From NCBI GenBank assembly GCA_019359095.1, contig JAHHHZ010000026.1:1-64000 (forward strand): 64,000 nucleotides of DNA, given 5' to 3'. The position numbers were made by a program, and so were the translations under genes. The stretch's first letter is position 1, and every line of letters begins with the position of its first letter. Below, in pieces: positions 1-64,000 of this stretch. The notes under the pieces are model-generated. The model made no database searches and was not told the origin of the DNA. It saw only the letters and a list, made by a program, of their open reading frames with translations. Origin of the DNA: Pleurocapsa minor HA4230-MV1 (GTDB taxonomy: Bacteria; Cyanobacteriota; Cyanobacteriia; Cyanobacteriales; Xenococcaceae).

Positions 1-57
1 CAACAGAGGTTCAAAGATTTCCCATTCTTGGTCGCTAAGACTGCTGGAATATGCCAT
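1..57 (-). CDS. IS5-type transposase, N-terminal fragment (runs off window)
   Basis: The first 57 bases read on the minus strand from an ATG give a start of the type MAYSSSLSDQEWEIFEPLL. This matches the conserved N-terminus of the IS5-group/DUF4096 transposase family common in cyanobacteria. Only 19 codons are visible because the gene continues past the window edge. Whether the full element is intact cannot be seen. Confidence 0.55.
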   Translation of the reverse strand, partial: MAYSSSLSDQEWEIFEPLL

Positions 58-120
58 GATGATTCGATTGAACTGTCTTTCTTACTTTAATCCATCTTGA
101 TAAAAGATCTCAAATGGGTT

Positions 121-159
121 CTATAGACTGTAAGCTATTTTTGAATGCGATCGCATTTT
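121..159 (+). repeat. Dispersed repeat ending in HIP1, copy 1 (copy 2 at 1782-1820)
   Basis: The stretch beginning CTATAGAC.GTAAGCT and ending TTTTGAATGCGATCGC occurs here and again at 1782-1820 with a few mismatches. The first copy lies between the transposase fragment and the acyltransferase stop codon, the second upstream of the antitoxin gene. It may be the remains of an element end or a dispersed intergenic repeat. Confidence 0.5.
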
Positions 160-1067
160 TATTTCTCTTGAACTAATCGATCTAGTTCCTGTTGCATCTG
201 TTGACAGACTCGATCATAGCATTGCTCGACATATTGGCGATCGCGTGCTGCTTCTTGCCCATATCGCTCAAACAGAATTGGTGGACAAACTCTAGTGTGG
301 ATCGGAACAGGCAGGGGAATATTGGGTAAAGGGCCAACTCCAATACCCCAAGGCAAACCCAGATAAATAGGAAATACTCCAGGGTCAAAACCTGCTAACC
401 AGGGCATTCCCCACTTATGTAGTTGCTGTAATTGGGGGTAAATATCTGCCAACACAATTAAAGTTGAATGCGCTCCATGAGAAATAAAGGGAATAATTGG
501 CGCTTCTTCCTGCAAAGCTAATTTGATAAATCCTTTGTGACCATGAAAATAAATCTTATTGCGCAAAGAGTGGGGTCGAAACACATCTTTAGATCCCCCT
601 GGATAGATTAAAACAGCCGCATCTCGACGTAAAGCAGCCCTGGCTACATCTGGATGGGTTTGAATAGCACCTACTTGTGCCGCTAAACGAGCTACTCCTG
701 GCAAAGCTTGCCAAACTTTAGGTTCCATTAAGGCATAGGCTAAGCGGTCTGTCCCAAACTGTCGAAACCAGTCATAGGTCATCATCATTGTATCAGGGGC
801 AGCCAATCCGCCATTGTGAGAACCAATCAACAGCATTTTGCCAGTTTTGGGGATATGCTCCCAGCCATCAGTTTGCACTCGAAAATAATTGTGATACACC
901 CAGCCAACAAACGGCATCAGCTGTTCAACGATCTGAGGGTTACGATCATCTAACGACCAACCAGTTAGAGTATTAACGTTTGCTACGGATGCTTTAAGAA
1001 ATAATTCTGCAAGAACTTTCGCTGATTCAATCGTCGAAACTGGATCTTGAGGCTGTCGATAATTCAT
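159..1067 (-). CDS. Lysophospholipid/diacylglycerol-type acyltransferase family protein
   Basis: 302 aa. The protein has the layout of the membrane-associated LPLAT/DGAT2-like acyltransferases. Near residue 83 there is a histidine motif GSHNGGLAAPD in place of the classical HX4D. A YPGGSKDVF block near residue 155 corresponds to the acyl-acceptor PEG/PGG motif, and PIIPFISHGAH follows. Such enzymes transfer acyl groups to glycerol or prenyl-type alcohols. Cyanobacterial relatives of this shape are linked to neutral-lipid, phytyl-ester and acyl-plastoquinol formation (family knowledge; the assignment here is inference). The ATG at 1067 gives the start. It is transcribed alone. A partner-like alpha/beta hydrolase lies at 14338-15144. 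The exact substrate is unknown. Confidence 0.7.
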   Translation of the reverse strand: MNYRQPQDPVSTIESAKVLAELFLKASVANVNTLTGWSLDDRNPQIVEQLMPFVGWVYHNYFRVQTDGWEHIPKTGKMLLIGSHNGGLAAPDTMMMTYDWFRQFGTDRLAYALMEPKVWQALPGVARLAAQVGAIQTHPDVARAALRRDAAVLIYPGGSKDVFRPHSLRNKIYFHGHKGFIKLALQEEAPIIPFISHGAHSTLIVLADIYPQLQQLHKWGMPWLAGFDPGVFPIYLGLPWGIGVGPLPNIPLPVPIHTRVCPPILFERYGQEAARDRQYVEQCYDRVCQQMQQELDRLVQEK

Positions 1068-1202
1068 TAATTGACTGAAAGCTGAACATATCTATTTTAC
1101 TTTGATGTTTGATGGCAGTATCGCGATCGCTAATTCATTATCGTCTTTAAAAACAAAAAGCGATCGCATTTTCTAAATTTATGCTACTTATATTTTTCTC
1201 CC

Positions 1203-1472
1203 TTATTCTCCGTAATGAGTTCTAGCCCTAATAATTAAAACAATCTTGTCTTTTTCGTAAATCTCATACAAAACTCGATCTTGGCGATTCAATCTATAAG
1301 AATTTAAACCTTTTAACTTGCCCTTCAAGGCTTTTCCACAATGAGGATTAACAGCAATAACTTGTTCTAAAATTTGCTTGAGCTTGGTTTTTTGTTGCTT
1401 TTTTAATTCTGCAATATCTTTCTGAGCTTTTTTGCTAAATCAAACTTGGTACTTAGGAGTGTCTTCAACCAA
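1203..1472 (-). pseudogene. RelE/ParE-superfamily toxin, broken by an in-frame TGA
   Basis: Reading in one frame from a TTG at 1472 gives LVEDTPKYQV, then TGA (1440-1442), then a 79-residue open stretch with the RelE/YoeB look: AQKDIAELKKQQ, HCGKALKG, YRLNRQDRVLYEIY, IIRARTHYGE. The frame overlaps the last 8 bases of the antitoxin gene, the usual arrangement of such operons. The single TGA lies about ten codons into the toxin, so a full-length product is not expected. No in-frame ATG follows immediately that would rescue the fold. What is seen is one nonsense codon in an otherwise intact toxin; loss of toxin function is inferred. Confidence 0.75.
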
Positions 1473-1719
1473 ATATATCCTCCATGGTTAAAGTTTCTTG
1501 CTGTTGATATTCTTTTCTTGCTTGCGATACATCTGTCAATATGTCAGGGATTTGAAGTAATTCAGCAGTTTCAATCAAGGCTTCTAATTCTTCTCGATCA
1601 ATTAGTACAAAGTTTTGATTGTCTTTGACGATTGTTACTCCTTCGGCTTCAATCTTGGCTCGTTGAATAATTTCATTAAAGTTTTTACGGGCATAGTCTG
1701 CTGTAACGTGATATGACAT
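1465..1719 (-). CDS. Phd/YefM-family antitoxin
   Basis: 84 aa. The N-terminus MSYHVTADYARKNFNEII and the block VTIVKDNQNFVLIDREE are the typical Phd/YefM DNA-binding fold, followed by an acidic C-terminal tail (TMEDIFG) that would wrap the toxin. Such antitoxins neutralise a RelE/YoeB-type ribonuclease and repress their own promoter. The reading frame is intact, whereas the overlapping downstream toxin has a TGA. The antitoxin may therefore persist as an orphan that still regulates or protects against related toxins. The ATG at 1719 gives the start. Confidence 0.85.
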   Translation of the reverse strand: MSYHVTADYARKNFNEIIQRAKIEAEGVTIVKDNQNFVLIDREELEALIETAELLQIPDILTDVSQARKEYQQQETLTMEDIFG

Positions 1720-2074
1720 GGGAGTTTTTTGTTTCTTGCTTATTTAATTATATGCTGTCTCCAAAAGCACATCTTTTTCATCTATAGACGGTAAGCTGGT
1801 TTTGAATGCGATCGCCTTTTCTATATTTAGCAATTTTTGGTTAAAAGCTGAAAATTAGCCGATCTTCTGGAATTTATAGATCTGGCGATCGCACTTTGAG
1901 ATGGCGAATACAATTACAATTTCTCTAGAAAAGGTTGCAAATATGAGCAATTAATTAAGCAATAGAAAAACAAATATGGATGCCACTTATTCAGCTAATC
2001 CATATTTGTAAAATTTTATTGGTTTTACTGTTGTTATTAACCGCCGATATTGTTTTTATAGAATTATTTTTTAG
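1720..2074. other. Gene-free stretch with HIP1 sites and one dispersed repeat
   Basis: No convincing gene. It holds the promoter side of the antitoxin gene, copy 2 of the dispersed repeat (1782-1820), two HIP1 octamers near 1808 and 1887, and A+T-rich sequence leading to a stop codon immediately before the remnant that starts at 2075. Confidence 0.5.
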
Positions 2075-2431
2075 CCTCCTGTTGGTCTAAGTATTGAAGG
2101 AGAACTTCGTTTATTAACACCTCCTGAATTTTACACCGATTCTATTATTTACCGTTATCTTATCGCTGGTTGGCAGAACTTTTTAGGTAGCAAAATTCCT
2201 AACGGGAAGTTACCAGAAGGCGTTAGAGTTGAAGCTGATAAAGTTTACTATATTTTTCCTAGAAATCAATCACAGCTTATAGAAGCTCTTTTTTCTAGTC
2301 TGGAAAATGAGTCAGCATTGATAACTAGCCTAAAACAGGGAGAATTAATGATTGAAACTTCAGTTGCTTTGAATTGGAATGATTTTGATCTGCAAAAACT
2401 GTTTCAGCTTTTTAATCAAAAATCGGCTTAA
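2075..2431 (+). pseudogene. 3' remnant of an unidentified gene
   Basis: An open frame of 118 codons runs from just after a TAG (2072-2074) to TAA (2429-2431), with no plausible ATG/GTG start at its beginning. The translation is protein-like (VGLSIEGELRLLTPPEFY, KLPEGVRVEADKVYYIF, LNWNDFDLQKLFQLF), not random. It looks like the C-terminal part of a gene that lost its 5' half. I do not recognise the family. The codon choice resembles the neighbouring genes. Confidence 0.45.
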
Positions 2432-2504
2432 AAATAAAGAAAGTTGTTGTATGGCGATCGCTTTTTTATTCTGATGGCTGGGATGCGATCGCAAATCTAT
2501 CTAA

Positions 2505-2870
2505 TTAAAAGGAGACACTGGCTATTTCACTAGATACAGCAAAGTATTCTTTGGTAAAGTCAATTGCTGCTTGCTCATTAAAACCCTTGCAGGTATACAT
2601 CACAATTGAAAAAAACTTAGCACTACTCCAAAAGTAGGCAGAGATACCTGAGTCAATTAAGGGAATAAATGCATCGTACCCTGCGTTTTCCTCTTTACCC
2701 ATGCCCGAAGCAGGCGCAAAGATAATAGGCTTACCATATGTCCTCAGTTCTAAATGCTGGGCAACAGTAAGAAGATATTTCTCTAAGCTCTCCTCGCTGA
2801 TATCTATGGTATAAAAACCTTCAAGTAGTAATCTCTGTCGAAAAATGTCTGGTGCTAGATTCTCGATCAT
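2505..2870 (-). CDS. S-adenosylmethionine decarboxylase (SpeD)-like protein, degenerate site
   Basis: 121 aa. The length and the pattern GYDAFIPLIDSGISAYFWSS followed by FSIVMYTCKGFN resemble the short bacterial/archaeal AdoMet decarboxylase fold. In that family an E-S-H motif precedes ISIHTWPE and a V-F-T-C-G strand. Here the self-cleavage serine may be kept (D-S-G), but the adjacent His and the later catalytic His are replaced (G, Y). If related, it probably does not process or decarboxylate normally and could have another role. It stands alone between the remnant and the radical SAM gene. The family call is by pattern only and could be wrong; otherwise it is a hypothetical protein. Confidence 0.4.
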   Translation of the reverse strand: MIENLAPDIFRQRLLLEGFYTIDISEESLEKYLLTVAQHLELRTYGKPIIFAPASGMGKEENAGYDAFIPLIDSGISAYFWSSAKFFSIVMYTCKGFNEQAAIDFTKEYFAVSSEIASVSF

Positions 2871-3097
2871 TTTTTTGCATATTACTGTTTACTAAGAACG
2901 TTACCTTTGGAAATCTATCATTTCTAAGTTGTACATCATTTTTGATAGTTGCACATAGTTGCAGTGCGATCGCCAATCTAATTAATTATTGTTAACCAAG
3001 ATAAAATCTTCAGATCTCTATCTTTAGTCGGTACGAATTGGTTAATGTTCTGTCTAACTTTTAATTGTAGGTCTTTTCTCTTAAACCGATTATTATC

Positions 3098-4156
3098 ATG
3101 CTCTCCAGCTCTGTTACGCCTCAAGTTCAAGCCAGATCGCAAAAGCTGTGGCTACCAAAACAAGTACTTGTAACTCCTGCTGCTTACGCTGAAGATTGGG
3201 GACAACAAATTATTGAGCGAGTTAAATCTTTTGGTATTCCTGTCACCAAATTATCGCAAAATCGACTTACGGGGTTGCGAGGTAAAGATGAAAGAGAAAC
3301 CTATGCGATCGCTAAAAATACTCTGGCTATAGTTAATGCGCCACTAAGTCAGCTTCAATTAACGCCGATCCCTCCTTCGGCTGACTGGCAATTTCATTTG
3401 GCACAGGGTTGTCCTGCACACTGTCAATATTGTTATTTGGCGGGTAGTCTATCTGGTGTTCCTGTCGTTAAAGTTTATGGTAATCTACCGCAAATTTTGG
3501 CTAATTTGAGCAATTATGAACAAGAAGGGCAAGATACCACCTATGAGGTGAGTTGCTATACCGATCCTTTAGGAATTGAGCATTTAACAGGTAGCTTGGC
3601 GGAGTGTATTCGCTATTTTGGCACAAGAGAAACGGCATATTTGCGTTGGGTAAGTAAGTTCGATCATGTCGAGCAACTTCTAGATTTACCCCACAATGGA
3701 CATACTCGCTGTCGTGTTAGCGTTAATGCCGATCCTGTCAGTCACAGCATGGAAGGGGGAACAGCTACTGTGATTCAAAGATTACAGGCATTACGTAAAC
3801 TAGCTGCACATGGTTATCCTGTTGGGATTGTAATTGCACCAATTATGGCGATCGCCGATTGGCAACAACACTATGCTAATTTGTTTCAATTGATTACCCA
3901 AACCTTGGATCTTGATTGCGATCTTACCTTTGAATTAATTACCCATCGTTTTACACCTAAATCAAAAGAGGTGTTAGAGACATGGTATCCCAAGAGTAAA
4001 TTGGATCTTGAGCCAGAAAATCGCAGTCAAAAGCGCAATAAGTTCGGTGGCGTTAAATATGTCTACCACAAAGATACAATGGCAGAATTGCAAGAATTTA
4101 TCGAAGCTCAAATAGACACTAACTTTCCTCAAGCCAAAATTCTCTATTGGACTTGA
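3098..4156 (+). CDS. Spore photoproduct lyase family radical SAM protein
   Basis: 352 aa. The cluster motif GCPAHCQYCYLAG (CX3CX2C, residues about 108-120) marks a radical SAM enzyme with a [4Fe-4S] cluster. The CYLAG context, the later TRCRVSVNADPV block and the C-terminal KRNKFGGVKYVY segment match the SPL-like family found in many cyanobacteria. In spore formers SPL repairs the spore photoproduct thymine lesion. In non-sporulating cyanobacteria a DNA-repair or related role is assumed, not shown. It is a single gene with an ATG start. Confidence 0.8.
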   Translation: MLSSSVTPQVQARSQKLWLPKQVLVTPAAYAEDWGQQIIERVKSFGIPVTKLSQNRLTGLRGKDERETYAIAKNTLAIVNAPLSQLQLTPIPPSADWQFHLAQGCPAHCQYCYLAGSLSGVPVVKVYGNLPQILANLSNYEQEGQDTTYEVSCYTDPLGIEHLTGSLAECIRYFGTRETAYLRWVSKFDHVEQLLDLPHNGHTRCRVSVNADPVSHSMEGGTATVIQRLQALRKLAAHGYPVGIVIAPIMAIADWQQHYANLFQLITQTLDLDCDLTFELITHRFTPKSKEVLETWYPKSKLDLEPENRSQKRNKFGGVKYVYHKDTMAELQEFIEAQIDTNFPQAKILYWT

Positions 4157-4299
4157 AATTAATGTTAACTATGCTAATTTATAGCCATCGAACGATAGAT
4201 TAAGACATATCCTAGTCTCTTTGCGCCTTTGCGCCTTTGCGCGAGATGAAATTTTTATTGTCCTAACCTTTACTTCGATCACTATAAAACATTGTCCAA

Positions 4300-4370
4300 G
4301 GCGACACCCAGATTCGAACTGGGGGATAATGGATTTGCAATCCACGGCCTTACCACTTGGCTATGTCGCC
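4300..4370 (-). tRNA. tRNA-Cys (anticodon GCA)
   Basis: 71 nt on the minus strand. The acceptor stem GGCGACA pairs with TGTCGCC, the anticodon loop TTGCAAA gives GCA, and the T arm contains the canonical TTCGAAT. The 3' CCA is not encoded. The cognate synthetase gene cysS is at 24408-25841. Confidence 0.96.
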
Positions 4371-4437
4371 GCGCATAACGCTTAACTAGTATATCAAACT
4401 TTATTCACTATTAACCTTAGTAAATAAGAAGATCAGA

Positions 4438-4908
4438 TCAACAAATCGCTGGCTGTCTTTCTTTACTGCTGACTACTGCTTTGGAGAGAGTTAGCTGAGT
4501 ACCATCCCGATTCCAATGAACATCGTCAAATATCTCATGCAAAATTGAATAACCTCTGCCATTTTCGGCTTCATCCATAGGAAGCATCTGAGCTTGATCG
4601 ATTTTGTTATCGATTTTGTTAAGGCACTTACACCCTTCGGTAAAACCATTTCCTTGATCGACAATAATCCAAGAATATTCGCTACTGGTGGCAGAAAATC
4701 TGACGATAATAGTTTTGTTGGGGTCAAGCTTATTGCCATGTTTGGCTGCATTAACTAACGCTTCTTGTAGCCCTAATCTTACTTCTGCCTGCCATGCTGG
4801 AGGTACGTTTACTAAAAGTAAATCGAGAACAGGACAGAGATAGAGTGTTGACGTGAAGCTCATGGTACTCCACTTGCTTCTATTCCAAGGAATAGGAATG
4901 GCAATCAC
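4438..4908 (-). CDS. Anti-sigma-type histidine-kinase-like ATPase (RsbW-like)
   Basis: 156 aa. It has the GHKL ATPase boxes in order: N box EALVNAAKHGN, G1 VDQGNGF, G2 GRGYSIL. There is no histidine phosphoacceptor domain, so it belongs to the stand-alone serine-kinase/anti-sigma family (HATPase_c_2). Members bind sigma factors or phosphorylate anti-anti-sigma STAS proteins. No partner gene is adjacent. The ATG at 4908 is used; an ATG at 4863 (MSFTSTLYL) is an equally plausible start giving 141 aa. Confidence 0.8.
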   Translation of the reverse strand: MIAIPIPWNRSKWSTMSFTSTLYLCPVLDLLLVNVPPAWQAEVRLGLQEALVNAAKHGNKLDPNKTIIVRFSATSSEYSWIIVDQGNGFTEGCKCLNKIDNKIDQAQMLPMDEAENGRGYSILHEIFDDVHWNRDGTQLTLSKAVVSSKERQPAIC

Positions 4909-5225
4909 TTAATATATACCTCTATTAAACTCTAGGATTTGTGCTGTGTTAAAGGTCAAATTATGCTGTATTGATTACAATAAATCGAAGTTATTTAACC
5001 TATATTTTTAGTCAAAAACTAACTATTTATTGCTGCTGGTAGCAGATTATTCATAGCTATAATTGATTGGCTATAACAATCTTGTCTGAGCAATAATATG
5101 AACTAATTTAATAACTGATTCAACATCTAAAACCATAGTGTTTCTTTTTAGATTAGAAAAAACGCTTTTGTTTCACACCTACATTATACTAAACTTTCTC
5201 ACAAAATAAGGTTTTGACTAGTTAA
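4909..5225. other. Gene-free spacer
   Basis: Spacer between the ATPase start and the rlmD stop codon. It is A+T-rich, and I see no RNA gene, repeat or convincing short ORF. Confidence 0.4.
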
Positions 5226-6587
5226 TTACAGCTTGTTCAAGATGGCGCAGCATTCAACGTGAGTTGTTTGCGGAAAAAAATCGGCGGGTTGAATTTGGCT
5301 GAGTTGATATGTTCCTGATGCGCACAGCAGCTGAACATCTCGTGCTAAAGTCGCTGGTTTACAGCTAACATAGACAATGCGCTCAGGCTTGAGCTTGAGG
5401 ATTGTCTCTAAAACTTGGGGATCGCAACCTTTACGGGGAGGATCTAGCAACAAAATATCAGGTTGAAATTCGATTTGTTGGAGACAGTCTTTTACTTTAC
5501 CCGTCCAGAAAATTGCATTATTAATTTGATTTAACGCAGCGTTACTTTGTGCTTGTCTAACAGAATTATGGTTTAGTTCGATGCCAACAACTTGCTGTAC
5601 TCTCTGTGCTAAAGGCAAACTAAATGTCCCAACACCACAATAGGCATCAATAATGTTTTCGCTTCCCGTAAGCTTTAATTGCTGAATAATTGTCTGAAGT
5701 AGTAATTCTGCTGCACTAGTATTAACCTGAAAAAAGGTATCCGCAGCAATATGTAGTTCAACTCCAGCAAAGATTTCTCTGAGATAAGGCTTACCAAGAA
5801 TCGTCTGAGTTGTTTTACCTAAAATTGCGTTAGTGCGATCGCGATTGAGATTTAAACATACTCCCACTAGTCCAGGGTATTTATCCAACCATAGCTGTGC
5901 TTGTTCTTCGATACCAGCCAAATTGCGATCGGTACTAATTAGGGTAAGCAGCATTTCACCCGTATTTTGACCAATTCTTAAGGATAAATGACGTAATTTA
6001 CCTTGATGATTGGTTTCGTTATAAATTGACCAGCCTCTCTCTTGGATATCTTGCTTTACTTCCCGTAATAAAGGATGCAAACGTTCATCCTGTACGGGAC
6101 ACTGATTGAGATTAATCAATTTATGGCTACCCTGACGATAATAGCCAGCCTGTACTTGTCCTGTACTCGATCGCCCTAAAGGATAGGTACATTTGTTACG
6201 GTAATTAAGCGCATGATCGGCATGTAAGATCGGCTGTATTTCCACATCAGCAAAGCCTCCAATACGTTGAAAAGCCTGTATTACTTGCTGTTGTTTAGCT
6301 TCGCGTTGATAATCTATCTCGATGTGCTGCCACTGACAGCCACCACATTTATCCGCCACAATACAGCCAGGACGAATACGGTGAGGAGAAGAGTTTAATA
6401 ATTTTTCCAGCTTCCCCTTAGCAAATTTAGCTTTAGACTGAACTATTTTGGCAGTTAGGCGATCGCCTGTGACCGTATTCGGCACAAACACAACTGTTCC
6501 CTCATGTCTACCGACTCCATCCCCATCAGTATTGAGATCGGTGATTTCTAGTTCGACTACTTGACCCTGCTGTAATTTTTGACTCAT
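5226..6587 (-). CDS. rlmD: 23S rRNA (uracil-5-)-methyltransferase RlmD/RumA family
   Basis: 453 aa. The N-terminal TRAM domain (residues about 7-60) is followed by the iron-sulfur cysteine cluster CGGCQWQH. The SAM-dependent methyltransferase domain has DAYCGVGTFSLP, LLLDPPRKGC and the catalytic VYVSCKP cysteine motif. These enzymes make m5U in 23S rRNA. Cyanobacterial members annotated rlmD may modify U1939 or U747, and the exact target cannot be read here. Length and motifs are complete. It is a single gene with an ATG start. A heptamer-like stretch (TGATTACTGATTACTAATTA) lies just upstream near 6614-6635. Confidence 0.9.
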   Translation of the reverse strand: MSQKLQQGQVVELEITDLNTDGDGVGRHEGTVVFVPNTVTGDRLTAKIVQSKAKFAKGKLEKLLNSSPHRIRPGCIVADKCGGCQWQHIEIDYQREAKQQQVIQAFQRIGGFADVEIQPILHADHALNYRNKCTYPLGRSSTGQVQAGYYRQGSHKLINLNQCPVQDERLHPLLREVKQDIQERGWSIYNETNHQGKLRHLSLRIGQNTGEMLLTLISTDRNLAGIEEQAQLWLDKYPGLVGVCLNLNRDRTNAILGKTTQTILGKPYLREIFAGVELHIAADTFFQVNTSAAELLLQTIIQQLKLTGSENIIDAYCGVGTFSLPLAQRVQQVVGIELNHNSVRQAQSNAALNQINNAIFWTGKVKDCLQQIEFQPDILLLDPPRKGCDPQVLETILKLKPERIVYVSCKPATLARDVQLLCASGTYQLSQIQPADFFPQTTHVECCAILNKL

Positions 6588-6778
6588 GAATAAATTGTTG
6601 CAGAAAAATGGTCATTGATTACTGATTACTAATTATTTGCGAAGCTTATCCTTTAGGACTAATTACTAATACTGATTAGGTGGGCATAAAGAATATTGAA
6701 AACACACAAGTATAATTTGCTCGTTTGCCCACCCTACTATCTCTTTAGGGAATCTTTTAGGACTCACTGCTCATTGAA

Positions 6779-8104
6779 TTAACGGCGACTAAATTTAACT
6801 TTTAAACCATCACGGGGATGGGGAGTTGGTAGGGTAACTAAATCTAAATTTTGATCGGGGATTAATTCCCATTGATAATTCTGCAACAGTTTTGAGGCAA
6901 ATAGACGCATTTCCAGACGAGCAAACTCTTTGCCGATACATTCTCTTAAACCGCCACCAAAGGGAATATAGCCAAAGCTGGATTTATCGATTGAGTTATC
7001 CGCTGCAAAACGATCGGGGTTAAAGCGATCGCTTTCGGGATAAAGATCTTTGTCTTGATGAGTTTGCGCAATTTGGTATTGAATATTCCAGCCTTTAGGG
7101 ATACGATAGCCAGCAAATTCAAAAGTGGCGATCGCCGATCGAAAAGCACTACCCACAGGGGGAATTAAACGCATGACTTCTTTGAGTACCTGTTCGAGAT
7201 AGGTCATAGCTTGCAAGTCTGCTAAAGTGGGAGTCCCCGTGATATTTAAATCAGCTTGTTCTGCTCTAAGTTTGGCTAGAACATCAGGATGTTGCGCGGT
7301 TAAGAGACAAAAAGAGGCGATCGCACTGGTTAAAGTCTCGTGTCCTGCAAACAATAATAAGAGAATCTGATCTTTTAATTCTTCTAAGCTAAGACCGTTT
7401 CCTGCTTCATCTTTTGCTTGAATTAGTAACCCTAGAGCGTCTTCCCCAGGCTCATCTGCTTGTTGACGTTGGAGAATAATTTGTTCCAGACTTTTTAATA
7501 ACTTTTTACGAGCTTTTAAAGCCTTCCCAAATTTAGTCCAGGGTAGAGAAATCGGCAGCGTAAATAACCCAGCACACCAATCCTCAAAATAATGACCTAT
7601 GGCAGTTTGAGAACCGACCTCAGTGCTGACAAATAAATTACTGGCAATGTCAAAAGTATAGTCACGTAATTCTGGATACCAGGTAAGCGTACCTATCTCT
7701 GACCACTTGTTTAGATAGGCATCAGTTATCTGTGTCATCGTCGGTATATAACTTGCCAAAGCTCTTGGTTGAAATGCCTGATACAAAAGCTTACGGCGTG
7801 AGGTATGAAAACTGCCGTTATTAACTGACAAAGATTTTTTACCCAACAAAGTTCTCGTGCTTTTTGGCCAACTAGAAACAACATACTTATTCTCATTGCG
7901 AAACAAAAAAGTATTAGCTTCTGAACCAATCATGACGATTGTAGGACTACCAAAGATATTAGTTTTATAAACCTTGCCGTATTTAGCTATTCTCTTATTG
8001 TTAAAGTCAGGATCGTTAAAAAAGGCAATTGTTTCGCCGATAAGAAGTAATCCTCCACTACCAGGAGGTTCAGGCAAAGAGTGAAGGCGATCGCTTGTAG
8101 TCAT
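6779..8104 (-). CDS. Cytochrome P450, CYP120-like
   Basis: 441 aa. It contains the P450 I-helix LLLLFAGHETLTSA, the ExxR helix KEVMRLIPP and the heme-thiolate loop FGGGLRECIGKEF. The N-terminus (LPEPPGSGGLLLIGETIAF) and overall sequence resemble the cyanobacterial CYP120 family, whose characterised member hydroxylates retinoic acid. It has no membrane anchor, as is usual for bacterial P450s. It lies 11 bp downstream of the SDR gene (8116-8886) on the same strand, so the two may be co-transcribed and act on the same terpenoid-like substrate, which is inference. Confidence 0.88.
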   Translation of the reverse strand: MTTSDRLHSLPEPPGSGGLLLIGETIAFFNDPDFNNKRIAKYGKVYKTNIFGSPTIVMIGSEANTFLFRNENKYVVSSWPKSTRTLLGKKSLSVNNGSFHTSRRKLLYQAFQPRALASYIPTMTQITDAYLNKWSEIGTLTWYPELRDYTFDIASNLFVSTEVGSQTAIGHYFEDWCAGLFTLPISLPWTKFGKALKARKKLLKSLEQIILQRQQADEPGEDALGLLIQAKDEAGNGLSLEELKDQILLLLFAGHETLTSAIASFCLLTAQHPDVLAKLRAEQADLNITGTPTLADLQAMTYLEQVLKEVMRLIPPVGSAFRSAIATFEFAGYRIPKGWNIQYQIAQTHQDKDLYPESDRFNPDRFAADNSIDKSSFGYIPFGGGLRECIGKEFARLEMRLFASKLLQNYQWELIPDQNLDLVTLPTPHPRDGLKVKFSRR

Positions 8105-8115
8105 GTTTATTATTA

Positions 8116-8886
8116 CTAGAATTTAGCCGCAGTGGTTTGAGCAAATAAGGCAGCAAAATCTTGAGTGATAGATTCAGCATCAGCTTCAGGATAAGACATT
8201 AAATCAAAAGCTTTATTAATCGCCGATGGTTCTTTCAATGCTTGCACTACCATTTCTGCCACATCTGCTCGTGGAATTGAGGTGGGAATATCATCAGGTG
8301 GATTAACCAACAATTCGTCATTGTCGCCAACTATGAGCTGTCTAACTCCCCCAGGCTGATCTAGCAAACCTGCTGCGCGAATAATCGTATAGTTTATTCC
8401 TGAATTCACTAAATATTCTTCCGCCTTACGCTTCCAAATCAGGATCTTGCCATTACCCATCATGTTCAAAGGATGATTTTCATTCGTTCCACCCATCGAA
8501 CCAACTAAAACAATCTGCTCAACGCCAGCAGCGATCGCCATATCGATCTGATTTTTTTGTCCCTGATAATCGACTAATTCTGGTGTCCCATCAGGTGGAT
8601 AGGAAAACTGAGGACGCTCTCCTGGTTGTGGTGGCGCGACCATTTTTGGTGATGCACTGGTCAAAATTACTAACGCCTGACAGCCTTTCAACGCTTCTGT
8701 CAAACTTTGGGGATCTTTAATATCACCAAAATAAAAGTTTTCAGTTGAACCAAATAATTCTTGCGCTTTTTCTGGCGATCGCGCAAATCCTTTAACCTTA
8801 AAGTTCCGATCTTGTTTAAGTTTTTGATAGACTATTGAGCCTGTTTTCCCCGTTGCGCCAGTAACTAGTACCTGTTTGATAGACAT
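8116..8886 (-). CDS. Atypical SDR / NAD(P)-binding NmrA-like protein
   Basis: 256 aa. The N-terminal VTGATGKTG dinucleotide-binding motif, then LVILTSASP, IVLVGSMGG and NYTIIRAAGLLD identify an atypical short-chain dehydrogenase with a Rossmann fold. The classical YxxxK catalytic pair is not obvious. Relatives act as redox sensors, epimerase-like enzymes or electron-transport assembly factors. It is the first gene of a probable two-gene unit with the P450. The ATG at 8886 gives the start. Confidence 0.82.
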   Translation of the reverse strand: MSIKQVLVTGATGKTGSIVYQKLKQDRNFKVKGFARSPEKAQELFGSTENFYFGDIKDPQSLTEALKGCQALVILTSASPKMVAPPQPGERPQFSYPPDGTPELVDYQGQKNQIDMAIAAGVEQIVLVGSMGGTNENHPLNMMGNGKILIWKRKAEEYLVNSGINYTIIRAAGLLDQPGGVRQLIVGDNDELLVNPPDDIPTSIPRADVAEMVVQALKEPSAINKAFDLMSYPEADAESITQDFAALFAQTTAAKF

Positions 8887-9000
8887 TAATTATTAAGTAA
8901 TGCTAGTGGTGATAACTAATAATTAACTTAACAGATTGCTGGAACATGGTTAAACACGGCAAGTTTTAAAAATTACTTGTTACTTACAGCGAATTTCAGT

Positions 9001-9046
9001 TACCCATTACCCATTACCCATTACCCATTACCCATTACCCATTAAT
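9001..9046. repeat. Heptamer tandem array (TACCCAT x about 6)
   Basis: About six consecutive copies of a 7-base unit (TACCCAT) run directly into the stop codon of lptC (9042-9044). This is the short tandemly repeated repetitive (STRR) type known from cyanobacteria. A flank reading ACAGCGAATTTCAGTT precedes it and also occurs at 63725-63740. Confidence 0.9.
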
Positions 9047-10184
9047 TATCAATCACTGAAGTGACTGGTTGTTGACCATTACTAGTGACTACGATCTTAC
9101 TATTTCCTAAAGTGCCACTCGCTTTTTCTCCCGTCAAACGAGCTTTAGGATCTACTTGTTCATAGACGACGCTTCCCATTGCTTCTAATTCTTCAGTATC
9201 AATTTTCCAGTTCATTTGCCGCGCATATAATTCTGATGCTTCTACCTGATTAATACCTTTTACGCCGTCTGTTAATTTGGCTAGCTGTTGTGGAAGATTA
9301 ATTTCACCTTTGTTACCTGTCAGGCTAATTTGGCGATCGCGGTCTATAATTTGAATTGGGCGATCGCTTTTACCGAGCCGATTTTGGTAATTCCAAATCA
9401 GAGAATCTGTAGCTATCTGTAGTTGAGGATTTGAGGTGACTAACTCGATATTTTTGGTTAAAATTGCCTGGTTTTCCGCCAGACGTAATTCAGCGCGATC
9501 GCTGACCAATCGATCGATGATAGTTTTATTTTGGTCATAGTGGACTAATTTTATTGCACCTGGACTGATAATTTGCTCTTGAGGGATCTTCCATTCCAGG
9601 CGATCGCTAGTTAACTGTAAAGGAGGCTGCTTACTAGTGGCAACTACATTATCCTGTATTTCTAGCTTTTCCAGATCGGTAAAATATTTTCCTGACTCGG
9701 CAAAAACCTCCAAATTAGCGTTATTTCCCGTCAATTTGGATTTAATCAGCAGTAAATTAGCTTGAGGTCTCCACTCCACTGCCTCACTAGTAATAACACT
9801 GCCATTACGCGGATCGCTAGCAACAACTTTTTTATTCAACAAAATTATATTGCCCCGCTCCTTAACTTCTCCAGACTCAGCGCTAATTTTTAAAATAACA
9901 GCACCATTCTGGAGTAAGTTACCAACTACTTTATTTAAAGTAGCAATTTCCTTGTCTTGACTATAAACAATCTTATCTGCTTTAATTTTCCAGACAGTAT
10001 TAGATTTTCTGTTCGATTGCTCTAAGACAGCATTATTTAAAACTAACTGAGTATCAAGACGACTAACCTCTGAAGCGCGATCGACATCAGGACTTGATGA
10101 CTGACAGCCAGTAATACTAAGCAGAACTATTAACAGCCAAACATTTGGCTGATTGGCGATTAATTTTAATTTAGGTCTGTTCAA
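9042..10184 (-). CDS. lptC: LPS-export protein LptC, long cyanobacterial form
   Basis: 380 aa. The N-terminal membrane segment ends in a lipobox-like LSITGCQSS, predicting an inner-membrane-anchored lipoprotein. The rest is a chain of beta-rich repeats of the LptC/OstA type (SEVSRLDTQLVLNNAVLEQ, VWKIKADKIVYS, TLNKVVGNL). LptC passes lipopolysaccharide from the LptBFG transporter to LptA/LptD in the periplasm. It is about twice the length of the enterobacterial protein, which is normal for cyanobacteria and suggests it covers part of the LptA bridge. The stop codon lies in the heptamer array. Confidence 0.85.
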   Translation of the reverse strand: MNRPKLKLIANQPNVWLLIVLLSITGCQSSSPDVDRASEVSRLDTQLVLNNAVLEQSNRKSNTVWKIKADKIVYSQDKEIATLNKVVGNLLQNGAVILKISAESGEVKERGNIILLNKKVVASDPRNGSVITSEAVEWRPQANLLLIKSKLTGNNANLEVFAESGKYFTDLEKLEIQDNVVATSKQPPLQLTSDRLEWKIPQEQIISPGAIKLVHYDQNKTIIDRLVSDRAELRLAENQAILTKNIELVTSNPQLQIATDSLIWNYQNRLGKSDRPIQIIDRDRQISLTGNKGEINLPQQLAKLTDGVKGINQVEASELYARQMNWKIDTEELEAMGSVVYEQVDPKARLTGEKASGTLGNSKIVVTSNGQQPVTSVIDN

Positions 10185-10507
10185 GTGACAATTAACAGGA
10201 AAGATTGTTAAATCTACTCTATACTCTCAACCCAATAATTAACCATTTTGGTCTCAGAAACAGTCTTTTCTCGGCGTTGCTGATTAAGTAATGCTATACG
10301 AAGGATTACTGCTCGCAGCTATAAGCTATAAGCTATAAGCTATAGGCTTTTAATCAATTTTTACTTTTTGTACGGCTATACATCCACCAAAAAAGGCTCA
10401 AAGCTACAAGCTTTGAACCCTATGTTAATGATCGATTATCGATTAATTTATTTTCTATCTTGCTCAATTAAGAGGTATTTAAAATCAAACAACTAAATCA
10501 ATATTAT
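10185..10507. other. Intergenic region: MITE-end-like sequence, tandem ATAAGCT units
   Basis: It holds GGCGTTGCTG at 10273, identical to the terminal inverted repeat of the MITE copies at 42358 and 45222, followed by sequence resembling one MITE end (GATTAAGTA). No opposite end is visible nearby, so it is at most a partial copy. Tandem AGCTATA units follow (10317-10345), then TTGTACGGCTATA, also seen at 37086 and 61560, and the labA-side terminator. Confidence 0.45.
10388..10420 (-). terminator. Rho-independent terminator of the NYN-domain gene
   Basis: On the minus strand, GGTTCAAAGCT-TGT-AGCTTTGAGCC (one G-T pair) is followed by TTTTTT. It lies about 90 bp downstream of the stop codon at 10508. 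Confidence 0.85.
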
Positions 10508-11101
10508 CTAATCATCTAAAATGCCAAAACCAGAAAAGCTATGGTAGGGATCGCTGTGCTTATTACTTTTCTGAATATCTCCTTTAATCTGATCTAAGTC
10601 TATATAGCGATCCGCTACATTAATCAGACTATCGCTAGTCATCGAACGTAAACTAACAACCTCTACTCTCGCTCCTCGATAGCTCACGGCATCTACAGCA
10701 TAAGCCAGATCTCCATCTCCACTGACCAATACTGCTGTGTCATATGAAGCAACCAGCGCCATCATGTCTACAGCAATCTCCACGTCCAAATTAGCCTTTT
10801 TTGAGCCATCAGGTAGCTGCACCAGATCCTTGGCAATTACACGGTAGCCGTTGCGACGCATCCAGAGCAAAAATCCCTGTTGTTTCTCATTGGTGCGATC
10901 TACTCCAGTATAGAAAAATGACCTTAAAAGCCTCGATCCACCAGTCAGACGATACAGTAGTTTGCTGTAATCAATTTCAATCCCTAACTGTAGTGCTGCA
11001 TAAAATAAATTAGAGCCGTCGATAAAAATTGCGACTCGCCCTCTGTTTTCTAAAATTTGTTCTGGTGTAAAAATAAGATCGCTGCCGAAATTGTCTAGCA
11101 T
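10508..11101 (-). CDS. LabA-type NYN domain protein (DUF88)
   Basis: 197 aa. The PIN-like NYN fold is shown by RVAIFIDGSNLFYAAL (residues about 23-38), KKANLDVEIAVDMM and LVSGDGDLAYAVDAV, which supply the conserved acidic metal-binding residues. LabA in Synechococcus takes part in negative feedback of the circadian output on kaiBC. Many paralogues exist, so that specific role is not implied here. The fold predicts RNA binding or cleavage. It is transcribed alone, with a clear terminator at 10388-10420. Confidence 0.85.
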   Translation of the reverse strand: MLDNFGSDLIFTPEQILENRGRVAIFIDGSNLFYAALQLGIEIDYSKLLYRLTGGSRLLRSFFYTGVDRTNEKQQGFLLWMRRNGYRVIAKDLVQLPDGSKKANLDVEIAVDMMALVASYDTAVLVSGDGDLAYAVDAVSYRGARVEVVSLRSMTSDSLINVADRYIDLDQIKGDIQKSNKHSDPYHSFSGFGILDD

Positions 11102-11402
11102 TATGTTAAGCCTCGTTTTTATGAAAAAAGTATTCTATTGGGGTGGATTAGTCCCTTTTAAACCCAAGTTATTTATTAAAGGCGATGTGACGTTAACTAC
11201 TAAAGAAGTCAAGGCTAGTGTTCTAGTCTAATTGACGACGAAGCTTTTAAAATTCTGACCGTCTAAGCTAATAGATCACCAGAGCGAGTTGGATGTTTAT
11301 TGAGTATTTATACTTATCTTAATTAAAACATTGAGCGCCCTGATTTTTATGCCTTAGTTATATCAGTAAAAAAATATACTTAGTCTAATTACTCGCCATT
11401 AT
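11102..11402. other. Spacer with one weak 36-codon ORF
   Basis: A 36-codon frame from ATG 11121 to TAA 11231 (plus strand, MKKVFYWGGLVPFKPK...) is open. It has no recognisable family and no clear ribosome-binding site and could be a remnant. Otherwise I see nothing. Confidence 0.3.
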
Positions 11403-12995
11403 TTAATCTTCTGGCGGTAATTCTAGTTTTAAAAAAACAGGACTAGCTTGCCCCAAAGCTTTACCGATTGACAACTCACCCCATTTCGAGTGACTGGAAA
11501 ATACGCCTTGCTTTACTCGATCTTGATTAAAATCCCAGTTAAAACCCAACTGCTGATATATTTTGCTGCTGGTACTAGGAATTACAGGGGATAGAAGATA
11601 AGCTGATAAGCGAATAGATTCTAAAACTGCATATAAAATTTGCTCAACTTCAGTCTGCTGCTCCTGTTTAAATAGTTTCCAAGGTGCGCTGTCGTCAATA
11701 TATTTATTGACAGCTCGTACTAAAGATAAAACCGCTGTACAAGCTTGGCTAACTTGAAGATTTTCATAAGCTTGGCTTACGCGATCGCCTAAAGTCACAC
11801 CAATACTTTTTAAAGGATGGTCTGAACTGAAGTCAGCACCAGATAATTGCGGTACAGTACTCTGACAATATTTTTTCAACATTCCCAAGGTACGGTTCAG
11901 CGAATTTCCTAGCACATCAGCTAAATCGTTGTTAAGCACATTAATAAAACGAGTTTCATTAAAATCACCGTCATTGCCCAATTCAATCTCCTTAAGAAAG
12001 TAATAGCGCACGGCATCTGCACCGTATCTATCTACTAACTCAATCGGATCGATGGTATTACCCAAAGTTTTGCCCATTTTAAGTCCGTCTTTGGTTAGAA
12101 AACCATGACCGAAAACTTTTTCTGGCAAAGGTAAACCAGCAGAAGCTAACATAGCAGGCCAGTAAACCGCATGGAATCTTAATATATCTTTACCAATTAG
12201 ATGCAGATTAATCGGCCACCATTGAGCTAAGGCATTCTCCAAGGTGGGAGCTTGTTCTGGCTCTAACAAGGCTGTGATATAGCCTAAGAGAGCATCAAAC
12301 CAGACATAAATTGTGTGTTTATCGTCTATAGGGACAGGTAAACCCCAATCTACATCAACACGAGAGATAGAAAAATCTTTTAAGCCTTGTTGAACAAAGT
12401 TAAGTACTTCATTGCGCCGACTAGGTGGTTGAATAAAGTCTGGCTGAGACTCATAAAGTTCTTCTAGCTGCTGCTGATATTTAGAGAGACGAAAGAAATA
12501 GTTTTCTTCATCACGCCATTCTGCTTGTTTATTAGTATGAATGGCACAATAATGGTTTTCAATTAACTCTCGCTCTTCCTTGAACTCTTCACAAGATACG
12601 CAATACCAGCCTTGCTGACGATCGAGATAAATGTCGTCTTGTTGCCAAACGCGATCGAAGAATTCATTTACGATCTGCTGGTGCTTTGGTGCAGTAGTAC
12701 GGATAAAGCGATCGTATTTAATATCTAGCTTTGTCCACAAAGATTCAAAGCTTTCGACAATGCGATCGCAATGAACTTGGGGTTCTACATTTTCCTCAGC
12801 AGCAGTGCGTTGAATTTTCTGTCCGTGTTCATCTGTTCCTGTAATTAATAAGACTGATTTACCCTGTAAACGATGGAATCTAGCTAGGGCATCTGCCACC
12901 ATGGTAGTGTAGGCACTGCCAATATGAGGGACTCCGTTAACGTAATAAAGGGGGGTAGTTAAAGAAAATTTATGGTTAATATCAGTATGATTCAT
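11403..12995 (-). CDS. metG: Methionine--tRNA ligase
   Basis: 530 aa class I synthetase. The HIGH signature appears as NGVPHIGSAYT near the N-terminus, and the KMSKS loop is present as LKMGKTLGN (Ser to Gly, also seen in other bacterial MetRS). The connective peptide has a Cys-containing insert (CVSCEEF). The C-terminal anticodon-binding domain is helical. The C-terminal dimerisation/tRNA-binding extension of longer forms is absent, as usual for cyanobacteria. It charges tRNA-Met in the cytosol. It is a single gene with an ATG start. Confidence 0.95.
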   Translation of the reverse strand: MNHTDINHKFSLTTPLYYVNGVPHIGSAYTTMVADALARFHRLQGKSVLLITGTDEHGQKIQRTAAEENVEPQVHCDRIVESFESLWTKLDIKYDRFIRTTAPKHQQIVNEFFDRVWQQDDIYLDRQQGWYCVSCEEFKEERELIENHYCAIHTNKQAEWRDEENYFFRLSKYQQQLEELYESQPDFIQPPSRRNEVLNFVQQGLKDFSISRVDVDWGLPVPIDDKHTIYVWFDALLGYITALLEPEQAPTLENALAQWWPINLHLIGKDILRFHAVYWPAMLASAGLPLPEKVFGHGFLTKDGLKMGKTLGNTIDPIELVDRYGADAVRYYFLKEIELGNDGDFNETRFINVLNNDLADVLGNSLNRTLGMLKKYCQSTVPQLSGADFSSDHPLKSIGVTLGDRVSQAYENLQVSQACTAVLSLVRAVNKYIDDSAPWKLFKQEQQTEVEQILYAVLESIRLSAYLLSPVIPSTSSKIYQQLGFNWDFNQDRVKQGVFSSHSKWGELSIGKALGQASPVFLKLELPPED

Positions 12996-13436
12996 TTGAC
13001 TTAGCGAGAAATTGCTCTAACTAAAGGGATATAGTTTTGCTAGCCTTTTAGCTAAGGGCAATTTTCTATAGATTGATGGAGATTATCTACCATCTAGATG
13101 TTGATTCTCGATTGGGAAATGAGAGACAATTTAGCTAATTTTGTTATATTTTGAGGAACCTCATCACTACAGTATCAATTACAACAGAGCTTTAAAATAA
13201 CGTTAAGAGTAATACTTAATAAATTTTCGATTTCGTTAACAAAGTGACCTTGCAATTTCCAATAATTTTCAGCAGCAATGCAGCGTAATTGTCTGAACCT
13301 CTTTGAGCTACAGCAAATCTTTCTCAATCAAATCTTGGTTAAAGGTTAAGTATTACTTCATACTGTAAATAACCCGATCTAAGTAATAAAAGCGCGATAT
13401 TAATACTTTAGTTTGAATATGCTAATAATTTATTGA
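12996..13436. other. Divergent promoter region, no gene seen
   Basis: 440 bp between divergent metG and plsC. It is A+T-rich. I see no tRNA, riboswitch-like structure or convincing short gene, so it presumably holds both promoters. Confidence 0.4.
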
Positions 13437-14159
13437 ATGTTGTCATTTACACCACGTCTGCTTGCTCAATCTTTAATATCAGCGGTTAATCTCAATTTAA
13501 CTAAGTCTTATACCGATCGCATTCCCCAGGATATTCCCACCATCGTGATTAGTAATCATCGTAGTTTTTTAGATGCGCCAATTCTAATTAAGACGATTCC
13601 TAATACACTAAGAATTGCCTGTCATCATTACATGGGACAGACTCCAGTTGTGCGAGAAATTGTTGATTCCCTAGGTTGTTTTCCTTTAGGAACAGCGGAA
13701 CACAGACAACAAGAATTTTTTGAGCAAGCAAATTATCTCTTAACCTCCAGACAGTGGGTAGGATTATTTCCCGAGGGAACAAAACCGATGATTGAACCTA
13801 CTGCACCCCATGAGATTAATCCATTTCACCGTGGTTTCGCACATCTGGCTTGGAAAGTACCAGTGACTAATTTGGCTGTTTTACCCGTGGCGATCGCCTC
13901 TTTATCAGAAACTAACTATCCCAGTATTCCTATCCGCTGGCTCAAGCAGTTTGACCAAAATGAACCTTTCTTTGAACGACAGGGTTTACATCCGATGTTA
14001 GTTTATCATCGCGTCCATGTATTAATCGGCAGACCCTACTTGATTAATGCAACTCAAAAGCAGGAATATAAAGGTAAGCAGGCAAAACGACTCGCTCTCG
14101 ATTTGACTAACTATTGCCAGGATCAAATCACCGAGTTATTAAAGGAAGGGTGTTATTAA
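13437..14159 (+). CDS. 1-acyl-sn-glycerol-3-phosphate acyltransferase (PlsC family)
   Basis: 240 aa. The HX4D motif SNHRSFLDAPI (residues about 40-50) and the glycerol-phosphate-binding block LFPEGTKP identify a PlsC-type LPLAT. These enzymes acylate lysophosphatidic acid at the inner membrane during phospholipid and glycolipid synthesis. It is intact and has the usual length. It precedes the lipase-like gene at 14338 on the same strand, separated by a heptamer array. Cyanobacteria often carry several plsC paralogues, so being the main enzyme is not implied. Confidence 0.85.
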   Translation: MLSFTPRLLAQSLISAVNLNLTKSYTDRIPQDIPTIVISNHRSFLDAPILIKTIPNTLRIACHHYMGQTPVVREIVDSLGCFPLGTAEHRQQEFFEQANYLLTSRQWVGLFPEGTKPMIEPTAPHEINPFHRGFAHLAWKVPVTNLAVLPVAIASLSETNYPSIPIRWLKQFDQNEPFFERQGLHPMLVYHRVHVLIGRPYLINATQKQEYKGKQAKRLALDLTNYCQDQITELLKEGCY

Positions 14160-14208
14160 TTACTGATTACTAATTACTAATTACTAATTACTAATTACTA
14201 ATTACTGA
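14157..14208. repeat. Heptamer tandem array (ATTACTA/ATTACTG x about 7)
   Basis: About seven 7-base units start at the plsC stop codon (TAA 14157-14159) and run for about 50 bp. The unit matches the arrays at 19195-19245 and resembles that at 9001-9046. Confidence 0.88.
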
Positions 14209-14337
14209 TGGTTGTTCATTGTTCATTGCTCATAGTCAGGGAAATATGAAGAAAATGAGGGTGAAATAAAATTCAAGCAGTAAATGTTAGAGAATAATAA
14301 TTAAGAAGGTTTAAGTTTTGTTTTATTACATATATCT

Positions 14338-15144
14338 ATGAGTTCTGAACTTAGCGTAGATTTTATCGATCCCAGGGAAGTTAATCCCAATGCGCCTTTG
14401 TTTGTTTATCTTCCTGGGATGGACGGAACAGGAAAATTACTCCAAACTCAGTCCGATCATTTAGCAGCTGATTTTGACCTGCGATGTCTGGCAATTCGCA
14501 TTAATAATCATAGTACCTGGCAGGATTTAGCTAGAGATACAGTGCAGTTAATTAGGTCGGAGTTAGCGAAAAAGACCAATCATGAAGTTTATCTATGTGG
14601 TGAATCTTTTGGTGGTTGTCTGGCATTAAAAACTGCTTTAGCTGCGCCAGATTTAATTAGTAAGCTGATCTTAGTTAATCCTGCTTCTAGTTTTAATCAG
14701 CTACCAATTCTCAGTTGGGGAGTAGATCTGACTGGGTTTCTACCGTCTTGGGTACATCGCTATTCTGCTGCTGGACTATTACCTTTTTTAGTACGCCTCA
14801 ATCGGATTAATGATTGCGATCGCGATCGCCTAATTGAAAGTATGAAGTCGATCCCGCCTCATGTGATTAGCTGGAGGCTGTCTTTGTTAAGAGATTTTAA
14901 GGTATTAGACGAAGAGTTACGTAGCCTCAATATTCCTAGTCTAATTGTGGCAGGAGCAGCTGATGACTTATTACCTTCTGTCGCCGAAGCACGAAAGCTA
15001 ACAAATTTGTTGCCTCAAGGAAAGATGATGATCCTACCTCAAAGTGGTCATGCTTGCTTGTTAGAAACAGAGATCAACCTATATCAAATCTTGATTCAGC
15101 AAAATTTTATCTCCGCTCAAACTAAACTGTTGTTGAAACTGTAA
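14338..15144 (+). CDS. Alpha/beta hydrolase similar to the hydrolase half of plant phytyl ester synthases
   Basis: 268 aa. Beta-strand and oxyanion region VYLPGMDGTGKLL, nucleophile elbow GESFGGCLALK (Ser), late Asp in VAGAADDLLPS and catalytic His in SGHACLLE give a complete triad. The DGTG oxyanion motif and GDSFGGCLA-like elbow are typical of the esterase/lipase/thioesterase half of plant PES1/PES2-type proteins, where it is fused to a DGAT-like acyltransferase. In this window that second activity could be supplied by the separate gene at 159-1067. The substrate (galactolipid, chlorophyll-derived phytol esters) is inference. Confidence 0.75.
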   Translation: MSSELSVDFIDPREVNPNAPLFVYLPGMDGTGKLLQTQSDHLAADFDLRCLAIRINNHSTWQDLARDTVQLIRSELAKKTNHEVYLCGESFGGCLALKTALAAPDLISKLILVNPASSFNQLPILSWGVDLTGFLPSWVHRYSAAGLLPFLVRLNRINDCDRDRLIESMKSIPPHVISWRLSLLRDFKVLDEELRSLNIPSLIVAGAADDLLPSVAEARKLTNLLPQGKMMILPQSGHACLLETEINLYQILIQQNFISAQTKLLLKL

Positions 15145-15219
15145 CGATCATTTTGATTCTGGCGATCGCTTTAAGTTAATTAAAACTTTAAACACGCCAA
15201 AAATACTATAGCTATATGC

Positions 15220-15747
15220 CTACAGAGTAACTTTTGCCTCTAACGACTTGAGATATTCAGTATTTACTTTCGATTCCCTAACTAAAGCAATTTTTCCTGT
15301 ACGCGCAATTTCGCGAATGCCGAATTTAGTTAGCATCTGAATAATCGCCACAATTTTACCAGGATCGCCTACAACTTCGAGAGTCAGAGCGTCCTCAGAA
15401 AGATCGACTACACGAGCGCGGAAGATTTGCGCCACTTGAATGACCTCAGCGCGATTAGAGGCAGTAGCATTGATCTTAATCAGCATCAACTCTCTTTCGA
15501 CACAAGGCTGTTGGCTAATATCCTGCACCTTAAGGACGCTAATCAACTTGTATAGCTGTTTAATTAGCTGCTCGACAATTTTTTCATCTCCAGGGACAAC
15601 CATAGTAATGCGCGAGACACCTGATTGTTCAGCAGGGCCCACCGCCAAGCTTTCAATATTAAAACCACGGCGAGCAAATAATCCAGCAATGCGGGTTAAA
15701 ACTCCTGCTTCGTCTTCTACTAAGACAGAAATAGTTTGCTTGGTCAT
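15220..15747 (-). CDS. ilvH: Acetolactate synthase small (regulatory) subunit
   Basis: 175 aa. The N-terminal ACT domain has [19 protein letters not shown] and [12 protein letters not shown]. The C-terminal domain (DVVGDPGK-like [26 protein letters not shown]) is complete. It binds valine and activates or inhibits the IlvB catalytic subunit in branched-chain amino-acid synthesis. ilvB is not in the window. It is a single gene with an ATG start. Confidence 0.95.
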
Positions 15748-15855
15748 AGTTGAAAAATGAAAAAGTTCTGGTGAGGTTAGTCTCTTATCATAAAGGAATT
15801 TGGTAGTGGATATTCAGATTATCAAGATACTTTTTAGCTGTATTTAGCGATCGCT

Positions 15856-16197
15856 TTATAGATCGATTCTAAATTCAAAACCTCTGGATTCAAACCCCAA
15901 TTTTTCGTATAGCTGATGGACTCTAGGACGAGATTTTCTACTCGTGGCAATTAACTTATAGCAATTTTGTTCTTTGGCGACTGTAATTACCTGCTGGACT
16001 AATTTTGTTCCCCAACCTGAACCCCGACAGCTCTCGTTAACATAAACATCTTCTAAGAGACCGAAAGGTTCTTGATGCAGTTCATTGTGCATGATGTAAA
16101 GATAAGCTCTGGCAACTTCCTGTCGATCTTCGATGATCGAGAATTTAATTCCTCTAGCTTCAACGGTTTTGGTCTGAATTTCTGGAGCAGTGTTCAT
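15856..16197 (-). CDS. GNAT-family N-acetyltransferase
   Basis: About 113 aa from the ATG at 16197; an upstream TTG at 16221 would add eight residues. The acetyl-CoA loop RGSGWGTKLVQQ (motif A, R/Q-x-x-G-x-G) and the C-terminal LYEKLGFESRGFEF (motif B) define the GNAT fold. The substrate is unknown. The short length suggests a single-domain enzyme. It is divergent from the PAP2 gene at 16287. Confidence 0.85.
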   Translation of the reverse strand: MNTAPEIQTKTVEARGIKFSIIEDRQEVARAYLYIMHNELHQEPFGLLEDVYVNESCRGSGWGTKLVQQVITVAKEQNCYKLIATSRKSRPRVHQLYEKLGFESRGFEFRIDL

Positions 16198-16286
16198 GAC
16201 AACTTTACAGACTAAGTACAACTTTTACTCAAAGTAACTATAATTGCTAATTGCCAAAGCGAAGCTGCTTGTACTGAAATTAGTCA

Positions 16287-16931
16287 ATGCCAAAATACCC
16301 AAAAATAAGCCGAAACAACCTTTACTTACTTTTGTTGCTGTTGCTTCCGTTTGTACAGCTTTGCTATCAAACATTTAAGCAAAACTATTATTCCCTCGAT
16401 CTAGATGTTCTAGAGTTTTTAAGTAATCAGCGCAATTTACTTTCAGATTTTATTTTTACCAACGTTTATCGCATAAGCAATACCTATGTTACTGGTGCGA
16501 TCGTGCTAGTTGCTCTAATTACTTTAATTCGCCAACGTTATTGGTCAGAAGTTAAGGCGTTAGTATTTGCCACTTTGGGGATTTTACTACTAGTAGACAA
16601 GGTGCTGAAGCCTTTTTTCGATCGCGATCGCCCACCTAAACCAAGATTAGTTAGCGATTTAAGTCCAGACAGTTTTCCTAGTGGTCATGCAGCGGGAAAC
16701 CTAGTTTTCTACTTCTATATATCTTTTATTATTGCTGCTAGATATCCCCAACTGACAAAATATGTTTATGGGGTTGCCACTTGCTTAGTCTTGTTAATCG
16801 GCTTTAGTAGCGTATACGTCAAAGCTCATTGGACAACAGACATTTTAGGTGGTTATGTTTTTGGCTATTGTTGGCTGTTAATTAGCTTGAATCTATTAAA
16901 GTTTTTCAATCATCGCCAATTAAAACCATAA
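16287..16931 (+). CDS. PAP2-family membrane phosphatase
   Basis: 214 aa with about six membrane segments. The three PAP2 signatures are present: KVLKPFFDRDRPP, FPSGHAAGN and SVYVKAHWTTDILGG, giving the catalytic Arg, His and His-Asp residues. Family members dephosphorylate phosphatidic acid, undecaprenyl pyrophosphate or related lipids at the membrane. Which substrate applies here is not readable. It is followed directly by an unknown regulator-like gene. Confidence 0.88.
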   Translation: MPKYPKISRNNLYLLLLLLLPFVQLCYQTFKQNYYSLDLDVLEFLSNQRNLLSDFIFTNVYRISNTYVTGAIVLVALITLIRQRYWSEVKALVFATLGILLLVDKVLKPFFDRDRPPKPRLVSDLSPDSFPSGHAAGNLVFYFYISFIIAARYPQLTKYVYGVATCLVLLIGFSSVYVKAHWTTDILGGYVFGYCWLLISLNLLKFFNHRQLKP

Positions 16932-16991
16932 TTGTTTATTAGGACGATAAATAATTTAACTAATTTTAGTTGCTATACAACCTCTAACAAA

Positions 16992-17393
16992 ATGATTACA
17001 GATTCCCCAGCTAAAACATTTACATATGCCCCTAAAACTGTTCGCAGAGCCAAAATAGCTCTATCTTGTTCACCTTTTCGGCTCAAGCTATTTCAGGAGA
17101 TGCGAAATCAAAGTGTCCCAATTCAACAAATTGCTGAAGAGACAGGAATTAAACTAGGCTATGTCAAGGAAGCACTTAGCGAGTCAAGAATAGAAGATAA
17201 ATTGGTGTGGCTAATTAATGTTGGCTTACTACGTCGGGAAGTTGATGGACAGGGTTTAACCGATAGTTTTCGCCTAACTCCTTTAGGGAGAGAAATCGTA
17301 GCAGAATGGTCAGCACAAACCGAAATTCCGACTGCGACTTTAATCAATCGGCTTTCACATTGGCTAAATCGTTGGTTAAAATTGTCGCTGTGA
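16992..17393 (+). CDS. Npun_F0494-type cyanobacterial conserved protein
   Basis: 133 aa from the ATG at 16992; a TTG at 16932 would give 153 aa but adds an unconserved tail. The body has TVRRAKIALSCSPFRLKLF, IQQIAEETGIKLGYV (helix-turn-helix-like) and LLRREVDGQGLTDSFRLT, which I recognise as a conserved cyanobacterial family with no known function. The second half looks like a winged-helix effector or DNA-binding domain. It lies downstream of the PAP2 gene and 64 bp before cobQ on the same strand. Confidence 0.65.
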   Translation: MITDSPAKTFTYAPKTVRRAKIALSCSPFRLKLFQEMRNQSVPIQQIAEETGIKLGYVKEALSESRIEDKLVWLINVGLLRREVDGQGLTDSFRLTPLGREIVAEWSAQTEIPTATLINRLSHWLNRWLKLSL

Positions 17394-17457
17394 AATAGCA
17401 AACTACTGTTATAACAATGTATATCTTCATGTATATCTTCCAGCACAGGAGCAATCG

Positions 17458-18948
17458 ATGAAAGCGATCATGGTAGTCGGAACAACATCTCATGCAGGAA
17501 AATCCTTTCTGACTGCTGCATTATGCCGTATTTTAGCCAGACGTGGTTGGCGCGTCACTCCCTTTAAAGGACAGAATATGGCACTCAACGCTTATGTCAC
17601 CGCCACGGGGGGAGAAATAGGTCATGCTCAAGCTGTTCAAGCATGGGCAGCAAAGGTTGCTCCTCGGGTAGAAATGAATCCGATTCTACTCAAGCCACAA
17701 GGAAACATGACTTCTCAGATCATTATTAAAGGTAAGGCAGTCGGCACAGTAAAAGCGTCGGAGTATTACGAGCAATATTTTGACATGGGCTGGGAGGTCG
17801 TTCAAGAATGTTTGTATCGTCTTTCCTTAGAATTTGATTTAGTTGTCTGTGAAGGGGCAGGTAGCCCAGCAGAAATCAACCTGAAGCATCGCGATCTGAC
17901 TAATATGCGGGTGGCAAAACACCTCAATGCGCCGACAATCCTGGTGGTAGATATCGAACGAGGTGGCGCGTTTGCCCATGTGGTCGGAACTCTAGAACTA
18001 TTAGATCCCCAAGAGCGATCGCTAGTTAAAGGAGTAGTGATTAATAAGTTTAGAGGACAGAAAGAACTATTGGATTCAGGGATCACCTGGTTAGAAGAAA
18101 AAACCCAAGTTCCCGTTTTAGGTGTTATTCCCTGGAGCGATCAACCTTTTCCCGCCGAAGATTCCCTAGATTTATTAGAGAGAAATCGTCGCCGTAGTAG
18201 CCAAGACATCAATATTAATGTAATTAGACTACCCAAAATTGCTAATTTTACCGACTTCGATCCCTTAGAGGCTGAAACTAGTGTGGCGGTAAATTATATT
18301 GATATTCAAGACTCTTTAGGACATCCTGATGCGGTGATTATTCCTGGGACAAAAACTACTATTCCTGACCTGTTGGCAATGGAAAGAAGTGGTATGGCTG
18401 AACAAATCAGAAACTATGCTGCTGCTGGTGGTACTATACTGGGTATCTGTGGCGGATTCCAAATTTTAGGACAACGGATCATCGATCCCGAAGGCTTGGA
18501 AGGAGAGGCAGGAGAGTATAATGCGCTTAATCTGTTACCAATTAGCACGATTCTTTCACCTAATAAAGTTGCTCGACAAAGACAGGTAATTTCTCAATTC
18601 CCTCAAGCGGGATTACCTGTAGATGGCTACGAAATACATCAGGGGCGTAGTAGGATCAGTCGTAGTTTGAAAGAAGGCGCAAATGAGTATCAGCCTATTT
18701 TCGATGATCCAGGATTAGGATTAGTGGATAAAAGTCAATCGATTTGGGGCTGTTATCTTCATGGTCTGTTTGATAATGGTGCTTGGCGACGTTCATGGAT
18801 CAACCAACTGCGCAAACAAAGAGGTATGTCATCTTTGGCTACGGGGATTTCTAATTATCGCGATCAAAGAGAGTCTACTTTGAATAAGCTGGCAGACTTG
18901 GTGGAAAAAAACATAGACTTAAAAGGATTTTTGTCTAGCAATCTTTAA
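17458..18948 (+). CDS. cobQ: Cobyric acid synthase (adenosylcobyrinate amidase)
   Basis: 496 aa. The N-terminal ATP-binding domain (MVVGTTSHAGKSFLTAALC, FKGQNMALNA, EGAGSPAEINL) is followed by a class I glutamine amidotransferase domain with the nucleophile in ILGICGGFQILG and the HQGR block. It amidates four side chains of the corrin ring in cobalamin synthesis. Length and motifs are complete. The ferredoxin gene starts 3 bp after its stop codon, indicating one operon. No cobalamin riboswitch is seen in the short upstream gap. Confidence 0.95.
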   Translation: MKAIMVVGTTSHAGKSFLTAALCRILARRGWRVTPFKGQNMALNAYVTATGGEIGHAQAVQAWAAKVAPRVEMNPILLKPQGNMTSQIIIKGKAVGTVKASEYYEQYFDMGWEVVQECLYRLSLEFDLVVCEGAGSPAEINLKHRDLTNMRVAKHLNAPTILVVDIERGGAFAHVVGTLELLDPQERSLVKGVVINKFRGQKELLDSGITWLEEKTQVPVLGVIPWSDQPFPAEDSLDLLERNRRRSSQDININVIRLPKIANFTDFDPLEAETSVAVNYIDIQDSLGHPDAVIIPGTKTTIPDLLAMERSGMAEQIRNYAAAGGTILGICGGFQILGQRIIDPEGLEGEAGEYNALNLLPISTILSPNKVARQRQVISQFPQAGLPVDGYEIHQGRSRISRSLKEGANEYQPIFDDPGLGLVDKSQSIWGCYLHGLFDNGAWRRSWINQLRKQRGMSSLATGISNYRDQRESTLNKLADLVEKNIDLKGFLSSNL

Positions 18949-18951
18949 AGT

Positions 18952-19191
18952 ATGAGTATAGAAGTTTGTTTTTTACCAGATGAGATAACTGTTTTAGCAG
19001 AATCAGGAGAATCAATATTAGAAGTGGCAAATCGAGCAGGGGTATTTATTGCCACAGGCTGTTTAATGGGTTCTTGTCATGCTTGTGAAGTAGAACTAGA
19101 CGATGGGGAAGCCGTTTGTGCCTGTATTAGCTCTATTCCAGGAGATAGATCCGAGTTGACTATCAATGTTTATGAAGATCCGACTTGGTGA
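18952..19191 (+). CDS. [2Fe-2S] plant-type ferredoxin
   Basis: 79 aa. The cysteine pattern GCLMGSCHACEV (CX4CX2C) with a further Cys pair in EAVCACIS supplies the [2Fe-2S] ligands. It is shorter than photosynthetic PetF and has lost the N-terminal strand region, so it is a specialised ferredoxin. The 3-bp spacing after cobQ points to a role with cobalamin synthesis or simple co-expression. The ATG follows TTTAAAGT. Confidence 0.85.
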   Translation: MSIEVCFLPDEITVLAESGESILEVANRAGVFIATGCLMGSCHACEVELDDGEAVCACISSIPGDRSELTINVYEDPTW

Positions 19192-19194
19192 TTG

Positions 19195-19245
19195 GTGATT
19201 ACTGATTACTGATTACTGATTACTAATTACTGATTACTAATTATT
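19195..19245. repeat. Heptamer tandem array (GATTACT/AATTACT x about 7)
   Basis: It occupies the whole gap between the convergent ferredoxin stop codon (19189-19191) and the hydrolase stop codon (19237-19239) and supplies the last codons of the hydrolase. Same unit as the array at 14157. Confidence 0.88.
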
Positions 19246-20094
19246 GCTCATTGATTCTATAAATTTTCTGAGAATTCCCAGGTATTTTTGCTGATCTAAT
19301 TCGGGTAGGTTGTTATGTCCTGCCTGATGAAAAATTGTGAGCTGTTTGGGTTCAGGTGCAGCAGAATATAGTTTCTTTGCCATCCAGAGGGGGATCGTGC
19401 GATCGCCTGTACCATGCAGGATTAAAATTGGTGTCTGTAGGGATTTAATCTTTGTAAGCGAATCAAAACGTTGGGTTATTAGCAAACTTAAAGGAAACAG
19501 CTTGATTCCAGGCATTAAGCCAGCCATATCTTGAATTGAGGTGAAAGTTCCTTCGGTGATTAAACCAGCCATATCTGGATGTTTGGTAGCTAGTTCAATG
19601 GCGATCGCACCCCCCAAGGATTGACCATAAACAAAGATCTGTTGTGGTTTGATTTGCCTTTCCTGAGTTAAATATTGCCAAGCAGCTTCTGCATCTTCAT
19701 ATACCCTAGTTTCATTAGGGAATACTGGACTACTTTTGCCATAACCCCGATAGTCGATCAGCAGTACCGATACTTCTAGCTGATGTAAAATAGCTGCCAG
19801 TTGGGTTAAATCGCCATTATTACTACCGTTACCGTGAAAATAAAGTAATACTGGTGTAGATGCTTGTGCAGCAGGAATCCACCAACCATGAACTCGCTCC
19901 TTTCCCAAACTGAGCCAAATGTCTTGATAATCTAAACCATAGTCTTGGGGTGTTGATTCAATATAGCTGTCGGGGAAAAAAATTAATTTGGTTTGTCCCC
20001 AATGCAACAATAAACCGAGAGATATATATAATGTTGCCAAGACACTTAAAAGAATTACACTTAATTTGGAAACTACTTTAATCAATTTAATCAA
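19237..20094 (-). CDS. Alpha/beta hydrolase, BEM46/ABHD13-like, membrane-anchored
   Basis: 285 aa. An N-terminal hydrophobic segment (VVSKLSVILLSVLATLYISL) anchors the protein. Then come the oxyanion loop LYFHGNGSN, the nucleophile elbow VYGQSLGGAIA, Asp in LHGTGDRTIPL and His in QAGHNNLPE. This order matches the BEM46-type serine hydrolases. The substrate is unknown, and a lipid or peptide ester is possible. Convergent with the ferredoxin gene. The last codons derive from the heptamer array. Confidence 0.82.
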   Translation of the reverse strand: MIKLIKVVSKLSVILLSVLATLYISLGLLLHWGQTKLIFFPDSYIESTPQDYGLDYQDIWLSLGKERVHGWWIPAAQASTPVLLYFHGNGSNNGDLTQLAAILHQLEVSVLLIDYRGYGKSSPVFPNETRVYEDAEAAWQYLTQERQIKPQQIFVYGQSLGGAIAIELATKHPDMAGLITEGTFTSIQDMAGLMPGIKLFPLSLLITQRFDSLTKIKSLQTPILILHGTGDRTIPLWMAKKLYSAAPEPKQLTIFHQAGHNNLPELDQQKYLGILRKFIESMSNN

Positions 20095-20179
20095 TTGGAT
20101 TTAGTTTCAGACAATACGACCATAATCTAGCTTAACCAGAGGAGTGTTCTCTTGAAATTGATTAAAAAGCAATTAATAT

Positions 20180-20908
20180 TTAGTAAGCACCATTTTTACG
20201 CGGAAATAACATCACCCCAATAGTTTTGAAGATAATCCATAAATCTAGGAAAAAATTATAGTTGTTAGCATAATAGACATCGATCTGTACTCTTTTGGGA
20301 TAAGGAATGTCATTTCTACCTGAAACCTGCCATAAGCCAGTAATTCCTGGTCTCACCTGAAGTACAATATTTATTTGACGACCGTATTTTGCTAACTCTT
20401 CTGGTACTAATGGTCTTGGCCCAACTACGCTCATTTCTCCTTTTAAGACATTCCAAAATTGAGGTAATTCATCCAGACTAGTCAAGCGCAAAAATTGACC
20501 CATCTTTGTAATTCGCGGGTCTTGTTTAAGCTTAAAGCTGGCTTGAAATTCTTGACGCATTTGCTCAGAATCTTGCATGATTGCCTCTAATGCTCGATCG
20601 GCATTATGAACCATAGTTCTAAATTTAATACAGTTGAAAGCTTGATGATTCTTGCCAATTCTCTTCTGGACATAAAATATTGATCCTGGAGAATTTAAGG
20701 CAACTAAAATCACCAAAATTAAATACAAGGGAGAAAATATAGTCAATACTAATAAGGCAAAAACTATATCAAATATTCGTTTGTAAAAATTTCCGTTTAA
20801 GATAAAGAAGGATAATCTCAATCGATGAGGATTGAATAAAGCTCGACCGCTTTTTCTAATTAGCCCTTGTACTATCTTGACGGAAACAAGCTGGCTGTTT
20901 GCAGTCAT
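20180..20908 (-). CDS. Undecaprenyl-phosphate sugar-1-phosphate transferase (short WcaJ/WbaP type)
   Basis: 242 aa. The bacterial sugar-transferase domain shows a re-entrant hydrophobic helix (IFDIVFALLVLTIFSPLYLI), then FKFRTM-like CIKFRTMVHNAD, RLTSLDELPQFWNVLKGEMS and VGPRPLVPEEL. It lacks the four-helix N-terminal membrane domain of long forms, so it is the minimal catalytic type. It starts glycan assembly by loading a sugar phosphate on undecaprenyl phosphate at the inner membrane. It is part of a minus-strand group with the two glycosyltransferase genes upstream. Confidence 0.9.
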   Translation of the reverse strand: MTANSQLVSVKIVQGLIRKSGRALFNPHRLRLSFFILNGNFYKRIFDIVFALLVLTIFSPLYLILVILVALNSPGSIFYVQKRIGKNHQAFNCIKFRTMVHNADRALEAIMQDSEQMRQEFQASFKLKQDPRITKMGQFLRLTSLDELPQFWNVLKGEMSVVGPRPLVPEELAKYGRQINIVLQVRPGITGLWQVSGRNDIPYPKRVQIDVYYANNYNFFLDLWIIFKTIGVMLFPRKNGAY

Positions 20909-21005
20909 CTTACTCCTTCATACATCACACCACACCGTTCAATGATAAATCTATCAAGCTTAAATTGGCTGATATTTGTCAATTTAAAGGTGAATAGACT
21001 CTTTT

Positions 21006-22151
21006 CTATGTTTTCGATTGCGACCACTCTTGATAGCAATCCTCAATATATTTTAAATAGGACTGTTGGAAAACCACGGGACTAAATTTATTCGCTTGTA
21101 ATCGGCAATTCTTTGGCTCAATTTGGGGTTGTAGCTGTTCAAAACTCTTAACCGCAGCAACTAAGGCTTCTGGTTGTTGAGTATCAAACAATAAACCTGT
21201 ACCATCTTGAGGACATTGACGAATATCTTTAACTGTTTCTAAGGCTCCTCCTTTTCCATAGGCAATTACTGGTGTACCGCAGGCTTGAGCCTCAACTAGA
21301 GCAATTCCGAAATCTTCACAGGCTGCGTAAACAAAGGCTTTGGCTTTAGTTATATACTCCTGAACGATATGATCGGGTTGCCAACCTAAAACTTGGATAT
21401 GAGACTCGGCTAGTTGGCGTATTTCTGATAATTGTGAGCCTGCACCAATAATTACCAGCGGTTTTTTTAGTTGATTAAATGCTTTGACGATTAAGCATAT
21501 TTGTTTATAACTCACCAATCGAGAAATTGTCAGATAAAAGTCGGCTTTTTCTGGCTGAAAATTAAATTTATCTAGGTTAACTGGCGGATAAATGACTTTG
21601 GCAGAGCGACGATAACAGCGCCAAATACGCTTGGCTGTATGCTGAGAATTAGCAATAAAATAGTCCACTCGGTTAGCCGAAATGACATCCCACTCGCGCA
21701 TTCGATGGAGAATATATCGGGCGATCAATCCTTTTATTCCTCTACCTTGGCGATCGCCTTGTAGGTAATCAAAAGTTAAGTCCCAAGCATAGCGCATTGG
21801 AGTATGACAGTAACAAATATGGAGTTGATGAGGATTGGTCAAAACTCCTTTAGCTACAGCATGAGAAGAAGATAAAATGACATCATATTGATTTAGATTT
21901 AGTTGCTCGATCGCGATGGGTAACAGGGGCAAATATTTCTGGACACCATTACGAGCTTGGGGAAAATTTTGCAGAAAGGTGGTTTTGATTGCTCTTTGAT
22001 AAAGGTAACTCTGAGGATTAGTGGACTCGAAATCAATCAGAGCGTACAAATCAGCATCAATATGATTTAAGATTTCTTGGACTACTAGCTCAGAGCCTCC
22101 AGTCGCTTTAGGAGTCAACCACTCGTGGACTAGAGCATATTTTAATTCCAC
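21006..22151 (-). CDS. Glycosyltransferase family 4 protein
   Basis: 381 aa GT-B enzyme. N-terminal acceptor domain with YALVHEWLTPKATGGSELV; C-terminal donor domain with LTISRLVSYKQI, VIIGAGSQL, YAACEDFGIALVEAQACGTPVIAY (the E-x7-E motif of GT4). It transfers a nucleotide-activated sugar to a growing surface glycan. Its context between the sugar transferase and the GT39 gene supports exopolysaccharide or O-antigen work. Sugar specificity is unknown. Confidence 0.88.
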   Translation of the reverse strand: MELKYALVHEWLTPKATGGSELVVQEILNHIDADLYALIDFESTNPQSYLYQRAIKTTFLQNFPQARNGVQKYLPLLPIAIEQLNLNQYDVILSSSHAVAKGVLTNPHQLHICYCHTPMRYAWDLTFDYLQGDRQGRGIKGLIARYILHRMREWDVISANRVDYFIANSQHTAKRIWRCYRRSAKVIYPPVNLDKFNFQPEKADFYLTISRLVSYKQICLIVKAFNQLKKPLVIIGAGSQLSEIRQLAESHIQVLGWQPDHIVQEYITKAKAFVYAACEDFGIALVEAQACGTPVIAYGKGGALETVKDIRQCPQDGTGLLFDTQQPEALVAAVKSFEQLQPQIEPKNCRLQANKFSPVVFQQSYLKYIEDCYQEWSQSKT

Positions 22152-22172
22152 AGCTAGTTATTGAGTTATTTA

Positions 22173-23756
22173 CTATTTTTGGGTGATCAGTTGCCATGAT
22201 ACAACACTTGCTAGAACTTCTTGGTCTTTTAGCTTGGGGGCAGGTAGTATATCTGAATTAATTAGAAAATAAGCGGGTTTTGATTCTTGCCAAAGCTGCT
22301 CTAGCCGATCGTTGGACTGAGGAATTACTACGCGATCGCTGTAAAATTCTAATGACGGACGGAAATAAGGATGATTGGTATATATTTTCTGGAAACTCGG
22401 AATTTTTGCTTGCAGCATCGTTGCTACAGGTTGAACGGGAAAATCATTATTTAATTCCCACAGCCAATGAGGAGAATTAAACAGCAGTAATAGAGCCAGA
22501 TAGAACCCAACTCCTATAATTACAATAAAGTGACGATTGCGTAGCCAGATTAATGCTGATGCCGCAGTGAAGCTAATGGCTACGACTAATAAGATTAAGG
22601 CTAAATCGATTTGTGGTACTGGCGCGACAAAACCATAATAAACACCGCCCAACCAACAAATTAGGGTAATAAAACTTAGGGATACCTGCCAAAAGTAAGC
22701 TAACTGTTTTTTTTGCCAAATTTTGTTCAAACTAGCGCCAATTAACAGTGATAATCCTGGATAAAGAGGAATTACATACCAGGGCAATTTAGTTTTCATC
22801 AAAGAGATTGCCAGCAGATAAACTCCCGTCCAGACTAAAGTTAGTTTTCCCCAACTAAGATGACGATTAGCCCAGGCTAATTTGACTCCGTGTGGCAGAA
22901 ATATGAGCCAGGGAAAGCTATATTTGGCTATTTCTAGCAAATAGTACCAAGGAGGGCCAGAAATGGTGCTGACGGGCGCCCAAATGCGTTTGAAGGTCTG
23001 CTCTCCTAAACTGATGCCTAAAAATTGCGCTCCATAATGAAAATATTGTAGACAATACCAGGCGATCGCAGGAATTACCCCTAACAGTAAACCCGCCCAT
23101 AAATAAGGATTTTTCAACAACTTAGGGCTGTCCCAAGCTGTAAAGAGGAGTACAATTCCCCCCAACAAGACACCCATCATCATGCCTTTAGTCAGACAGA
23201 TCATGCCCAAGGCGATGCCTGCACCCAACAACCAGGAATTACGTTGTCTACCGCGCAACAAACACCAAACCCCTAAACAAAACCAGCAGGCGATCGCGCC
23301 ATCGAGCATTGCTAAGCGACCATGACGAGCTATAGGCAGTAAAGTTAAATAGACTAAAGCGCTAAAAATTGCTGTGGCAAGATGAAGAAAAAGTTCTCGG
23401 GCAATTAAATACACCAATGGAACAGAACAGGCAGACAAAAGCGCAGGAACTAGGCGCGTACTCCATTCGCTGACACCAAATAGTCTGTAACTAACAGCAA
23501 TTAACCAGTGAATTAAGGGCGGTTTATTCCAGTAAGGTTCACCATAGTTAATGGTGGGATAGAGCCACGTTTGACTACCTGGTTCAGCGCGCCAGATATT
23601 GCGGGCAACTCCCGCGACAATTCCTTCATCCCAATCTCTGAGGGGCAAATCTCCTAAACCAGAGGTATAGAGCATTACCGCAGCCACAAGCAAACAGATT
23701 ACCCATAGACTATCTCTCTTAAACAATTTTGAACCAAACGCCACCTCGTTTTTCAT
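22173..23756 (-). CDS. Glycosyltransferase family 39 (ArnT/PMT-like) membrane protein
   Basis: 527 aa with about eleven membrane segments. The first periplasmic loop has LRDWDEGIVAGVARN, giving the catalytic acidic pair typical of GT39, and EPYWNKPPLIHWL follows. Such enzymes use polyprenyl-linked sugars to glycosylate lipid A or proteins on the periplasmic side. It lies 21 bp upstream of the GT4 gene on the same strand, so it is probably first in that operon. Confidence 0.85.
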   Translation of the reverse strand: MKNEVAFGSKLFKRDSLWVICLLVAAVMLYTSGLGDLPLRDWDEGIVAGVARNIWRAEPGSQTWLYPTINYGEPYWNKPPLIHWLIAVSYRLFGVSEWSTRLVPALLSACSVPLVYLIARELFLHLATAIFSALVYLTLLPIARHGRLAMLDGAIACWFCLGVWCLLRGRQRNSWLLGAGIALGMICLTKGMMMGVLLGGIVLLFTAWDSPKLLKNPYLWAGLLLGVIPAIAWYCLQYFHYGAQFLGISLGEQTFKRIWAPVSTISGPPWYYLLEIAKYSFPWLIFLPHGVKLAWANRHLSWGKLTLVWTGVYLLAISLMKTKLPWYVIPLYPGLSLLIGASLNKIWQKKQLAYFWQVSLSFITLICWLGGVYYGFVAPVPQIDLALILLVVAISFTAASALIWLRNRHFIVIIGVGFYLALLLLFNSPHWLWELNNDFPVQPVATMLQAKIPSFQKIYTNHPYFRPSLEFYSDRVVIPQSNDRLEQLWQESKPAYFLINSDILPAPKLKDQEVLASVVSWQLITQK

Positions 23757-23797
23757 GCCTGTTGCTGGTTCTCCCTAATTCCCTAATTCCCCTTCTT

Positions 23798-23841
23798 GAA
23801 CGGGTCGCTTATGGGGGAAACCCCCAAGACCGCGCCCGTTC
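23798..23841. repeat. Nested palindromic repeat
   Basis: Outer arms GAACGGG/CCCGTTC enclose a perfect hairpin GGGGGAAACCCCC (23813-23825). A similar G5/C5 hairpin sits at 49153-49166. This is a typical cyanobacterial intergenic palindrome, here between ssb and the GT39 gene. Confidence 0.7.
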
Positions 23842-23849
23842 GCAATTCC

Positions 23850-24227
23850 CTATTCTGGGTAACCACTGACTCCACCAGGGTAGCCACTCACTTCGCTAGA
23901 GTCATTATCTCTTTTGGAACCTAATAGTTCTAAACGATCAACTTTAATGATCGGGCGCGATCGCAATCCTCCCGTATTACGATCTGTCCAGGTTTCAATT
24001 TTAAAAGAACCTTGCACCGCAATTTGTTTCCCTTTGCTGACATAATTTCCTGCTATCTCGGCAGTTTTGCCCCAAATTTCGAGATTAAACCAATCTGGTT
24101 GCTCGCTATTGCGACTAGGGCGACTGACGGCTAAAGGTAAAGTACATTTAACTGAACCAGAATCAAAATATTTTACCTCTGGGTTAGCACCAGCACGACC
24201 GACTAAATTAACTACATTAAGAGCCAT
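23850..24227 (-). CDS. ssb: Single-stranded DNA-binding protein, short cyanobacterial form
   Basis: 125 aa. The OB fold is clear (NVVNLVGRAGANPEVKYF, WFNLEIWGKTAEIAGNYV, GKQIAVQGSFKIETW). The C-terminus ends in a short repeated SGYPGG/SGYPE tail and lacks the acidic DDDIPF-type tip that recruits partner proteins in most bacteria. It binds single-stranded DNA in replication and repair, probably as a tetramer. It diverges from cysS. ATG start with strong conservation from residue 1. Confidence 0.9.
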   Translation of the reverse strand: MALNVVNLVGRAGANPEVKYFDSGSVKCTLPLAVSRPSRNSEQPDWFNLEIWGKTAEIAGNYVSKGKQIAVQGSFKIETWTDRNTGGLRSRPIIKVDRLELLGSKRDNDSSEVSGYPGGVSGYPE

Positions 24228-24407
24228 AAATTTGATAATTATAGTACTAAAGAACTAAATTAAGATTTTTTAGTTTAGCAAATTATAGCCAAGCACTACA
24301 AATTGTCCGTAGGTGAAAGAGCTAAAATCTAGAATTAGTTGCTAAACAGATCGATCATCCGTGTTCATCAATTAAGATTATTTAGATCATCCAATAAACC
24401 CCTAGTC

Positions 24408-25841
24408 ATGACTTTAACCGTATACAATACCCTCACTCGCAACAAATCAGCGTTTCAGACCATTGAAGAGCATAAAGTGCGGATGTATTGCTGTGGCATA
24501 ACTGTTTATGACTATTGCCACCTAGGTCATGCTAGAACTTGTTTAGTTTGGGATGTGGTGCGTCGCTATTTACAGTGGAGTGGCTACGAAGTTAACTATA
24601 TTCAGAACTTTACTGATATTGACGATAAAATTCTCAAGCGCGCCAATCAAGAAGGAACATCGATGGAGGCGGTTTCGGAGAAGTATATCGCTGCCTACTT
24701 TGAAGATATGGAACGTTTAGGAGTAGGAAAAGCAGATGCCTATCCTCGTGCAACCCATACTTTGAATGGTATCAAGCGTTTAATCGCCGAACTAGAACAA
24801 AAAGGTTTTGCCTATCCTGCTGAGGGTGATGTTTACTATGCAGTGCAGAAGTTTCCTGATTATGGCAAGCTGTCGGGTAGGAAATTAGCAGATATGCAGG
24901 CAGGTGCTAGCGGTAGAGTTGATGAAGATCCAGATAGTAAAAAACAATATCCCTTTGATTTTGCCCTCTGGAAGGCGGCTAAAGAGGGTGAACCAGCTTG
25001 GGAGTCTCCTTGGGGAAATGGTCGTCCTGGCTGGCATATCGAGTGTTCGGCGATGGTGCGCGAAAGACTGGGAGAAACTATCGATCTTCATGTAGGTGGT
25101 GGGGATTTGACTTTTCCCCATCATGAAAACGAAATTGCCCAATCAGAAGCAGTTACGGGTCAACCCTTGGCTAACTATTGGCTACACAACGGCATGATTA
25201 TTGTCGAAGGGAAAAAGATGTCTAAATCTTTAGGCAACTTTATTACGATCCGCGAATTGTTAGATAAATATGAACCAATGGCGGTACGTTTATTTATCTT
25301 GCAGGCTCAATATCGCAAACCTGTAGATTTTACCGATGAAGCCTTAACTACGGCGACGCATAGTTGGTCAACTCTCAAAGAAGGATTACTGTTTGGTCAT
25401 CAATATGGGAAACAACTAGGTTTTTCTGGGACAGATTTGTTAAACGAGGAACTAGTAACCAGATTTAAATCCGCTGTAGATGATGACTTCAATTTCGCTG
25501 GTGGATTAGCAGTACTGTTTGAAATTGCTAAGAACCTAAGTAAGGAAGGTAATATTCTAATTCACGAAGGAACAACTAAAACTGACGCTCAATCATTAGA
25601 GCAACAATGGCAAACTTTGACCCAATTAGCCACTGTTTTAGGTTTTACAGCCAGTACTGATGAAGATAGTAGTGATACAGGTTTAAGTGACTCAGAAATT
25701 GATGCTTTAGTCCAGCAGCGTAATGAAGCTAGAAACAATAAAGATTATGCCCAAAGCGATCGCCTTCGAGATGAATTACAAGCTCAAGGTATTACTTTAA
25801 TCGATAAACCTGGAGGAATAACTATTTGGAATCGAGATTAA
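24408..25841 (+). CDS. cysS: Cysteine--tRNA ligase
   Basis: 477 aa from the ATG at 24408 (MTLTVYNTLTRNK); the frame is open 23 codons further upstream from a TTG, but that part is not conserved. HIGH motif YDYCHLGHAR, a zinc-binding Cys in MYCCGITVYD, WHIECSAM, and KMSKS in GKKMSKSLGNF are all present. The C-terminal helical domain is complete ([17 protein letters not shown]). It charges tRNA-Cys (4300-4370). About 100 bp of its 3' end is duplicated at 27595-27715. Confidence 0.96.
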   Translation: MTLTVYNTLTRNKSAFQTIEEHKVRMYCCGITVYDYCHLGHARTCLVWDVVRRYLQWSGYEVNYIQNFTDIDDKILKRANQEGTSMEAVSEKYIAAYFEDMERLGVGKADAYPRATHTLNGIKRLIAELEQKGFAYPAEGDVYYAVQKFPDYGKLSGRKLADMQAGASGRVDEDPDSKKQYPFDFALWKAAKEGEPAWESPWGNGRPGWHIECSAMVRERLGETIDLHVGGGDLTFPHHENEIAQSEAVTGQPLANYWLHNGMIIVEGKKMSKSLGNFITIRELLDKYEPMAVRLFILQAQYRKPVDFTDEALTTATHSWSTLKEGLLFGHQYGKQLGFSGTDLLNEELVTRFKSAVDDDFNFAGGLAVLFEIAKNLSKEGNILIHEGTTKTDAQSLEQQWQTLTQLATVLGFTASTDEDSSDTGLSDSEIDALVQQRNEARNNKDYAQSDRLRDELQAQGITLIDKPGGITIWNRD

Positions 25842-25926
25842 ATTTTGCTGTAGAGCAACTTGATTATAATAAAGCTTACTAATTAGAAAAGATGGAAACT
25901 TAAATACAGAACAATAATTTAATTTA

Positions 25927-26142
25927 ATGACCATTGAACAACAACTAGAACTGAAAGAAATTAAAAAGCTAATTAGCGATCGCTTTGATAAGCAAGATGA
26001 GAAAATCAATGACATTAGAATTGAACTTGCTGGGATTGAAGTCGATACTACATGGATTAAGTGGTTGTTTGGTGAGTTGTTAAGCTTTATCTTAATTTTG
26101 TTAAGTGTGATAATTACGGTAATTTTTAAGTTGGTCGGTTAA
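25927..26142 (+). CDS. Small membrane protein with N-terminal coiled coil
   Basis: 71 aa. The first half is charged and heptad-like (QQLELKEIKKLISDRFDKQ), and the second half is one hydrophobic span (FGELLSFILILLSVIITVIF). I do not recognise the family; small proteins of this shape occur widely in cyanobacteria next to mobile or accessory genes. ATG start 85 bp after cysS. Confidence 0.55.
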   Translation: MTIEQQLELKEIKKLISDRFDKQDEKINDIRIELAGIEVDTTWIKWLFGELLSFILILLSVIITVIFKLVG

Positions 26143-26393
26143 ATAATTTTAGAGATTAGCGATCGCACCTACCACAACGACAATTGACCCTCTTCGTCGG
26201 GTAAATATTTTGTCATTCCATAGCCAGTCAAGATTTCTGTTTGGCGATCGCTTTTGGATTGGGAAATATTGAATCTGGAAATACTAAAACTGTTTAACAA
26301 ACGTAGTAGTCATCTTTAGACAGATGCGAAAATCTCCAACAGCAATTTATAATTCTGGGAACAATTATACTAAACTAAAATTATTAAACGATT

Positions 26394-26600
26394 ATGAACT
26401 TGAAAAAATTAACTTTACCTTTAATCTTAGGTTTATCTCTCCTGTTTGGAGCTTGCCAAGAATCAAACAATACTGAAGATGCAGGTGAAGCGATAGAAAA
26501 TGCTGGAGAAGATGCGGGTAATGCTGTCAAAGAAGGTGTTAATGATGCAGGAGACGCGATAGAAGATGCAGGAGACGCAGTAAAAGATACAACTAATTAG
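26394..26600 (+). CDS. Small lipoprotein with acidic alanine-rich repeats
   Basis: 68 aa. Signal peptide KKLTLPLILGLSLLFGAC with lipobox LFGAC, then a mature part built of about six copies of an 11-residue-like unit (DAGEAIENAGE, DAGNAVKEGVN, DAGDAIEDAGD). The repeats are amphipathic and resemble small entericidin/Lea-like lipoproteins. Predicted to be membrane-attached; the function is unknown. Confidence 0.65.
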   Translation: MNLKKLTLPLILGLSLLFGACQESNNTEDAGEAIENAGEDAGNAVKEGVNDAGDAIEDAGDAVKDTTN

Positions 26601-26740
26601 TTTTGGCGATCCCGAAGGGTAGGCGCGACGCGAAGGACGCGAAGCTTATCCGAAGGTGTATACCGCAAGGGTACTAACTCCGTGTCGCCCTTTAGGGAAT
26701 CCTTTAGGACTAGTCCTTTAGGGAAGCCTAATCGCTAATC
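26601..26740. repeat. Clustered short palindromic repeats (CCTTTAGGG / GCGACGCGAAGG types)
   Basis: The gap contains several words that recur across the window: CCTTTAGGGA, TCCTTTAGGAC, CGCGACGCGAAGGACGCGAAGC and TACCGCAAGGGTA. The inverted forms occur at 27500-27560, and related words at 44231, 49070, 52740-52810 and 56690. This is a typical hairpin-forming repeat cluster of cyanobacterial intergenic DNA. Confidence 0.7.
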
Positions 26741-26855
26741 AGCTTTTTCATCAGTTTGGCTCTTACTTACTTATTAATAGACATCTTTACAGAGTAATTA
26801 CTGTTGTTAATTAATAGTATGTTTAAAAAGGGACAAAATTTAGGTATTCAAAAAA

Positions 26856-27497
26856 ATGCTAGAAGTTCGGAATCGATTAGCGATTAAACAAAATTTACTC
26901 GAAGAGATCGAACAACTTAAGAACAACCAAAAAACTCTTGTCGATTCACCCATTACAGATTTAGAAATTCAACCCCAGAAAGTTCAGTTAATCGAAACAT
27001 TAACCCAGGCTTTGGAGAAGTTAAACCCTTTCCCACGTCCTCTGTTGTATGCTAGTAACCTACTCAATGGTGCTTGGTTATTACAATATTCAACTGCCAG
27101 GGAAATTCGTTCTTTAAAACGTTTACCTTTAGGATTTTTGGTAGGCAAAATTTATCAAATTATCGATCTTAATAACGCTAGTTTTGAAAATAAAGCATGG
27201 GTGCAACATAGTTCGGGTTTATTATCGGGTTATGTCAGAGTAACAGCTACTTTTGAAGTTGAAAAGCAAGAAGATCTTCAACTTCCCAACCAAAAGATTA
27301 AGATCGATTTTAAACAACGTTTTTTAGGAATCAATCAAATTTTAGGGATTAAGACAAATTTACTCGATCCGATTAGAGTCGTAGAAGCAAAAAACCCAAT
27401 TGGTAGAACTCCCAGCTTAGATCTCACTTATATTGATGAAACAATGAGAATTGGTCGAGGTGGTGATGGTAGTTTGTTTATTTTGACCAAAGCTTGA
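26856..27497 (+). CDS. PAP/fibrillin family protein
   Basis: 213 aa. The plastid-lipid-associated protein (PAP/fibrillin) signature is visible: LLNGAWLLQYSTAREI, KIYQIIDLNNASFENKA, QRFLGINQILG and the C-terminal LTYIDETMRIGRGGDGSLF. Members are lipocalin-like, bind hydrophobic molecules and coat thylakoids or plastoglobules. It is complete. A decayed partial copy with its upstream region lies at 45023-45540. Confidence 0.85.
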   Translation: MLEVRNRLAIKQNLLEEIEQLKNNQKTLVDSPITDLEIQPQKVQLIETLTQALEKLNPFPRPLLYASNLLNGAWLLQYSTAREIRSLKRLPLGFLVGKIYQIIDLNNASFENKAWVQHSSGLLSGYVRVTATFEVEKQEDLQLPNQKIKIDFKQRFLGINQILGIKTNLLDPIRVVEAKNPIGRTPSLDLTYIDETMRIGRGGDGSLFILTKA

Positions 27498-27594
27498 AGC
27501 GATTACCCTAAAGGACTAGTCCTAAAGGATTAGCTTCGCGTCCTTCGCGTCGCGTTCTAAGCGATCGCACCAGAATGGGTGTACCCTAAGGATC

Positions 27595-27715
27595 TTTAGT
27601 CCAGCAGCGTAATGAAGCTAGAAACAATAAAAATTATGCCCAAAGCGATCGCCTTCGGGATGAATTACAAGCTCAAGGTATTACTTTAATTGACCAAAAA
27701 GGTGAGACTAAATAG
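27595..27715 (+). pseudogene. Duplicated 3' end of cysS
   Basis: This stretch is nearly identical to 25706-25805 within cysS. It encodes [18 protein letters not shown] and onward to a divergent end IDQKGETK and TAG at 27713-27715. It has no start and cannot be functional alone. Only a handful of base differences separate the two, so the duplication is fairly recent. It lies 60 bp from the 3' end of the M-R fusion gene. Confidence 0.9.
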
Positions 27716-27775
27716 GTTCGAGGTTAAACAGCAAAAATTATAATTATCAGTTATTTTTGGTTCGGTTCATTTACA

Positions 27776-29968
27776 TTATTCAAGAGTTTTCAAGATATTA
27801 TTCCACTGAATTTTGTGAATAGCTTGTAATTCTTGATCTTGTTCTACAAGTTTTGAATAATCCTCAACAAATTTTTCTACTGATGTAATTAAGCGTAGAT
27901 AATATTTAAGTGTCGGGATAATACCGTTAACAATAACTTGACAACCATGATTTCTGGCAATAAGTTCAATTTCATCTTGAATCTTTATTTCATCTGCTTT
28001 GTCTATATGGGTAGTTGAAAATATATAGTATCTTCTGGGATGATATTTTAATATTTTATCTTTTGCATTTAAAATCATTTGTAAGTTAATTGGTTTGCCA
28101 TATTTAATTTCTATAGCTTCAATAACACTCTTTTTTTTATCAAAAATTTCAATGTCTCCTGCTGTTTTAGAAGTACTATCTGATGCGGTATGACTACCTA
28201 AATCTCTTAAACTACAACCTTTATATCTTTCAACTTCTTCAACTAATCTTAAATAGATAGCATAAAAAGCTATTACAGGTAGTTTAGAAGCACCAAAAGT
28301 TTTATATTTATGGTTGAAGTGAGCTTCCAAACAGTTTATTACTGTTGCTATATTTAGTTTTTCAGGATTAATTAGCTTAATAATAGAAATTTGATTGGCT
28401 TGTGTAGCTTGTATTACTTGAAAAATTAATAACTGAGCAATTAACTCTGCTTGATTAGGATTTTTTTCTACAAAATCAATGATATTTAAAAATGCTTCTT
28501 TTACAATTTTGTTACTTATTTTGCCATTGTAATCTAAATTATAAGGATAAGGCTGTTCTAAAGAGCGAGTCAACCAACCGCTTTCTGCCATAGCAGGCAA
28601 ACCTAGTTCTTTGAGGGTAGGTGTAATGTATTGAGTATCTATTGTTCTACCAGAAAATCCTCCAGGCAGATTTGATTGATGATATCGAATGTCTTGAGTA
28701 GGTTCAATAATTTTATGTATTAATAAAGTTATTAATACGGTATAAACTCCTTTTTGCTTAGTACAATTTTGAGCAATAGTCTGAATGTATATAAATAATT
28801 GATTTGATAATGTATTTTTAATATCTGAAGATTTATTATATATATCTAATAGTTTTTGCTTATGATTCATAATAACAATCCCTGAAATATCAAGTTGTCT
28901 TGGTTTTGGCTGATAAAAATTAATATTATTCTTTTGTAATTTATGTTTTGGTGCTAATAAATTTTGCTTTTTGATTTGAATTGCTAATTGATAAATCATT
29001 GGGACAGGTACAGAGTTACCAATTTGCTTATAACACTCTGCTATTGAATTATGTATTTTAAATGTATCGGGAAATCCCATAATTCTATAACATTCTTTAA
29101 CTGTTAATTTACGTACTTTATTTTCCTTGGATATATAAATAAAAAATCTTCCAGAAGTTTCTTGAGATGGAATTGTGGGATGAACTCCTTCTACCGAATA
29201 AATACGATTTGGTTGATGATGTACTCTTGAAAGATGCTGTGTATTTGGTCTTACTCCTTTCTTCCAGGTTGTTTTATCATTTCTATATCCAGCAAAAATT
29301 AAACCTGAAGGTTGCTGTTTAGGATTATCTATCAAGGTGTAGTCTTGAGTTTTTAAATATTCAAAATTTCCATTTTTACAAAGATAATCTTCGAGTTTTT
29401 TGATTGATTTATTCGTTTCAATTTTATTAAAATCAAATTTTTTATTTTTAGTGGCAAAGATAATTATTCTTTCTCTATTTTGAGGAAGACCAAAATCTTT
29501 AGAATTTAATATTTTATAATCTACTAAATATCCCAAATATTCTAAAGAATAAAGAATCGTATCTAACGTTCTTCCCTTGTCATGATGAACTAAATGTTTT
29601 ACATTTTCTAAAAGCACAACACTAGGTTGCTTAACGGCTATAATTTCGCAAATGTGAAAAAATAACGTACCTCGTGTATCTTCAAAACCTTGTCTTTTGC
29701 CACAGATACTAAAAGGTTGGCAAGGAAAACCTGCGGTCAAAATGTTACAGTCAGGTATTTCTTCAATATTTATTTGAGTAATATCATTCTGTGGTTTGTC
29801 TCCAAAGTTATTAAAGTAGACCTCTTGACAAGCAGAATCTATTTCACTAGAGTACACACACTCATATCCTGCCTGTTCAAACGCCAATCGAAAACCTCCA
29901 ATCCCAGCAAAAAGATCGATAAACTTTGCTTGGTACTTATCCACATCCGAACAATAAAGAACAGTCAA
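27776..29968 (-). CDS. Type II restriction-modification fusion: cytosine-C5 methyltransferase plus SacI-like endonuclease
   Basis: 730 aa. Residues about 16-335 form a complete m5C methyltransferase: FIDLFAGIGGF, catalytic Cys in GFPCQPFS (81-87), ENV (121-123), QNRERI (163-168), a target-recognition region about 180-285 and IGNSVPVP. Residues about 365-730 are a second domain with GGFSGRTIDTQYITP, ESGWLTRSLEQPYP and a PD-(D/E)xK-like site, D605 then E620-I-K622. This resembles the SacI-type restriction endonucleases. An internal Met at about 367 may mark the old endonuclease start. The start is TTG 29968 or a nearby GTG. The gene has no HIP1 site and is more A+T-rich than its neighbours, suggesting recent transfer. 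Specificity (GAGCTC for SacI) is inference. Confidence 0.75.
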   Translation of the reverse strand: MTVLYCSDVDKYQAKFIDLFAGIGGFRLAFEQAGYECVYSSEIDSACQEVYFNNFGDKPQNDITQINIEEIPDCNILTAGFPCQPFSICGKRQGFEDTRGTLFFHICEIIAVKQPSVVLLENVKHLVHHDKGRTLDTILYSLEYLGYLVDYKILNSKDFGLPQNRERIIIFATKNKKFDFNKIETNKSIKKLEDYLCKNGNFEYLKTQDYTLIDNPKQQPSGLIFAGYRNDKTTWKKGVRPNTQHLSRVHHQPNRIYSVEGVHPTIPSQETSGRFFIYISKENKVRKLTVKECYRIMGFPDTFKIHNSIAECYKQIGNSVPVPMIYQLAIQIKKQNLLAPKHKLQKNNINFYQPKPRQLDISGIVIMNHKQKLLDIYNKSSDIKNTLSNQLFIYIQTIAQNCTKQKGVYTVLITLLIHKIIEPTQDIRYHQSNLPGGFSGRTIDTQYITPTLKELGLPAMAESGWLTRSLEQPYPYNLDYNGKISNKIVKEAFLNIIDFVEKNPNQAELIAQLLIFQVIQATQANQISIIKLINPEKLNIATVINCLEAHFNHKYKTFGASKLPVIAFYAIYLRLVEEVERYKGCSLRDLGSHTASDSTSKTAGDIEIFDKKKSVIEAIEIKYGKPINLQMILNAKDKILKYHPRRYYIFSTTHIDKADEIKIQDEIELIARNHGCQVIVNGIIPTLKYYLRLITSVEKFVEDYSKLVEQDQELQAIHKIQWNNILKTLE

Positions 29969-30141
29969 CTAATATAACAAGATTTGGTAGAGATAAATTT
30001 ATTAATTACCTACAGATAGAGAATAATTCCCACAGCGATCGCACGTAAGTCTAGCTAATTGGCGATCGCCTGATTCTGGACATCTGGAGATTTTGCTAGA
30101 ATTTATAATGTTTAACAAAACTTTATAGAACTTTATTATTT

Positions 30142-30786
30142 ATGCTGCGTCCAGAGCAAAGAGCGAAATTAGATGATACCAACGATCTTGATTTTTATGA
30201 TTCTCCTCGACTAGTAACCCATGTAGACGAAGGCTTTATTGCTCGTCTGAAGGATCTCTATCAGCAAGAACTACAGCCAGATAGTCGTATTTTAGACTTA
30301 ATGAGCAGTTGGGTATCTCATTTACCAGATGAAATGCAGTTTGCCCACGTAGAAGGACATGGGATGAACGAAGCGGAATTAGCCAAAAATCCCCGTTTAG
30401 ATCATTACTTTGTGCAAAATCTCAATCAAAATCCCAAATTACCTTTAGATGATGCTGATTTTGATGCTGTTTTAATTACTGTTTCCATTCAATATCTACA
30501 ATATCCTGAAGCGGTTTTATCGGAAATATATCGAGTGCTGAAGCCTAACGGGGTGGTAATTATCAGTTTTTCTAATCGCATGTTTTATCAAAAAGCGATC
30601 GCTGTTTGGCGAGATGGGACAGATACAGATCGGGTAAATTTAGTGAGAAAATATTTTCAGTCGGTTGATGGTTTCACTGAACCTAAAGTTGTAGTACATC
30701 AACCTCCCTTACCTGGTTTTCTCCAGATGCTTGGTTTAGGTGGTGGTGATCCGTTCTATGCAGTGATCGCCCGTAAGTCTGAATAG
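30142..30786 (+). CDS. Class I SAM-dependent methyltransferase
   Basis: 214 aa. Motif I region SRILDLMSSWVSHLP (atypical, without the GxGxG glycines), the acidic DADFDAVLITVSIQYL and the post-motif IYRVLKPNGVVIISFSN place it in the methyltransferase 11-like class. This cyanobacterial/plastid group has no firm substrate. It lies about 150 bp upstream of menB on the same strand. A role in quinone methylation is a possible but unproven reading of the context. Confidence 0.72.
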   Translation: MLRPEQRAKLDDTNDLDFYDSPRLVTHVDEGFIARLKDLYQQELQPDSRILDLMSSWVSHLPDEMQFAHVEGHGMNEAELAKNPRLDHYFVQNLNQNPKLPLDDADFDAVLITVSIQYLQYPEAVLSEIYRVLKPNGVVIISFSNRMFYQKAIAVWRDGTDTDRVNLVRKYFQSVDGFTEPKVVVHQPPLPGFLQMLGLGGGDPFYAVIARKSE

Positions 30787-30932
30787 TAAGAGGCGATCGC
30801 TTTTAAAAGTAGTTGGTTAAATAATTTGTTCTATTTAAGCCGTCGATCTGGGGACGACATTTAGTTTAATTGGAAGATTCAATGATTTAATTTTAAGTAA
30901 TGAGATTATTTGGCTAGATGTAGCAATGACCT

Positions 30933-31766
30933 ATGCAAGTTGAATGGCAAACGACTAAAAATTACGCAGATATTATTTACCAGAAATGGCAGGGAATTGC
31001 CAAGATCACCATCAATCGTCCCCATAAACGCAACGCTTTTCGCCCTAAAACCGTATTTGAAATGTATGACGCATTTGTTGATGCGCGCGAGGATCCTACC
31101 ATTGGCGTAATTTTTTTAACTGGCGCAGGCCCTCATACAGACGGTAAATATGCTTTTTGTGCAGGAGGAGATCAAAGTATTAGAGGTAAGGCGGGATATA
31201 TCGACGATGAGGGTACACCTCGACTCAACGTTTTAGATCTACAGCGTTTAATTCGCTCAATACCTAAAGTGACGATCGCTTTAGTGGCAGGCTATGCGAT
31301 TGGTGGAGGTCATGTGCTGCATGTGTTATGCGATTTGACGATCGCAGCGGACAATGCTATTTTTGGGCAAACTGGGCCCAAGGTAGGTAGTTTTGATGGT
31401 GGATTTGGTTCTAGTTATTTAGCTCGAATTGTGGGACAGAAAAAAGCCCGAGAAATTTGGTTTTTATGTCGTCAATATAGCGCAGTAGAAGCCGAAAAAA
31501 TGGGTCTAGTTAATTGTGTTGTACCTGTTGAACAGCTTGAAGCAGAAGGAATCACCTGGGCTCAAGAAATATTAACCAAAAGCCCGATGGCAATTAGATG
31601 TCTTAAAGCAGCATTTAATGCCGACTGTGATGGGCAAGCAGGTATTCAGGAGTTAGCAGGGAATGCGACCATGCTGTACTATATGACCGAAGAAGGAACA
31701 GAGGGCAAACAAGCATTTCTGGAAAAACGCCAACCCGATTTTCAGCAATATCCTTGGCTACCCTAA
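30933..31766 (+). CDS. menB: 1,4-dihydroxy-2-naphthoyl-CoA synthase
   Basis: 277 aa. Crotonase fold with [26 protein letters not shown] (oxyanion hole), [16 protein letters not shown] and [17 protein letters not shown]. The last block with the GSFDGG motif is diagnostic of MenB. It cyclises o-succinylbenzoyl-CoA in phylloquinone synthesis, needed for photosystem I in cyanobacteria. The ATG at 30933 gives the start. It is convergent with the RNA-binding protein gene across a shared terminator. Confidence 0.95.
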
Positions 31767-31785
31767 ACCAAGATCTGGAAAAACA

Positions 31786-31819
31786 TAAAAAAAGGCGCTT
31801 ACCAAAGTTGGCGAGCGCA
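31786..31819 (-). terminator. Rho-independent terminator of the RNA-binding protein gene
   Basis: On the minus strand, GCGCT-CGCCAACTTTGGTA-AGCGC, with an inner CCA/TGG stem, is followed by CTTTTTTT. It lies 72 bp after the rbp stop codon and may also terminate menB from the other side. Confidence 0.75.
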
Positions 31820-31890
31820 TCGGCGCAAACATTTGTTGATTTATGATCGAATGCTAAATCCTACAATATTGCTTGAGACATTTACTGTGT

Positions 31891-32193
31891 CTAGTAATTG
31901 CGCGACGACGAACCTTCAAAACTACGATTACCACCGCCACCACGATTATTGTCGCGAGGTCGGGCTTTGTTTACTCTTAGCTCTCTCCCCATCCATTCTG
32001 CACCGTCTAGATTTTCAATTGCTTTAGTTTCCTCATCTTCACTGCTCATCTCAACAAAACCAAATCCTCTAGGGCGACCAGTTTCACGGTCTGAGGGAAG
32101 AGAAACCCTGGATACAGTACCATATTCTTCAAAAACAGTCGTAAGATCTTCTTTAGTAACCTCATAGTTAAGGTTGCCGACATAGATTGACAT
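31891..32193 (-). CDS. RRM-type RNA-binding protein (cyanobacterial Rbp)
   Basis: 100 aa from the ATG at 32191-32193, which is preceded by AGGAG. The single RNA-recognition motif has RNP2 IYVGNLNYEV and RNP1 RGFGFVEM, followed by a short glycine/arginine-rich tail (NNRGGGGNR). Cyanobacterial Rbp proteins bind U-rich RNA and many are cold-induced. A longer frame from an upstream start exists but has no conserved sequence. Terminator at 31786-31819. Confidence 0.92.
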   Translation of the reverse strand: MSIYVGNLNYEVTKEDLTTVFEEYGTVSRVSLPSDRETGRPRGFGFVEMSSEDEETKAIENLDGAEWMGRELRVNKARPRDNNRGGGGNRSFEGSSSRNY

Positions 32194-32503
32194 TGATTGT
32201 CTCCTGATTTGCGAAATTTTTTTGAGATCAATATTGGGAAAGAAAGCTTGCCGATTTATCGTCAATCTATAGATACTCCAGAGCTTATGACAAATTGAAA
32301 CAAACGTGTCTACCGAATTGAAATCTCTATTTTCTAGTAGATTAACACAGCCAAATTAAAAGGATTCATTAAAAAAAGGAAATAATCTTAAAAAATAACA
32401 AATGAATAAGATCTAATAGCTAATAGTTGAATAAAGAGTGTTTTATAGGCTGATAGCGAAGATGAAATAAGTAATAATAAAATCTGATTGATGGACGTGA
32501 TGT
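32194..32503. other. Divergent spacer between rbp and mgtE
   Basis: A+T-rich leader of rbp (cold-induced rbp genes often have a long 5' UTR) and the mgtE promoter. No RNA gene or Mg2+ riboswitch structure is seen. Confidence 0.4.
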
Positions 32504-33877
32504 ATGACACCCAATGGAACTAAATATAATGAATTACGGCAATTAGTTCGCTCGCAGCTAGAATTACTGTTAGAAAGTGGCAATCTACAGGGAGCAAAAT
32601 CTCTTTTAATTCCCGTACAGCCAGTAGATATTGCCGAGGCAATTGAAGGTTTACCAGAAGCTATTCAACTAATTGCTTTTCGCCTGCTTTCCAAAGGAGA
32701 GGCGATCGAAGTTTATGAATATCTTAATACCGATGTTCAACAGGCTTTAATTCAAGAATTTAAACGGCAAGAAGTATTAGACGTTGTGGATAAAATGTCT
32801 CCTGACGATCGCGCACGCATGTTTGATGAGCTACCAGCTAAAGTGGTGCGTCGTCTATTAGCTCAATTAAGCCCTAAAGAACGACAGGCTACAGCTATTC
32901 TCTTGGGTTATGGCGAAGATACAGCAGGGCGGATTATGACCCCTGAATATATCTCCCTAAAAGAGACTCTAACCGTAAGCCAAACATTAGAACATATTAG
33001 AAGTTTAGCCAATGCCTCGGAAATTGTTTACTATCTCTATGTCACGAGTACTTCTCGTCAGTTAACAGGGATTGTCTCGTTGAGAGATTTGGTCATCGCG
33101 GCACCAGATACTAGTCTGGCAGAAATAATGACCCGTGATGTGGTCTTGGTTCATACTGATACCGATCAAGAAGAAGTTGCCCGCACGATCCAACGTTACG
33201 ATCTTGTAGCATTGCCTGTAGTAGATAGTGAAGACCGTTTAGTCGGGGTAGTAACAGTAGATGATGTGATCGATATTATTGAGCGCGAAGCCACAGAAGA
33301 TATTTATGCTCTTGGTGGGTTACAGTCTGATGGGGATAACTACTTTCAAACCAATTTATGGACTGTTGCTCGTCGTCGTGTTGTCTGGCTATTGGTTTTA
33401 TTGCTCACCAATACAGTAACAGGAGCAATTATTCGATCGCAAGAAGATCTTTTACAACAGGTAGTCATCCTCGCAGCGTTTATTCCCCTCTTAACTGGAA
33501 CGGGGGGAAATGTTGGCGCACAGTCTTCTACAGTGGTCATACGAGGTTTGAATACTGATGAAATTCAAAACATGGGTGCAGGCAAAGTTATTTTCCGTGA
33601 AGCGACAGCAGGTATGTTGCTGGGTTTAATCTTGGGCGGGATGGCAACTGTTTGGGCTTATTTACTCCAGGGAAATTTGGCAGTAGCTGTGTCTGTCGGA
33701 ATTAGTCTGATTGCGATCGCTCTATTGGCTTCGGTAGCTGGCTCGGCATTACCTTTTTTGTTTCGTAATTTTGGTTTAGATCCAGCCCTCATGTCTGCTC
33801 CCTTCATTACTACTGCTGTCGATGTTCTAGGAGTTTTGATCTACTTCTGGATCGCTCGAACTATCCTGGGTTTATAA
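32504..33877 (+). CDS. mgtE: Magnesium transporter MgtE
   Basis: 457 aa. Order of domains: superhelical N domain (residues about 10-130; MSPDDRARMFDELP), two CBS repeats (about 130-255; TVDDVIDIIE), then five membrane helices with the pore sequence PLLTGTGGNVGAQSSTV. The N and CBS domains sense cytosolic Mg2+ and close the channel. Complete and usual length, with an ATG start. Confidence 0.95.
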   Translation: MTPNGTKYNELRQLVRSQLELLLESGNLQGAKSLLIPVQPVDIAEAIEGLPEAIQLIAFRLLSKGEAIEVYEYLNTDVQQALIQEFKRQEVLDVVDKMSPDDRARMFDELPAKVVRRLLAQLSPKERQATAILLGYGEDTAGRIMTPEYISLKETLTVSQTLEHIRSLANASEIVYYLYVTSTSRQLTGIVSLRDLVIAAPDTSLAEIMTRDVVLVHTDTDQEEVARTIQRYDLVALPVVDSEDRLVGVVTVDDVIDIIEREATEDIYALGGLQSDGDNYFQTNLWTVARRRVVWLLVLLLTNTVTGAIIRSQEDLLQQVVILAAFIPLLTGTGGNVGAQSSTVVIRGLNTDEIQNMGAGKVIFREATAGMLLGLILGGMATVWAYLLQGNLAVAVSVGISLIAIALLASVAGSALPFLFRNFGLDPALMSAPFITTAVDVLGVLIYFWIARTILGL

Positions 33878-33968
33878 CCTGTGTACTATTCATTCTTGAC
33901 TGTTGACTTGACTGTTGGATAATCACTGTTAGAATGGCGTTTGTTTTATGAAGATATAGAAGTTACTG

Positions 33969-35393
33969 ATGGCTAGATCTGCTACTTCTGCCCTACGAGA
34001 TGGAGTTATTCTCAACAATCGCTACCGAATTGTGAAGCAGATTGGTCGGGGTGGTTTTGGTCGAGCCTATTTAGCGGAAGATACTCAGCGCTATCGAGAA
34101 TTATGTGTGCTGAAAGAATTTGCCCCCCAAGTAGAGAGTAATCATGAATCGCGCCAGGCAGAAGATTTGTTTGAACGGGAAGCAGGCATACTGTATAAGC
34201 TAAATCATCAGCAGATTCCGAGGTTTGAGGCACTTTTGCGAACTCGAATTGATGGTCGGCGATCGCTGTTTCTGGTTCAAGAATACATCAAAGGGGAAAC
34301 TTACTGGCAATTGCTTCGGCGTCGAGGCAAATTAAGCGAAACAGAAGTCACCGAAATGATTTGGGATATTTTGCCCGTACTGGACTACATTCATAGTTCT
34401 GAGTTAATTCATCGCGATATTTCCCCTGACAATTTAATTTTGCGCGATCGCGATCGTAAATCAGTATTGATTGATTTTGGCTGCGTTAAACTTGCTGCTA
34501 ATGCTGTTTCGAGATCTGCGGGACATTCGATCACGCTAATCGGCAAAAAAGGCTATGCTCCCGATGAGCAAATTCGCCGTGGTTTAACTATGCCCTGTAG
34601 CGATCTATATTCGCTAGCCGCCACCTCAGTAGTTTTGTTGACAGGCAAACAACCAGATCAGCTATACGACAGTTATCAAGGAAAATGGAACTGGAATCAG
34701 ATCGAAGCTAGTCCTCACCTCAAAAGAGTCCTGAAGAAAATGTTAGCAGACAGACCATGCGATCGCTTTCAATCTGTTGACCAAGTTCGACAAGTTCTCT
34801 CTCTCGAAGACAAATCGGTTGTGAGTAACTTTAGTAACTTTATTTCTCGTTGTCGTACCCTAATCCTGGCTCCTGGCGATCGTTTTTCTGGCACTAATCG
34901 CTCTTACTCAAATAGCGCCCTGTTCCAAGCTACTTACAGCATTAGGCGCATACCTCAAAGAATAACTCGTCTGTTGATTAACCATAATTTTAACAGGGTT
35001 AAACCTTGGCAATGGGGCATCTTTACCTCGGCAATCATTATTATTCCTGGGCTAATTAGCTTTGCTCTAATCAACTATCAAATGAGTCAAACAGTCGCCC
35101 TTGATTTTAAGGATGATACTGCTGATGCTGATAATGCTGATGTTCCACAAGTATCCGTATCCGCATCCACTAGCCAAAAAGAACTAGATTTACAGCGTCA
35201 AATACAGCAAAAAATTGCATCTCAGGAGTTAGATACCAGTGCTTTTTATAAACAGGTTGACCTTATTTTTAATGAACAGTATCCTGAGCTGGCAGGTAAA
35301 CAACTAACTAAAAGCCGCGACCATCAGCAATATCGAGAAGTCTGGTATCGAATTGCCCGTAGCTTGTTAACCAAACAAGAAAGACAACGCTAA
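33969..35393 (+). CDS. Serine/threonine protein kinase with C-terminal membrane helix
   Basis: 474 aa. The kinase domain (residues about 18-275) has the P-loop IGRGGFGRAYLAED, Lys in VLKEFAP, catalytic loop IHRDISPDNLILRD, DFGCVKL and the activation-end GYAPDEQ. A linker and one membrane span (WGIFTSAIIIIPGLISFALI) follow, then an extracytoplasmic tail with Gln-rich helices. It is an SpkB-like cyanobacterial Hanks kinase; its substrate is unknown. Its TAA stop codon is the first base triplet of the inverted-repeat element that follows. Confidence 0.9.
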   Translation: MARSATSALRDGVILNNRYRIVKQIGRGGFGRAYLAEDTQRYRELCVLKEFAPQVESNHESRQAEDLFEREAGILYKLNHQQIPRFEALLRTRIDGRRSLFLVQEYIKGETYWQLLRRRGKLSETEVTEMIWDILPVLDYIHSSELIHRDISPDNLILRDRDRKSVLIDFGCVKLAANAVSRSAGHSITLIGKKGYAPDEQIRRGLTMPCSDLYSLAATSVVLLTGKQPDQLYDSYQGKWNWNQIEASPHLKRVLKKMLADRPCDRFQSVDQVRQVLSLEDKSVVSNFSNFISRCRTLILAPGDRFSGTNRSYSNSALFQATYSIRRIPQRITRLLINHNFNRVKPWQWGIFTSAIIIIPGLISFALINYQMSQTVALDFKDDTADADNADVPQVSVSASTSQKELDLQRQIQQKIASQELDTSAFYKQVDLIFNEQYPELAGKQLTKSRDHQQYREVWYRIARSLLTKQERQR

Positions 35394-37025
35394 GAGGATG
35401 TCTGAGAACTCAATTCTGTTATGCTTAGACCCTAGCAGATCCCCCCTAGCCCCTCGAATTTCGGCTACCGTGTACACACAAGTTGATTCTGAGAGAGTTT
35501 CCAGCCTAAGAAAATAGATTCAAATCGCCTCAATCCATGAACTAGAGTAGGCATTCCAGGTGGTCTCTGGGAGCGATAACCAGACCATCCACCTAAACGA
35601 GCAATTAGCCAAGTCGCCCAAGGTAAAGAATTAGAAGGATATGGGTTTTGTTGTTTTAAGGTCTTTCCTTGATAAGAAGGTGAAATTTGAGATAAGCATT
35701 GTTGTTGCTCGGAGTTAAAAGTAACACAAGCGGGTAAAGCGCAATTATCTCTTCCTTCAACCATTTGAAGTGTTCGCACCGCAATCGATAGAGCCAGCAC
35801 AGTTAGTTTTTGAATGGCTAAAGGGGATTCTAACTGAGTAGCTTCAATATTTAATCCTGCTTTTTTGAGAGCTGCAAACAGTTCCTCGATACGCCATCGC
35901 CACTTGTACCATTCGATGACTTGTAGTGCTTGTTCGATTGACATCACATCATGAGTGGTTAACAATCGCCAATGAATTGGCTTTTGACTCGCAGGTGGGC
36001 AAACTTCTTCGACTTCGACACCGTAAAGAGTAACTGATGGAGGATAATCAAAAGCTTTTAAGGCTTCAGGTCGCTTAATCTTCACTCAACCAAAACGAAC
36101 TTTGAGCAAGGCTTGTCTTCTTACACGCTCAATACGTTTGTCGGCTGGAACATTAATGGTATAAGTTCCTTGACAAGGCTGTTGTCTCAAATAACGATAA
36201 AGAGATTGTTCCTGGTCAAATAATCGACGATCTTGACGAACTCTGACTAATAAATGATTGTACCTATCGGGAACACTTGCCCATTCCTCGTATAAATCAC
36301 TTTCGCGAGCGCAATAGTGAGTAACCATTTTTGCACCACCTTCGTTTAAGCATCTTTGACGAACTTGTGCCGATGCTAACCACTTATAAGATTCTTTTTG
36401 TTCTATAGGCAATTTTTGATAGTTTCGTTCGTATTTGTCTTGATGGTTAAAATCTCTGCTCCACAACTGTATAGTGCTTAATCCTAAAGGAAATCCATTT
36501 TCACTATCCACAATTAATGTTGGATGAATGTAAAATCCGACATCTATGTTATTTCCTACTACTCCCAAGTTTTCTGATTTCAGTCTTCCTACATGAGACT
36601 GCAAATTAATTTCGCTGCTGTCACTTATTGCTAATACGTGACGTTCTTCTAAGTTTTGTTGGCAATGCTGGGCAATACTTTGTCTTTGTTCTGATACTGT
36701 CACGTTTTCATGCTCCAAAAAGCGATAATATCCTACTTGTTCGGCTCTATTTCGACTTATTTGGCGGATTTTGACTGATTGATGTTCCTGTAATGCTTCA
36801 TATAATGCTACCCCCTTTTGAGCAATCTTGGGTCTCCAAATGTCTTGCCTTTGAATTTTTCTGCGTGAACCAGTATTGGGTTGTCCATCTATCCTAAAAT
36901 GTTTTTTAAGCTCCTCTGTGATAGTTTACTTTGACTTGTGTGTACACGGTAGCCGAAATTCGGGGGGCTAGGGGGGATCTGATAGGGTCTAAGTATAACA
37001 GAATTGAGTTCTCAGACATCCTCTA
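35391..37025. mobile_element. Inverted-repeat element (MITE-type ends) carrying an IS4-like transposase relic
   Basis: Near-perfect inverted repeats of about 90 bp (35392-35482 and 36935-37025, about three mismatches) flank the transposase pseudogene. The outer 62 bp (GAGGATGTCTGAGAACTC at the tips) are the same sequence as the end of the repeat at 59822-59886. The inner 28 bp (CGAATTTCGGCTACCGTGTA...) are the IS's own ends. TAA is present on both sides, a likely 3-bp target duplication. The simplest reading is an IS inserted into a palindromic MITE; the alternative is one IS with long ends. Confidence 0.75.
35465..36925 (-). pseudogene. IS4-like transposase, in-frame TGA and no normal start
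   Basis: One frame of about 487 codons runs through the element. The N-terminal part begins after TAA with no ATG (TITEELKKHFRIDGQP...). The middle shows DDE-type features: LAISDSSEIN, TLIVDSENGFPLGLS, VSERQ-like segments, and the C-terminal part has the YREK-like IEWYKWRWRIEELFAALK with its catalytic Glu. A TGA at 36086-36088 (KVRFG then stop then VKIKRPEA) cuts it. Internal GTG/TTG starts could express the two halves but not an active enzyme. The stop codon TAG lies inside the left inverted repeat. Confidence 0.85.
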
Positions 37026-37044
37026 ACAATCTACCCACTACCTA

Positions 37045-37102
37045 CTACCTACGAACCGATTACTATTAAGGTTCTAATCTAACTCTGTACGGCTATATAG
37101 CC
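37045..37102. repeat. Dispersed 55-bp repeat overlapping the birA 3' end (relative at 61522-61577)
   Basis: The sequence ACGAACCGATTACTATTAAG, then TCTAATCTAA, then TGTACGGCTATA is repeated with several mismatches upstream of dapL at 61522-61577. Its last part also occurs at 10370-10384. It covers the final codons and stop codon of birA. Confidence 0.6.
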
Positions 37103-37903
37103 CAAACTAATTTGTCCAGGAGATAAGGTAATCATGGTAGATGCTCCAGGCGATCGCAATTTTACCTTCAAATCTCCCCCTGTAGTAACCCCCACAACCT
37201 CGCCAAGACAGCCATTAAAGTTAACCTGTTGTCCTAAACTACTCAGGATTTCCAAATATTGATCTAATAGCTTCTCAATCCCAACTGCCAAATAATATTC
37301 ATATCCTAATAAAATTCCCCAGGATGCGATCGCCGCTAATTCTTCTAGAGAATTAATACTTTTAATCCCCTGTTCTTGCTGATAAGACGCTAAATTAATT
37401 CCAGTTTCAGGAACAGGATTATGCCAATTAATGCCAACTCCCACCACAGCATTAACTAGTTTATTTTTATGATTACGAGTTTCAATTTTAATTCCCCCTA
37501 ACTTACGCTGACTCAAAATCAAATCATTCGACCACTTAATAGTTACGGGTAATTGATAATGTCTTAAAACCGTCGCTATTCCCCAAGCCGTCGCCATGAC
37601 CAAATGAGGATAGCGATCGCTCTTGAGATCTAAATCTAGACCAACAGAGAGATATAGCCCGCCCCTTGCTGATATCCAACTATGTCCCCATTGTCCTTTC
37701 CCTGCGGTTTGTTGCAGAGCGATCGCCCCTAGAGGACATTTAATCCTACTATCAATTAATTCCCAAAGTTTACTATTAGTCGAGGAAATACAATCAAAAA
37801 TAAACAAAGAAATTGGCTGTTTTTGATCTATTTGATGAGTAATTATTGGACTTTGATTAATCTGCTGCCAAACTTGTTGGTATGTTTTTAAACTAAAATT
37901 CAA
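37079..37903 (-). CDS. birA: Biotin--[acetyl-CoA-carboxylase] ligase
   Basis: 274 aa class I biotin protein ligase without the DNA-binding N-terminal domain. SSTNSKLWELID, the biotinyl-5'-AMP loop AGKGQWGHSW, GLYLSVGLDL and KWSNDLILSQRKLGGIKIE are present. It attaches biotin to the AccB subunit of acetyl-CoA carboxylase. Lacking the HTH, it should not act as a repressor. The last codons fall in a dispersed repeat. Start from TTG/ATG near 37903. Confidence 0.9.
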   Translation of the reverse strand: MNFSLKTYQQVWQQINQSPIITHQIDQKQPISLFIFDCISSTNSKLWELIDSRIKCPLGAIALQQTAGKGQWGHSWISARGGLYLSVGLDLDLKSDRYPHLVMATAWGIATVLRHYQLPVTIKWSNDLILSQRKLGGIKIETRNHKNKLVNAVVGVGINWHNPVPETGINLASYQQEQGIKSINSLEELAAIASWGILLGYEYYLAVGIEKLLDQYLEILSSLGQQVNFNGCLGEVVGVTTGGDLKVKLRSPGASTMITLSPGQISLGYIAVQS

Positions 37904-37918
37904 TTTAATTTAATTCTA

Positions 37919-40900
37919 TTATAGGTACTGTTTGAGTTTTGCCGCCAATACTTCTACATTCGGCTCTTCAAGCATACTAAAGTGATCTCCTGGCACATGC
38001 TCAATCCTTAATTGAGGTGCTACTTCTTGATGCCAACCAACACGGGGACATAATCCTAATTTAATTTTATTACTAAAAAAGTTACCGCGATCGGCTTTGG
38101 TAGCTAAAAATAGGGATACTCGATCTGGGTAAGGTTGAATAATATAAGGGTCAACCAGGTGTTGCTCACTCTTTAATTGGTCTCTATTTTTGATTCTGTT
38201 GCTTAAATAGCTCAACTTATCTTTAATTTGCAGCTCGGCAAGCTTATCCCAGTTGGTACGCAAAGTACAGTTGTAATGTAGGTAAAATTGATAAAATGGG
38301 TGAGGGCCATCAGTATCTAAAATAGCTAATAGAGCTACCTCTTTACCCATAGCTCTAAGCTGTTGAGCAATTTCCCAGGCAATTAATCCCCCAGTGGAAT
38401 AACCAGCAATTAGATAAGGAGCTTGAGGTTGGACAGCTAAAATATCTTCTAGATGGTGAGTTGCCAAAGCTTTAATTTGACGACCTGTACATTTTAAAGT
38501 GAAATAACCTGATTCCATTAAATAAAATGGTTGTTCTTCACTTAGATAATTTGCTAGCCCTGTTGCTTCTTCGCAAGCATTAGCGCAGAGAAAGAAAGGA
38601 GCTTTACTACCTTGGTTTTGCATGGCTACCATCAGTGAATGAGGTCGAGGGCGATCGCCTTTTCGACCCGCCATAATGGTTAACAATGCCTGGTAATCAT
38701 CAGAACTAATACCATCTGGAGTGGGTAAGTCTTGAATTGTGGGCTGTCCCTCAGCAAAACAGCGAGCCATTTGTTCAACCGTCGTTAAGTTTGACAGAGC
38801 ATTGAGGGGCATTTTTTGCTGCAAAGTTTGCTCAATCTCTTTAACTAAAGTCATCGCCAAAAGAGAATTACCGCCTAATGCTCGGAAATCATCTTTAATT
38901 CCGACTGGTTTAATTTCTAAAACTTGTGACCAAATTGATGTCAGTTTGATCTCTAATTCGCTACTGGGAGCGACATAATTTTCAGTGGCGGTTTGATTGA
39001 CAAAATCAATTCGGGGCAGGGCTTTGGGGTCAATTTTGCCGTTAAGAGTTAAAGGCAGGGCATTGAGCGTCATAAAGCTAGAAGGCACCATATGGGTAGG
39101 AAGCTGTTGCTGAAGCCAGCGACGCAATGCTTCATGATCGACTATAGTGTCGGGCTGATTAACTATGTAACCGACTAACCGCTGATAACCCGTGGCGTTT
39201 TCTTGTACAATTACGGCTGCTGCTGCCACCCCAGAATATTGTAGGATAGCTGATTCAATTTCTTCAATCTCAATCCGATAACCGCGAATTTTCACTTGGC
39301 GATCGAGACGACCAAGACAGTTCACCGTTCCGTCGGCAAAATAGCAAGCCAGATCTCCAGTTTTGTACATCCTAGCCTGGGGGCGATCGCTAAAGGGATC
39401 GGGAATAAATCTTTCGGCGGTCAATTCAGGTCGATTGAAATAACCTCTCGCTAGGCAATCCCCTCCAATATATAACTCGCCAGGAATTCCTACTGGTAAG
39501 GGCATCAAGTGCGCATCCAAGATGTAGTATTTAACGTTAGCTAAAGGACGACCAATCGAAATTGACTCCTGCTCGGCTTTTACTTGATGGACTGAAGACC
39601 AAATAGTAGTTTCAGTTGGCCCATATAAATTCCATAAAGAAGCGCCTTTGTTGACTAGTTGTTTGGCTAGTTCTTTGGCTAAAGCTTCTCCACCCGAAAG
39701 CATTTTTAAGTTTTTACTACCCTGCCAACCTGCTCCCAAGAGTAGTTTCCAGGTAATTGGCGTACACTGCATCAAAGTAGCTTGAAACCTTTCTAAAGCT
39801 TGTAATAGTTGATAACCATCCATCGCAGTTTGCCGAGAAACAATCACTAATTTTGCGCCCACAATTAAGGGCAAAAAGATTTCCAAAACGGCGATATCAA
39901 AAGAAATAGTCGTAACGGATAAAAGGGTATCACTAGCATCCATGCCTGGTTCTCGGGCAATAGAGGTTAACAGGTTAACCGCAGTACGATGCTCGATTTG
40001 CACTCCTTTGGGTTTGCCTGTCGAACCTGATGTATAAATTACATAGGCTAAGTTACTAGGCTCTACGGTATCAGTTAAATTATGATTTTCTAGAGCGATC
40101 GCTGAGGGGATCTGCTCAAAATTAATCACTTGAGTTTGTTGTTGGGGAAATTTTTCTAATAACTCTTGTAAATTTAAACTTTGTTGAGTCAGCAATACGG
40201 CAACGTGCGCATCTTCTAACATATAGCCGATCCGATCGATCGGATAACTGGGATCTAGAGGAACATAAGCACCACCAGCTTTGAGGATTGCTAAAATACC
40301 TACTACCATGTCCAGCGATCGCTCTACGCAAATTCCCACCAAAACTTCGGCTTTTACGCCCATTTCTCGCAAGTAATGAGCTAGTGAATTGGCTCTTTGG
40401 TTTAATTCCTGATAGGTTAACTGTTGTTCTTCAAAAATTAAAGCGATCGCATCTGGGGTTTTAGCTACCTGCTGTTCAAATAATTGATGAATACACCGAT
40501 CGTCTGGATAATCGCTCTGAGTATTATTCCACGTAGCGATTTGCGCTTTTTCCTCTGGAGTTAAAAGATCTAAAGTGGCAATTTGGCGATCGGGATCGGC
40601 CACAATACTTGCGAGTAAAACTTGAAAATGATTCATCATTCTCGCGATTTGAGCAGTTTCAAGTAGATTACTATTGTAGGTAAATACGCAAGATAGCCCT
40701 TCAGGCTGCTCAATAATTTTTAAAATTAAATCGAGATTAAAATCTTTCCAGTTAGGTTCTTCTAGAGGCGCTTGAGAAATATTTTGTAGTTCAAACAGCA
40801 CCTGAAATAAAGCTGTATTTTTAGAATTCCGTAGTAGTATTTCAGCTATTTCTGAATTGATTAGCAAACTTTGCTCTGTTTGAGCATTCAAAGTAATTTG

Positions 40901-41392
40901 TAGAGTTTGAACTAATTCATTAAAACTATTTTTAGAGTCTAGTTGTAGAGGTAGTAAAGTAATATTTTGAAAGATGTCAAATTTATTCTGGATTGTAAAG
41001 TTAGTTCGATCTACAACAGGTGTCCCAACAATTATTTCAGTTTGATTTGTGTAGCGATAGAGAAGTATTTGAAGAGTTGTCAGTAAGATGGAATCCAAAG
41101 ACACTTTCTCTTTAATACTAAGATCATTCAAAGATTCACACAGTACTTGAGGTAAAAGTAAAGATTTGCTGGCGGCAGTAAACTCTTTTATTTTTGCTCT
41201 GGTCTTGGCGGCAGGAATTTCTAATACAGGCAATTTACCTGTTAATAGTTTCTCTAAAAAACTGAGTCTAGATTGAATACTATTTAAGATTGGTAGACTT
41301 AATGTATCAAGATCTGATGCTTTGCTCGTATTATTTATATTATAATTCGTCAAAGCAGTTGATAGTATATCAGTATTTTCACTGTTCATCAA
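37919..41392 (-). CDS. One-module NRPS: partial condensation, adenylation, carrier, thioesterase
   Basis: 1157 aa. Residues about 60-290 are only the second half of a condensation domain (IIVGTPVVDR, DLTPEEK-like tail); the HHxxxDG active site is missing. Adenylation domain: TSGSTGKPKG (454-463), YGPTETTIW, NGKIDPK (784-790). Carrier site Ser843 in LGGNSLLA. Thioesterase with GYSTGG (Ser999) and late GDHFSM His. The specificity positions read by eye give D-I-L-Q-L-G-L-I-W-K, which fits glycine. The protein could load and release an amino acid, possibly onto an acceptor supplied elsewhere. Divergent from the di-iron protein at 41538. No other NRPS/PKS gene is in the window. Confidence 0.88.
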   Translation of the reverse strand: MMNSENTDILSTALTNYNINNTSKASDLDTLSLPILNSIQSRLSFLEKLLTGKLPVLEIPAAKTRAKIKEFTAASKSLLLPQVLCESLNDLSIKEKVSLDSILLTTLQILLYRYTNQTEIIVGTPVVDRTNFTIQNKFDIFQNITLLPLQLDSKNSFNELVQTLQITLNAQTEQSLLINSEIAEILLRNSKNTALFQVLFELQNISQAPLEEPNWKDFNLDLILKIIEQPEGLSCVFTYNSNLLETAQIARMMNHFQVLLASIVADPDRQIATLDLLTPEEKAQIATWNNTQSDYPDDRCIHQLFEQQVAKTPDAIALIFEEQQLTYQELNQRANSLAHYLREMGVKAEVLVGICVERSLDMVVGILAILKAGGAYVPLDPSYPIDRIGYMLEDAHVAVLLTQQSLNLQELLEKFPQQQTQVINFEQIPSAIALENHNLTDTVEPSNLAYVIYTSGSTGKPKGVQIEHRTAVNLLTSIAREPGMDASDTLLSVTTISFDIAVLEIFLPLIVGAKLVIVSRQTAMDGYQLLQALERFQATLMQCTPITWKLLLGAGWQGSKNLKMLSGGEALAKELAKQLVNKGASLWNLYGPTETTIWSSVHQVKAEQESISIGRPLANVKYYILDAHLMPLPVGIPGELYIGGDCLARGYFNRPELTAERFIPDPFSDRPQARMYKTGDLACYFADGTVNCLGRLDRQVKIRGYRIEIEEIESAILQYSGVAAAAVIVQENATGYQRLVGYIVNQPDTIVDHEALRRWLQQQLPTHMVPSSFMTLNALPLTLNGKIDPKALPRIDFVNQTATENYVAPSSELEIKLTSIWSQVLEIKPVGIKDDFRALGGNSLLAMTLVKEIEQTLQQKMPLNALSNLTTVEQMARCFAEGQPTIQDLPTPDGISSDDYQALLTIMAGRKGDRPRPHSLMVAMQNQGSKAPFFLCANACEEATGLANYLSEEQPFYLMESGYFTLKCTGRQIKALATHHLEDILAVQPQAPYLIAGYSTGGLIAWEIAQQLRAMGKEVALLAILDTDGPHPFYQFYLHYNCTLRTNWDKLAELQIKDKLSYLSNRIKNRDQLKSEQHLVDPYIIQPYPDRVSLFLATKADRGNFFSNKIKLGLCPRVGWHQEVAPQLRIEHVPGDHFSMLEEPNVEVLAAKLKQYL

Positions 41393-41537
41393 ATTAAAAT
41401 ATTATTAAAGATTAAACTAATGATAATTTTAGAAATTAATCAATAATAAAATATATTTTGCTAATTGCCAATGAATGTTTTGCTTGATATTGATTAGAAT
41501 AAAGTTAACCTGCAATATATACGCAACAAACATTGTC

Positions 41538-42299
41538 ATGGACTTTATTACAAGTATTCTCAATACTATCGGCTCAGGTGCAACTGCATATATCCTGGCT
41601 AGCAGATTACGCGATCCTCAAACTCGCCCCAATACTCTGGCAGGCTTCCAAATGGCTGAATCTGGAGCAGTTCCCTTTCTAACTAAATTAGCAGCAAGAG
41701 CAACTGCCGAAGGTGATACCTGGCTAGCAGAAAAGCTAACTATTCATGCTGCTGATGAGCAACGTCATGGTCAAATTTTTGCTCATGGATTAAAACAGCT
41801 GGGTAAAGAGGTGAAAACTGCGGCTGAGATGAAGCAACAGTCAGAAACTAAATCAAACAAAGCTAAAAATTCTAGTCCTTTCTATAGCAAGTTTTACCGC
41901 GATTACGAACCAGAAGCCTTGAAAGCGGAAAATATTGATTGGCTGGTATTTATGGCAAGTACTTACATCTTGGAATTTGATGCTAGTAAAGATTTTGCCA
42001 GGATGGCGACAGCCCTACCAAATGATGAGCTTAAAAGTCGTAATCTTCGACAAAGTATTCTCAGCGTAGCCCAAGACGAAACTAGACATGCAGAATATCT
42101 TTATGCAGCAATGCAACGTAGATTACCTCAAATAGAAGTAGATGCTTTAGTTAGTGACTGGAGAAAGCGCAAAATAGATGCCATGTTTGCTATGGTGGGT
42201 GACATGATTCAAACTGGTGGTAATTCTCGTTCGCTAGTTAAAGATGGTGTTTTGACTGAAGTTGATGAGCAAGCTACACCACAATTGGTAGAAGTATAA
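41538..42299 (+). CDS. Ferritin-like di-iron protein
   Basis: 253 aa from the ATG at 41538; an ATG at 41475 would add 21 unconserved residues. The four-helix di-iron pattern is complete: E41, E74xxH77 (ADEQRHG), E146 (YILEFD), E181xxH184 (DETRHAEY). Related proteins hydroxylate or N-oxygenate substrates, including carrier-bound amino acids, or store iron. It is divergent from the NRPS gene with 145 bp between starts, hinting at joint regulation. Substrate and partner are unknown. Confidence 0.78.
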   Translation: MDFITSILNTIGSGATAYILASRLRDPQTRPNTLAGFQMAESGAVPFLTKLAARATAEGDTWLAEKLTIHAADEQRHGQIFAHGLKQLGKEVKTAAEMKQQSETKSNKAKNSSPFYSKFYRDYEPEALKAENIDWLVFMASTYILEFDASKDFARMATALPNDELKSRNLRQSILSVAQDETRHAEYLYAAMQRRLPQIEVDALVSDWRKRKIDAMFAMVGDMIQTGGNSRSLVKDGVLTEVDEQATPQLVEV

Positions 42300-42357
42300 A
42301 AGAGCTTTGCTTTCAACAGTGAGCAATGAACAATGAGCAATGATCATTGAAAAGCTA

Positions 42358-42536
42358 GGCGTTGCTGGATCGATATATGATTCTACTATTTTCTCTATGC
42401 AAGCAAATTAACTAAAAAGCTAAAGGCTAATAGCTAAGAGCTAAAAGCTATATGCGTAGCGGTATCCTTTAGGACGTACAGATTACTTTTCGGTTTCACG
42501 TTGTACCCTTGTGGTATACTTTAAATCAGCAACGCC
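42358..42536. mobile_element. MITE copy 1, 179 bp, with 8-bp target duplication
   Basis: Terminal inverted repeats GGCGTTGCTG...CAGCAACGCC, flanked on both sides by AAAAGCTA (42350-42357 and 42537-42544). It holds no coding sequence. It is the inverted counterpart of the element at 45222-45375, from which it differs mainly by two small insertions, including a TACCCTTGTGGTATA palindrome. Confidence 0.9.
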
Positions 42537-42587
42537 AAAAGCTATAAGCCAATTGACTGAAAGGTTGAAAACCTCCAATAAATATTG

Positions 42588-43397
42588 ATGATGAGTAGTA
42601 AACAACAACAACGTTCTTTTCAACGCATTCTGATTGCTATTGGGGGTACTACGACTTTAATTGGCTTAATTTTGCTAGTTGAAGCCGTTTTAGGCGGAAT
42701 TAAGTCTTGTCATCCGCAGGAAGTTTGGCTTTTTTGCCAGATTAGGGAATCGGTGCTGTTAAATATTCTGGAAGGATTTAGCATCTTAGTCGCCGTCTGG
42801 CTCTTTTTCCTCGAAGCGCCTGAAAGAGATAAGCAAGCACACTATGAAGCTTGGAAAACTATCGATTCCGCCCACGGATTAAGAAATAGCTACGCTAGAT
42901 TACAGGCATTACAGGATCTTAACAGCGATCGCGTTCCCCTTAGAGGTTTTACTGCTCCAGAGGCAGATTTGCGCGGTATTGACCTATCGGGAGCAGATTT
43001 GAGCCATTCTTATTTATCAGGGGCAGATCTGAGCAATGCTAATTTGAGTAATGCTAACCTAAGTCACGCCAACTTAGTTGAAACCAAGCTCAATAATGCT
43101 AATCTGACTAACAGCCAGCTGACAGGGGCAAACATCAGCTATGCCGATTTTATTGAAGCTAATTTACAGGAAGTAGATTTTGTTGGCGCAAATATTATTG
43201 GCGCAAATTTTGTTCGTTCTAATCTCGCCCAAGCTTATTTTGGGGATGTTAATTTCAACGATTGCCGATTGAATGATGCTAATTTGCAGAAAACTAAATT
43301 TTTTGGTGTCGAAAGTCTAACTGTAGAACAGATCAAAACTGGTAAAAATTGGTCTGAAGGTATTTATGATGCCAAAATGCTGACTAAATTGAGGTAG
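42588..43397 (+). CDS. Pentapeptide-repeat membrane protein
   Basis: 269 aa (ATG 42588 or 42591; a TTG at 42585 is also in frame). Two N-terminal membrane spans (ILIAIGGTTTLIGLILLVEA, LNILEGFSILVAVWLFFL) precede a right-handed quadrilateral beta-helix of about 25 A(D/N)LxX repeats (residues 120-240; ADLRGIDLSGADLSHSYLSG). Such proteins are frequent in cyanobacteria and mostly of unknown role. Predicted to be anchored with the repeats in the cytosol. Confidence 0.85.
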   Translation: MMSSKQQQRSFQRILIAIGGTTTLIGLILLVEAVLGGIKSCHPQEVWLFCQIRESVLLNILEGFSILVAVWLFFLEAPERDKQAHYEAWKTIDSAHGLRNSYARLQALQDLNSDRVPLRGFTAPEADLRGIDLSGADLSHSYLSGADLSNANLSNANLSHANLVETKLNNANLTNSQLTGANISYADFIEANLQEVDFVGANIIGANFVRSNLAQAYFGDVNFNDCRLNDANLQKTKFFGVESLTVEQIKTGKNWSEGIYDAKMLTKLR

Positions 43398-43633
43398 TAA
43401 GCTGTTTATTCAATTATCGGGGTAAAGGCTCGAATCTATCGGCATTAAATTTATGGCGATTAGGCTCCGCCTAGCCAAAGGCATCGCACTGGCAAAGTTA
43501 TTGTATCGTAGTATAGCGATCGCTTTAATTCCCCAATCAAACTAATTGTAGGCGATCGCTCTTAGGGAATTTATCTCATTGTAGACAGGCGATCGCGTAA
43601 ACGTAAATTGGCTTTTTGATTAATTAAACTCTT

Positions 43634-43852
43634 TTACTTATCTAGATCGGCAATCATGCTACCGCCAGGGATATGGGCGGTAATATTTTGTTCGTGGGCG
43701 AGTTGGTTCTCTGCTGACTTTGACTGGGTAAACTCTTGCTCCATTTGTGCTGCATCCGCAGAGCTTTCCTTTTGGGCTTCTCGTTTCATGATGTCAGAAG
43801 ATTGCTTTGCATCTCTAAAATCGATAAATCGCTCGGGTTTTTGCTCGGTCAT
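43634..43852 (-). CDS. Small conserved hypothetical protein, helical
   Basis: 72 aa. It is highly charged and helical (RDAKQSSDIMKREAQKESSADA), ending in AHIPGGSMIADLDK. I do not recognise a family. It has no signal or membrane segment. It is a plausible gene because of its ATG start and low-complexity but protein-like composition, though it could be spurious. Confidence 0.45.
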   Translation of the reverse strand: MTEQKPERFIDFRDAKQSSDIMKREAQKESSADAAQMEQEFTQSKSAENQLAHEQNITAHIPGGSMIADLDK

Positions 43853-44265
43853 ATCCTTATTGTTAATGCTTCACTTTACAGTATCGGAAAAGCTTCAATT
43901 GTATTAATCCTTCTAAGGAAAGAAAAAAGTCTCAACCGAAATTGTGTTCTGTCCATCTTTTAAGGCGACGAGCAAACCAACTAACTTTCTCCGATTCAGT
44001 TGTCATCATTTTAGGACAGGAGAATTTAAGTTGAACCGTTCTTTGTAAATCTCCAATTCTTCTCCTTTTGTAACTGAGAAAGTTGACGAATATTCTTCAT
44101 CCAACATCATTGTAAATATGAATTAATCAAGTAAAAACGTAGACACTAGACAATGGATGATTTTTTTGTACGTAAATCCTGGACAACTGCGTTTCTTAAA
44201 AACTCCTGCATCTATCTAGAAACAATGCAATTACCCTAAAGGATATGCGTCGCGCTACGAGTAGT
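43853..44265. other. Spacer with a possible decayed minus-strand gene end
   Basis: On the minus strand a frame of about 54 codons without a start (ending KVSWFARRLKRWTEHNFG and stop, near 43937-44100) looks protein-like and may be the tail of a lost gene. Otherwise A+T-rich with scattered repeat words near 44231-44260. Confidence 0.3.
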
Positions 44266-44913
44266 TCACGATGTTGTCCTAATTGGCCGTCGCCAGCAAA
44301 GATAAGCCAAAGGTCCAAGCAAAGGTACTAATGAGATCAGCCAAAACAACTGGGAATCCCTCAAGTAACCGCGACGAATCATGTCATCTCCCAAAACGGT
44401 CGCAAATAACAGGCAAAACAAACCAAAAGCCAAACTCATGCCGTTGATGAAGCGATCGCCTCGAAAAAGTAGCCAAAATTCCCCCCAGTCTCCAGCAAAC
44501 ATGGCATAGATAAGTAAACCAAGCGTAAACAGCATTAATACTATTCCAGTCGAACGTGAATCTAACATTTGTAACAATGCATCTTTCTCCCCCGCAAATT
44601 CTGTATTGGGTTCTCGCAAAGCTAGATAAGGAATTAGCCCAACTACACCCGTACCTAACGAAAGGATGGCAAATGGATAGAAAGGAATCGACTGCATCCT
44701 GCCATCAAAAAACAATAGGCTGCTATAAATTAGTATCCAAACTCCAATTAAAGCAAACAGAGAAAGGATAACTGGATTGATAGCGTTCCATTGCAGGGTG
44801 AATAATTTGATCATTAGGGATTTAGTCAACTCCAAATGAAAAGGGGGAGCGAGTAACAGAAGATAAATAATAAAGCTTGCCCATAACACCCAGAGAACAG
44901 GTTTGAAATTCAT
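44266..44913 (-). CDS. Six-helix membrane protein of unknown function
   Basis: 215 aa with about six hydrophobic segments (LWVLWASFIIYLLLLAPP, VILSLFALIGVWILIYSS, AILSLGTGVVGLIPYLAL, IVLMLFTLGLLIYAMFA, SLAFGLFCLLFATVLG, LFWLISLVPLLGPLAYLCW). A polar stretch with GDRFINGMSLAFG and GDDMIRRGYLRD lies between helices. It looks like a conserved cyanobacterial/plastid membrane protein, but no function is assigned. Confidence 0.65.
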   Translation of the reverse strand: MNFKPVLWVLWASFIIYLLLLAPPFHLELTKSLMIKLFTLQWNAINPVILSLFALIGVWILIYSSLLFFDGRMQSIPFYPFAILSLGTGVVGLIPYLALREPNTEFAGEKDALLQMLDSRSTGIVLMLFTLGLLIYAMFAGDWGEFWLLFRGDRFINGMSLAFGLFCLLFATVLGDDMIRRGYLRDSQLFWLISLVPLLGPLAYLCWRRPIRTTS

Positions 44914-45022
44914 AACGTGCGATCGCGTATTGTAATGGAATGAGTTTCAATTTAAGATAGGCAATAGATTAAATCAAAAGTATCTGTCACTCGATTGATT
45001 CGACGCGATCGCTTTAATCTTT

Positions 45023-45221
45023 TTTATCAGTTTGGCTCTTACTTAAATAGCTAGGCGGAATTAAATATAAAACCAAAAAGAAGATAGATTTTAATGGTAA
45101 TTAGTTATCTCTCCCTAATTCCCTACCAGACTATCTTCTAATTAATTTGGCCTACCTACTTACTTATTAATAGACATCTTTACAGAGTAATTACTGTTGT
45201 TAATTATAGGCAAAATTTATC
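45023..45221 (+). repeat. Duplicated upstream region of the fibrillin gene
   Basis: The words TCAGTTTGGCTCTTACTTA (45023) and CTTACTTATTAATAGACATC...GTTGTTAATTA (45154-45207) match 26753-26815 upstream of the fibrillin gene. About 115 bp of unrelated sequence sits between the two matched blocks. Coding sequence resumes at AGGCAAAATTTATC, so the gene's 5' part has been deleted. Confidence 0.8.
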
Positions 45222-45375
45222 GGCATTGCTGATTTGAAGTATGAAACCAAAAAGTAATCTGTACGACCTAAAGGATACTGCTACGCATATAGCTTTTAGC
45301 TCTTAGCTATTAGCTTTTTAGTTGATTTGCTTGCATAGAGAAAATAGTCGAATTATACATCGATCCAGCAACGCC
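45222..45375. mobile_element. MITE copy 2, 154 bp, with 8-bp target duplication
   Basis: Ends GGCATTGCTG...CAGCAACGCC, flanked by AATTTATC on both sides (45214-45221, 45376-45383). The undisturbed target can be read in the parent fibrillin gene near 27150-27157, which makes the insertion boundaries certain. It is about 85-90% like copy 1 in reverse orientation by eye. Confidence 0.92.
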
Positions 45376-45540
45376 AATTTATCCAATTATCGATTTTAAT
45401 AATGCTAGTTTGGAAAATTTTGCCTGGGTGCAACATAGTTCGGGTTTATTATCGGGTTATGTGAGAGTAACAGCTACTTTTGAAGCTGAAAAACAAGAAG
45501 ATCTTCAACTTCCCAACCAGAAGATTAAGATTGAAAATCT
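45376..45540 (+). pseudogene. Fragment of a duplicated PAP/fibrillin gene
   Basis: It matches codons of the fibrillin gene at 27150-27307 (IDFNNASLENFAWVQHSSG, then LLSGYVRVTATFEAEKQED). It has no start, is interrupted upstream by MITE copy 2 and is cut off at the 3' end of the helicase gene. Confidence 0.9.
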
Positions 45541-45542
45541 GC

Positions 45543-47891
45543 CTAATTTTTCCGACTGTGTAAATATTTAATTAAAGCTGGCAAGACAGGACAAGGCTTT
45601 TTCTGTTGCAGACTAGCAGGTTGATCGGAGCGGAATACACTCCAGCGAAATGGCCCTAACTCCTCAGCAGACATCCACAGTAGACGTTTGGCTCTAGTCA
45701 TCGCCACATATAGCAAACGGTATTCTTCGGCTTGTTTGAGCTTAACTGCTTCTTGCCAAGCTGCCATAGGTGCAGGAATAGTATGGGGTTGTTCGGGGGA
45801 TATGTACTGATGATGTACTAAACTTCTGATCTGAGCGCGAGCAACTTCTGAGAGAGTAAAACTGCCGAGAAACTTACCTGCATTGGGAATCCAAGGTTCA
45901 CCTGGCAATATATCTTGGTGCAGAAAAGGAATAAATACATAGTCCCAATCTAATCCCTTAGCCTTGTGCATGGTAATAATTGTCACCTGGTTAGCACGAG
46001 TATAGCGATCGCCATCGTCTTCTTCAACTCCTTCAAAGTTTTCGGCACTGACAATCTCGGTTAAAGTCTGAATTGCCGTTTTGAGTGAGCTTTCTGTTCT
46101 AGTTTGCTGGCTCACTTTTTCGGCTAATTTTTGCAGCGTGGCTAATTCTGAACCAGTGTATTTAAGCGTCATGCCTAAAAAAGGAATCAGTTGATAATGG
46201 GGCAACTCTATTCTGGCGCGAAGCAAATTAACGCAGTAGCGACGAGCTTGCTCTACTTGGGGTTTTTGGTCTGGCTGTAAGAGAGTAGGATATAAAAACT
46301 GTTCGGGAAAAGTGGCTAGAGCATTAAGATCTTGAGTGGGTATCAGGCTGCGCTGCTCCAGCACTTCTAAAGCTGCTTTAAGATTATCTGGAGAATGTGG
46401 ACGAGCAATAAATTGCAGTAATTTAAGAATTTCGGCAGGTATTTGGGAATACCTTTCACTTTCTCCCACTTCATAGATTTTAATCCCGTTTTCTCTTGAG
46501 AGATAGGCTAATTCTTCGGCTAAAAACCGCGCCTGACGATTCTCTCTGACTAAAATTGCTGCATTCCTTTGAGGGTGGGCTGTAAGTAAAGCGATCGCCT
46601 GTTTGGCAATTAAAGCTACTGTCTGATAAACATCATCTGGGCTACAGATAACTAAACCGCTACCGGTGGGTTGAGGATTGGCATCGGGTTGAGGATCGCC
46701 AGGTTCTACCATAACTATATTCTGCAAGCGAAAAGGTGGTGATGGCTGAGGTTCGGGAAATTTAGACCACTGCTGATTCACCCAATGAACGACAAAATTA
46801 GCGCTATCAATAATAATCTTGCTGCTACGCCCCGCCTGATTCATCGTAGTTAAGCTGTTTTGCTGCTTGCAGGTTTCACAAAACCAGTTGAAGTAAAGCG
46901 GATCGGCTGGGGTAAAGGTAGAGTTAATTGCTTGATTAGGATCTCCTACTCGCACTAAATTGGGCGCAGCATTAGGTTGTTCCCCATTACCCGCCAAAAT
47001 AGAAATCAGCTTTTCTTGCAGGGGGCTAGAATCCTGGGCTTCATCCTCAAATACACCATAAACCTGGTTTTGCCAGAGTAACCGCATGGGGGGATATTCT
47101 AAGACTTTAAGCGCAGCCAGAATCATATCGTCATAGTCGATCAGATCTTGCGATCGCATGGACTGTTGATATTCTGTATATAGTCCTGCGGCAATCTGAA
47201 GAATGCCATACTCATCAGTCGCACTCTGACTTAACTCCTGTAACTCTTGAGGCAATAGTCCCGAACTTTTGGCTTCCCGTACTACCGTATTAGTTAACCC
47301 TGGTAATACCTCCGTGCGCAACACCGACTGACGGCGCATTCTTTCTGTCTCTTCACCGTCAAACTGTACCCCCTCTAAAAGCCTCTGATACTGCTGAGGA
47401 TATCCAGCAATCCATTTTTCAACCGCCCCACGAATGATACGATGTCCCGTATTTGGCACTACAATCGTTACCCGATCTAAATCTAGTCCCGATAATTCTT
47501 TACGAGAATTAGCAATATTGAGAGCCAAACCGTGAAGAGTATATACGACAAAGCCCCCAGGAGGTAGCATCAAATCTTTCAGGCGATCGCGGATCTTACT
47601 TTTAATATTGGCAGCAGCCGAACGAGTATAGGTAACCACTACCAACTGCTTCCTACTGTGTAGTTGATTTTGGGCAATGGCGATCGCCGCAGCTACCGAT
47701 AAACTATGAGACTTTCCCGCCCCAGGTACAGCAGAAACCGCCATTTCTCCTCCCCGCCAGTTGGCTAAGCCCTGTTGTCCCGTGCGCAAGCTTTTTTTAA
47801 GCCGTTCTAGCTCTACTTCCAGCCACTTCGATCTTTCTGTAGTTGAATAATTTGGAGAATTAATTGAATCCTGCTGCTGAGAAGGTAGCAT
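45543..47891 (-). CDS. UvrD/Rep-family superfamily 1 helicase
   Basis: 782 aa. Walker A AVPGAGKSHSLS, motif Ia region VVTYTRSAAANIKSKI, Walker B YGVFEDEAQDSSP, motif III-IV region VRVGDPNQAINSTF, motif V ITMHKAKGLDWDYVF and motif VI YVAMTRAKRLLWM. It is a complete SF1A ATP-dependent DNA helicase shorter at the C-terminus than AddA. Probably acts in DNA repair or recombination; the exact subfamily is unclear. ATG start. The last codons abut the fibrillin-gene fragment. Confidence 0.88.
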   Translation of the reverse strand: MLPSQQQDSINSPNYSTTERSKWLEVELERLKKSLRTGQQGLANWRGGEMAVSAVPGAGKSHSLSVAAAIAIAQNQLHSRKQLVVVTYTRSAAANIKSKIRDRLKDLMLPPGGFVVYTLHGLALNIANSRKELSGLDLDRVTIVVPNTGHRIIRGAVEKWIAGYPQQYQRLLEGVQFDGEETERMRRQSVLRTEVLPGLTNTVVREAKSSGLLPQELQELSQSATDEYGILQIAAGLYTEYQQSMRSQDLIDYDDMILAALKVLEYPPMRLLWQNQVYGVFEDEAQDSSPLQEKLISILAGNGEQPNAAPNLVRVGDPNQAINSTFTPADPLYFNWFCETCKQQNSLTTMNQAGRSSKIIIDSANFVVHWVNQQWSKFPEPQPSPPFRLQNIVMVEPGDPQPDANPQPTGSGLVICSPDDVYQTVALIAKQAIALLTAHPQRNAAILVRENRQARFLAEELAYLSRENGIKIYEVGESERYSQIPAEILKLLQFIARPHSPDNLKAALEVLEQRSLIPTQDLNALATFPEQFLYPTLLQPDQKPQVEQARRYCVNLLRARIELPHYQLIPFLGMTLKYTGSELATLQKLAEKVSQQTRTESSLKTAIQTLTEIVSAENFEGVEEDDGDRYTRANQVTIITMHKAKGLDWDYVFIPFLHQDILPGEPWIPNAGKFLGSFTLSEVARAQIRSLVHHQYISPEQPHTIPAPMAAWQEAVKLKQAEEYRLLYVAMTRAKRLLWMSAEELGPFRWSVFRSDQPASLQQKKPCPVLPALIKYLHSRKN

Positions 47892-47969
47892 CTAAATTAT
47901 TTCCGAAAAACAATACTCGATTGTCACTAGTTTAGTGCATCAGTACTTAAATGAAATGAGAAGTTTCTA

Positions 47970-48410
47970 CTACCTGCTACCTAAAAACAAATCCTCTCTC
48001 ATAATTTCCTGCAATGAAATAAAACAATCATCAGGCAAATGAAACTGAAATTTCATTGTTGTTATAGCATCTTGATAGATTTCATCATATTCATTAACCA
48101 TGTAGTTCTTGAGACTAGGATTTTTTTTAAGAATGCGCTTGATTCTGCCTCTAAAATTAGCTATCTCTGCCATCCAACCATTACGACAGCGATCGCGTTC
48201 ACCTTCCCAATATTGAAGCTTTAAAACATGTTCAATTAATCTTTGCAGATAGCTGTCTAAAGCTCTTTTTTGACTCGCCCCCATATCATCAATTTCGTCC
48301 AGAAGATTATCCCAGTCCATGTCCTCAAGATCTCGTCGCTGAATTTTTGTCTTTATTTCTTCCACCCAGAGGTTGAAGTCAGATTCATGTAATTTCTGTA
48401 GATTAGTCAT
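47970..48410 (-). CDS. DUF29 family protein
   Basis: 146 aa. The pattern FNLWVEEIKTKIQRRDLEDM, then DNLLDEIDDMG and LQRLIEHVLKLQYWE is the DUF29 family, abundant in cyanobacteria and often in multiple copies. Function unknown; the fold is helical. It lies between the helicase and sixA on the same strand. Confidence 0.9.
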   Translation of the reverse strand: MTNLQKLHESDFNLWVEEIKTKIQRRDLEDMDWDNLLDEIDDMGASQKRALDSYLQRLIEHVLKLQYWEGERDRCRNGWMAEIANFRGRIKRILKKNPSLKNYMVNEYDEIYQDAITTMKFQFHLPDDCFISLQEIMREDLFLGSR

Positions 48411-48474
48411 TTTATTTAAATTGCCAGAACCGCCGTGAGAATCAAGCCAAAAGCTCTTTAATAAGCATCTAATA

Positions 48475-48972
48475 CTAGCAAATCAACCACTTAGGCGAGA
48501 CATGTAAAAACAAAGTGCTGCGGGCGATGGGAGTGCCAAATTGAGGAATTTTCAAGCCGATTACTCCTGATTTCTTAACCTCAATTTGCCCTTTAATATC
48601 TCCCCAGAGCAGCATTTCTGCCCAATTGCCTAAATCTGGCTGATGTCCCACCAAGGCTATTTTGGCATCGGGATGTTGCAGTTGGTATTGCTGTAGCCAC
48701 TCTAACCATTCGGCGATCGCGCCATCGGGTTGTAAGGGCGTAAAAGTTTCCATCGTTTTAGCCAAACCTGCTTGCTGCAAAATTTCTGCGGTTTGAGCAG
48801 CGCGCACTAAAGGACTGGTTAAGAGTAGATCGAATTTTAAGCCGACACTTACTAAACGCTGTGCCACTTGAGCAGTTTTATCTCGACCCTTTTTTACCAG
48901 AGGACGCTGTTCATCATCGGCATAAGTTCCTTTTTCCCCAGCAATACCATGACGAATTAAATATGCTTCCAT
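48475..48972 (-). CDS. sixA: Phosphohistidine phosphatase SixA
   Basis: 165 aa. Histidine-phosphatase core: YLIRHGIAGEKG (RHG), SPLVRAAQTAEIL and VGHQPDLGNW. SixA removes phosphate from histidine phosphotransfer domains, dampening two-component signalling. Usual length; ATG start. Confidence 0.9.
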   Translation of the reverse strand: MEAYLIRHGIAGEKGTYADDEQRPLVKKGRDKTAQVAQRLVSVGLKFDLLLTSPLVRAAQTAEILQQAGLAKTMETFTPLQPDGAIAEWLEWLQQYQLQHPDAKIALVGHQPDLGNWAEMLLWGDIKGQIEVKKSGVIGLKIPQFGTPIARSTLFLHVSPKWLIC

Positions 48973-49243
48973 TTAAGGCAACTCAAATAACAACTACCCC
49001 TATATTAGACTTCTTGCACGAATCAAAAAAACTAGCTTACCAAGAGGGAAAAGGGTAAGGGCTTGCCCTAAAGGATGTTATACCCTTGTGGTACTAACTT
49101 CGTGTCGCACCGCATAGTTTGGTGGAAAAGCGCGAAGTTGCGTTGCGGGGGTTCCCCCCGTTGAGCAAACTTCGTAAGAAGGGAAAATATATTAGTCCGA
49201 TATTCATGATAGAGGTCTATTAATCAACACCATCATAATGAGC
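48973..49243. repeat. Intergenic palindromic repeat cluster
   Basis: It contains CCCTAAAGGATG, TACCCTTGTGGTA, GTGTCGCACC and the hairpin GGGGGTTCCCCCC (49153-49166), words that recur at 23813, 26640, 42510 and 52780. Nothing coding is seen. Confidence 0.6.
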
Positions 49244-50470
49244 TTAATCAGCAGCAATTACATTATCTTCAGGTTCAACTAAGCGCATTAGTTTTTGTTT
49301 GATCTGTCTGTCAAACACTTCCCATTTTAATTTGGTATATTCAGCATTATCGTTGAAGCCATTTAAGAAGCCGACAGGAATCTCGAAACCTCCCGCCATA
49401 TGTCTACCACCACCAAAAAATCTGCCCTGGATATCTTTACCCAATGTTTCCTTAATAAATTCGTCGGGGTCTAAGGTCAGTTTAGTAGTCCGCAAAGAAC
49501 CAATTACCAGCTCATTATCATCGTCCTCGTTATGGACAATACCGTAGACTACAGCGGTATGAATATCCTCTTCCGTTACTAGAAAATCTGCTGCTTGGGG
49601 AATGGCATCGCGATCATCATAGCGTAAATAACCGACTCCAGAAATCGAGAAATTCTTCTTGGTCACGCAATTGCGTAAAGCTCGTTCAATTACGTTCATA
49701 ACTCGACGCGATCGCGCGGACTGTAATACGGCATTCAACAGCTGAGAATCGTAAAAACGACTTAAATAAGCAGCAGCAATAAAGTCTTCTTCCTTCGCCT
49801 GCATCAAACGATTAGTATCTGAACGCAAGCCATGCATTAACGCGGTAGCACACTTAACGTGGTTTTCGTTACTAGAGTCAAATTCCAGCATTCCTGACTG
49901 GATATATTGCGTCAAAATGGTGGCGGTAGCTCTAGTTTGCGGGCGCAGATCGACAAATTCGGCTTTAATTTCTCCCTGTTTACTATGATGATCGACTACC
50001 ACCAGCAGGGGTATACCTGCTGCTTCTACCACCGCATAAAGCTGACTATTTGTTCCCTGACTATCGATTAACACACAGCCTTGATAAACCGATAAATCTT
50101 GTTCTTGTAAGGCAGTATGAATATATTTAGTGGCAGGTAACCCAGTCAATCTAACCAAAGTAATATTCTCTTGGTGAGACAAAGTGCCTCCATAGACAAT
50201 ATCGCAGCTAATGTCATAATTGGCAGCAATAAGTTGATATGCCCAGGCGCTAGACAAGGCATCAGGGTCAGGAAAATCCTGAATTACGATAATTTGCCTT
50301 TCTCCTCGATGCTGCTCTAAAACCTTGGTCAACTGATGAACTATCTTAACTAAATCGCTATCCTTTTTCTCTTTACCAAATTTATTACCCTCGACAGCTT
50401 CAAACTGTTTTTTTGGCGTAGTTTTATGGGCTAAACGATGTTCTAGAGAAGTGTTTAGGTTAGATGACAT
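49244..50470 (-). CDS. DHH-family phosphoesterase (NrnA-like)
   Basis: 408 aa. DHH motifs I-IV: QDFPDPDALSSAWAY, VLIDSQG, VVVDHHSKQG; the DHHA1 domain ends with GGGRHMAGGFEIP. Related enzymes degrade short RNAs and 3'-phosphoadenosine 5'-phosphate or act on cyclic dinucleotides. The N-terminal extension (residues 1-50) is cyanobacteria-like. Specific substrate not determinable. ATG start. Confidence 0.85.
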   Translation of the reverse strand: MSSNLNTSLEHRLAHKTTPKKQFEAVEGNKFGKEKKDSDLVKIVHQLTKVLEQHRGERQIIVIQDFPDPDALSSAWAYQLIAANYDISCDIVYGGTLSHQENITLVRLTGLPATKYIHTALQEQDLSVYQGCVLIDSQGTNSQLYAVVEAAGIPLLVVVDHHSKQGEIKAEFVDLRPQTRATATILTQYIQSGMLEFDSSNENHVKCATALMHGLRSDTNRLMQAKEEDFIAAAYLSRFYDSQLLNAVLQSARSRRVMNVIERALRNCVTKKNFSISGVGYLRYDDRDAIPQAADFLVTEEDIHTAVVYGIVHNEDDDNELVIGSLRTTKLTLDPDEFIKETLGKDIQGRFFGGGRHMAGGFEIPVGFLNGFNDNAEYTKLKWEVFDRQIKQKLMRLVEPEDNVIAAD

Positions 50471-50594
50471 ATGTAGACTATGATGGGTAATATTAAATTA
50501 CCGAGTAAGAGAATAAGTATACTAATTTTTATTTAGAATTTCGAGTTTATCACCAACCAATGTCTTCTGTAACGCTCTGCTAGATGAAACTAAA

Positions 50595-51092
50595 TTAAAT
50601 GCCGATTACGTATTTTTTCCACTCTTGATTAGAGTTGCCCTGAGTGTATTTTATTAGCTCAAAATGCAGACTACTATAAGGGCGACGGGGTTTAGTTTGC
50701 AGCGACATTTCCGCTTCTTTAGGAGTACGATTACCTTTTTTTACATTACACCTAACACAGGCTGCTACGAGGTTTTCCCAGGTATCTCCACCACCACGCG
50801 ATCGCGGAATTACATGATCGATTGTTAATTGATCGCCTTTTGCTTTACAATACTGACAAGTGTTGGTATCTCGTTCCAAAACATTACGACGAGTCAGCGG
50901 AATTTCTTTATAGGGTACTCTTACATAATATCTTAAACGGATTACTGTTGGTAGAGGGAAGCCACTATAAACAAACTCACCTCGATGTTCCAGCTGTTCT
51001 GCTTTACCTTTAATCAGTAACACCACTGCTCGGCGCCAACTAGTGATATTAAGGGGTTCATAGGAAGCATTCAGTACTAAAACCTTACCCAT
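50595..51092 (-). CDS. HNH endonuclease family protein
   Basis: 165 aa. The HNH core CQYCKAKGDQLTIDHVIPRS, then GGGDTWENLVAACVRCNVKKG, includes the CxxC pairs for zinc, the catalytic His and Asn. This stand-alone type is conserved across cyanobacteria and has no intron or phage context here. The biological role is unknown. ATG start. Confidence 0.88.
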   Translation of the reverse strand: MGKVLVLNASYEPLNITSWRRAVVLLIKGKAEQLEHRGEFVYSGFPLPTVIRLRYYVRVPYKEIPLTRRNVLERDTNTCQYCKAKGDQLTIDHVIPRSRGGGDTWENLVAACVRCNVKKGNRTPKEAEMSLQTKPRRPYSSLHFELIKYTQGNSNQEWKKYVIGI

Positions 51093-51275
51093 AGTAAAGA
51101 CTTATCATTATTTACAAGGAATGGTAACACACAGGAACTAGTTGATGTAACTTTAAAGCAGCTTGTTTTGGCTTGGTGCTTAAGGAATCGAAAAACTATA
51201 CTTTTATGAGCTTCTTGACTTTATCTATTTCTAGACTAATATTTGTCAATAATATTAGCTAATTCTGGATCATAA

Positions 51276-52463
51276 ATGTTGGATATGGTGAGTTGGCAGC
51301 AGCAAAAGCCCCAAAAATTGCCTCAAGACCCATTATCTCGGTTGGTAAATCGTCAACGCGCTTGGGTTGAGGTCGATCTAGATGCTCTAGCTCATAATGT
51401 TCTGACTCTCAAATCTTGGCTCAATCCGCAAACCAAATTGATGGCGGTAGTTAAAGCCGATGCCTATGGACATGGTGCAGTTACTGTTGCCCAAACCGCT
51501 TTGACTCATGGTGCAGATAGTTTAGCGATCGCCACTTTAGCAGAAGGAGTCGAATTACGTAACTCAGGAATTACCGCACCGATGCTAATTTTGGGCGCGA
51601 TTAATGCCGTGGAAGATATTCAAGCGGTGGCTGCTTGGGATTTGGAAGTCACAATTTGTAATTCTGAACAAGCAGTGGTTTTTCAGCACACTTTGGCTAG
51701 ATTAGGTAAGTCACTAGCAGTTCATCTCAAGCTAGATACTGGCATGTCTCGTCTGGGAACCAATTGGCAGTCGGCTGTCGCTTTTGTAACTTTGGTTAAA
51801 AGTTTGCCTAATTTAAAGATTGCCAGTGTCTATTCACACTTTTCGACGGCTGATGAAAGCGATCGTCAGATCATGGATTTACAACATCAGCGTTTTCAAA
51901 CAGCGATCGCTCAATTAAAAACTGTTGGATTCAACCCACCTCAAATTCATCTGGCAAATTCTGCTGCAACTTTAAGCGATCGCTCCACTCATTACGACAT
52001 GGTACGAGTTGGACTGGCTTTATATGGTTTATATCCTGCTGCTCATCTCAGTCAGGTACTCGAACTTAAGCCAGTATTACAGGTTAAAGCTAAAATTACC
52101 CAGGTAAAAACCATCCCCCCAGGAGAAGGAGTCAGCTATGGTCGCCAGTTTATTACTCAAGCAAAGACTAAAATAGCAGTGGTGGGGATTGGCTATGCTG
52201 ATGGTGTCCCACGCAATTTATCCAATCGACTACAGGCGATCGTGGCGGGACAGTTAGCATCACAAATTGGCTCGATTACGATGGATCAGCTTATGCTGCG
52301 GGTAGATCATCTCCCTCATGTTCAAGCAGGAGATATTGTTACTTTAATTGGTCAACAAAATCAGTTCAAAATTACTGCCGACGATTGGGCAAACAAACTT
52401 AATACGATCTCGTGGGAAATTCTCTGTGGGTTTAAGCATCGTTTACCCAGGATCTTTGTCTGA
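51276..52463 (+). CDS. alr: Alanine racemase
   Basis: 395 aa. PLP-lysine motif AVVKADAYGHGAV, the phosphate-binding region and the second catalytic Tyr in GVSYGRQF are present. It supplies D-alanine for peptidoglycan. Usual length; the ATG at 51276 is used, with a second Met at codon 4. Confidence 0.95.
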   Translation: MLDMVSWQQQKPQKLPQDPLSRLVNRQRAWVEVDLDALAHNVLTLKSWLNPQTKLMAVVKADAYGHGAVTVAQTALTHGADSLAIATLAEGVELRNSGITAPMLILGAINAVEDIQAVAAWDLEVTICNSEQAVVFQHTLARLGKSLAVHLKLDTGMSRLGTNWQSAVAFVTLVKSLPNLKIASVYSHFSTADESDRQIMDLQHQRFQTAIAQLKTVGFNPPQIHLANSAATLSDRSTHYDMVRVGLALYGLYPAAHLSQVLELKPVLQVKAKITQVKTIPPGEGVSYGRQFITQAKTKIAVVGIGYADGVPRNLSNRLQAIVAGQLASQIGSITMDQLMLRVDHLPHVQAGDIVTLIGQQNQFKITADDWANKLNTISWEILCGFKHRLPRIFV

Positions 52464-52893
52464 TACCATTTTTCCTTGAGGCTGTATTTAATTATATGTA
52501 GATAGATTGAATTCATTTGCTCTAGCGGAACGAAGGCGATCGCCGTTTTTGGCTAAATTTTTGAACTAAATGTTGAACTTGCTGAAATTGCTCACTGAAA
52601 AAACCTTTTATACCAACTTTCTATGAAAATGCACTAAATGAAATTTAACCCCTTTGCCCCAACAGCGCGATTATTCAAGGCGAAATGAATTCGCCGAATC
52701 TCGCGCTCAAACTAAGCGGGATAAACGTCTCTGCGTCTTTGCGACGCGAAGCTAGTGCTAAAGCACATTGTACCCTTGTGGTATACCGCTTCGCATATCC
52801 TTTAGGGCGCGAAATTTACAATCAAAATATTAAGTGCAACTTTAAGGAGAAATGGTATTAGTCTTTCAGCTTCACTGGTTAAATGGCTTCTTG
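52464..52893. mobile_element. Gene-free stretch with a candidate third MITE (52610-52858)
   Basis: Imperfect terminal inverted repeats ATACCAACTTTCTATGAAAA / (reverse of right end) ATACCATTTCTCCTTAAAG, both followed by TGCACT, delimit about 249 bp. The inside has a CGACGCGAAGC...TTCGCATATCC palindromic block and TACCCTTGTGGTATA. A 2-bp TA flank is compatible with a target duplication. No coding capacity. Confidence 0.5.
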
Positions 52894-53340
52894 CTACGGA
52901 TTTACTTTATTAGTAGTGATAATTTGCTCTGAATTAAACTGAGTAAACATCCAAACTCGTAAATACAACAGTCCGCCTAAGATAGCTAAAAAAGCACATA
53001 CCCCTAGAAGTTTTTCTAAAGGAATCTCTAGCACTCCTTCTACCACCACTTCCCGTAAAGCTGAAACCAAAGATACTTTTACTGCTGCGCCGACGGATAT
53101 ACGCTGTTCTTGAAGATAAATGATTAAGAGGCGAAATAACTCGACCAAAATCAGAATAAATAGGATATCAGCCGTAATTGCCTTAAAATTCAGCGGTTTG
53201 AGCAAAGACAAAAACATTTCGCCTAAACGAATCAGCATCACGCAAAATAAATCGATACATAGAGAAATAACAATAAAATCTTGAAATTTCTCTAAATTGT
53301 GGACAATTTTGTCTCTTTGAAACCAAAGCTGCCATTTCAT
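52894..53340 (-). CDS. PsiE-family membrane protein
   Basis: 148 aa from ATG 53340 (a TTG at 53355 adds five residues). Four hydrophobic segments (FIVISLCIDLFCVMLIRLGE, ITADILFILILVELFRLLII, VSALREVVVEGVLEI, VCAFLAILGGLLYLRVWMF) match the PsiE/DUF-type phosphate-starvation-inducible family. Function poorly known. It begins 23 bp after the dnaK stop codon on the same strand and may be read through from dnaK. Confidence 0.78.
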   Translation of the reverse strand: MKWQLWFQRDKIVHNLEKFQDFIVISLCIDLFCVMLIRLGEMFLSLLKPLNFKAITADILFILILVELFRLLIIYLQEQRISVGAAVKVSLVSALREVVVEGVLEIPLEKLLGVCAFLAILGGLLYLRVWMFTQFNSEQIITTNKVNP

Positions 53341-53363
53341 AGTTTCAATCAGCAACGACTAAA

Positions 53364-55259
53364 TTACTGACTGACAAAATCAGCATCAATCACTTCATCA
53401 CCATCGCTATTTGATGAGGTACCTGCACGACTAGAACTATTGTTATTAGACCCGTCATTATTCGTATACATCGAGCTGCCAATCTGCATCATAGCTTGTT
53501 GTAACTCCTCGGTTAGAGACTTCAGGCGATCGTAATTGTCGTGTTGTATTGCTTGCCGTAGATTCTTAACCATGCCTTCAACTCGTTCTTTGTCGTTGGC
53601 GGACATTTTGTCACCAAAGTCTTTGAGTTGTTTTTCGGCTTGATATGCCAAGGAATCCGCATTATTTTTAAGATCTATTTTTTCTCGACGTTGACGATCT
53701 GCTTCGGCGTTAGTTTCCGCATCCTTGACCATCTGTTCTACTGTCTTTTCGTCCAGGGTAGAAGCGCCAGAAATTGTAATCGACTGTTCTTTCCCGCTGG
53801 CTTTATCTTTTGCCGATACAGAAAGAATACCGTTAGCATCAATATCAAACTTAACTTCTATTTGAGGTATCCCTCTAGGTGCGGGAGGAATACCATCAAG
53901 GCGAAATGTACCCAAGCTTTTATTATCGCTTGCCATTTCGCGTTCGCCCTGCAAGACGTGAATTTCAACATTTGTCTGTCCGTCAGCAGCAGTAGAAAAT
54001 ACTTCTGACTTCTCCACAGGAATAGTAGTATTGCGAGGAACAAGCTTGCTCATAACACCGCCTAATGTTTCAACACCCAAAGACAATGGCGTAACATCGA
54101 GTAATAAAATATCTTTAACATCACCTGCCAACACCCCAGCTTGAATTGCTGCACCAACAGCCACTACTTCATCTGGGTTTACTGCCTGGTTAGGCTCTTT
54201 ACCAGTAATACGTTTTACTAAAGATTGGACGGCAGGAATACGTGTTGAACCACCAACTAAAACAACCTCGTCAATCTGGGAATTACTCAGACTAGCATCT
54301 TTTAAAGCCTGTTCTACGGGAATGCGACAGCGATCTAATAAATCAGAGCATAACTGTTCAAATTGCGATCGCGTTAGGGTCATATCTAGATGTTTTGGGC
54401 CATCTTGGGTAGCGGTAATAAAAGGTAAGTTGAGATTGGTTTGAGTCGCCCCTGATAGCTCCATTTTGGCTTTTTCGGCTGCTTCGGTTAGTCTTTGTAA
54501 AGCTTGTTTATCCTGACGCAGATCGATACCTTCGTTGCTTTTAAATTCAGCCGCTAACCAATCGACAATTTCTCGATCGAAGTCGTTACCACCAAGGTGA
54601 GTATCCCCTGCTGTGGCTTTAACTTCAAATACACCTTCTCCTACTTCTAGAATCGAAACATCAAACGTACCACCACCTAGATCGAATACTAGAATAGTTT
54701 CTTGGCTTTTTTTATCTAAGCCATAAGCTAATGCTGCTGCGGTTGGTTCGTTGATAATCCGCAGTATTTCTAAACCAGCAATTTTCCCAGCGTCTTTAGT
54801 TGCTTGTCTTTGGGAATCGTTAAAGTAGGCAGGAACAGTAACGACTGCCTGGGTTACTTTTTGCCCTAAATAACTACTAGCATCATCTGCTAGTTTACGC
54901 AGTACTTGAGCCGAAATTTCCTCGGGTGCAAACTGTTTATTTAATACGGGACACTTGATTTTAACGCTACCTTTACTATCTCTAACAACTTCATAAGAAA
55001 CACTGCTGGTTTCATTCCTGACTTCATCATATCTGCGTCCAACAAAACGTTTAACAGAATAAAATGTATCCCTAGGGTTCATTACCCCCTGCCGTTTGGC
55101 AATTTGTCCGACCAACTGCTCGCCATTTTTATTGTATGCCACTACTGAAGGCGTAGTACGCTGTCCTTCGGCGTTAGCAATTACGGTGGGTTGTCCACCT
55201 TCTAATACAGCTATACAAGAGTTGGTTGTTCCTAAATCAATACCTACAACTTTTGCCAT
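53364..55259 (-). CDS. dnaK: Chaperone DnaK (Hsp70)
   Basis: 631 aa. ATPase domain with [36 protein letters not shown] and [17 protein letters not shown]; substrate domain with [19 protein letters not shown]; lid and a Ser/Asn-rich tail ending DADFVSQ. It folds proteins with DnaJ and GrpE. Cyanobacteria usually carry several dnaK genes; this one lacks an adjacent dnaJ or grpE. No CIRCE repeat is seen upstream. Confidence 0.96.
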
Positions 55260-55334
55260 AATTTCATTTTTTTGAGTCTATGTACAGTAAGGGATTTAAA
55301 CTGTTGAAAACTAATTAATTAAAATTAAGTGCAA

Positions 55335-55380
55335 TAGAAAGGAAGCGAGTAACAAAAAATATTTTGCTCGTTACTCGCTC
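55335..55380 (-). terminator. Hairpin terminator of hsp20
   Basis: On the minus strand GCGAGTAAC ... GTTACTCGC (perfect 9-bp stem, 16-nt A+T loop) is followed by TTCCTTTCT. It is about 45 bp after the hsp20 stop codon. Confidence 0.7.
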
Positions 55381-55425
55381 TCTACAATTTATCTACATTT
55401 TTTTGGCAATTACGGAGTAAAAGAA

Positions 55426-56052
55426 TTAACTAGCTGAGACTTGCTCTGAATTAGTTTGTTGGCTATTATCCCAAGCATCTTGATTACCATATCCACCAGT
55501 TTCAGATGTGACAACAACCTTTTCGGTTGATGGTTCGCTGATAGAATTAGAACTAGTTTCCATTTGCGAATTTGAGTTTGATTGAGAAGATTCCGAGATG
55601 TTTTTACTGTCACGCGAGCCTAAGTTTACTTTGGTAACCTTATTTTCTTGCTTTTGTACTTTAGGTAATTCTAAAGTTAAAATACCGTCTTGATAATCTC
55701 CTTTGACTTGATTATTATCAATAGGAACAGGTAGGGGAATGGTACGACTAAAGCTACCATAACGGAATTCTGAACGTTTCATGCCATTTTTTTCTGACTT
55801 AGACTCAGATTTACGTTCACCAGTAATCATTACCGCATCTTTAGTCACCTGCACGTCTAAATCATTGGCGTTCATACCTGGTACTTCCACCTTGAGGTGT
55901 ACTGCATCCTCTGTTTGTTCCATTTCTGCCAAAGGCATAAATGCTTGTCTCATTGAAGTCTGTTCGTTTGATGCCAAAGCTTCAAACATACGATTCATAT
56001 CTCTTTGTAAAGCATCCATTTCATGAAAAGGTTGCCAACGAATTAAAGCCAT
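55426..56052 (-). CDS. Small heat-shock protein (Hsp20/alpha-crystallin)
   Basis: 208 aa from ATG 56052, which has a strong AGGAGG nine bases upstream. The frame is open further upstream but non-conserved. Alpha-crystallin domain with VHLKVEVPGMNANDLDVQ, ITGERKSES, FRYGSFSRTIPLP and GILTLELPK. The Ser/Asn/Gln-rich C-terminal tail is longer than in the 16.6-kDa form. It holds unfolding proteins in heat and membrane stress. A hairpin terminator follows. Confidence 0.93.
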   Translation of the reverse strand: MALIRWQPFHEMDALQRDMNRMFEALASNEQTSMRQAFMPLAEMEQTEDAVHLKVEVPGMNANDLDVQVTKDAVMITGERKSESKSEKNGMKRSEFRYGSFSRTIPLPVPIDNNQVKGDYQDGILTLELPKVQKQENKVTKVNLGSRDSKNISESSQSNSNSQMETSSNSISEPSTEKVVVTSETGGYGNQDAWDNSQQTNSEQVSAS

Positions 56053-56843
56053 AATCTTTTTCCTCCTAGATAATATTGTGTTTTGGATTGTGTTTTGTTT
56101 GATCGATGTCCTGAAACTAAAAGCACTCTCAAAAGCAGTTTGACAATTGTTCTGCGCACAGCAAAAGCCAATGAAAAAATAAAAAAGTGTCAAAGTGTCA
56201 AAATTTTTCTTTATTTGATCGAGCAGATTAGATACAGAACAAAACTAATATGCCGATACTTTACTTTGATGCTGCACAGATCTAGATTCAATAATGATCG
56301 AGCAAAAGGCATCCGAGAGCATCCGACACTAAATTCACCTAAATTAGTGCTAATTTAGTTTTGAAGACTTCAAAGAGTAGTAGCTAAAAACGCTACCTAT
56401 AAAAAGCTAACTGTGTTTAGTGTCCCGATGAGTAAAAGTTATCTTTACATGAGACTAAAACCAAAGCTAATAAGCGTATATCAGATAGTTCAATGAACTC
56501 AATTATCGATTGGTTATCAAACTCATCTGGCTTATATGTAGAATTTATCAAGCAGAAATATTGATTAAATCTTTCTAAAGAGGGATAAAAGATAGTAATA
56601 ATATTAATACTTTAGTTAGTTACTGATTTGGATTTTATTTGTTAAGTAAATCAACCAAAGTTGCATATTGATTTACCCTACTACCTATATGCGAAGCGGT
56701 ATCCTTTAGGACTACCTACTACCTAATCTCAACCCATCAATTCAAACTTAACGATCTACTAGTTCATAGCAGGGAGAGTTTGAATTTTTGTGTTATTTCA
56801 TTTTCTCCCTACTTATTCTTCACAAGTTTAAAGCTGTTCTAAC
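56053..56843. other. Region between hsp20 and psaK: promoter of hsp20, psaK end, repeat words
   Basis: It contains the hsp20 leader and likely promoter, the perfect palindrome at 56339-56358, a repeat word TATGCGAAGCGGTATCCTTTAGGAC near 56688-56712 and an AGGGAGA/TCTCCCT stem (56771-56810), a possible psaK terminator. No gene seen. Confidence 0.45.
56339..56358. promoter_or_regulatory. Perfect 20-bp palindrome, possible operator
   Basis: CTAAATTAG-TG-CTAATTTAG has two perfect 9-bp arms and lies about 290 bp upstream of the hsp20 start. It is a candidate repressor site. It differs from CIRCE, and the regulator is unknown. Confidence 0.3.
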
Positions 56844-57107
56844 TTACAATGCACCAGCATTAGCTAGACCCAAAATCATCCCTGCACCCAAAAGATGACC
56901 GAAACTAGTAGTACCTAATAAAGCAGGTAGTCCCATCCCACCAAATAAAGCGGGAGAAGGCAGTTGAGGGCCAGCATTCTTATATTTAATAGTGAATTTG
57001 CCAATAGCGATCGCCACAATATTACAGGCAATCATTACAAAAGCCACTTTAGGACTCCACGATACGGTATGAGGTGCAGTTGCAGCTAATAAAGTTAAAT
57101 AAGTCAT
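56844..57107 (-). CDS. psaK: Photosystem I subunit PsaK
   Basis: 87 aa. Two membrane spans (WSPKVAFVMIACNIVAIAIG; LLGAGMILGLANAG) and the conserved loop KYKNAGPQLPSPALFGGMGLP identify PsaK, a peripheral PSI antenna subunit in the thylakoid. The N-terminal TAPHTVSW region carries the expected presequence-like start. An AGGAGAAA box precedes the ATG. Cyanobacteria often have psaK1 and psaK2; which one this is cannot be decided here. Confidence 0.95.
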   Translation of the reverse strand: MTYLTLLAATAPHTVSWSPKVAFVMIACNIVAIAIGKFTIKYKNAGPQLPSPALFGGMGLPALLGTTSFGHLLGAGMILGLANAGAL

Positions 57108-57317
57108 AGTATTTTTCTCCTAAATTTGGTAAATTTTGATTTTTTTCCTGAACTGATAATAAATTTATTTCTTTGGATAACAGAAGTATGAATCGATGTT
57201 GCAATATTTATTAATCTAGTTAAGTTTTATATACAAAAATATCTTTATGCAGATTCCCTTTGTCTTGTTGGTTTATCTTGAGGAAGATTCTCTATGAGAT
57301 ATATATGAGATATACAA

Positions 57318-57674
57318 GGGGCTGTGGCTCAGTTGGATAGAGCAAGTGCCTCCTGAAGCATCGGGCATGATGGGGGAAACTTCATTAATGAATGTGGTCA
57401 AATTCAGGGAAGCCTAAAGTTGTTGACAAGTTAGTTTACAACCAAGGTAATCTTGAGCCAAGCTTTATAGTTCCTGGTAAAGAAGGTGCAGAGACTGGTT
57501 GCAGGTATACAAACAGGGAACAGTGTATTTTTAAGTCTAGTTACTAGAACTGTCTGCAACATAACGGCCACCACCTAAAGGTATTTTGCCCATGGTGAAG
57601 GGATAGTCCAGAGAGTAGGGAAACCTACACTAATCTGAAGCGCTAGGTCGCCAGTTCAAATCTGGCCAGTCCCG
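57318..57674 (+). tRNA. tRNA-Arg (anticodon CCT), interrupted by a group I intron
   Basis: Exon 1 57318-57354 (acceptor, D arm, 5' anticodon arm ending CTCCT) and exon 2 57638-57674 (AAGCGCT, variable loop, T arm with TTCAAAT, 3' acceptor). Joined, they give a 74-nt cloverleaf: GGGGCTG/CAGTCCC acceptor, AGTGC/GCGCT anticodon stem, loop C-T-CCT-A-A. CCA is not encoded. The intron falls just after the third anticodon base. Confidence 0.93.
57355..57637 (+). ncRNA. Group I self-splicing intron, 283 nt
   Basis: The 5' exon ends in T and the intron ends in G, as group I chemistry requires. A GGGGG guide near 57372 can pair with CTCCT (P1). Core elements in order: P/Q GTGGTCAAATTCAGGGAAGCC (57394-57414), R GTGCAGAGACT (57487-57497), S ATAGTCCAGAGAG (57603-57615), with P7 formed by GACT/AGTC. 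No ORF inside. Confidence 0.9.
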
Positions 57675-57820
57675 TTATCTCATTTTCTTTAACCTCAGGC
57701 AAGATCGAAAATCAAACTAGTCCTTAAAATTTTATTGCGTAGATGTGATGTGAGTGGCAAAAAAATATACACTTCACTTACATAGGAAAAAAGTTTTTAA
57801 TCGCAATAATAATAATATTT

Positions 57821-58414
57821 ATGGCTTATTACTGGTTCAAAGCATTTCACCTGATTGGGATTGTAGTCTGGTTTGCAGGGTTGTTTTATTTAGTCAGGTT
57901 GTTTGTTTATCATGCAGAAGCACAACAAGAACCCGAACCAGCCCGTAGCATCCTGAAGAAGCAATATGGCATTATGGAGCAACGTCTCTATAGCATTATT
58001 ACTACTCCTGGGATGATTTTAACGGTAGCAATGGCAATTGGTTTAATTTCTACCGAACCAGAAATCTTAAAATCAACTTGGCTACATATTAAGTTAGCTT
58101 TTGTTATTTTGTTGATTGGCTACCATCACTACTGTAAGCGGATCATGAACAAGCTAGCTGCGGACGAATGTCAGTGGACAGGACAGCAGTTTAGAGCCTT
58201 AAATGAAGCGCCGACAATTTTACTGGTGTTAATTGTGCTTTTGGCTGTATTTAAAAATAGTTTACCTCTTGATGCTGCAACGTGGCTGGTAGCTGCTTTG
58301 GTGATCACCATGGTGGCGAGTATCCAACTGTATGCCAAAAAACGTCGTAAAGACAAAGAAAAGCAAGCTCAACTCGAACAACAGCCCGAATTTGCTTCTT
58401 CCGTAGGAGAATAA
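57821..58414 (+). CDS. hemJ: Protoporphyrinogen IX oxidase HemJ
   Basis: 197 aa, four membrane spans. The N-terminal WFKAFHLIGIVVWFAGLFYLVRLFVYHAE and the Arg/Lys/His-rich HYCKRIMNKLA match HemJ, the oxygen-independent-type enzyme that makes protoporphyrin IX for chlorophyll and heme in cyanobacteria. Complete with an ATG start. It lies downstream of tRNA-Arg. Confidence 0.93.
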   Translation: MAYYWFKAFHLIGIVVWFAGLFYLVRLFVYHAEAQQEPEPARSILKKQYGIMEQRLYSIITTPGMILTVAMAIGLISTEPEILKSTWLHIKLAFVILLIGYHHYCKRIMNKLAADECQWTGQQFRALNEAPTILLVLIVLLAVFKNSLPLDAATWLVAALVITMVASIQLYAKKRRKDKEKQAQLEQQPEFASSVGE

Positions 58415-58474
58415 TCTTCAAAACCTAAAAACATAGCATTCTGTACGCCATATTTTCAATCGGCAACCCGATCA

Positions 58475-59623
58475 ATGTATTTAAAAAGCTTGCGTCTGCG
58501 ATCGTTTCGGAATTATGTCGATCGCCAGATTGAATTTACGGCACAGAAGACGATCTTAGTAGGCAATAATGCTCAAGGAAAATCTAATCTGTTAGAAGCG
58601 GTTGAGTTACTAGCATCCCTCAAGAGTCATCGTACGAGTCGCGATCGCGAATTGGTTTTAGATTCTGCCACGACAGGACAGATCGACGCAACCGTTGAAC
58701 GAGCTTATGGCACTAGTGAATTAAAAGTCGTGTTTCGTAAGCAGGGAAGGCGTACCGTAGCGGTAAACCAAGAAAATTTACGCCGTCAGCTAGACTTTTT
58801 GGGGGTGCTGAATGCAGTCCAGTTTTCTAGTCTAGATTTAGATCTGGTTCGGGGTGCGCCAGATGCTCGGCGTAGTTGGTTAGATGGCTTGTTAATTCAA
58901 TTAGAGCCTGTTTATTCCAGCATTTTACAGCAGTATAACCAGGTGCTAAAACAGCGTAATGCCTTACTGAAAAAGATTCGTGCGGTCAAGCAAGAAAACG
59001 AGTCGATAGAGCTAGCGACATTTGAACCACAGCTAAGATTATGGGATGAACAGCTAGCAGCAGCAGGTTCGAGGGTGGCACGCCGACGCGCTAGAGTGAT
59101 AGCTAGACTTGCTCCCATTGCCGAATTTTGGCACAAGCGTATTAGTGGCGAAACAGAACGTCTAGAGGTTAATTATCTGCCTAACGTTAAGTGGTTAGAA
59201 GATGACCCCATAATTGTGCAGCAGGCTTTTCTCGCCAAGATTAAAGAACGCCGTATGGTGGAGCAATATCAGGGTAAAACAATGGTGGGGACGCACCGCG
59301 ACGAAATCGAGTTGGTCATTAATCAAACCCCTGCTCGTTACTATGGCTCTCAAGGACAACAACGCACCCTCGTATTAGCCTTAAAACTAGCGGAATTAAA
59401 GCTGATTGAAGAAGTAGTAGGAGAACCACCTTTACTGCTGTTAGACGACGTATTAGCCGAACTAGATCCCAATCGCCAAAAACAACTATTAGAAGTAATC
59501 GGCGATCGCTTTCAAACCATGATCACTACTACCCATATCGACACTTTCAATCACGACTGGATTAAAGATTCCCAAATCCTCGCAGTAGAAGCAGGAAAGA
59601 TCAGTGAGGTTTTATGGCATTAG
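58475..59623 (+). CDS. recF: DNA replication/repair protein RecF
   Basis: 382 aa. SMC-like ATPase with Walker A VGNNAQGKSNLLEAV, signature YGSQGQQRTLVLALKLAE and Walker B LLLLDDVLAELD. It loads RecA at gaps with RecO and RecR. Usual length. The gene starts 60 bp after hemJ. Its TAG stop codon coincides with the tip of a repeat element. Confidence 0.95.
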   Translation: MYLKSLRLRSFRNYVDRQIEFTAQKTILVGNNAQGKSNLLEAVELLASLKSHRTSRDRELVLDSATTGQIDATVERAYGTSELKVVFRKQGRRTVAVNQENLRRQLDFLGVLNAVQFSSLDLDLVRGAPDARRSWLDGLLIQLEPVYSSILQQYNQVLKQRNALLKKIRAVKQENESIELATFEPQLRLWDEQLAAAGSRVARRRARVIARLAPIAEFWHKRISGETERLEVNYLPNVKWLEDDPIIVQQAFLAKIKERRMVEQYQGKTMVGTHRDEIELVINQTPARYYGSQGQQRTLVLALKLAELKLIEEVVGEPPLLLLDDVLAELDPNRQKQLLEVIGDRFQTMITTTHIDTFNHDWIKDSQILAVEAGKISEVLWH

Positions 59624-59887
59624 AGGATATCTAAAAAGTCTAATTGCTACGTTTCCAGTGGGTAGCTCCCCCTAAATCCCCCTTGTTAAGGGGAACTTTG
59701 ATTCCGATTCCCCTCTTGTTAAGGGGGACTTTGATTCCGATTCCCCTCTTGTTAAGGGGGACTTTGATTCCGATTCCCCTCTTGTTAAGGGGGACTTTGA
59801 TTCCGATTCCCCCCTTGTTAAGGGGGGCTAGGGGGGATCTGATAGGGTCTAAGTATAACAGAATTGAGTTCTCAGACATTCTCTTAA
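59620..59887. repeat. Inverted-repeat element with internal 33-bp tandem array
   Basis: The left tip TTAGAGGATATCT overlaps the recF stop codon; the right tip (reverse) TAAGAGAATGTCTGAGAACTC is the same as the ends of the element at 35391-37025. Between them, 59690-59822 holds about four copies of a 33-bp unit (CCCCTCTTGTTAAGGGGGAC then TTTGATTCCGATT), each carrying a CCCCT..TTAAGGGG palindrome. A 33-base period is 11 codons, which produces a spurious repeated ORF. Confidence 0.8.
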
Positions 59888-60263
59888 GCTTAAACAGATT
59901 AAGTATCTGAGTAAAATTCATAGCAATAGTCAAAAAATCCATAATTAAAAATACACATAACAATAATTAATGTCTCATTTAAAAATTAGCTTGAGTAATA
60001 ATTTTGCTAGTTTATTGCTTTAGATAGATGAAGTTTTAATAGAATCCAGCCTATCGTAATTGGTAACAATAAATACAGAAAACTGAGTAAGCTAATTTAG
60101 GTAAATACTAGAAAAAATAAGCTAGTAGACACAAAAAAATTAGAGTGAGCAGAAATATTTTGACAGCAACTAGTCAAAAATAATTATTGTCTAGCTAGCA
60201 ATTTTTTGTGCTTAATTCTTGCTCAAGATTATTAACCAATAGTAAATATCAGGAGCTACATTT
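59888..60263. other. A+T-rich spacer
   Basis: It precedes the lipoprotein gene. No RNA gene or short gene is seen. An AGGAG-like sequence (CAGGAGC) lies just before the ATG at 60264. Confidence 0.4.
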
Positions 60264-60698
60264 ATGATCAAAAGTTTAAGTAATATTCGCCGCTTTTTAA
60301 TTACAACCTTAGTAATTTTAATAGTTGCAACTACTACAGCTTGTTCTTCTAGTTCAACTGCTACTGTTCCTAATCCAACAATAAATAAAACTCAAGCTTA
60401 TTCACAGTTAGAGACAGGAAATAGCCTTGCGGGACAAAAATTTGGTGATTGGGTAATTAGTACTAGCCAAGGATTAGTTAAGGATGCTTATGTAAGGGAC
60501 AACAATAAGTTAGGCATAGTGATTTCTGAACAGGTTAAACCAACAGAAGTTAAAACATTAGCTAAAGCTTTAACTAAAGGTTTTCATCAGAATTTCCCCA
60601 ATCAAGATCTAACTGTTTTGATGTATGCACCAGATAAAGAAAGAGTTTTGACTGCTAAATATAATGCGCGTTCCAATAATATCGAATATCAAGGATAG
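60264..60698 (+). CDS. Lipoprotein of unknown function
   Basis: 144 aa. Signal peptide RRFLITTLVILIVATTTAC with lipobox TTAC, then a Ser/Thr-rich linker and a compact domain (GQKFGDWVISTSQGLVKDAY, KALTKGFHQNFPNQDL). I recognise no family. It is followed 62 bp later by another gene of unknown function on the same strand and could be co-transcribed. Confidence 0.6.
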   Translation: MIKSLSNIRRFLITTLVILIVATTTACSSSSTATVPNPTINKTQAYSQLETGNSLAGQKFGDWVISTSQGLVKDAYVRDNNKLGIVISEQVKPTEVKTLAKALTKGFHQNFPNQDLTVLMYAPDKERVLTAKYNARSNNIEYQG

Positions 60699-60760
60699 TC
60701 GAAAGCTAAATCGCATGTAGTCAGAATTTATCAGAATTTAATAACTTAGGAGCAATAATT

Positions 60761-61273
60761 ATGTCCAGTAGTGACCAGTATAAAAAACAAGTTATGAATG
60801 ACCTTGCTGGTGGTAAGGTTGAATCTCTGGATAATTCAGAGATAAATGAAGATAGTTACGATAACTTTGATGATTTTGCTAATCGTTCTAGCAGACAAGA
60901 AAGACACGGTTTGTTCCGTAATGCTTTTCATCACGAAAACGTTTCGCCACAACAAATGGAACCTGAGTTGCAAAAGGCGATCGCACAAATTAAGCCGAAT
61001 GAAAGAGATGATGTAGCTAGAGAGTTTTTAAAACACCTCGACAAAAGAGGACTTAAGGAAAGAGATGTAGCAAGTCAACTGGGTTTATCTACTCATCATG
61101 CGAGTCGGATGAACGCTGATGATGTGAGTAAACTGGCTAACTTTACCTATCATTCTCATCCTGACATTTTCCAAGAAGTAATGGCAGATCAGCCTGCTTT
61201 AATTAAATTCTTGAGTAATCCTGTTGTGGGTGCAGCCTTGGGTGCAGTTGCATCTAAATGGTTACGTCGTTAA
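60761..61273 (+). CDS. Conserved hypothetical protein, C-terminal hydrophobic tail
   Basis: 170 aa. An acidic Asn/Asp/Ser-rich N-terminus is followed by a helical middle with HTH-like spacing (FLKHLDKRGLKERDVASQ, LGLSTHHASRMNADD) and a glycine/alanine-rich C-terminus (PVVGAALGAVASKWLRR) like a membrane-inserting helix. No family recognised. It begins after AGGAGCAATA and ends just before the terminator at 61314. Confidence 0.6.
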   Translation: MSSSDQYKKQVMNDLAGGKVESLDNSEINEDSYDNFDDFANRSSRQERHGLFRNAFHHENVSPQQMEPELQKAIAQIKPNERDDVAREFLKHLDKRGLKERDVASQLGLSTHHASRMNADDVSKLANFTYHSHPDIFQEVMADQPALIKFLSNPVVGAALGAVASKWLRR

Positions 61274-61623
61274 TGCTATTGGTAACATGATAATTTATCG
61301 GTAATAACTTTAAGAGTGCTAGCGATCGCCAGCGCTTTTTTTTGCCAAAAACCTTCTAGATCTAATAAGAAATATTTTAATGTTTACTATAGATGGGGAA
61401 GTAGCGAAATAGAGGAAATTAATTTGTATCATTATTTTTTGGATTTTATACACATCCCTAGGTAAAAACGTTAGGACATCTTTGAAATACTACTTCCTAT
61501 TTCCTATTTCTTATTTCCTACTTACGAGCCGATTACTATAATAATGTCTTAATCTAATTTTGTACGGCTATAATTTGCCAGATAACAGTAAGCTTGATAT
61601 ATGGCGTTCGTAGCAAAAAATCA
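61274..61623. other. Spacer with a terminator and one dispersed repeat
   Basis: It holds the terminator (61314-61343), a TTCCTATTTCC tandem near 61490-61515 and the relative of the birA repeat (61522-61577). The 10-codon upstream extension of dapL is not conserved. Confidence 0.5.
61314..61343 (+). terminator. Rho-independent terminator built around a HIP1 octamer
   Basis: AGTGCT-A-GCGATCGC-C-AGCGCT followed by eight T residues. The central HIP1 palindrome is the top of the hairpin. It lies 41 bp after the stop codon of the gene at 60761. Confidence 0.85.
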
Positions 61624-62856
61624 ATGGCAACTATCAACGATAATTATCTCAAACTTAAAGCAGGATATCTGTTTCCTGAAATTGCACGGCGAGTTAGTGC
61701 TTTTGCAGCCGAAAATCCTGATGCATCAATTATTAAGCTGGGGATTGGGGATGTCACCGAACCCTTGCCTGCTGCCTGTCGCGATGCAATCATTGAAGCG
61801 ACTAAAGAAATGGGCGATCGCCAAACCTTTAAAGGTTATGGCCCAGAACAGGGATATCTTTGGTTAAGAGAGAAAATTGCCCAACAAGACTTTCAATCCC
61901 GTGGTTGCGACATAGATGCGTCGGAAATCTTCATTTCAGATGGTTCTAAGTGTGATTGTGGCAATATCCTCGATATTTTTGGCAATGATAATAAGATTGC
62001 CGTAACCGATCCTGTTTATCCCGTGTATGTTGATACTAACGTCATGGCTGGACATACAGGAGAAGCTCAAGATGGTAAATATGAGGGTTTGGTTTACCTT
62101 CCCATCAGTGCTGAAAATAACTTCACGGCTGAAATTCCTCGCGAAAAAGTAGACCTAATTTATCTTTGTTTCCCTAATAATCCTACAGGAGCAACGGCCA
62201 CCAGAGAACATCTTCAAGCTTGGGTAGATTATGCCAAGCAACACGGCTCATTAATTCTGTTTGATGCAGCTTATGAAGCCTTTATCACCGATCCCGATTT
62301 ACCTCACTCAATTTATGAGATTGAAGGAGCAAAAGACTGTGCGATCGAGTTTCGTTCTTTCTCCAAAAATGCTGGCTTTACGGGGACTCGTTGCGCCTTT
62401 ACCGTAGTTCCTCAAAACTTGCTCGGTACAGCAAAAGACGGTTCTGAGGTCAAAATTTGGCAATTGTGGAATCGTCGTCAATGTACTAAGTTTAACGGCG
62501 TATCTTACATCGTTCAGCGGGGTGCAGAGGCAGTCTATTCTGAAGCTGGGCAAGCGCAAATTAAGGAATTAGTCAGCTTTTATCTCGAAAACGCTAGAAT
62601 CATCCGCGAACAGCTAACCGCAGCAGGAATTGAAGTATACGGCGGAACAAATGCTCCCTATGTTTGGGTTAAAACACCCAACGGCTTATCTAGCTGGGAC
62701 TTTTTCGATAAATTACTCTTGAACTGTAACGTGGTAGGCACTCCAGGATCTGGTTTTGGTGCAGCAGGGGAAGGTTATTTCCGCATCTCGGCATTTAACA
62801 GTCGGGACAATGTTAACGAGGCAATGAAACGAATTACCGAGAAGTTTCAAGCTTAG
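61624..62856 (+). CDS. dapL: LL-diaminopimelate aminotransferase
   Basis: 410 aa from ATG 61624 ([17 protein letters not shown]); an upstream start at 61594 would add ten residues. Class I aminotransferase with [16 protein letters not shown], the aldimine Lys in [14 protein letters not shown] and the DapL-specific N-terminus. It makes LL-DAP from tetrahydrodipicolinate in one step, the route used by cyanobacteria and plants for lysine and peptidoglycan. Complete. Confidence 0.95.
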
Positions 62857-62992
62857 TTAATTAGCCAAGGTTAAACATGGCGATCGCATTTTATAATTTA
62901 AACTATTTAAACAATAGTGCGATTAGGCTCCGCCTACGCTTCGCGATCGCTTAACTAGATAAATATTAATAAAGTAGATAATCTCAGATCAT

Positions 62993-63709
62993 TTGACCTA
63001 TCGTTTAGTCATTAATTCGGCACAAATCCAACAAGAGCAAATCATTTTAGATGCTCAACAGTTGCATTATCTCTTGCGAGTGTTACGACTGGGTAATGGC
63101 GATCGCTTTCTGGCATTAGATGGTGTGGGTAATGCTTGGTTAGCGGAAATTACAGAATCCTCAGCACAGATTATTGAATCAGTTGAAATCAAAACCGAGT
63201 TGCCTTCTACACTAAGTCTGATTACGGCTTTACCCAAAGGTAGCGGTTACGAACAGGTGATCCGTTGCTGTACAGAATTGGGTGTCAGTAACTTTATCCC
63301 TGTAATTAGCGATCGCACTCTCCTCAAGCCTAACCCCAACAAAGTTCAACGTTGGCGCAAAATTGCTACCGAAGCAGCCGAACAATCAGAAAGACAGATC
63401 GTACCGCAAATATTAGAACCCGTAACCTATATCTCGGCAATAGAACAAGTTAAAGCAACTCAGAATAAATATATCTGCGTGGCGCGGGGAGATATACCAA
63501 CTCTCTGGAGTAGTCTACAGCAACAAACCCCAGCGGAAATAATTATTGCTACAGGTTGCGAGGGAGGCTGGACAGATGTAGAAGTCGCAAAAGCGATCGC
63601 TTTGGGTTTCCAACCTGTATCTTTAGGCAAGCGTATTCTGCGGGCAATTACTGCGCCAATTGTAGTTAGTTCAATAGTTACAGCAATTTTAGAATCAAAG
63701 ACAGATTAG
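62993..63709 (+). CDS. rsmE: 16S rRNA (uracil-1498-N3)-methyltransferase
   Basis: 238 aa. SPOUT-class enzyme: N-terminal PUA-like half with HYLLRVLRLGNGDRF, C-terminal knot with ALPKGSGYEQVIRCCTELGV, IIATGCEGGWTD and LGKRILRAITAPI. Modifies U1498 of 16S rRNA. The start is TTG at 62993, since no ATG is available before the conserved part. A short gap holding two HIP1-rich words separates it from dapL. Confidence 0.92.
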   Translation: MTYRLVINSAQIQQEQIILDAQQLHYLLRVLRLGNGDRFLALDGVGNAWLAEITESSAQIIESVEIKTELPSTLSLITALPKGSGYEQVIRCCTELGVSNFIPVISDRTLLKPNPNKVQRWRKIATEAAEQSERQIVPQILEPVTYISAIEQVKATQNKYICVARGDIPTLWSSLQQQTPAEIIIATGCEGGWTDVEVAKAIALGFQPVSLGKRILRAITAPIVVSSIVTAILESKTD

Positions 63710-63745
63710 TTAGAGTTTGATTTTACAGCGAATTTCAGTTCCCCA

Positions 63746-64000
63746 TTACCCAACTTTTGCGCCTGCGGGATTGATAGCCAGCGATCGCACTTGAGATTCA
63801 ATGTCCATCTTATTCCAGGCTACCGTCATTGATTTAACTACCTGTTCTACTCGTTCAGGATTAGCTAGAGCCAGTAAAGTCGGGCCTGCGCCACTAATTA
63901 CCAGACCATATGCCCCAGAAGCAATAGCAGCCTGTTCTACTTGCTGATAGCCCGTAATTAGTTTTTGGCGGTAGGGTTGATGTAATTGATCGGCTAAGGC
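63746..64000 (-). CDS. thrB: Homoserine kinase, C-terminal part (runs off window)
   Basis: 84 codons and the stop are visible. GHMP-kinase C-terminal motif SGAYGLVISGAGPTLLALA (the glycine-rich motif 3) and the ending KMDIESQVRSLAINPAGAKV are typical of ThrB, which makes O-phosphohomoserine for threonine. The start lies beyond the window edge. The flank after the stop carries the ACAGCGAATTTCAGTT word also seen beside lptC. Confidence 0.92.
   Translation of the reverse strand, partial: ALADQLHQPYRQKLITGYQQVEQAAIASGAYGLVISGAGPTLLALANPERVEQVVKSMTVAWNKMDIESQVRSLAINPAGAKVG

Follow-up and report, generated by a model that had tools for sequence, protein, structure and literature searches.

In the window analysed here, the first 64,000 nucleotides of contig JAHHHZ010000026.1 of the cyanobacterium Pleurocapsa minor HA4230-MV1, one open reading frame appears to join a cytosine-C5 (m5C) methyltransferase (M) and a restriction endonuclease (R) in a single chain. 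A previous inspection of the letters alone (here, the sequence-only reading) proposed an uncommon and recently arrived enzyme, with GAGCTC as its site if SacI-like. The question raised by this locus is whether both halves are what they seem, which site they would act on, and how two genes came to be one.

Two domains in one reading frame

The open reading frame has no internal stop, and its features are the following:

27776..29968, minus strand: single open reading frame, m5C methyltransferase plus SacI/EcoT38I-type endonuclease (730 aa; 722 aa if the start is the GTG at 29944)
29942..29944, minus strand: probable start codon GTG, residue 9
28967..29926, minus strand: C5-cytosine methyltransferase domain, residues 15–334, with GFPCQP (C83), ENV and QNRER motifs (PF00145, E 1.2e-95; M.HhaI fold)
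29135..29308, minus strand: putative target-recognition region of the methyltransferase, about residues 221–278, boundaries approximate
28871..28963, minus strand: linker, residues 336–366, with fast protein change (dN/dS) and low model confidence (pLDDT)
28868..28870, minus strand: in-frame ATG (Met367), where stand-alone R genes start (from a comparison of the MNH motif)
27779..28870, minus strand: endonuclease domain, residues 367–730, with the PD-(D/E)xK core at about 562–693 (from the model and its EcoT38I match)
28103..28156, minus strand: active-site stretch D605 ... E620-x-K622 (71-sequence alignment; strands at 606–609 and 615–622)

The GTG is probably the start codon, in preference to the TTG at 29968, since aligned homologues such as L037 begin there. 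The same joint frame was found in a sister species (G005) at 97% identity and in three further genomes (G011, G013 and G015) at 79–81%, and the M–R join was also present in 17 other cyanobacterial genes examined. Because the fused frame recurs in other assemblies, the join is no sequencing frameshift. The N-terminal half scores 321 bits against the curated PF00145 cut-off of 22, carries the catalytic PCQ, ENV and QxRxR motifs, and has M.HhaI as its nearest PDB relative (fold TM 0.83 by target length). Its target-recognition region is well conserved among the fused members and the split member L016; a search of phages with this region returned nothing useful.

Residues 367–730 gave no convincing match in Pfam, NCBIfam or PADLOC, and the window protein has no direct Pfam match to the SacI family (PF09566), so that it stays below the curated cut-off. 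However, when a seven-member family profile was aligned by hhalign with five SacI-like relatives, three of which pass the PF09566 cut-off of 19.3 bits, the two profiles matched over 326 columns (Prob 99.7, E 8e-27), which relates the domain to the SacI family by homology to its accepted members. RE_SacI also reached E ≤0.1 with 23 of the 71 aligned R domains, including the SacI-like L020 and L021, the window protein not being one of the 23. The AlphaFold2 model of the R domain (mean pLDDT 94.1) found its best solved match, over nearly the full length, in the EcoT38I endonuclease (7edb_A; E 1e-11, TM 0.67/0.69), followed by two more EcoT38I chains and then by no structure with E <0.1; matches of the R profile to PDB sequences were weak and were taken for chance. 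In the predicted structure and the alignment, the core fold holds D ... (D/E)xK in place, with D605 and K622 unchanged throughout the 71 domains and E620 conserved in at least 90% of them, whereas the distant relative L009, which lies outside that alignment, lacks the catalytic lysine. By sequence and predicted structure, then, these residues and the fold indicate that the C-terminal half is a PD-(D/E)xK endonuclease domain of SacI/EcoT38I type, one that the family libraries used had missed. In the full-length model, pLDDT was 87.2 within domains and below 50 at linker residues 345–365, and the arrangement of the domains was uncertain (pTM 0.52).

Over six pairs of genes, dN/dS was 0.05–0.18 in M, 0.13–0.23 in R and 0.42–0.85 in the linker. 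By these ratios both halves are under purifying selection, and both activities look maintained. These results bear out what the sequence-only reading had claimed of the protein itself, namely a complete m5C methyltransferase, an in-frame join, and a SacI-like second domain with a PD-(D/E)xK site at D605, E620 and K622.

The avoided site and its proposed cause

Observed and Markov-expected counts were compared in an 864 kb sample of the own genome, and 1008 degenerate palindromes were ranked by z. GDGCHC (D = A/G/T, H = A/C/T) ranked first, with 27 sites observed against 562 expected. Six hexamers that jointly make up this motif were low, namely GAGCTC (0/63), GAGCAC (1/193), GTGCAC (2/64), GGGCAC (2/106), GAGCCC (3/90) and GGGCCC (19/45), whereas GAGCGC was not avoided (199/174). 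Counted over the whole own genome on both strands, GAGCAC occurred 19 times, GAGCGC 1416 times, and GAGCTC 14 times against 68 for its reversed control, a figure that varies widely among relatives. The genome-wide count called for by the sequence-only reading thus did find GAGCTC low, yet as the whole site this hexamer is too narrow, the avoided motif being the wider GDGCHC. An HhaI-like GCGC specificity was also rejected, GCGC being only mildly low in the 864 kb (1603 against 2061 expected).

The same motif ranked first in the other fused cyanobacterial loci (1/54 observed/expected) and in split cyanobacteria (1/38), second in split non-cyanobacteria (15/99), fourth in G013 (5/180) and 14th in 47 kb sampled from a distant Bacteroidetes subgroup, in a ranking by z that favours wider motifs, with GWGCWC and GKGCMC equal or lower by ratio in some sets. 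It also ranked second (17/205) in a joint sample of G006 and G020, which are without the system.

Between genomes, GAGCAC was set against its reversed control, and the median of this ratio was 0.053 in 14 fused cyanobacterial genomes, 0.062 in the 26 cyanobacterial genomes that have the system and 0.38 in 48 relatives that lack it. Ratios below 0.1 were found in 11 of the 14 (the other three having 0.11, 0.12 and 0.71), 17 of the 26 and 12 of the 48. The 26 and 48 genomes differed by Mann–Whitney (p 3e-5) and Fisher (p 0.001) tests, related genomes not being independent samples. The group of 48 retained G028, G035 and G042, which have distant SacI-like genes only, and left out G002 and G053 (broken R) as well as G027, G032 and G058 (M only). 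In family f1 the comparison was of five genomes that carry the system with 21 that do not, G002 being left out; taken over GAGCGC, GAGCAC differed at p 0.0003 and GAGCTC at p 0.001. The ratio was mixed, from 0.056 to 2.3, in 30 genomes with the system in other phyla. One site count covered 49 genomes, drawn from 50 loci chosen among the best 80 relatives.

From these comparisons we infer that GDGCHC is the site of the enzyme and that the enzyme is the cause of its avoidance. Against the enzyme as cause, a ratio below 0.1 was also seen in 12 of the 48 relatives in which no close R was detected; since relatives without the system also avoid GDGCHC, another or lost system must account for those. 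In G048, G059, G034, G007 and G008 the gene is absent and GAGCAC is nearly missing all the same, which is likely due to another or lost system of GDGCHC type. Lost systems were reported to leave avoidance traces (PMC4687349), and G002, which has R only as a remnant elsewhere (L022) and transposase-like genes, tentatively named, at the locus of the window gene, fits such a trace. Two further m5C systems in the own genome weigh against sole attribution as well, with NgoPII-type (G000:C27, L002) and NgoFVII-type (G000:C24, L003) endonucleases beside m5C methyltransferases. In the own 864 kb, CCGG (22 against 1342) and GGCC (389 against 1342) also lie far below what composition predicts.

Could the true site be a subset, GAGCTC as in SacI or GWGCWC, with part of the GDGCHC avoidance due to another system? 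The SacI family link of the R domain would agree with this, and so would the own sample, where GWGCWC has a lower ratio still (3/320) and where z favours wide motifs. However, the low counts of GGGCAC, GAGCCC and GGGCCC lie outside such subsets, and in all five sample sets with the system z was stronger for GDGCHC than for GAGCTC, GRGCYC or GWGCWC, so that a narrower site seems improbable, though worth keeping in mind. Far less credence is due to the reading that the endonuclease half is inactive or unspecific and the gene in effect a lone methyltransferase. It could appeal to a homologue truncated inside R (L018) and to the genome with the R remnant only, but the catalytic residues of R are conserved, its dN/dS is low, and the three genomes in which only an M gene was found show no avoidance (GAGCAC ratio 0.72–1.18). 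GDGCHC is retained as the candidate site of a working enzyme. NspII and SduI recognise GDGCHC, and EcoT38I recognises GRGCYC, a subset of it. Bsp1286I likewise belongs to a GDGCHC system; for the window gene, a place among the GDGCHC systems is a tentative one, drawn from site avoidance. Methylation of GDGCHC has been reported for a Bacillus enzyme and for a nanohaloarchaeon, in the parts available of three reports (PMC3459991, PMC11001535, PMC10266531).

The locus, the relatives and the history of the fusion

In the sister species G005 the gene lies at the same locus, between cysS and a SAM-methyltransferase gene, within a 3.2 kb match to the window at 93.6% DNA identity. The GC content of the gene stretch is 27–30%, below the 33–45% of its surroundings, and a foreign origin at some time is therefore likely. 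No compared window gene was found in the 14–20 kb that surround the homologous genes in G011, G013 and G015. As the sequence-only reading had noticed, HIP1 (GCGATCGC) is absent from the 2.2 kb of the gene; its suggestion of a recent arrival is not supported, in view of the same-locus gene in G005, the purifying selection on both domains and the site avoidance. The gap over the gene is only the fifth largest in the window, where five of 94 gaps reach at least 2390 bp against about 2.8 expected under random spacing. The missing GCGATCGC says little on arrival, and the gap was rejected as a sign of it. The site avoidance itself points to a long residence of the gene.

Next to the end of the gene that encodes the endonuclease, positions 27594–27693 repeat 100 bp of the cysS 3′ end (25705–25804) at 97% identity. 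G005 has a shorter second copy in the same place (87 bp, 92%) and lacks about 1.5 kb between the window's copies, including the gene at 26856–27497. A reading of this duplication as the scar of a gene insertion is not supported, since the copies flank the stretch from cysS to the gene rather than the gene; with its counterpart in G005, the second copy is also older than an insertion confined to the own genome would be.

Scanning named genomes yielded 140 relatives, and the 80 best were retained: 20 fused, 58 in which M and R occupy separate frames, and two with R only. The corresponding locus table, with duplicates, holds 91 loci (27 fused, 60 split, four R only). The sequence-only reading regarded a fused m5C M–R chain as uncommon, which stands insofar as most relatives have two genes and falls insofar as 20 of the best 80 are fused. 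By title, 18 of these 20 are cyanobacterial, together with L098 (Clostridia) and L108 (Pilibacter), and the frame is broken in three (L035, L047 and L093). A third fused member from Bacillota, annotated as a methyltransferase only, lies on a Staphylococcus epidermidis plasmid (L006, 3240–5360), between two IS257 copies and beside bla genes. No phage record covered 80% of the fused protein among the best 10 of 1571, and two viral contig loci carried R with no close M found.

A quick tree built from 76 systems requires four changes of the fused or split label, one of them in Bacillota, and the count is the same with the starred branches alone. Starting from a split ancestor, the preferred history has the two genes fuse once in cyanobacteria and once in Bacillota and separate again twice later (in Planktothrix and in three Nostoc), although the changes on the tree do not distinguish gain from loss; on this preferred reading, the fused form would have arisen at least twice in the SacI-like family. 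In a sister lineage (L077, L080 and L087), M, one stop, one codon and the R start follow each other in a single frame, and thus stop loss would fuse them.

Fusions of the same kind involve other endonucleases as well. Among the long methyltransferase frames inspected in relatives, those of G006, G007 and G008, all three related to the genus, join an m5C methyltransferase to an HpaII-type endonuclease in a single chain (L222, 1329–3317; L223, 1159–3138; L224, 2719–4773; E 2e-95 to 2e-97), and that of G021 joins one to a HaeII-type endonuclease (L225, 1405–3543, 713 aa; E 1e-130). Like the window protein, these chains of 660–713 aa have m5C M at the N-terminus and R at the C-terminus; they differ in the endonuclease families. 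The methyltransferases of G017 and G020 (L226, 678–2795, 706 aa; L227, 2205–4256, 684 aa) have a long C-terminal half with no convincing Pfam match; this half may be another endonuclease joined in the same way.

Among 388 genomes drawn from the same class, the HpaII-type domain matched in eight, six over the full profile, and four of these six lie in frames of 654–693 aa, M being shown in two (G011 and G039). The HaeII-type domain was found in 11, with the profile covered completely or nearly so in eight; one of the eight sits in a frame of 705 aa, by its length a candidate fusion. The window-type R domain matched in 31 at E ≤1e-10; four of the nine matches with at least 50% identity over at least 360 positions lie in frames of 730–745 aa, the own one included, M being tested in two. 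In every fused chain with both domains located, M comes first. These counts lead us to propose, at even chances, that single-chain m5C restriction–modification is a recurrent natural class in which endonucleases of no fewer than three types (SacI/EcoT38I, HpaII and HaeII) became fused behind m5C methyltransferases in cyanobacteria, and which, unlike Type IIC/G, would consist of two independent tethered enzymes whose site is strongly avoided in the host genome.

Proposed working and relation to known systems

It is quite likely that the gene encodes a working Type II restriction–modification system in one polypeptide, derived from an M-then-R operon by loss of the stop between the two genes. 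The N-terminal domain would methylate a cytosine of GDGCHC in the host chromosome, and the SacI/EcoT38I-type domain would cleave the same site when unmethylated, presumably in defence. Like the separate enzymes of a two-gene system, each half would recognise DNA by itself, tethered to the other by the flexible linker; if M acts as a monomer and R as a dimer, methylation could precede cutting. According to the available part of a review, most methyltransferases are monomers and endonucleases are typically dimeric, and a combined chain should therefore go through a methylating, non-cutting state while it accumulates (PMC12707154). Such a tethered pair agrees with the linker and with the full size of the R domain predicted for the window protein.

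Since both predicted activities lie in one reading frame, in agreement with the textbook definition of Type IIC (PMC4081073), the protein might instead work in the classical Type IIC/G manner, with a shared recognition domain and SAM-dependent cutting at a distance. This is very improbable: R has stand-alone homologues and a predicted full-size fold of its own, the separate domain arguing against the shared recognition domain of Type IIG; M retains its own target-recognition region; and GDGCHC is palindromic and avoided, whereas avoidance was reported for the sites of single-chain Type IIC/G systems in 0 of 107 cases (PMC4687349, in the part available). Another reading concerns the joint chain itself, which would be only part of what the cell contains if an internal start at Met367 yielded free endonuclease beside it. 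MNH at the former R start is kept, in frame, in 18 of the 18 fused cyanobacterial genes compared (the window gene included, L035 and L093 left out), while the linker alongside changes fast. However, no common Shine–Dalgarno-like stretch was seen by eye upstream of the ATG, the N and H next to Met367 are also conserved and belong to the R domain, and the Bacillota fusion L108 has no Met at the matching position, so that an internal start is doubtful.

The tethered, stop-loss product remains the preferred reading, and its parts have known counterparts. EcoT38I (7edb, 7e8r) resembles the window R in predicted fold, but shares 15–18% identity only, without a match at the sequence level, and is by name a separate endonuclease. 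The SacI family is akin by profile, although its distant relatives L007–L009 adjoin adenine methylases encoded as separate genes. In the engineered RM.Eco29kI, an m5C methyltransferase and an endonuclease likewise share one chain and a palindromic site, the stop and start between two genes having been replaced; it is artificial, with R first and of GIY-YIG type, whereas the window system is natural, with M first and a PD-(D/E)xK domain (PMC3039593). It works, with phage protection below that of the two-gene form, and its authors stated in 2011 that the other proven Type IIC enzymes carry m6A methyltransferases and that natural fusions could exist (PMC3039593). The Type IIC/G enzymes BpuSI, MmeI and BtgZI also hold both activities in one chain, with M before R in BtgZI as well; they differ from the window system in that R mostly precedes an M of the gamma class (the alpha class in BtgZI) and that cleavage falls outside the site (PMC4081073). 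The available part of a survey describes fusions of two-gene Type II systems as rare, with 0.9% of Type IIC more than 50% similar to two-gene systems, mainly in Firmicutes (PMC4176335). Among the papers listed in our literature search, none dealt with a natural m5C M–R fusion of the window type, and named REBASE entries may exist.

A natural family with fused, one-stop-apart and split relatives allows the evolution of such a fusion to be followed, and the system may matter for the transformation of strains that carry it. If the avoidance is due to the window enzyme, its R half acts like the independent endonuclease of a two-gene system. Therefore, if fused enzymes cause the avoidance of GDGCHC, they would be an exception to the single-chain pattern, and the cause proposed for that pattern, an endonuclease activity dependent on the methyltransferase, would become testable (PMC4687349, in the part available).
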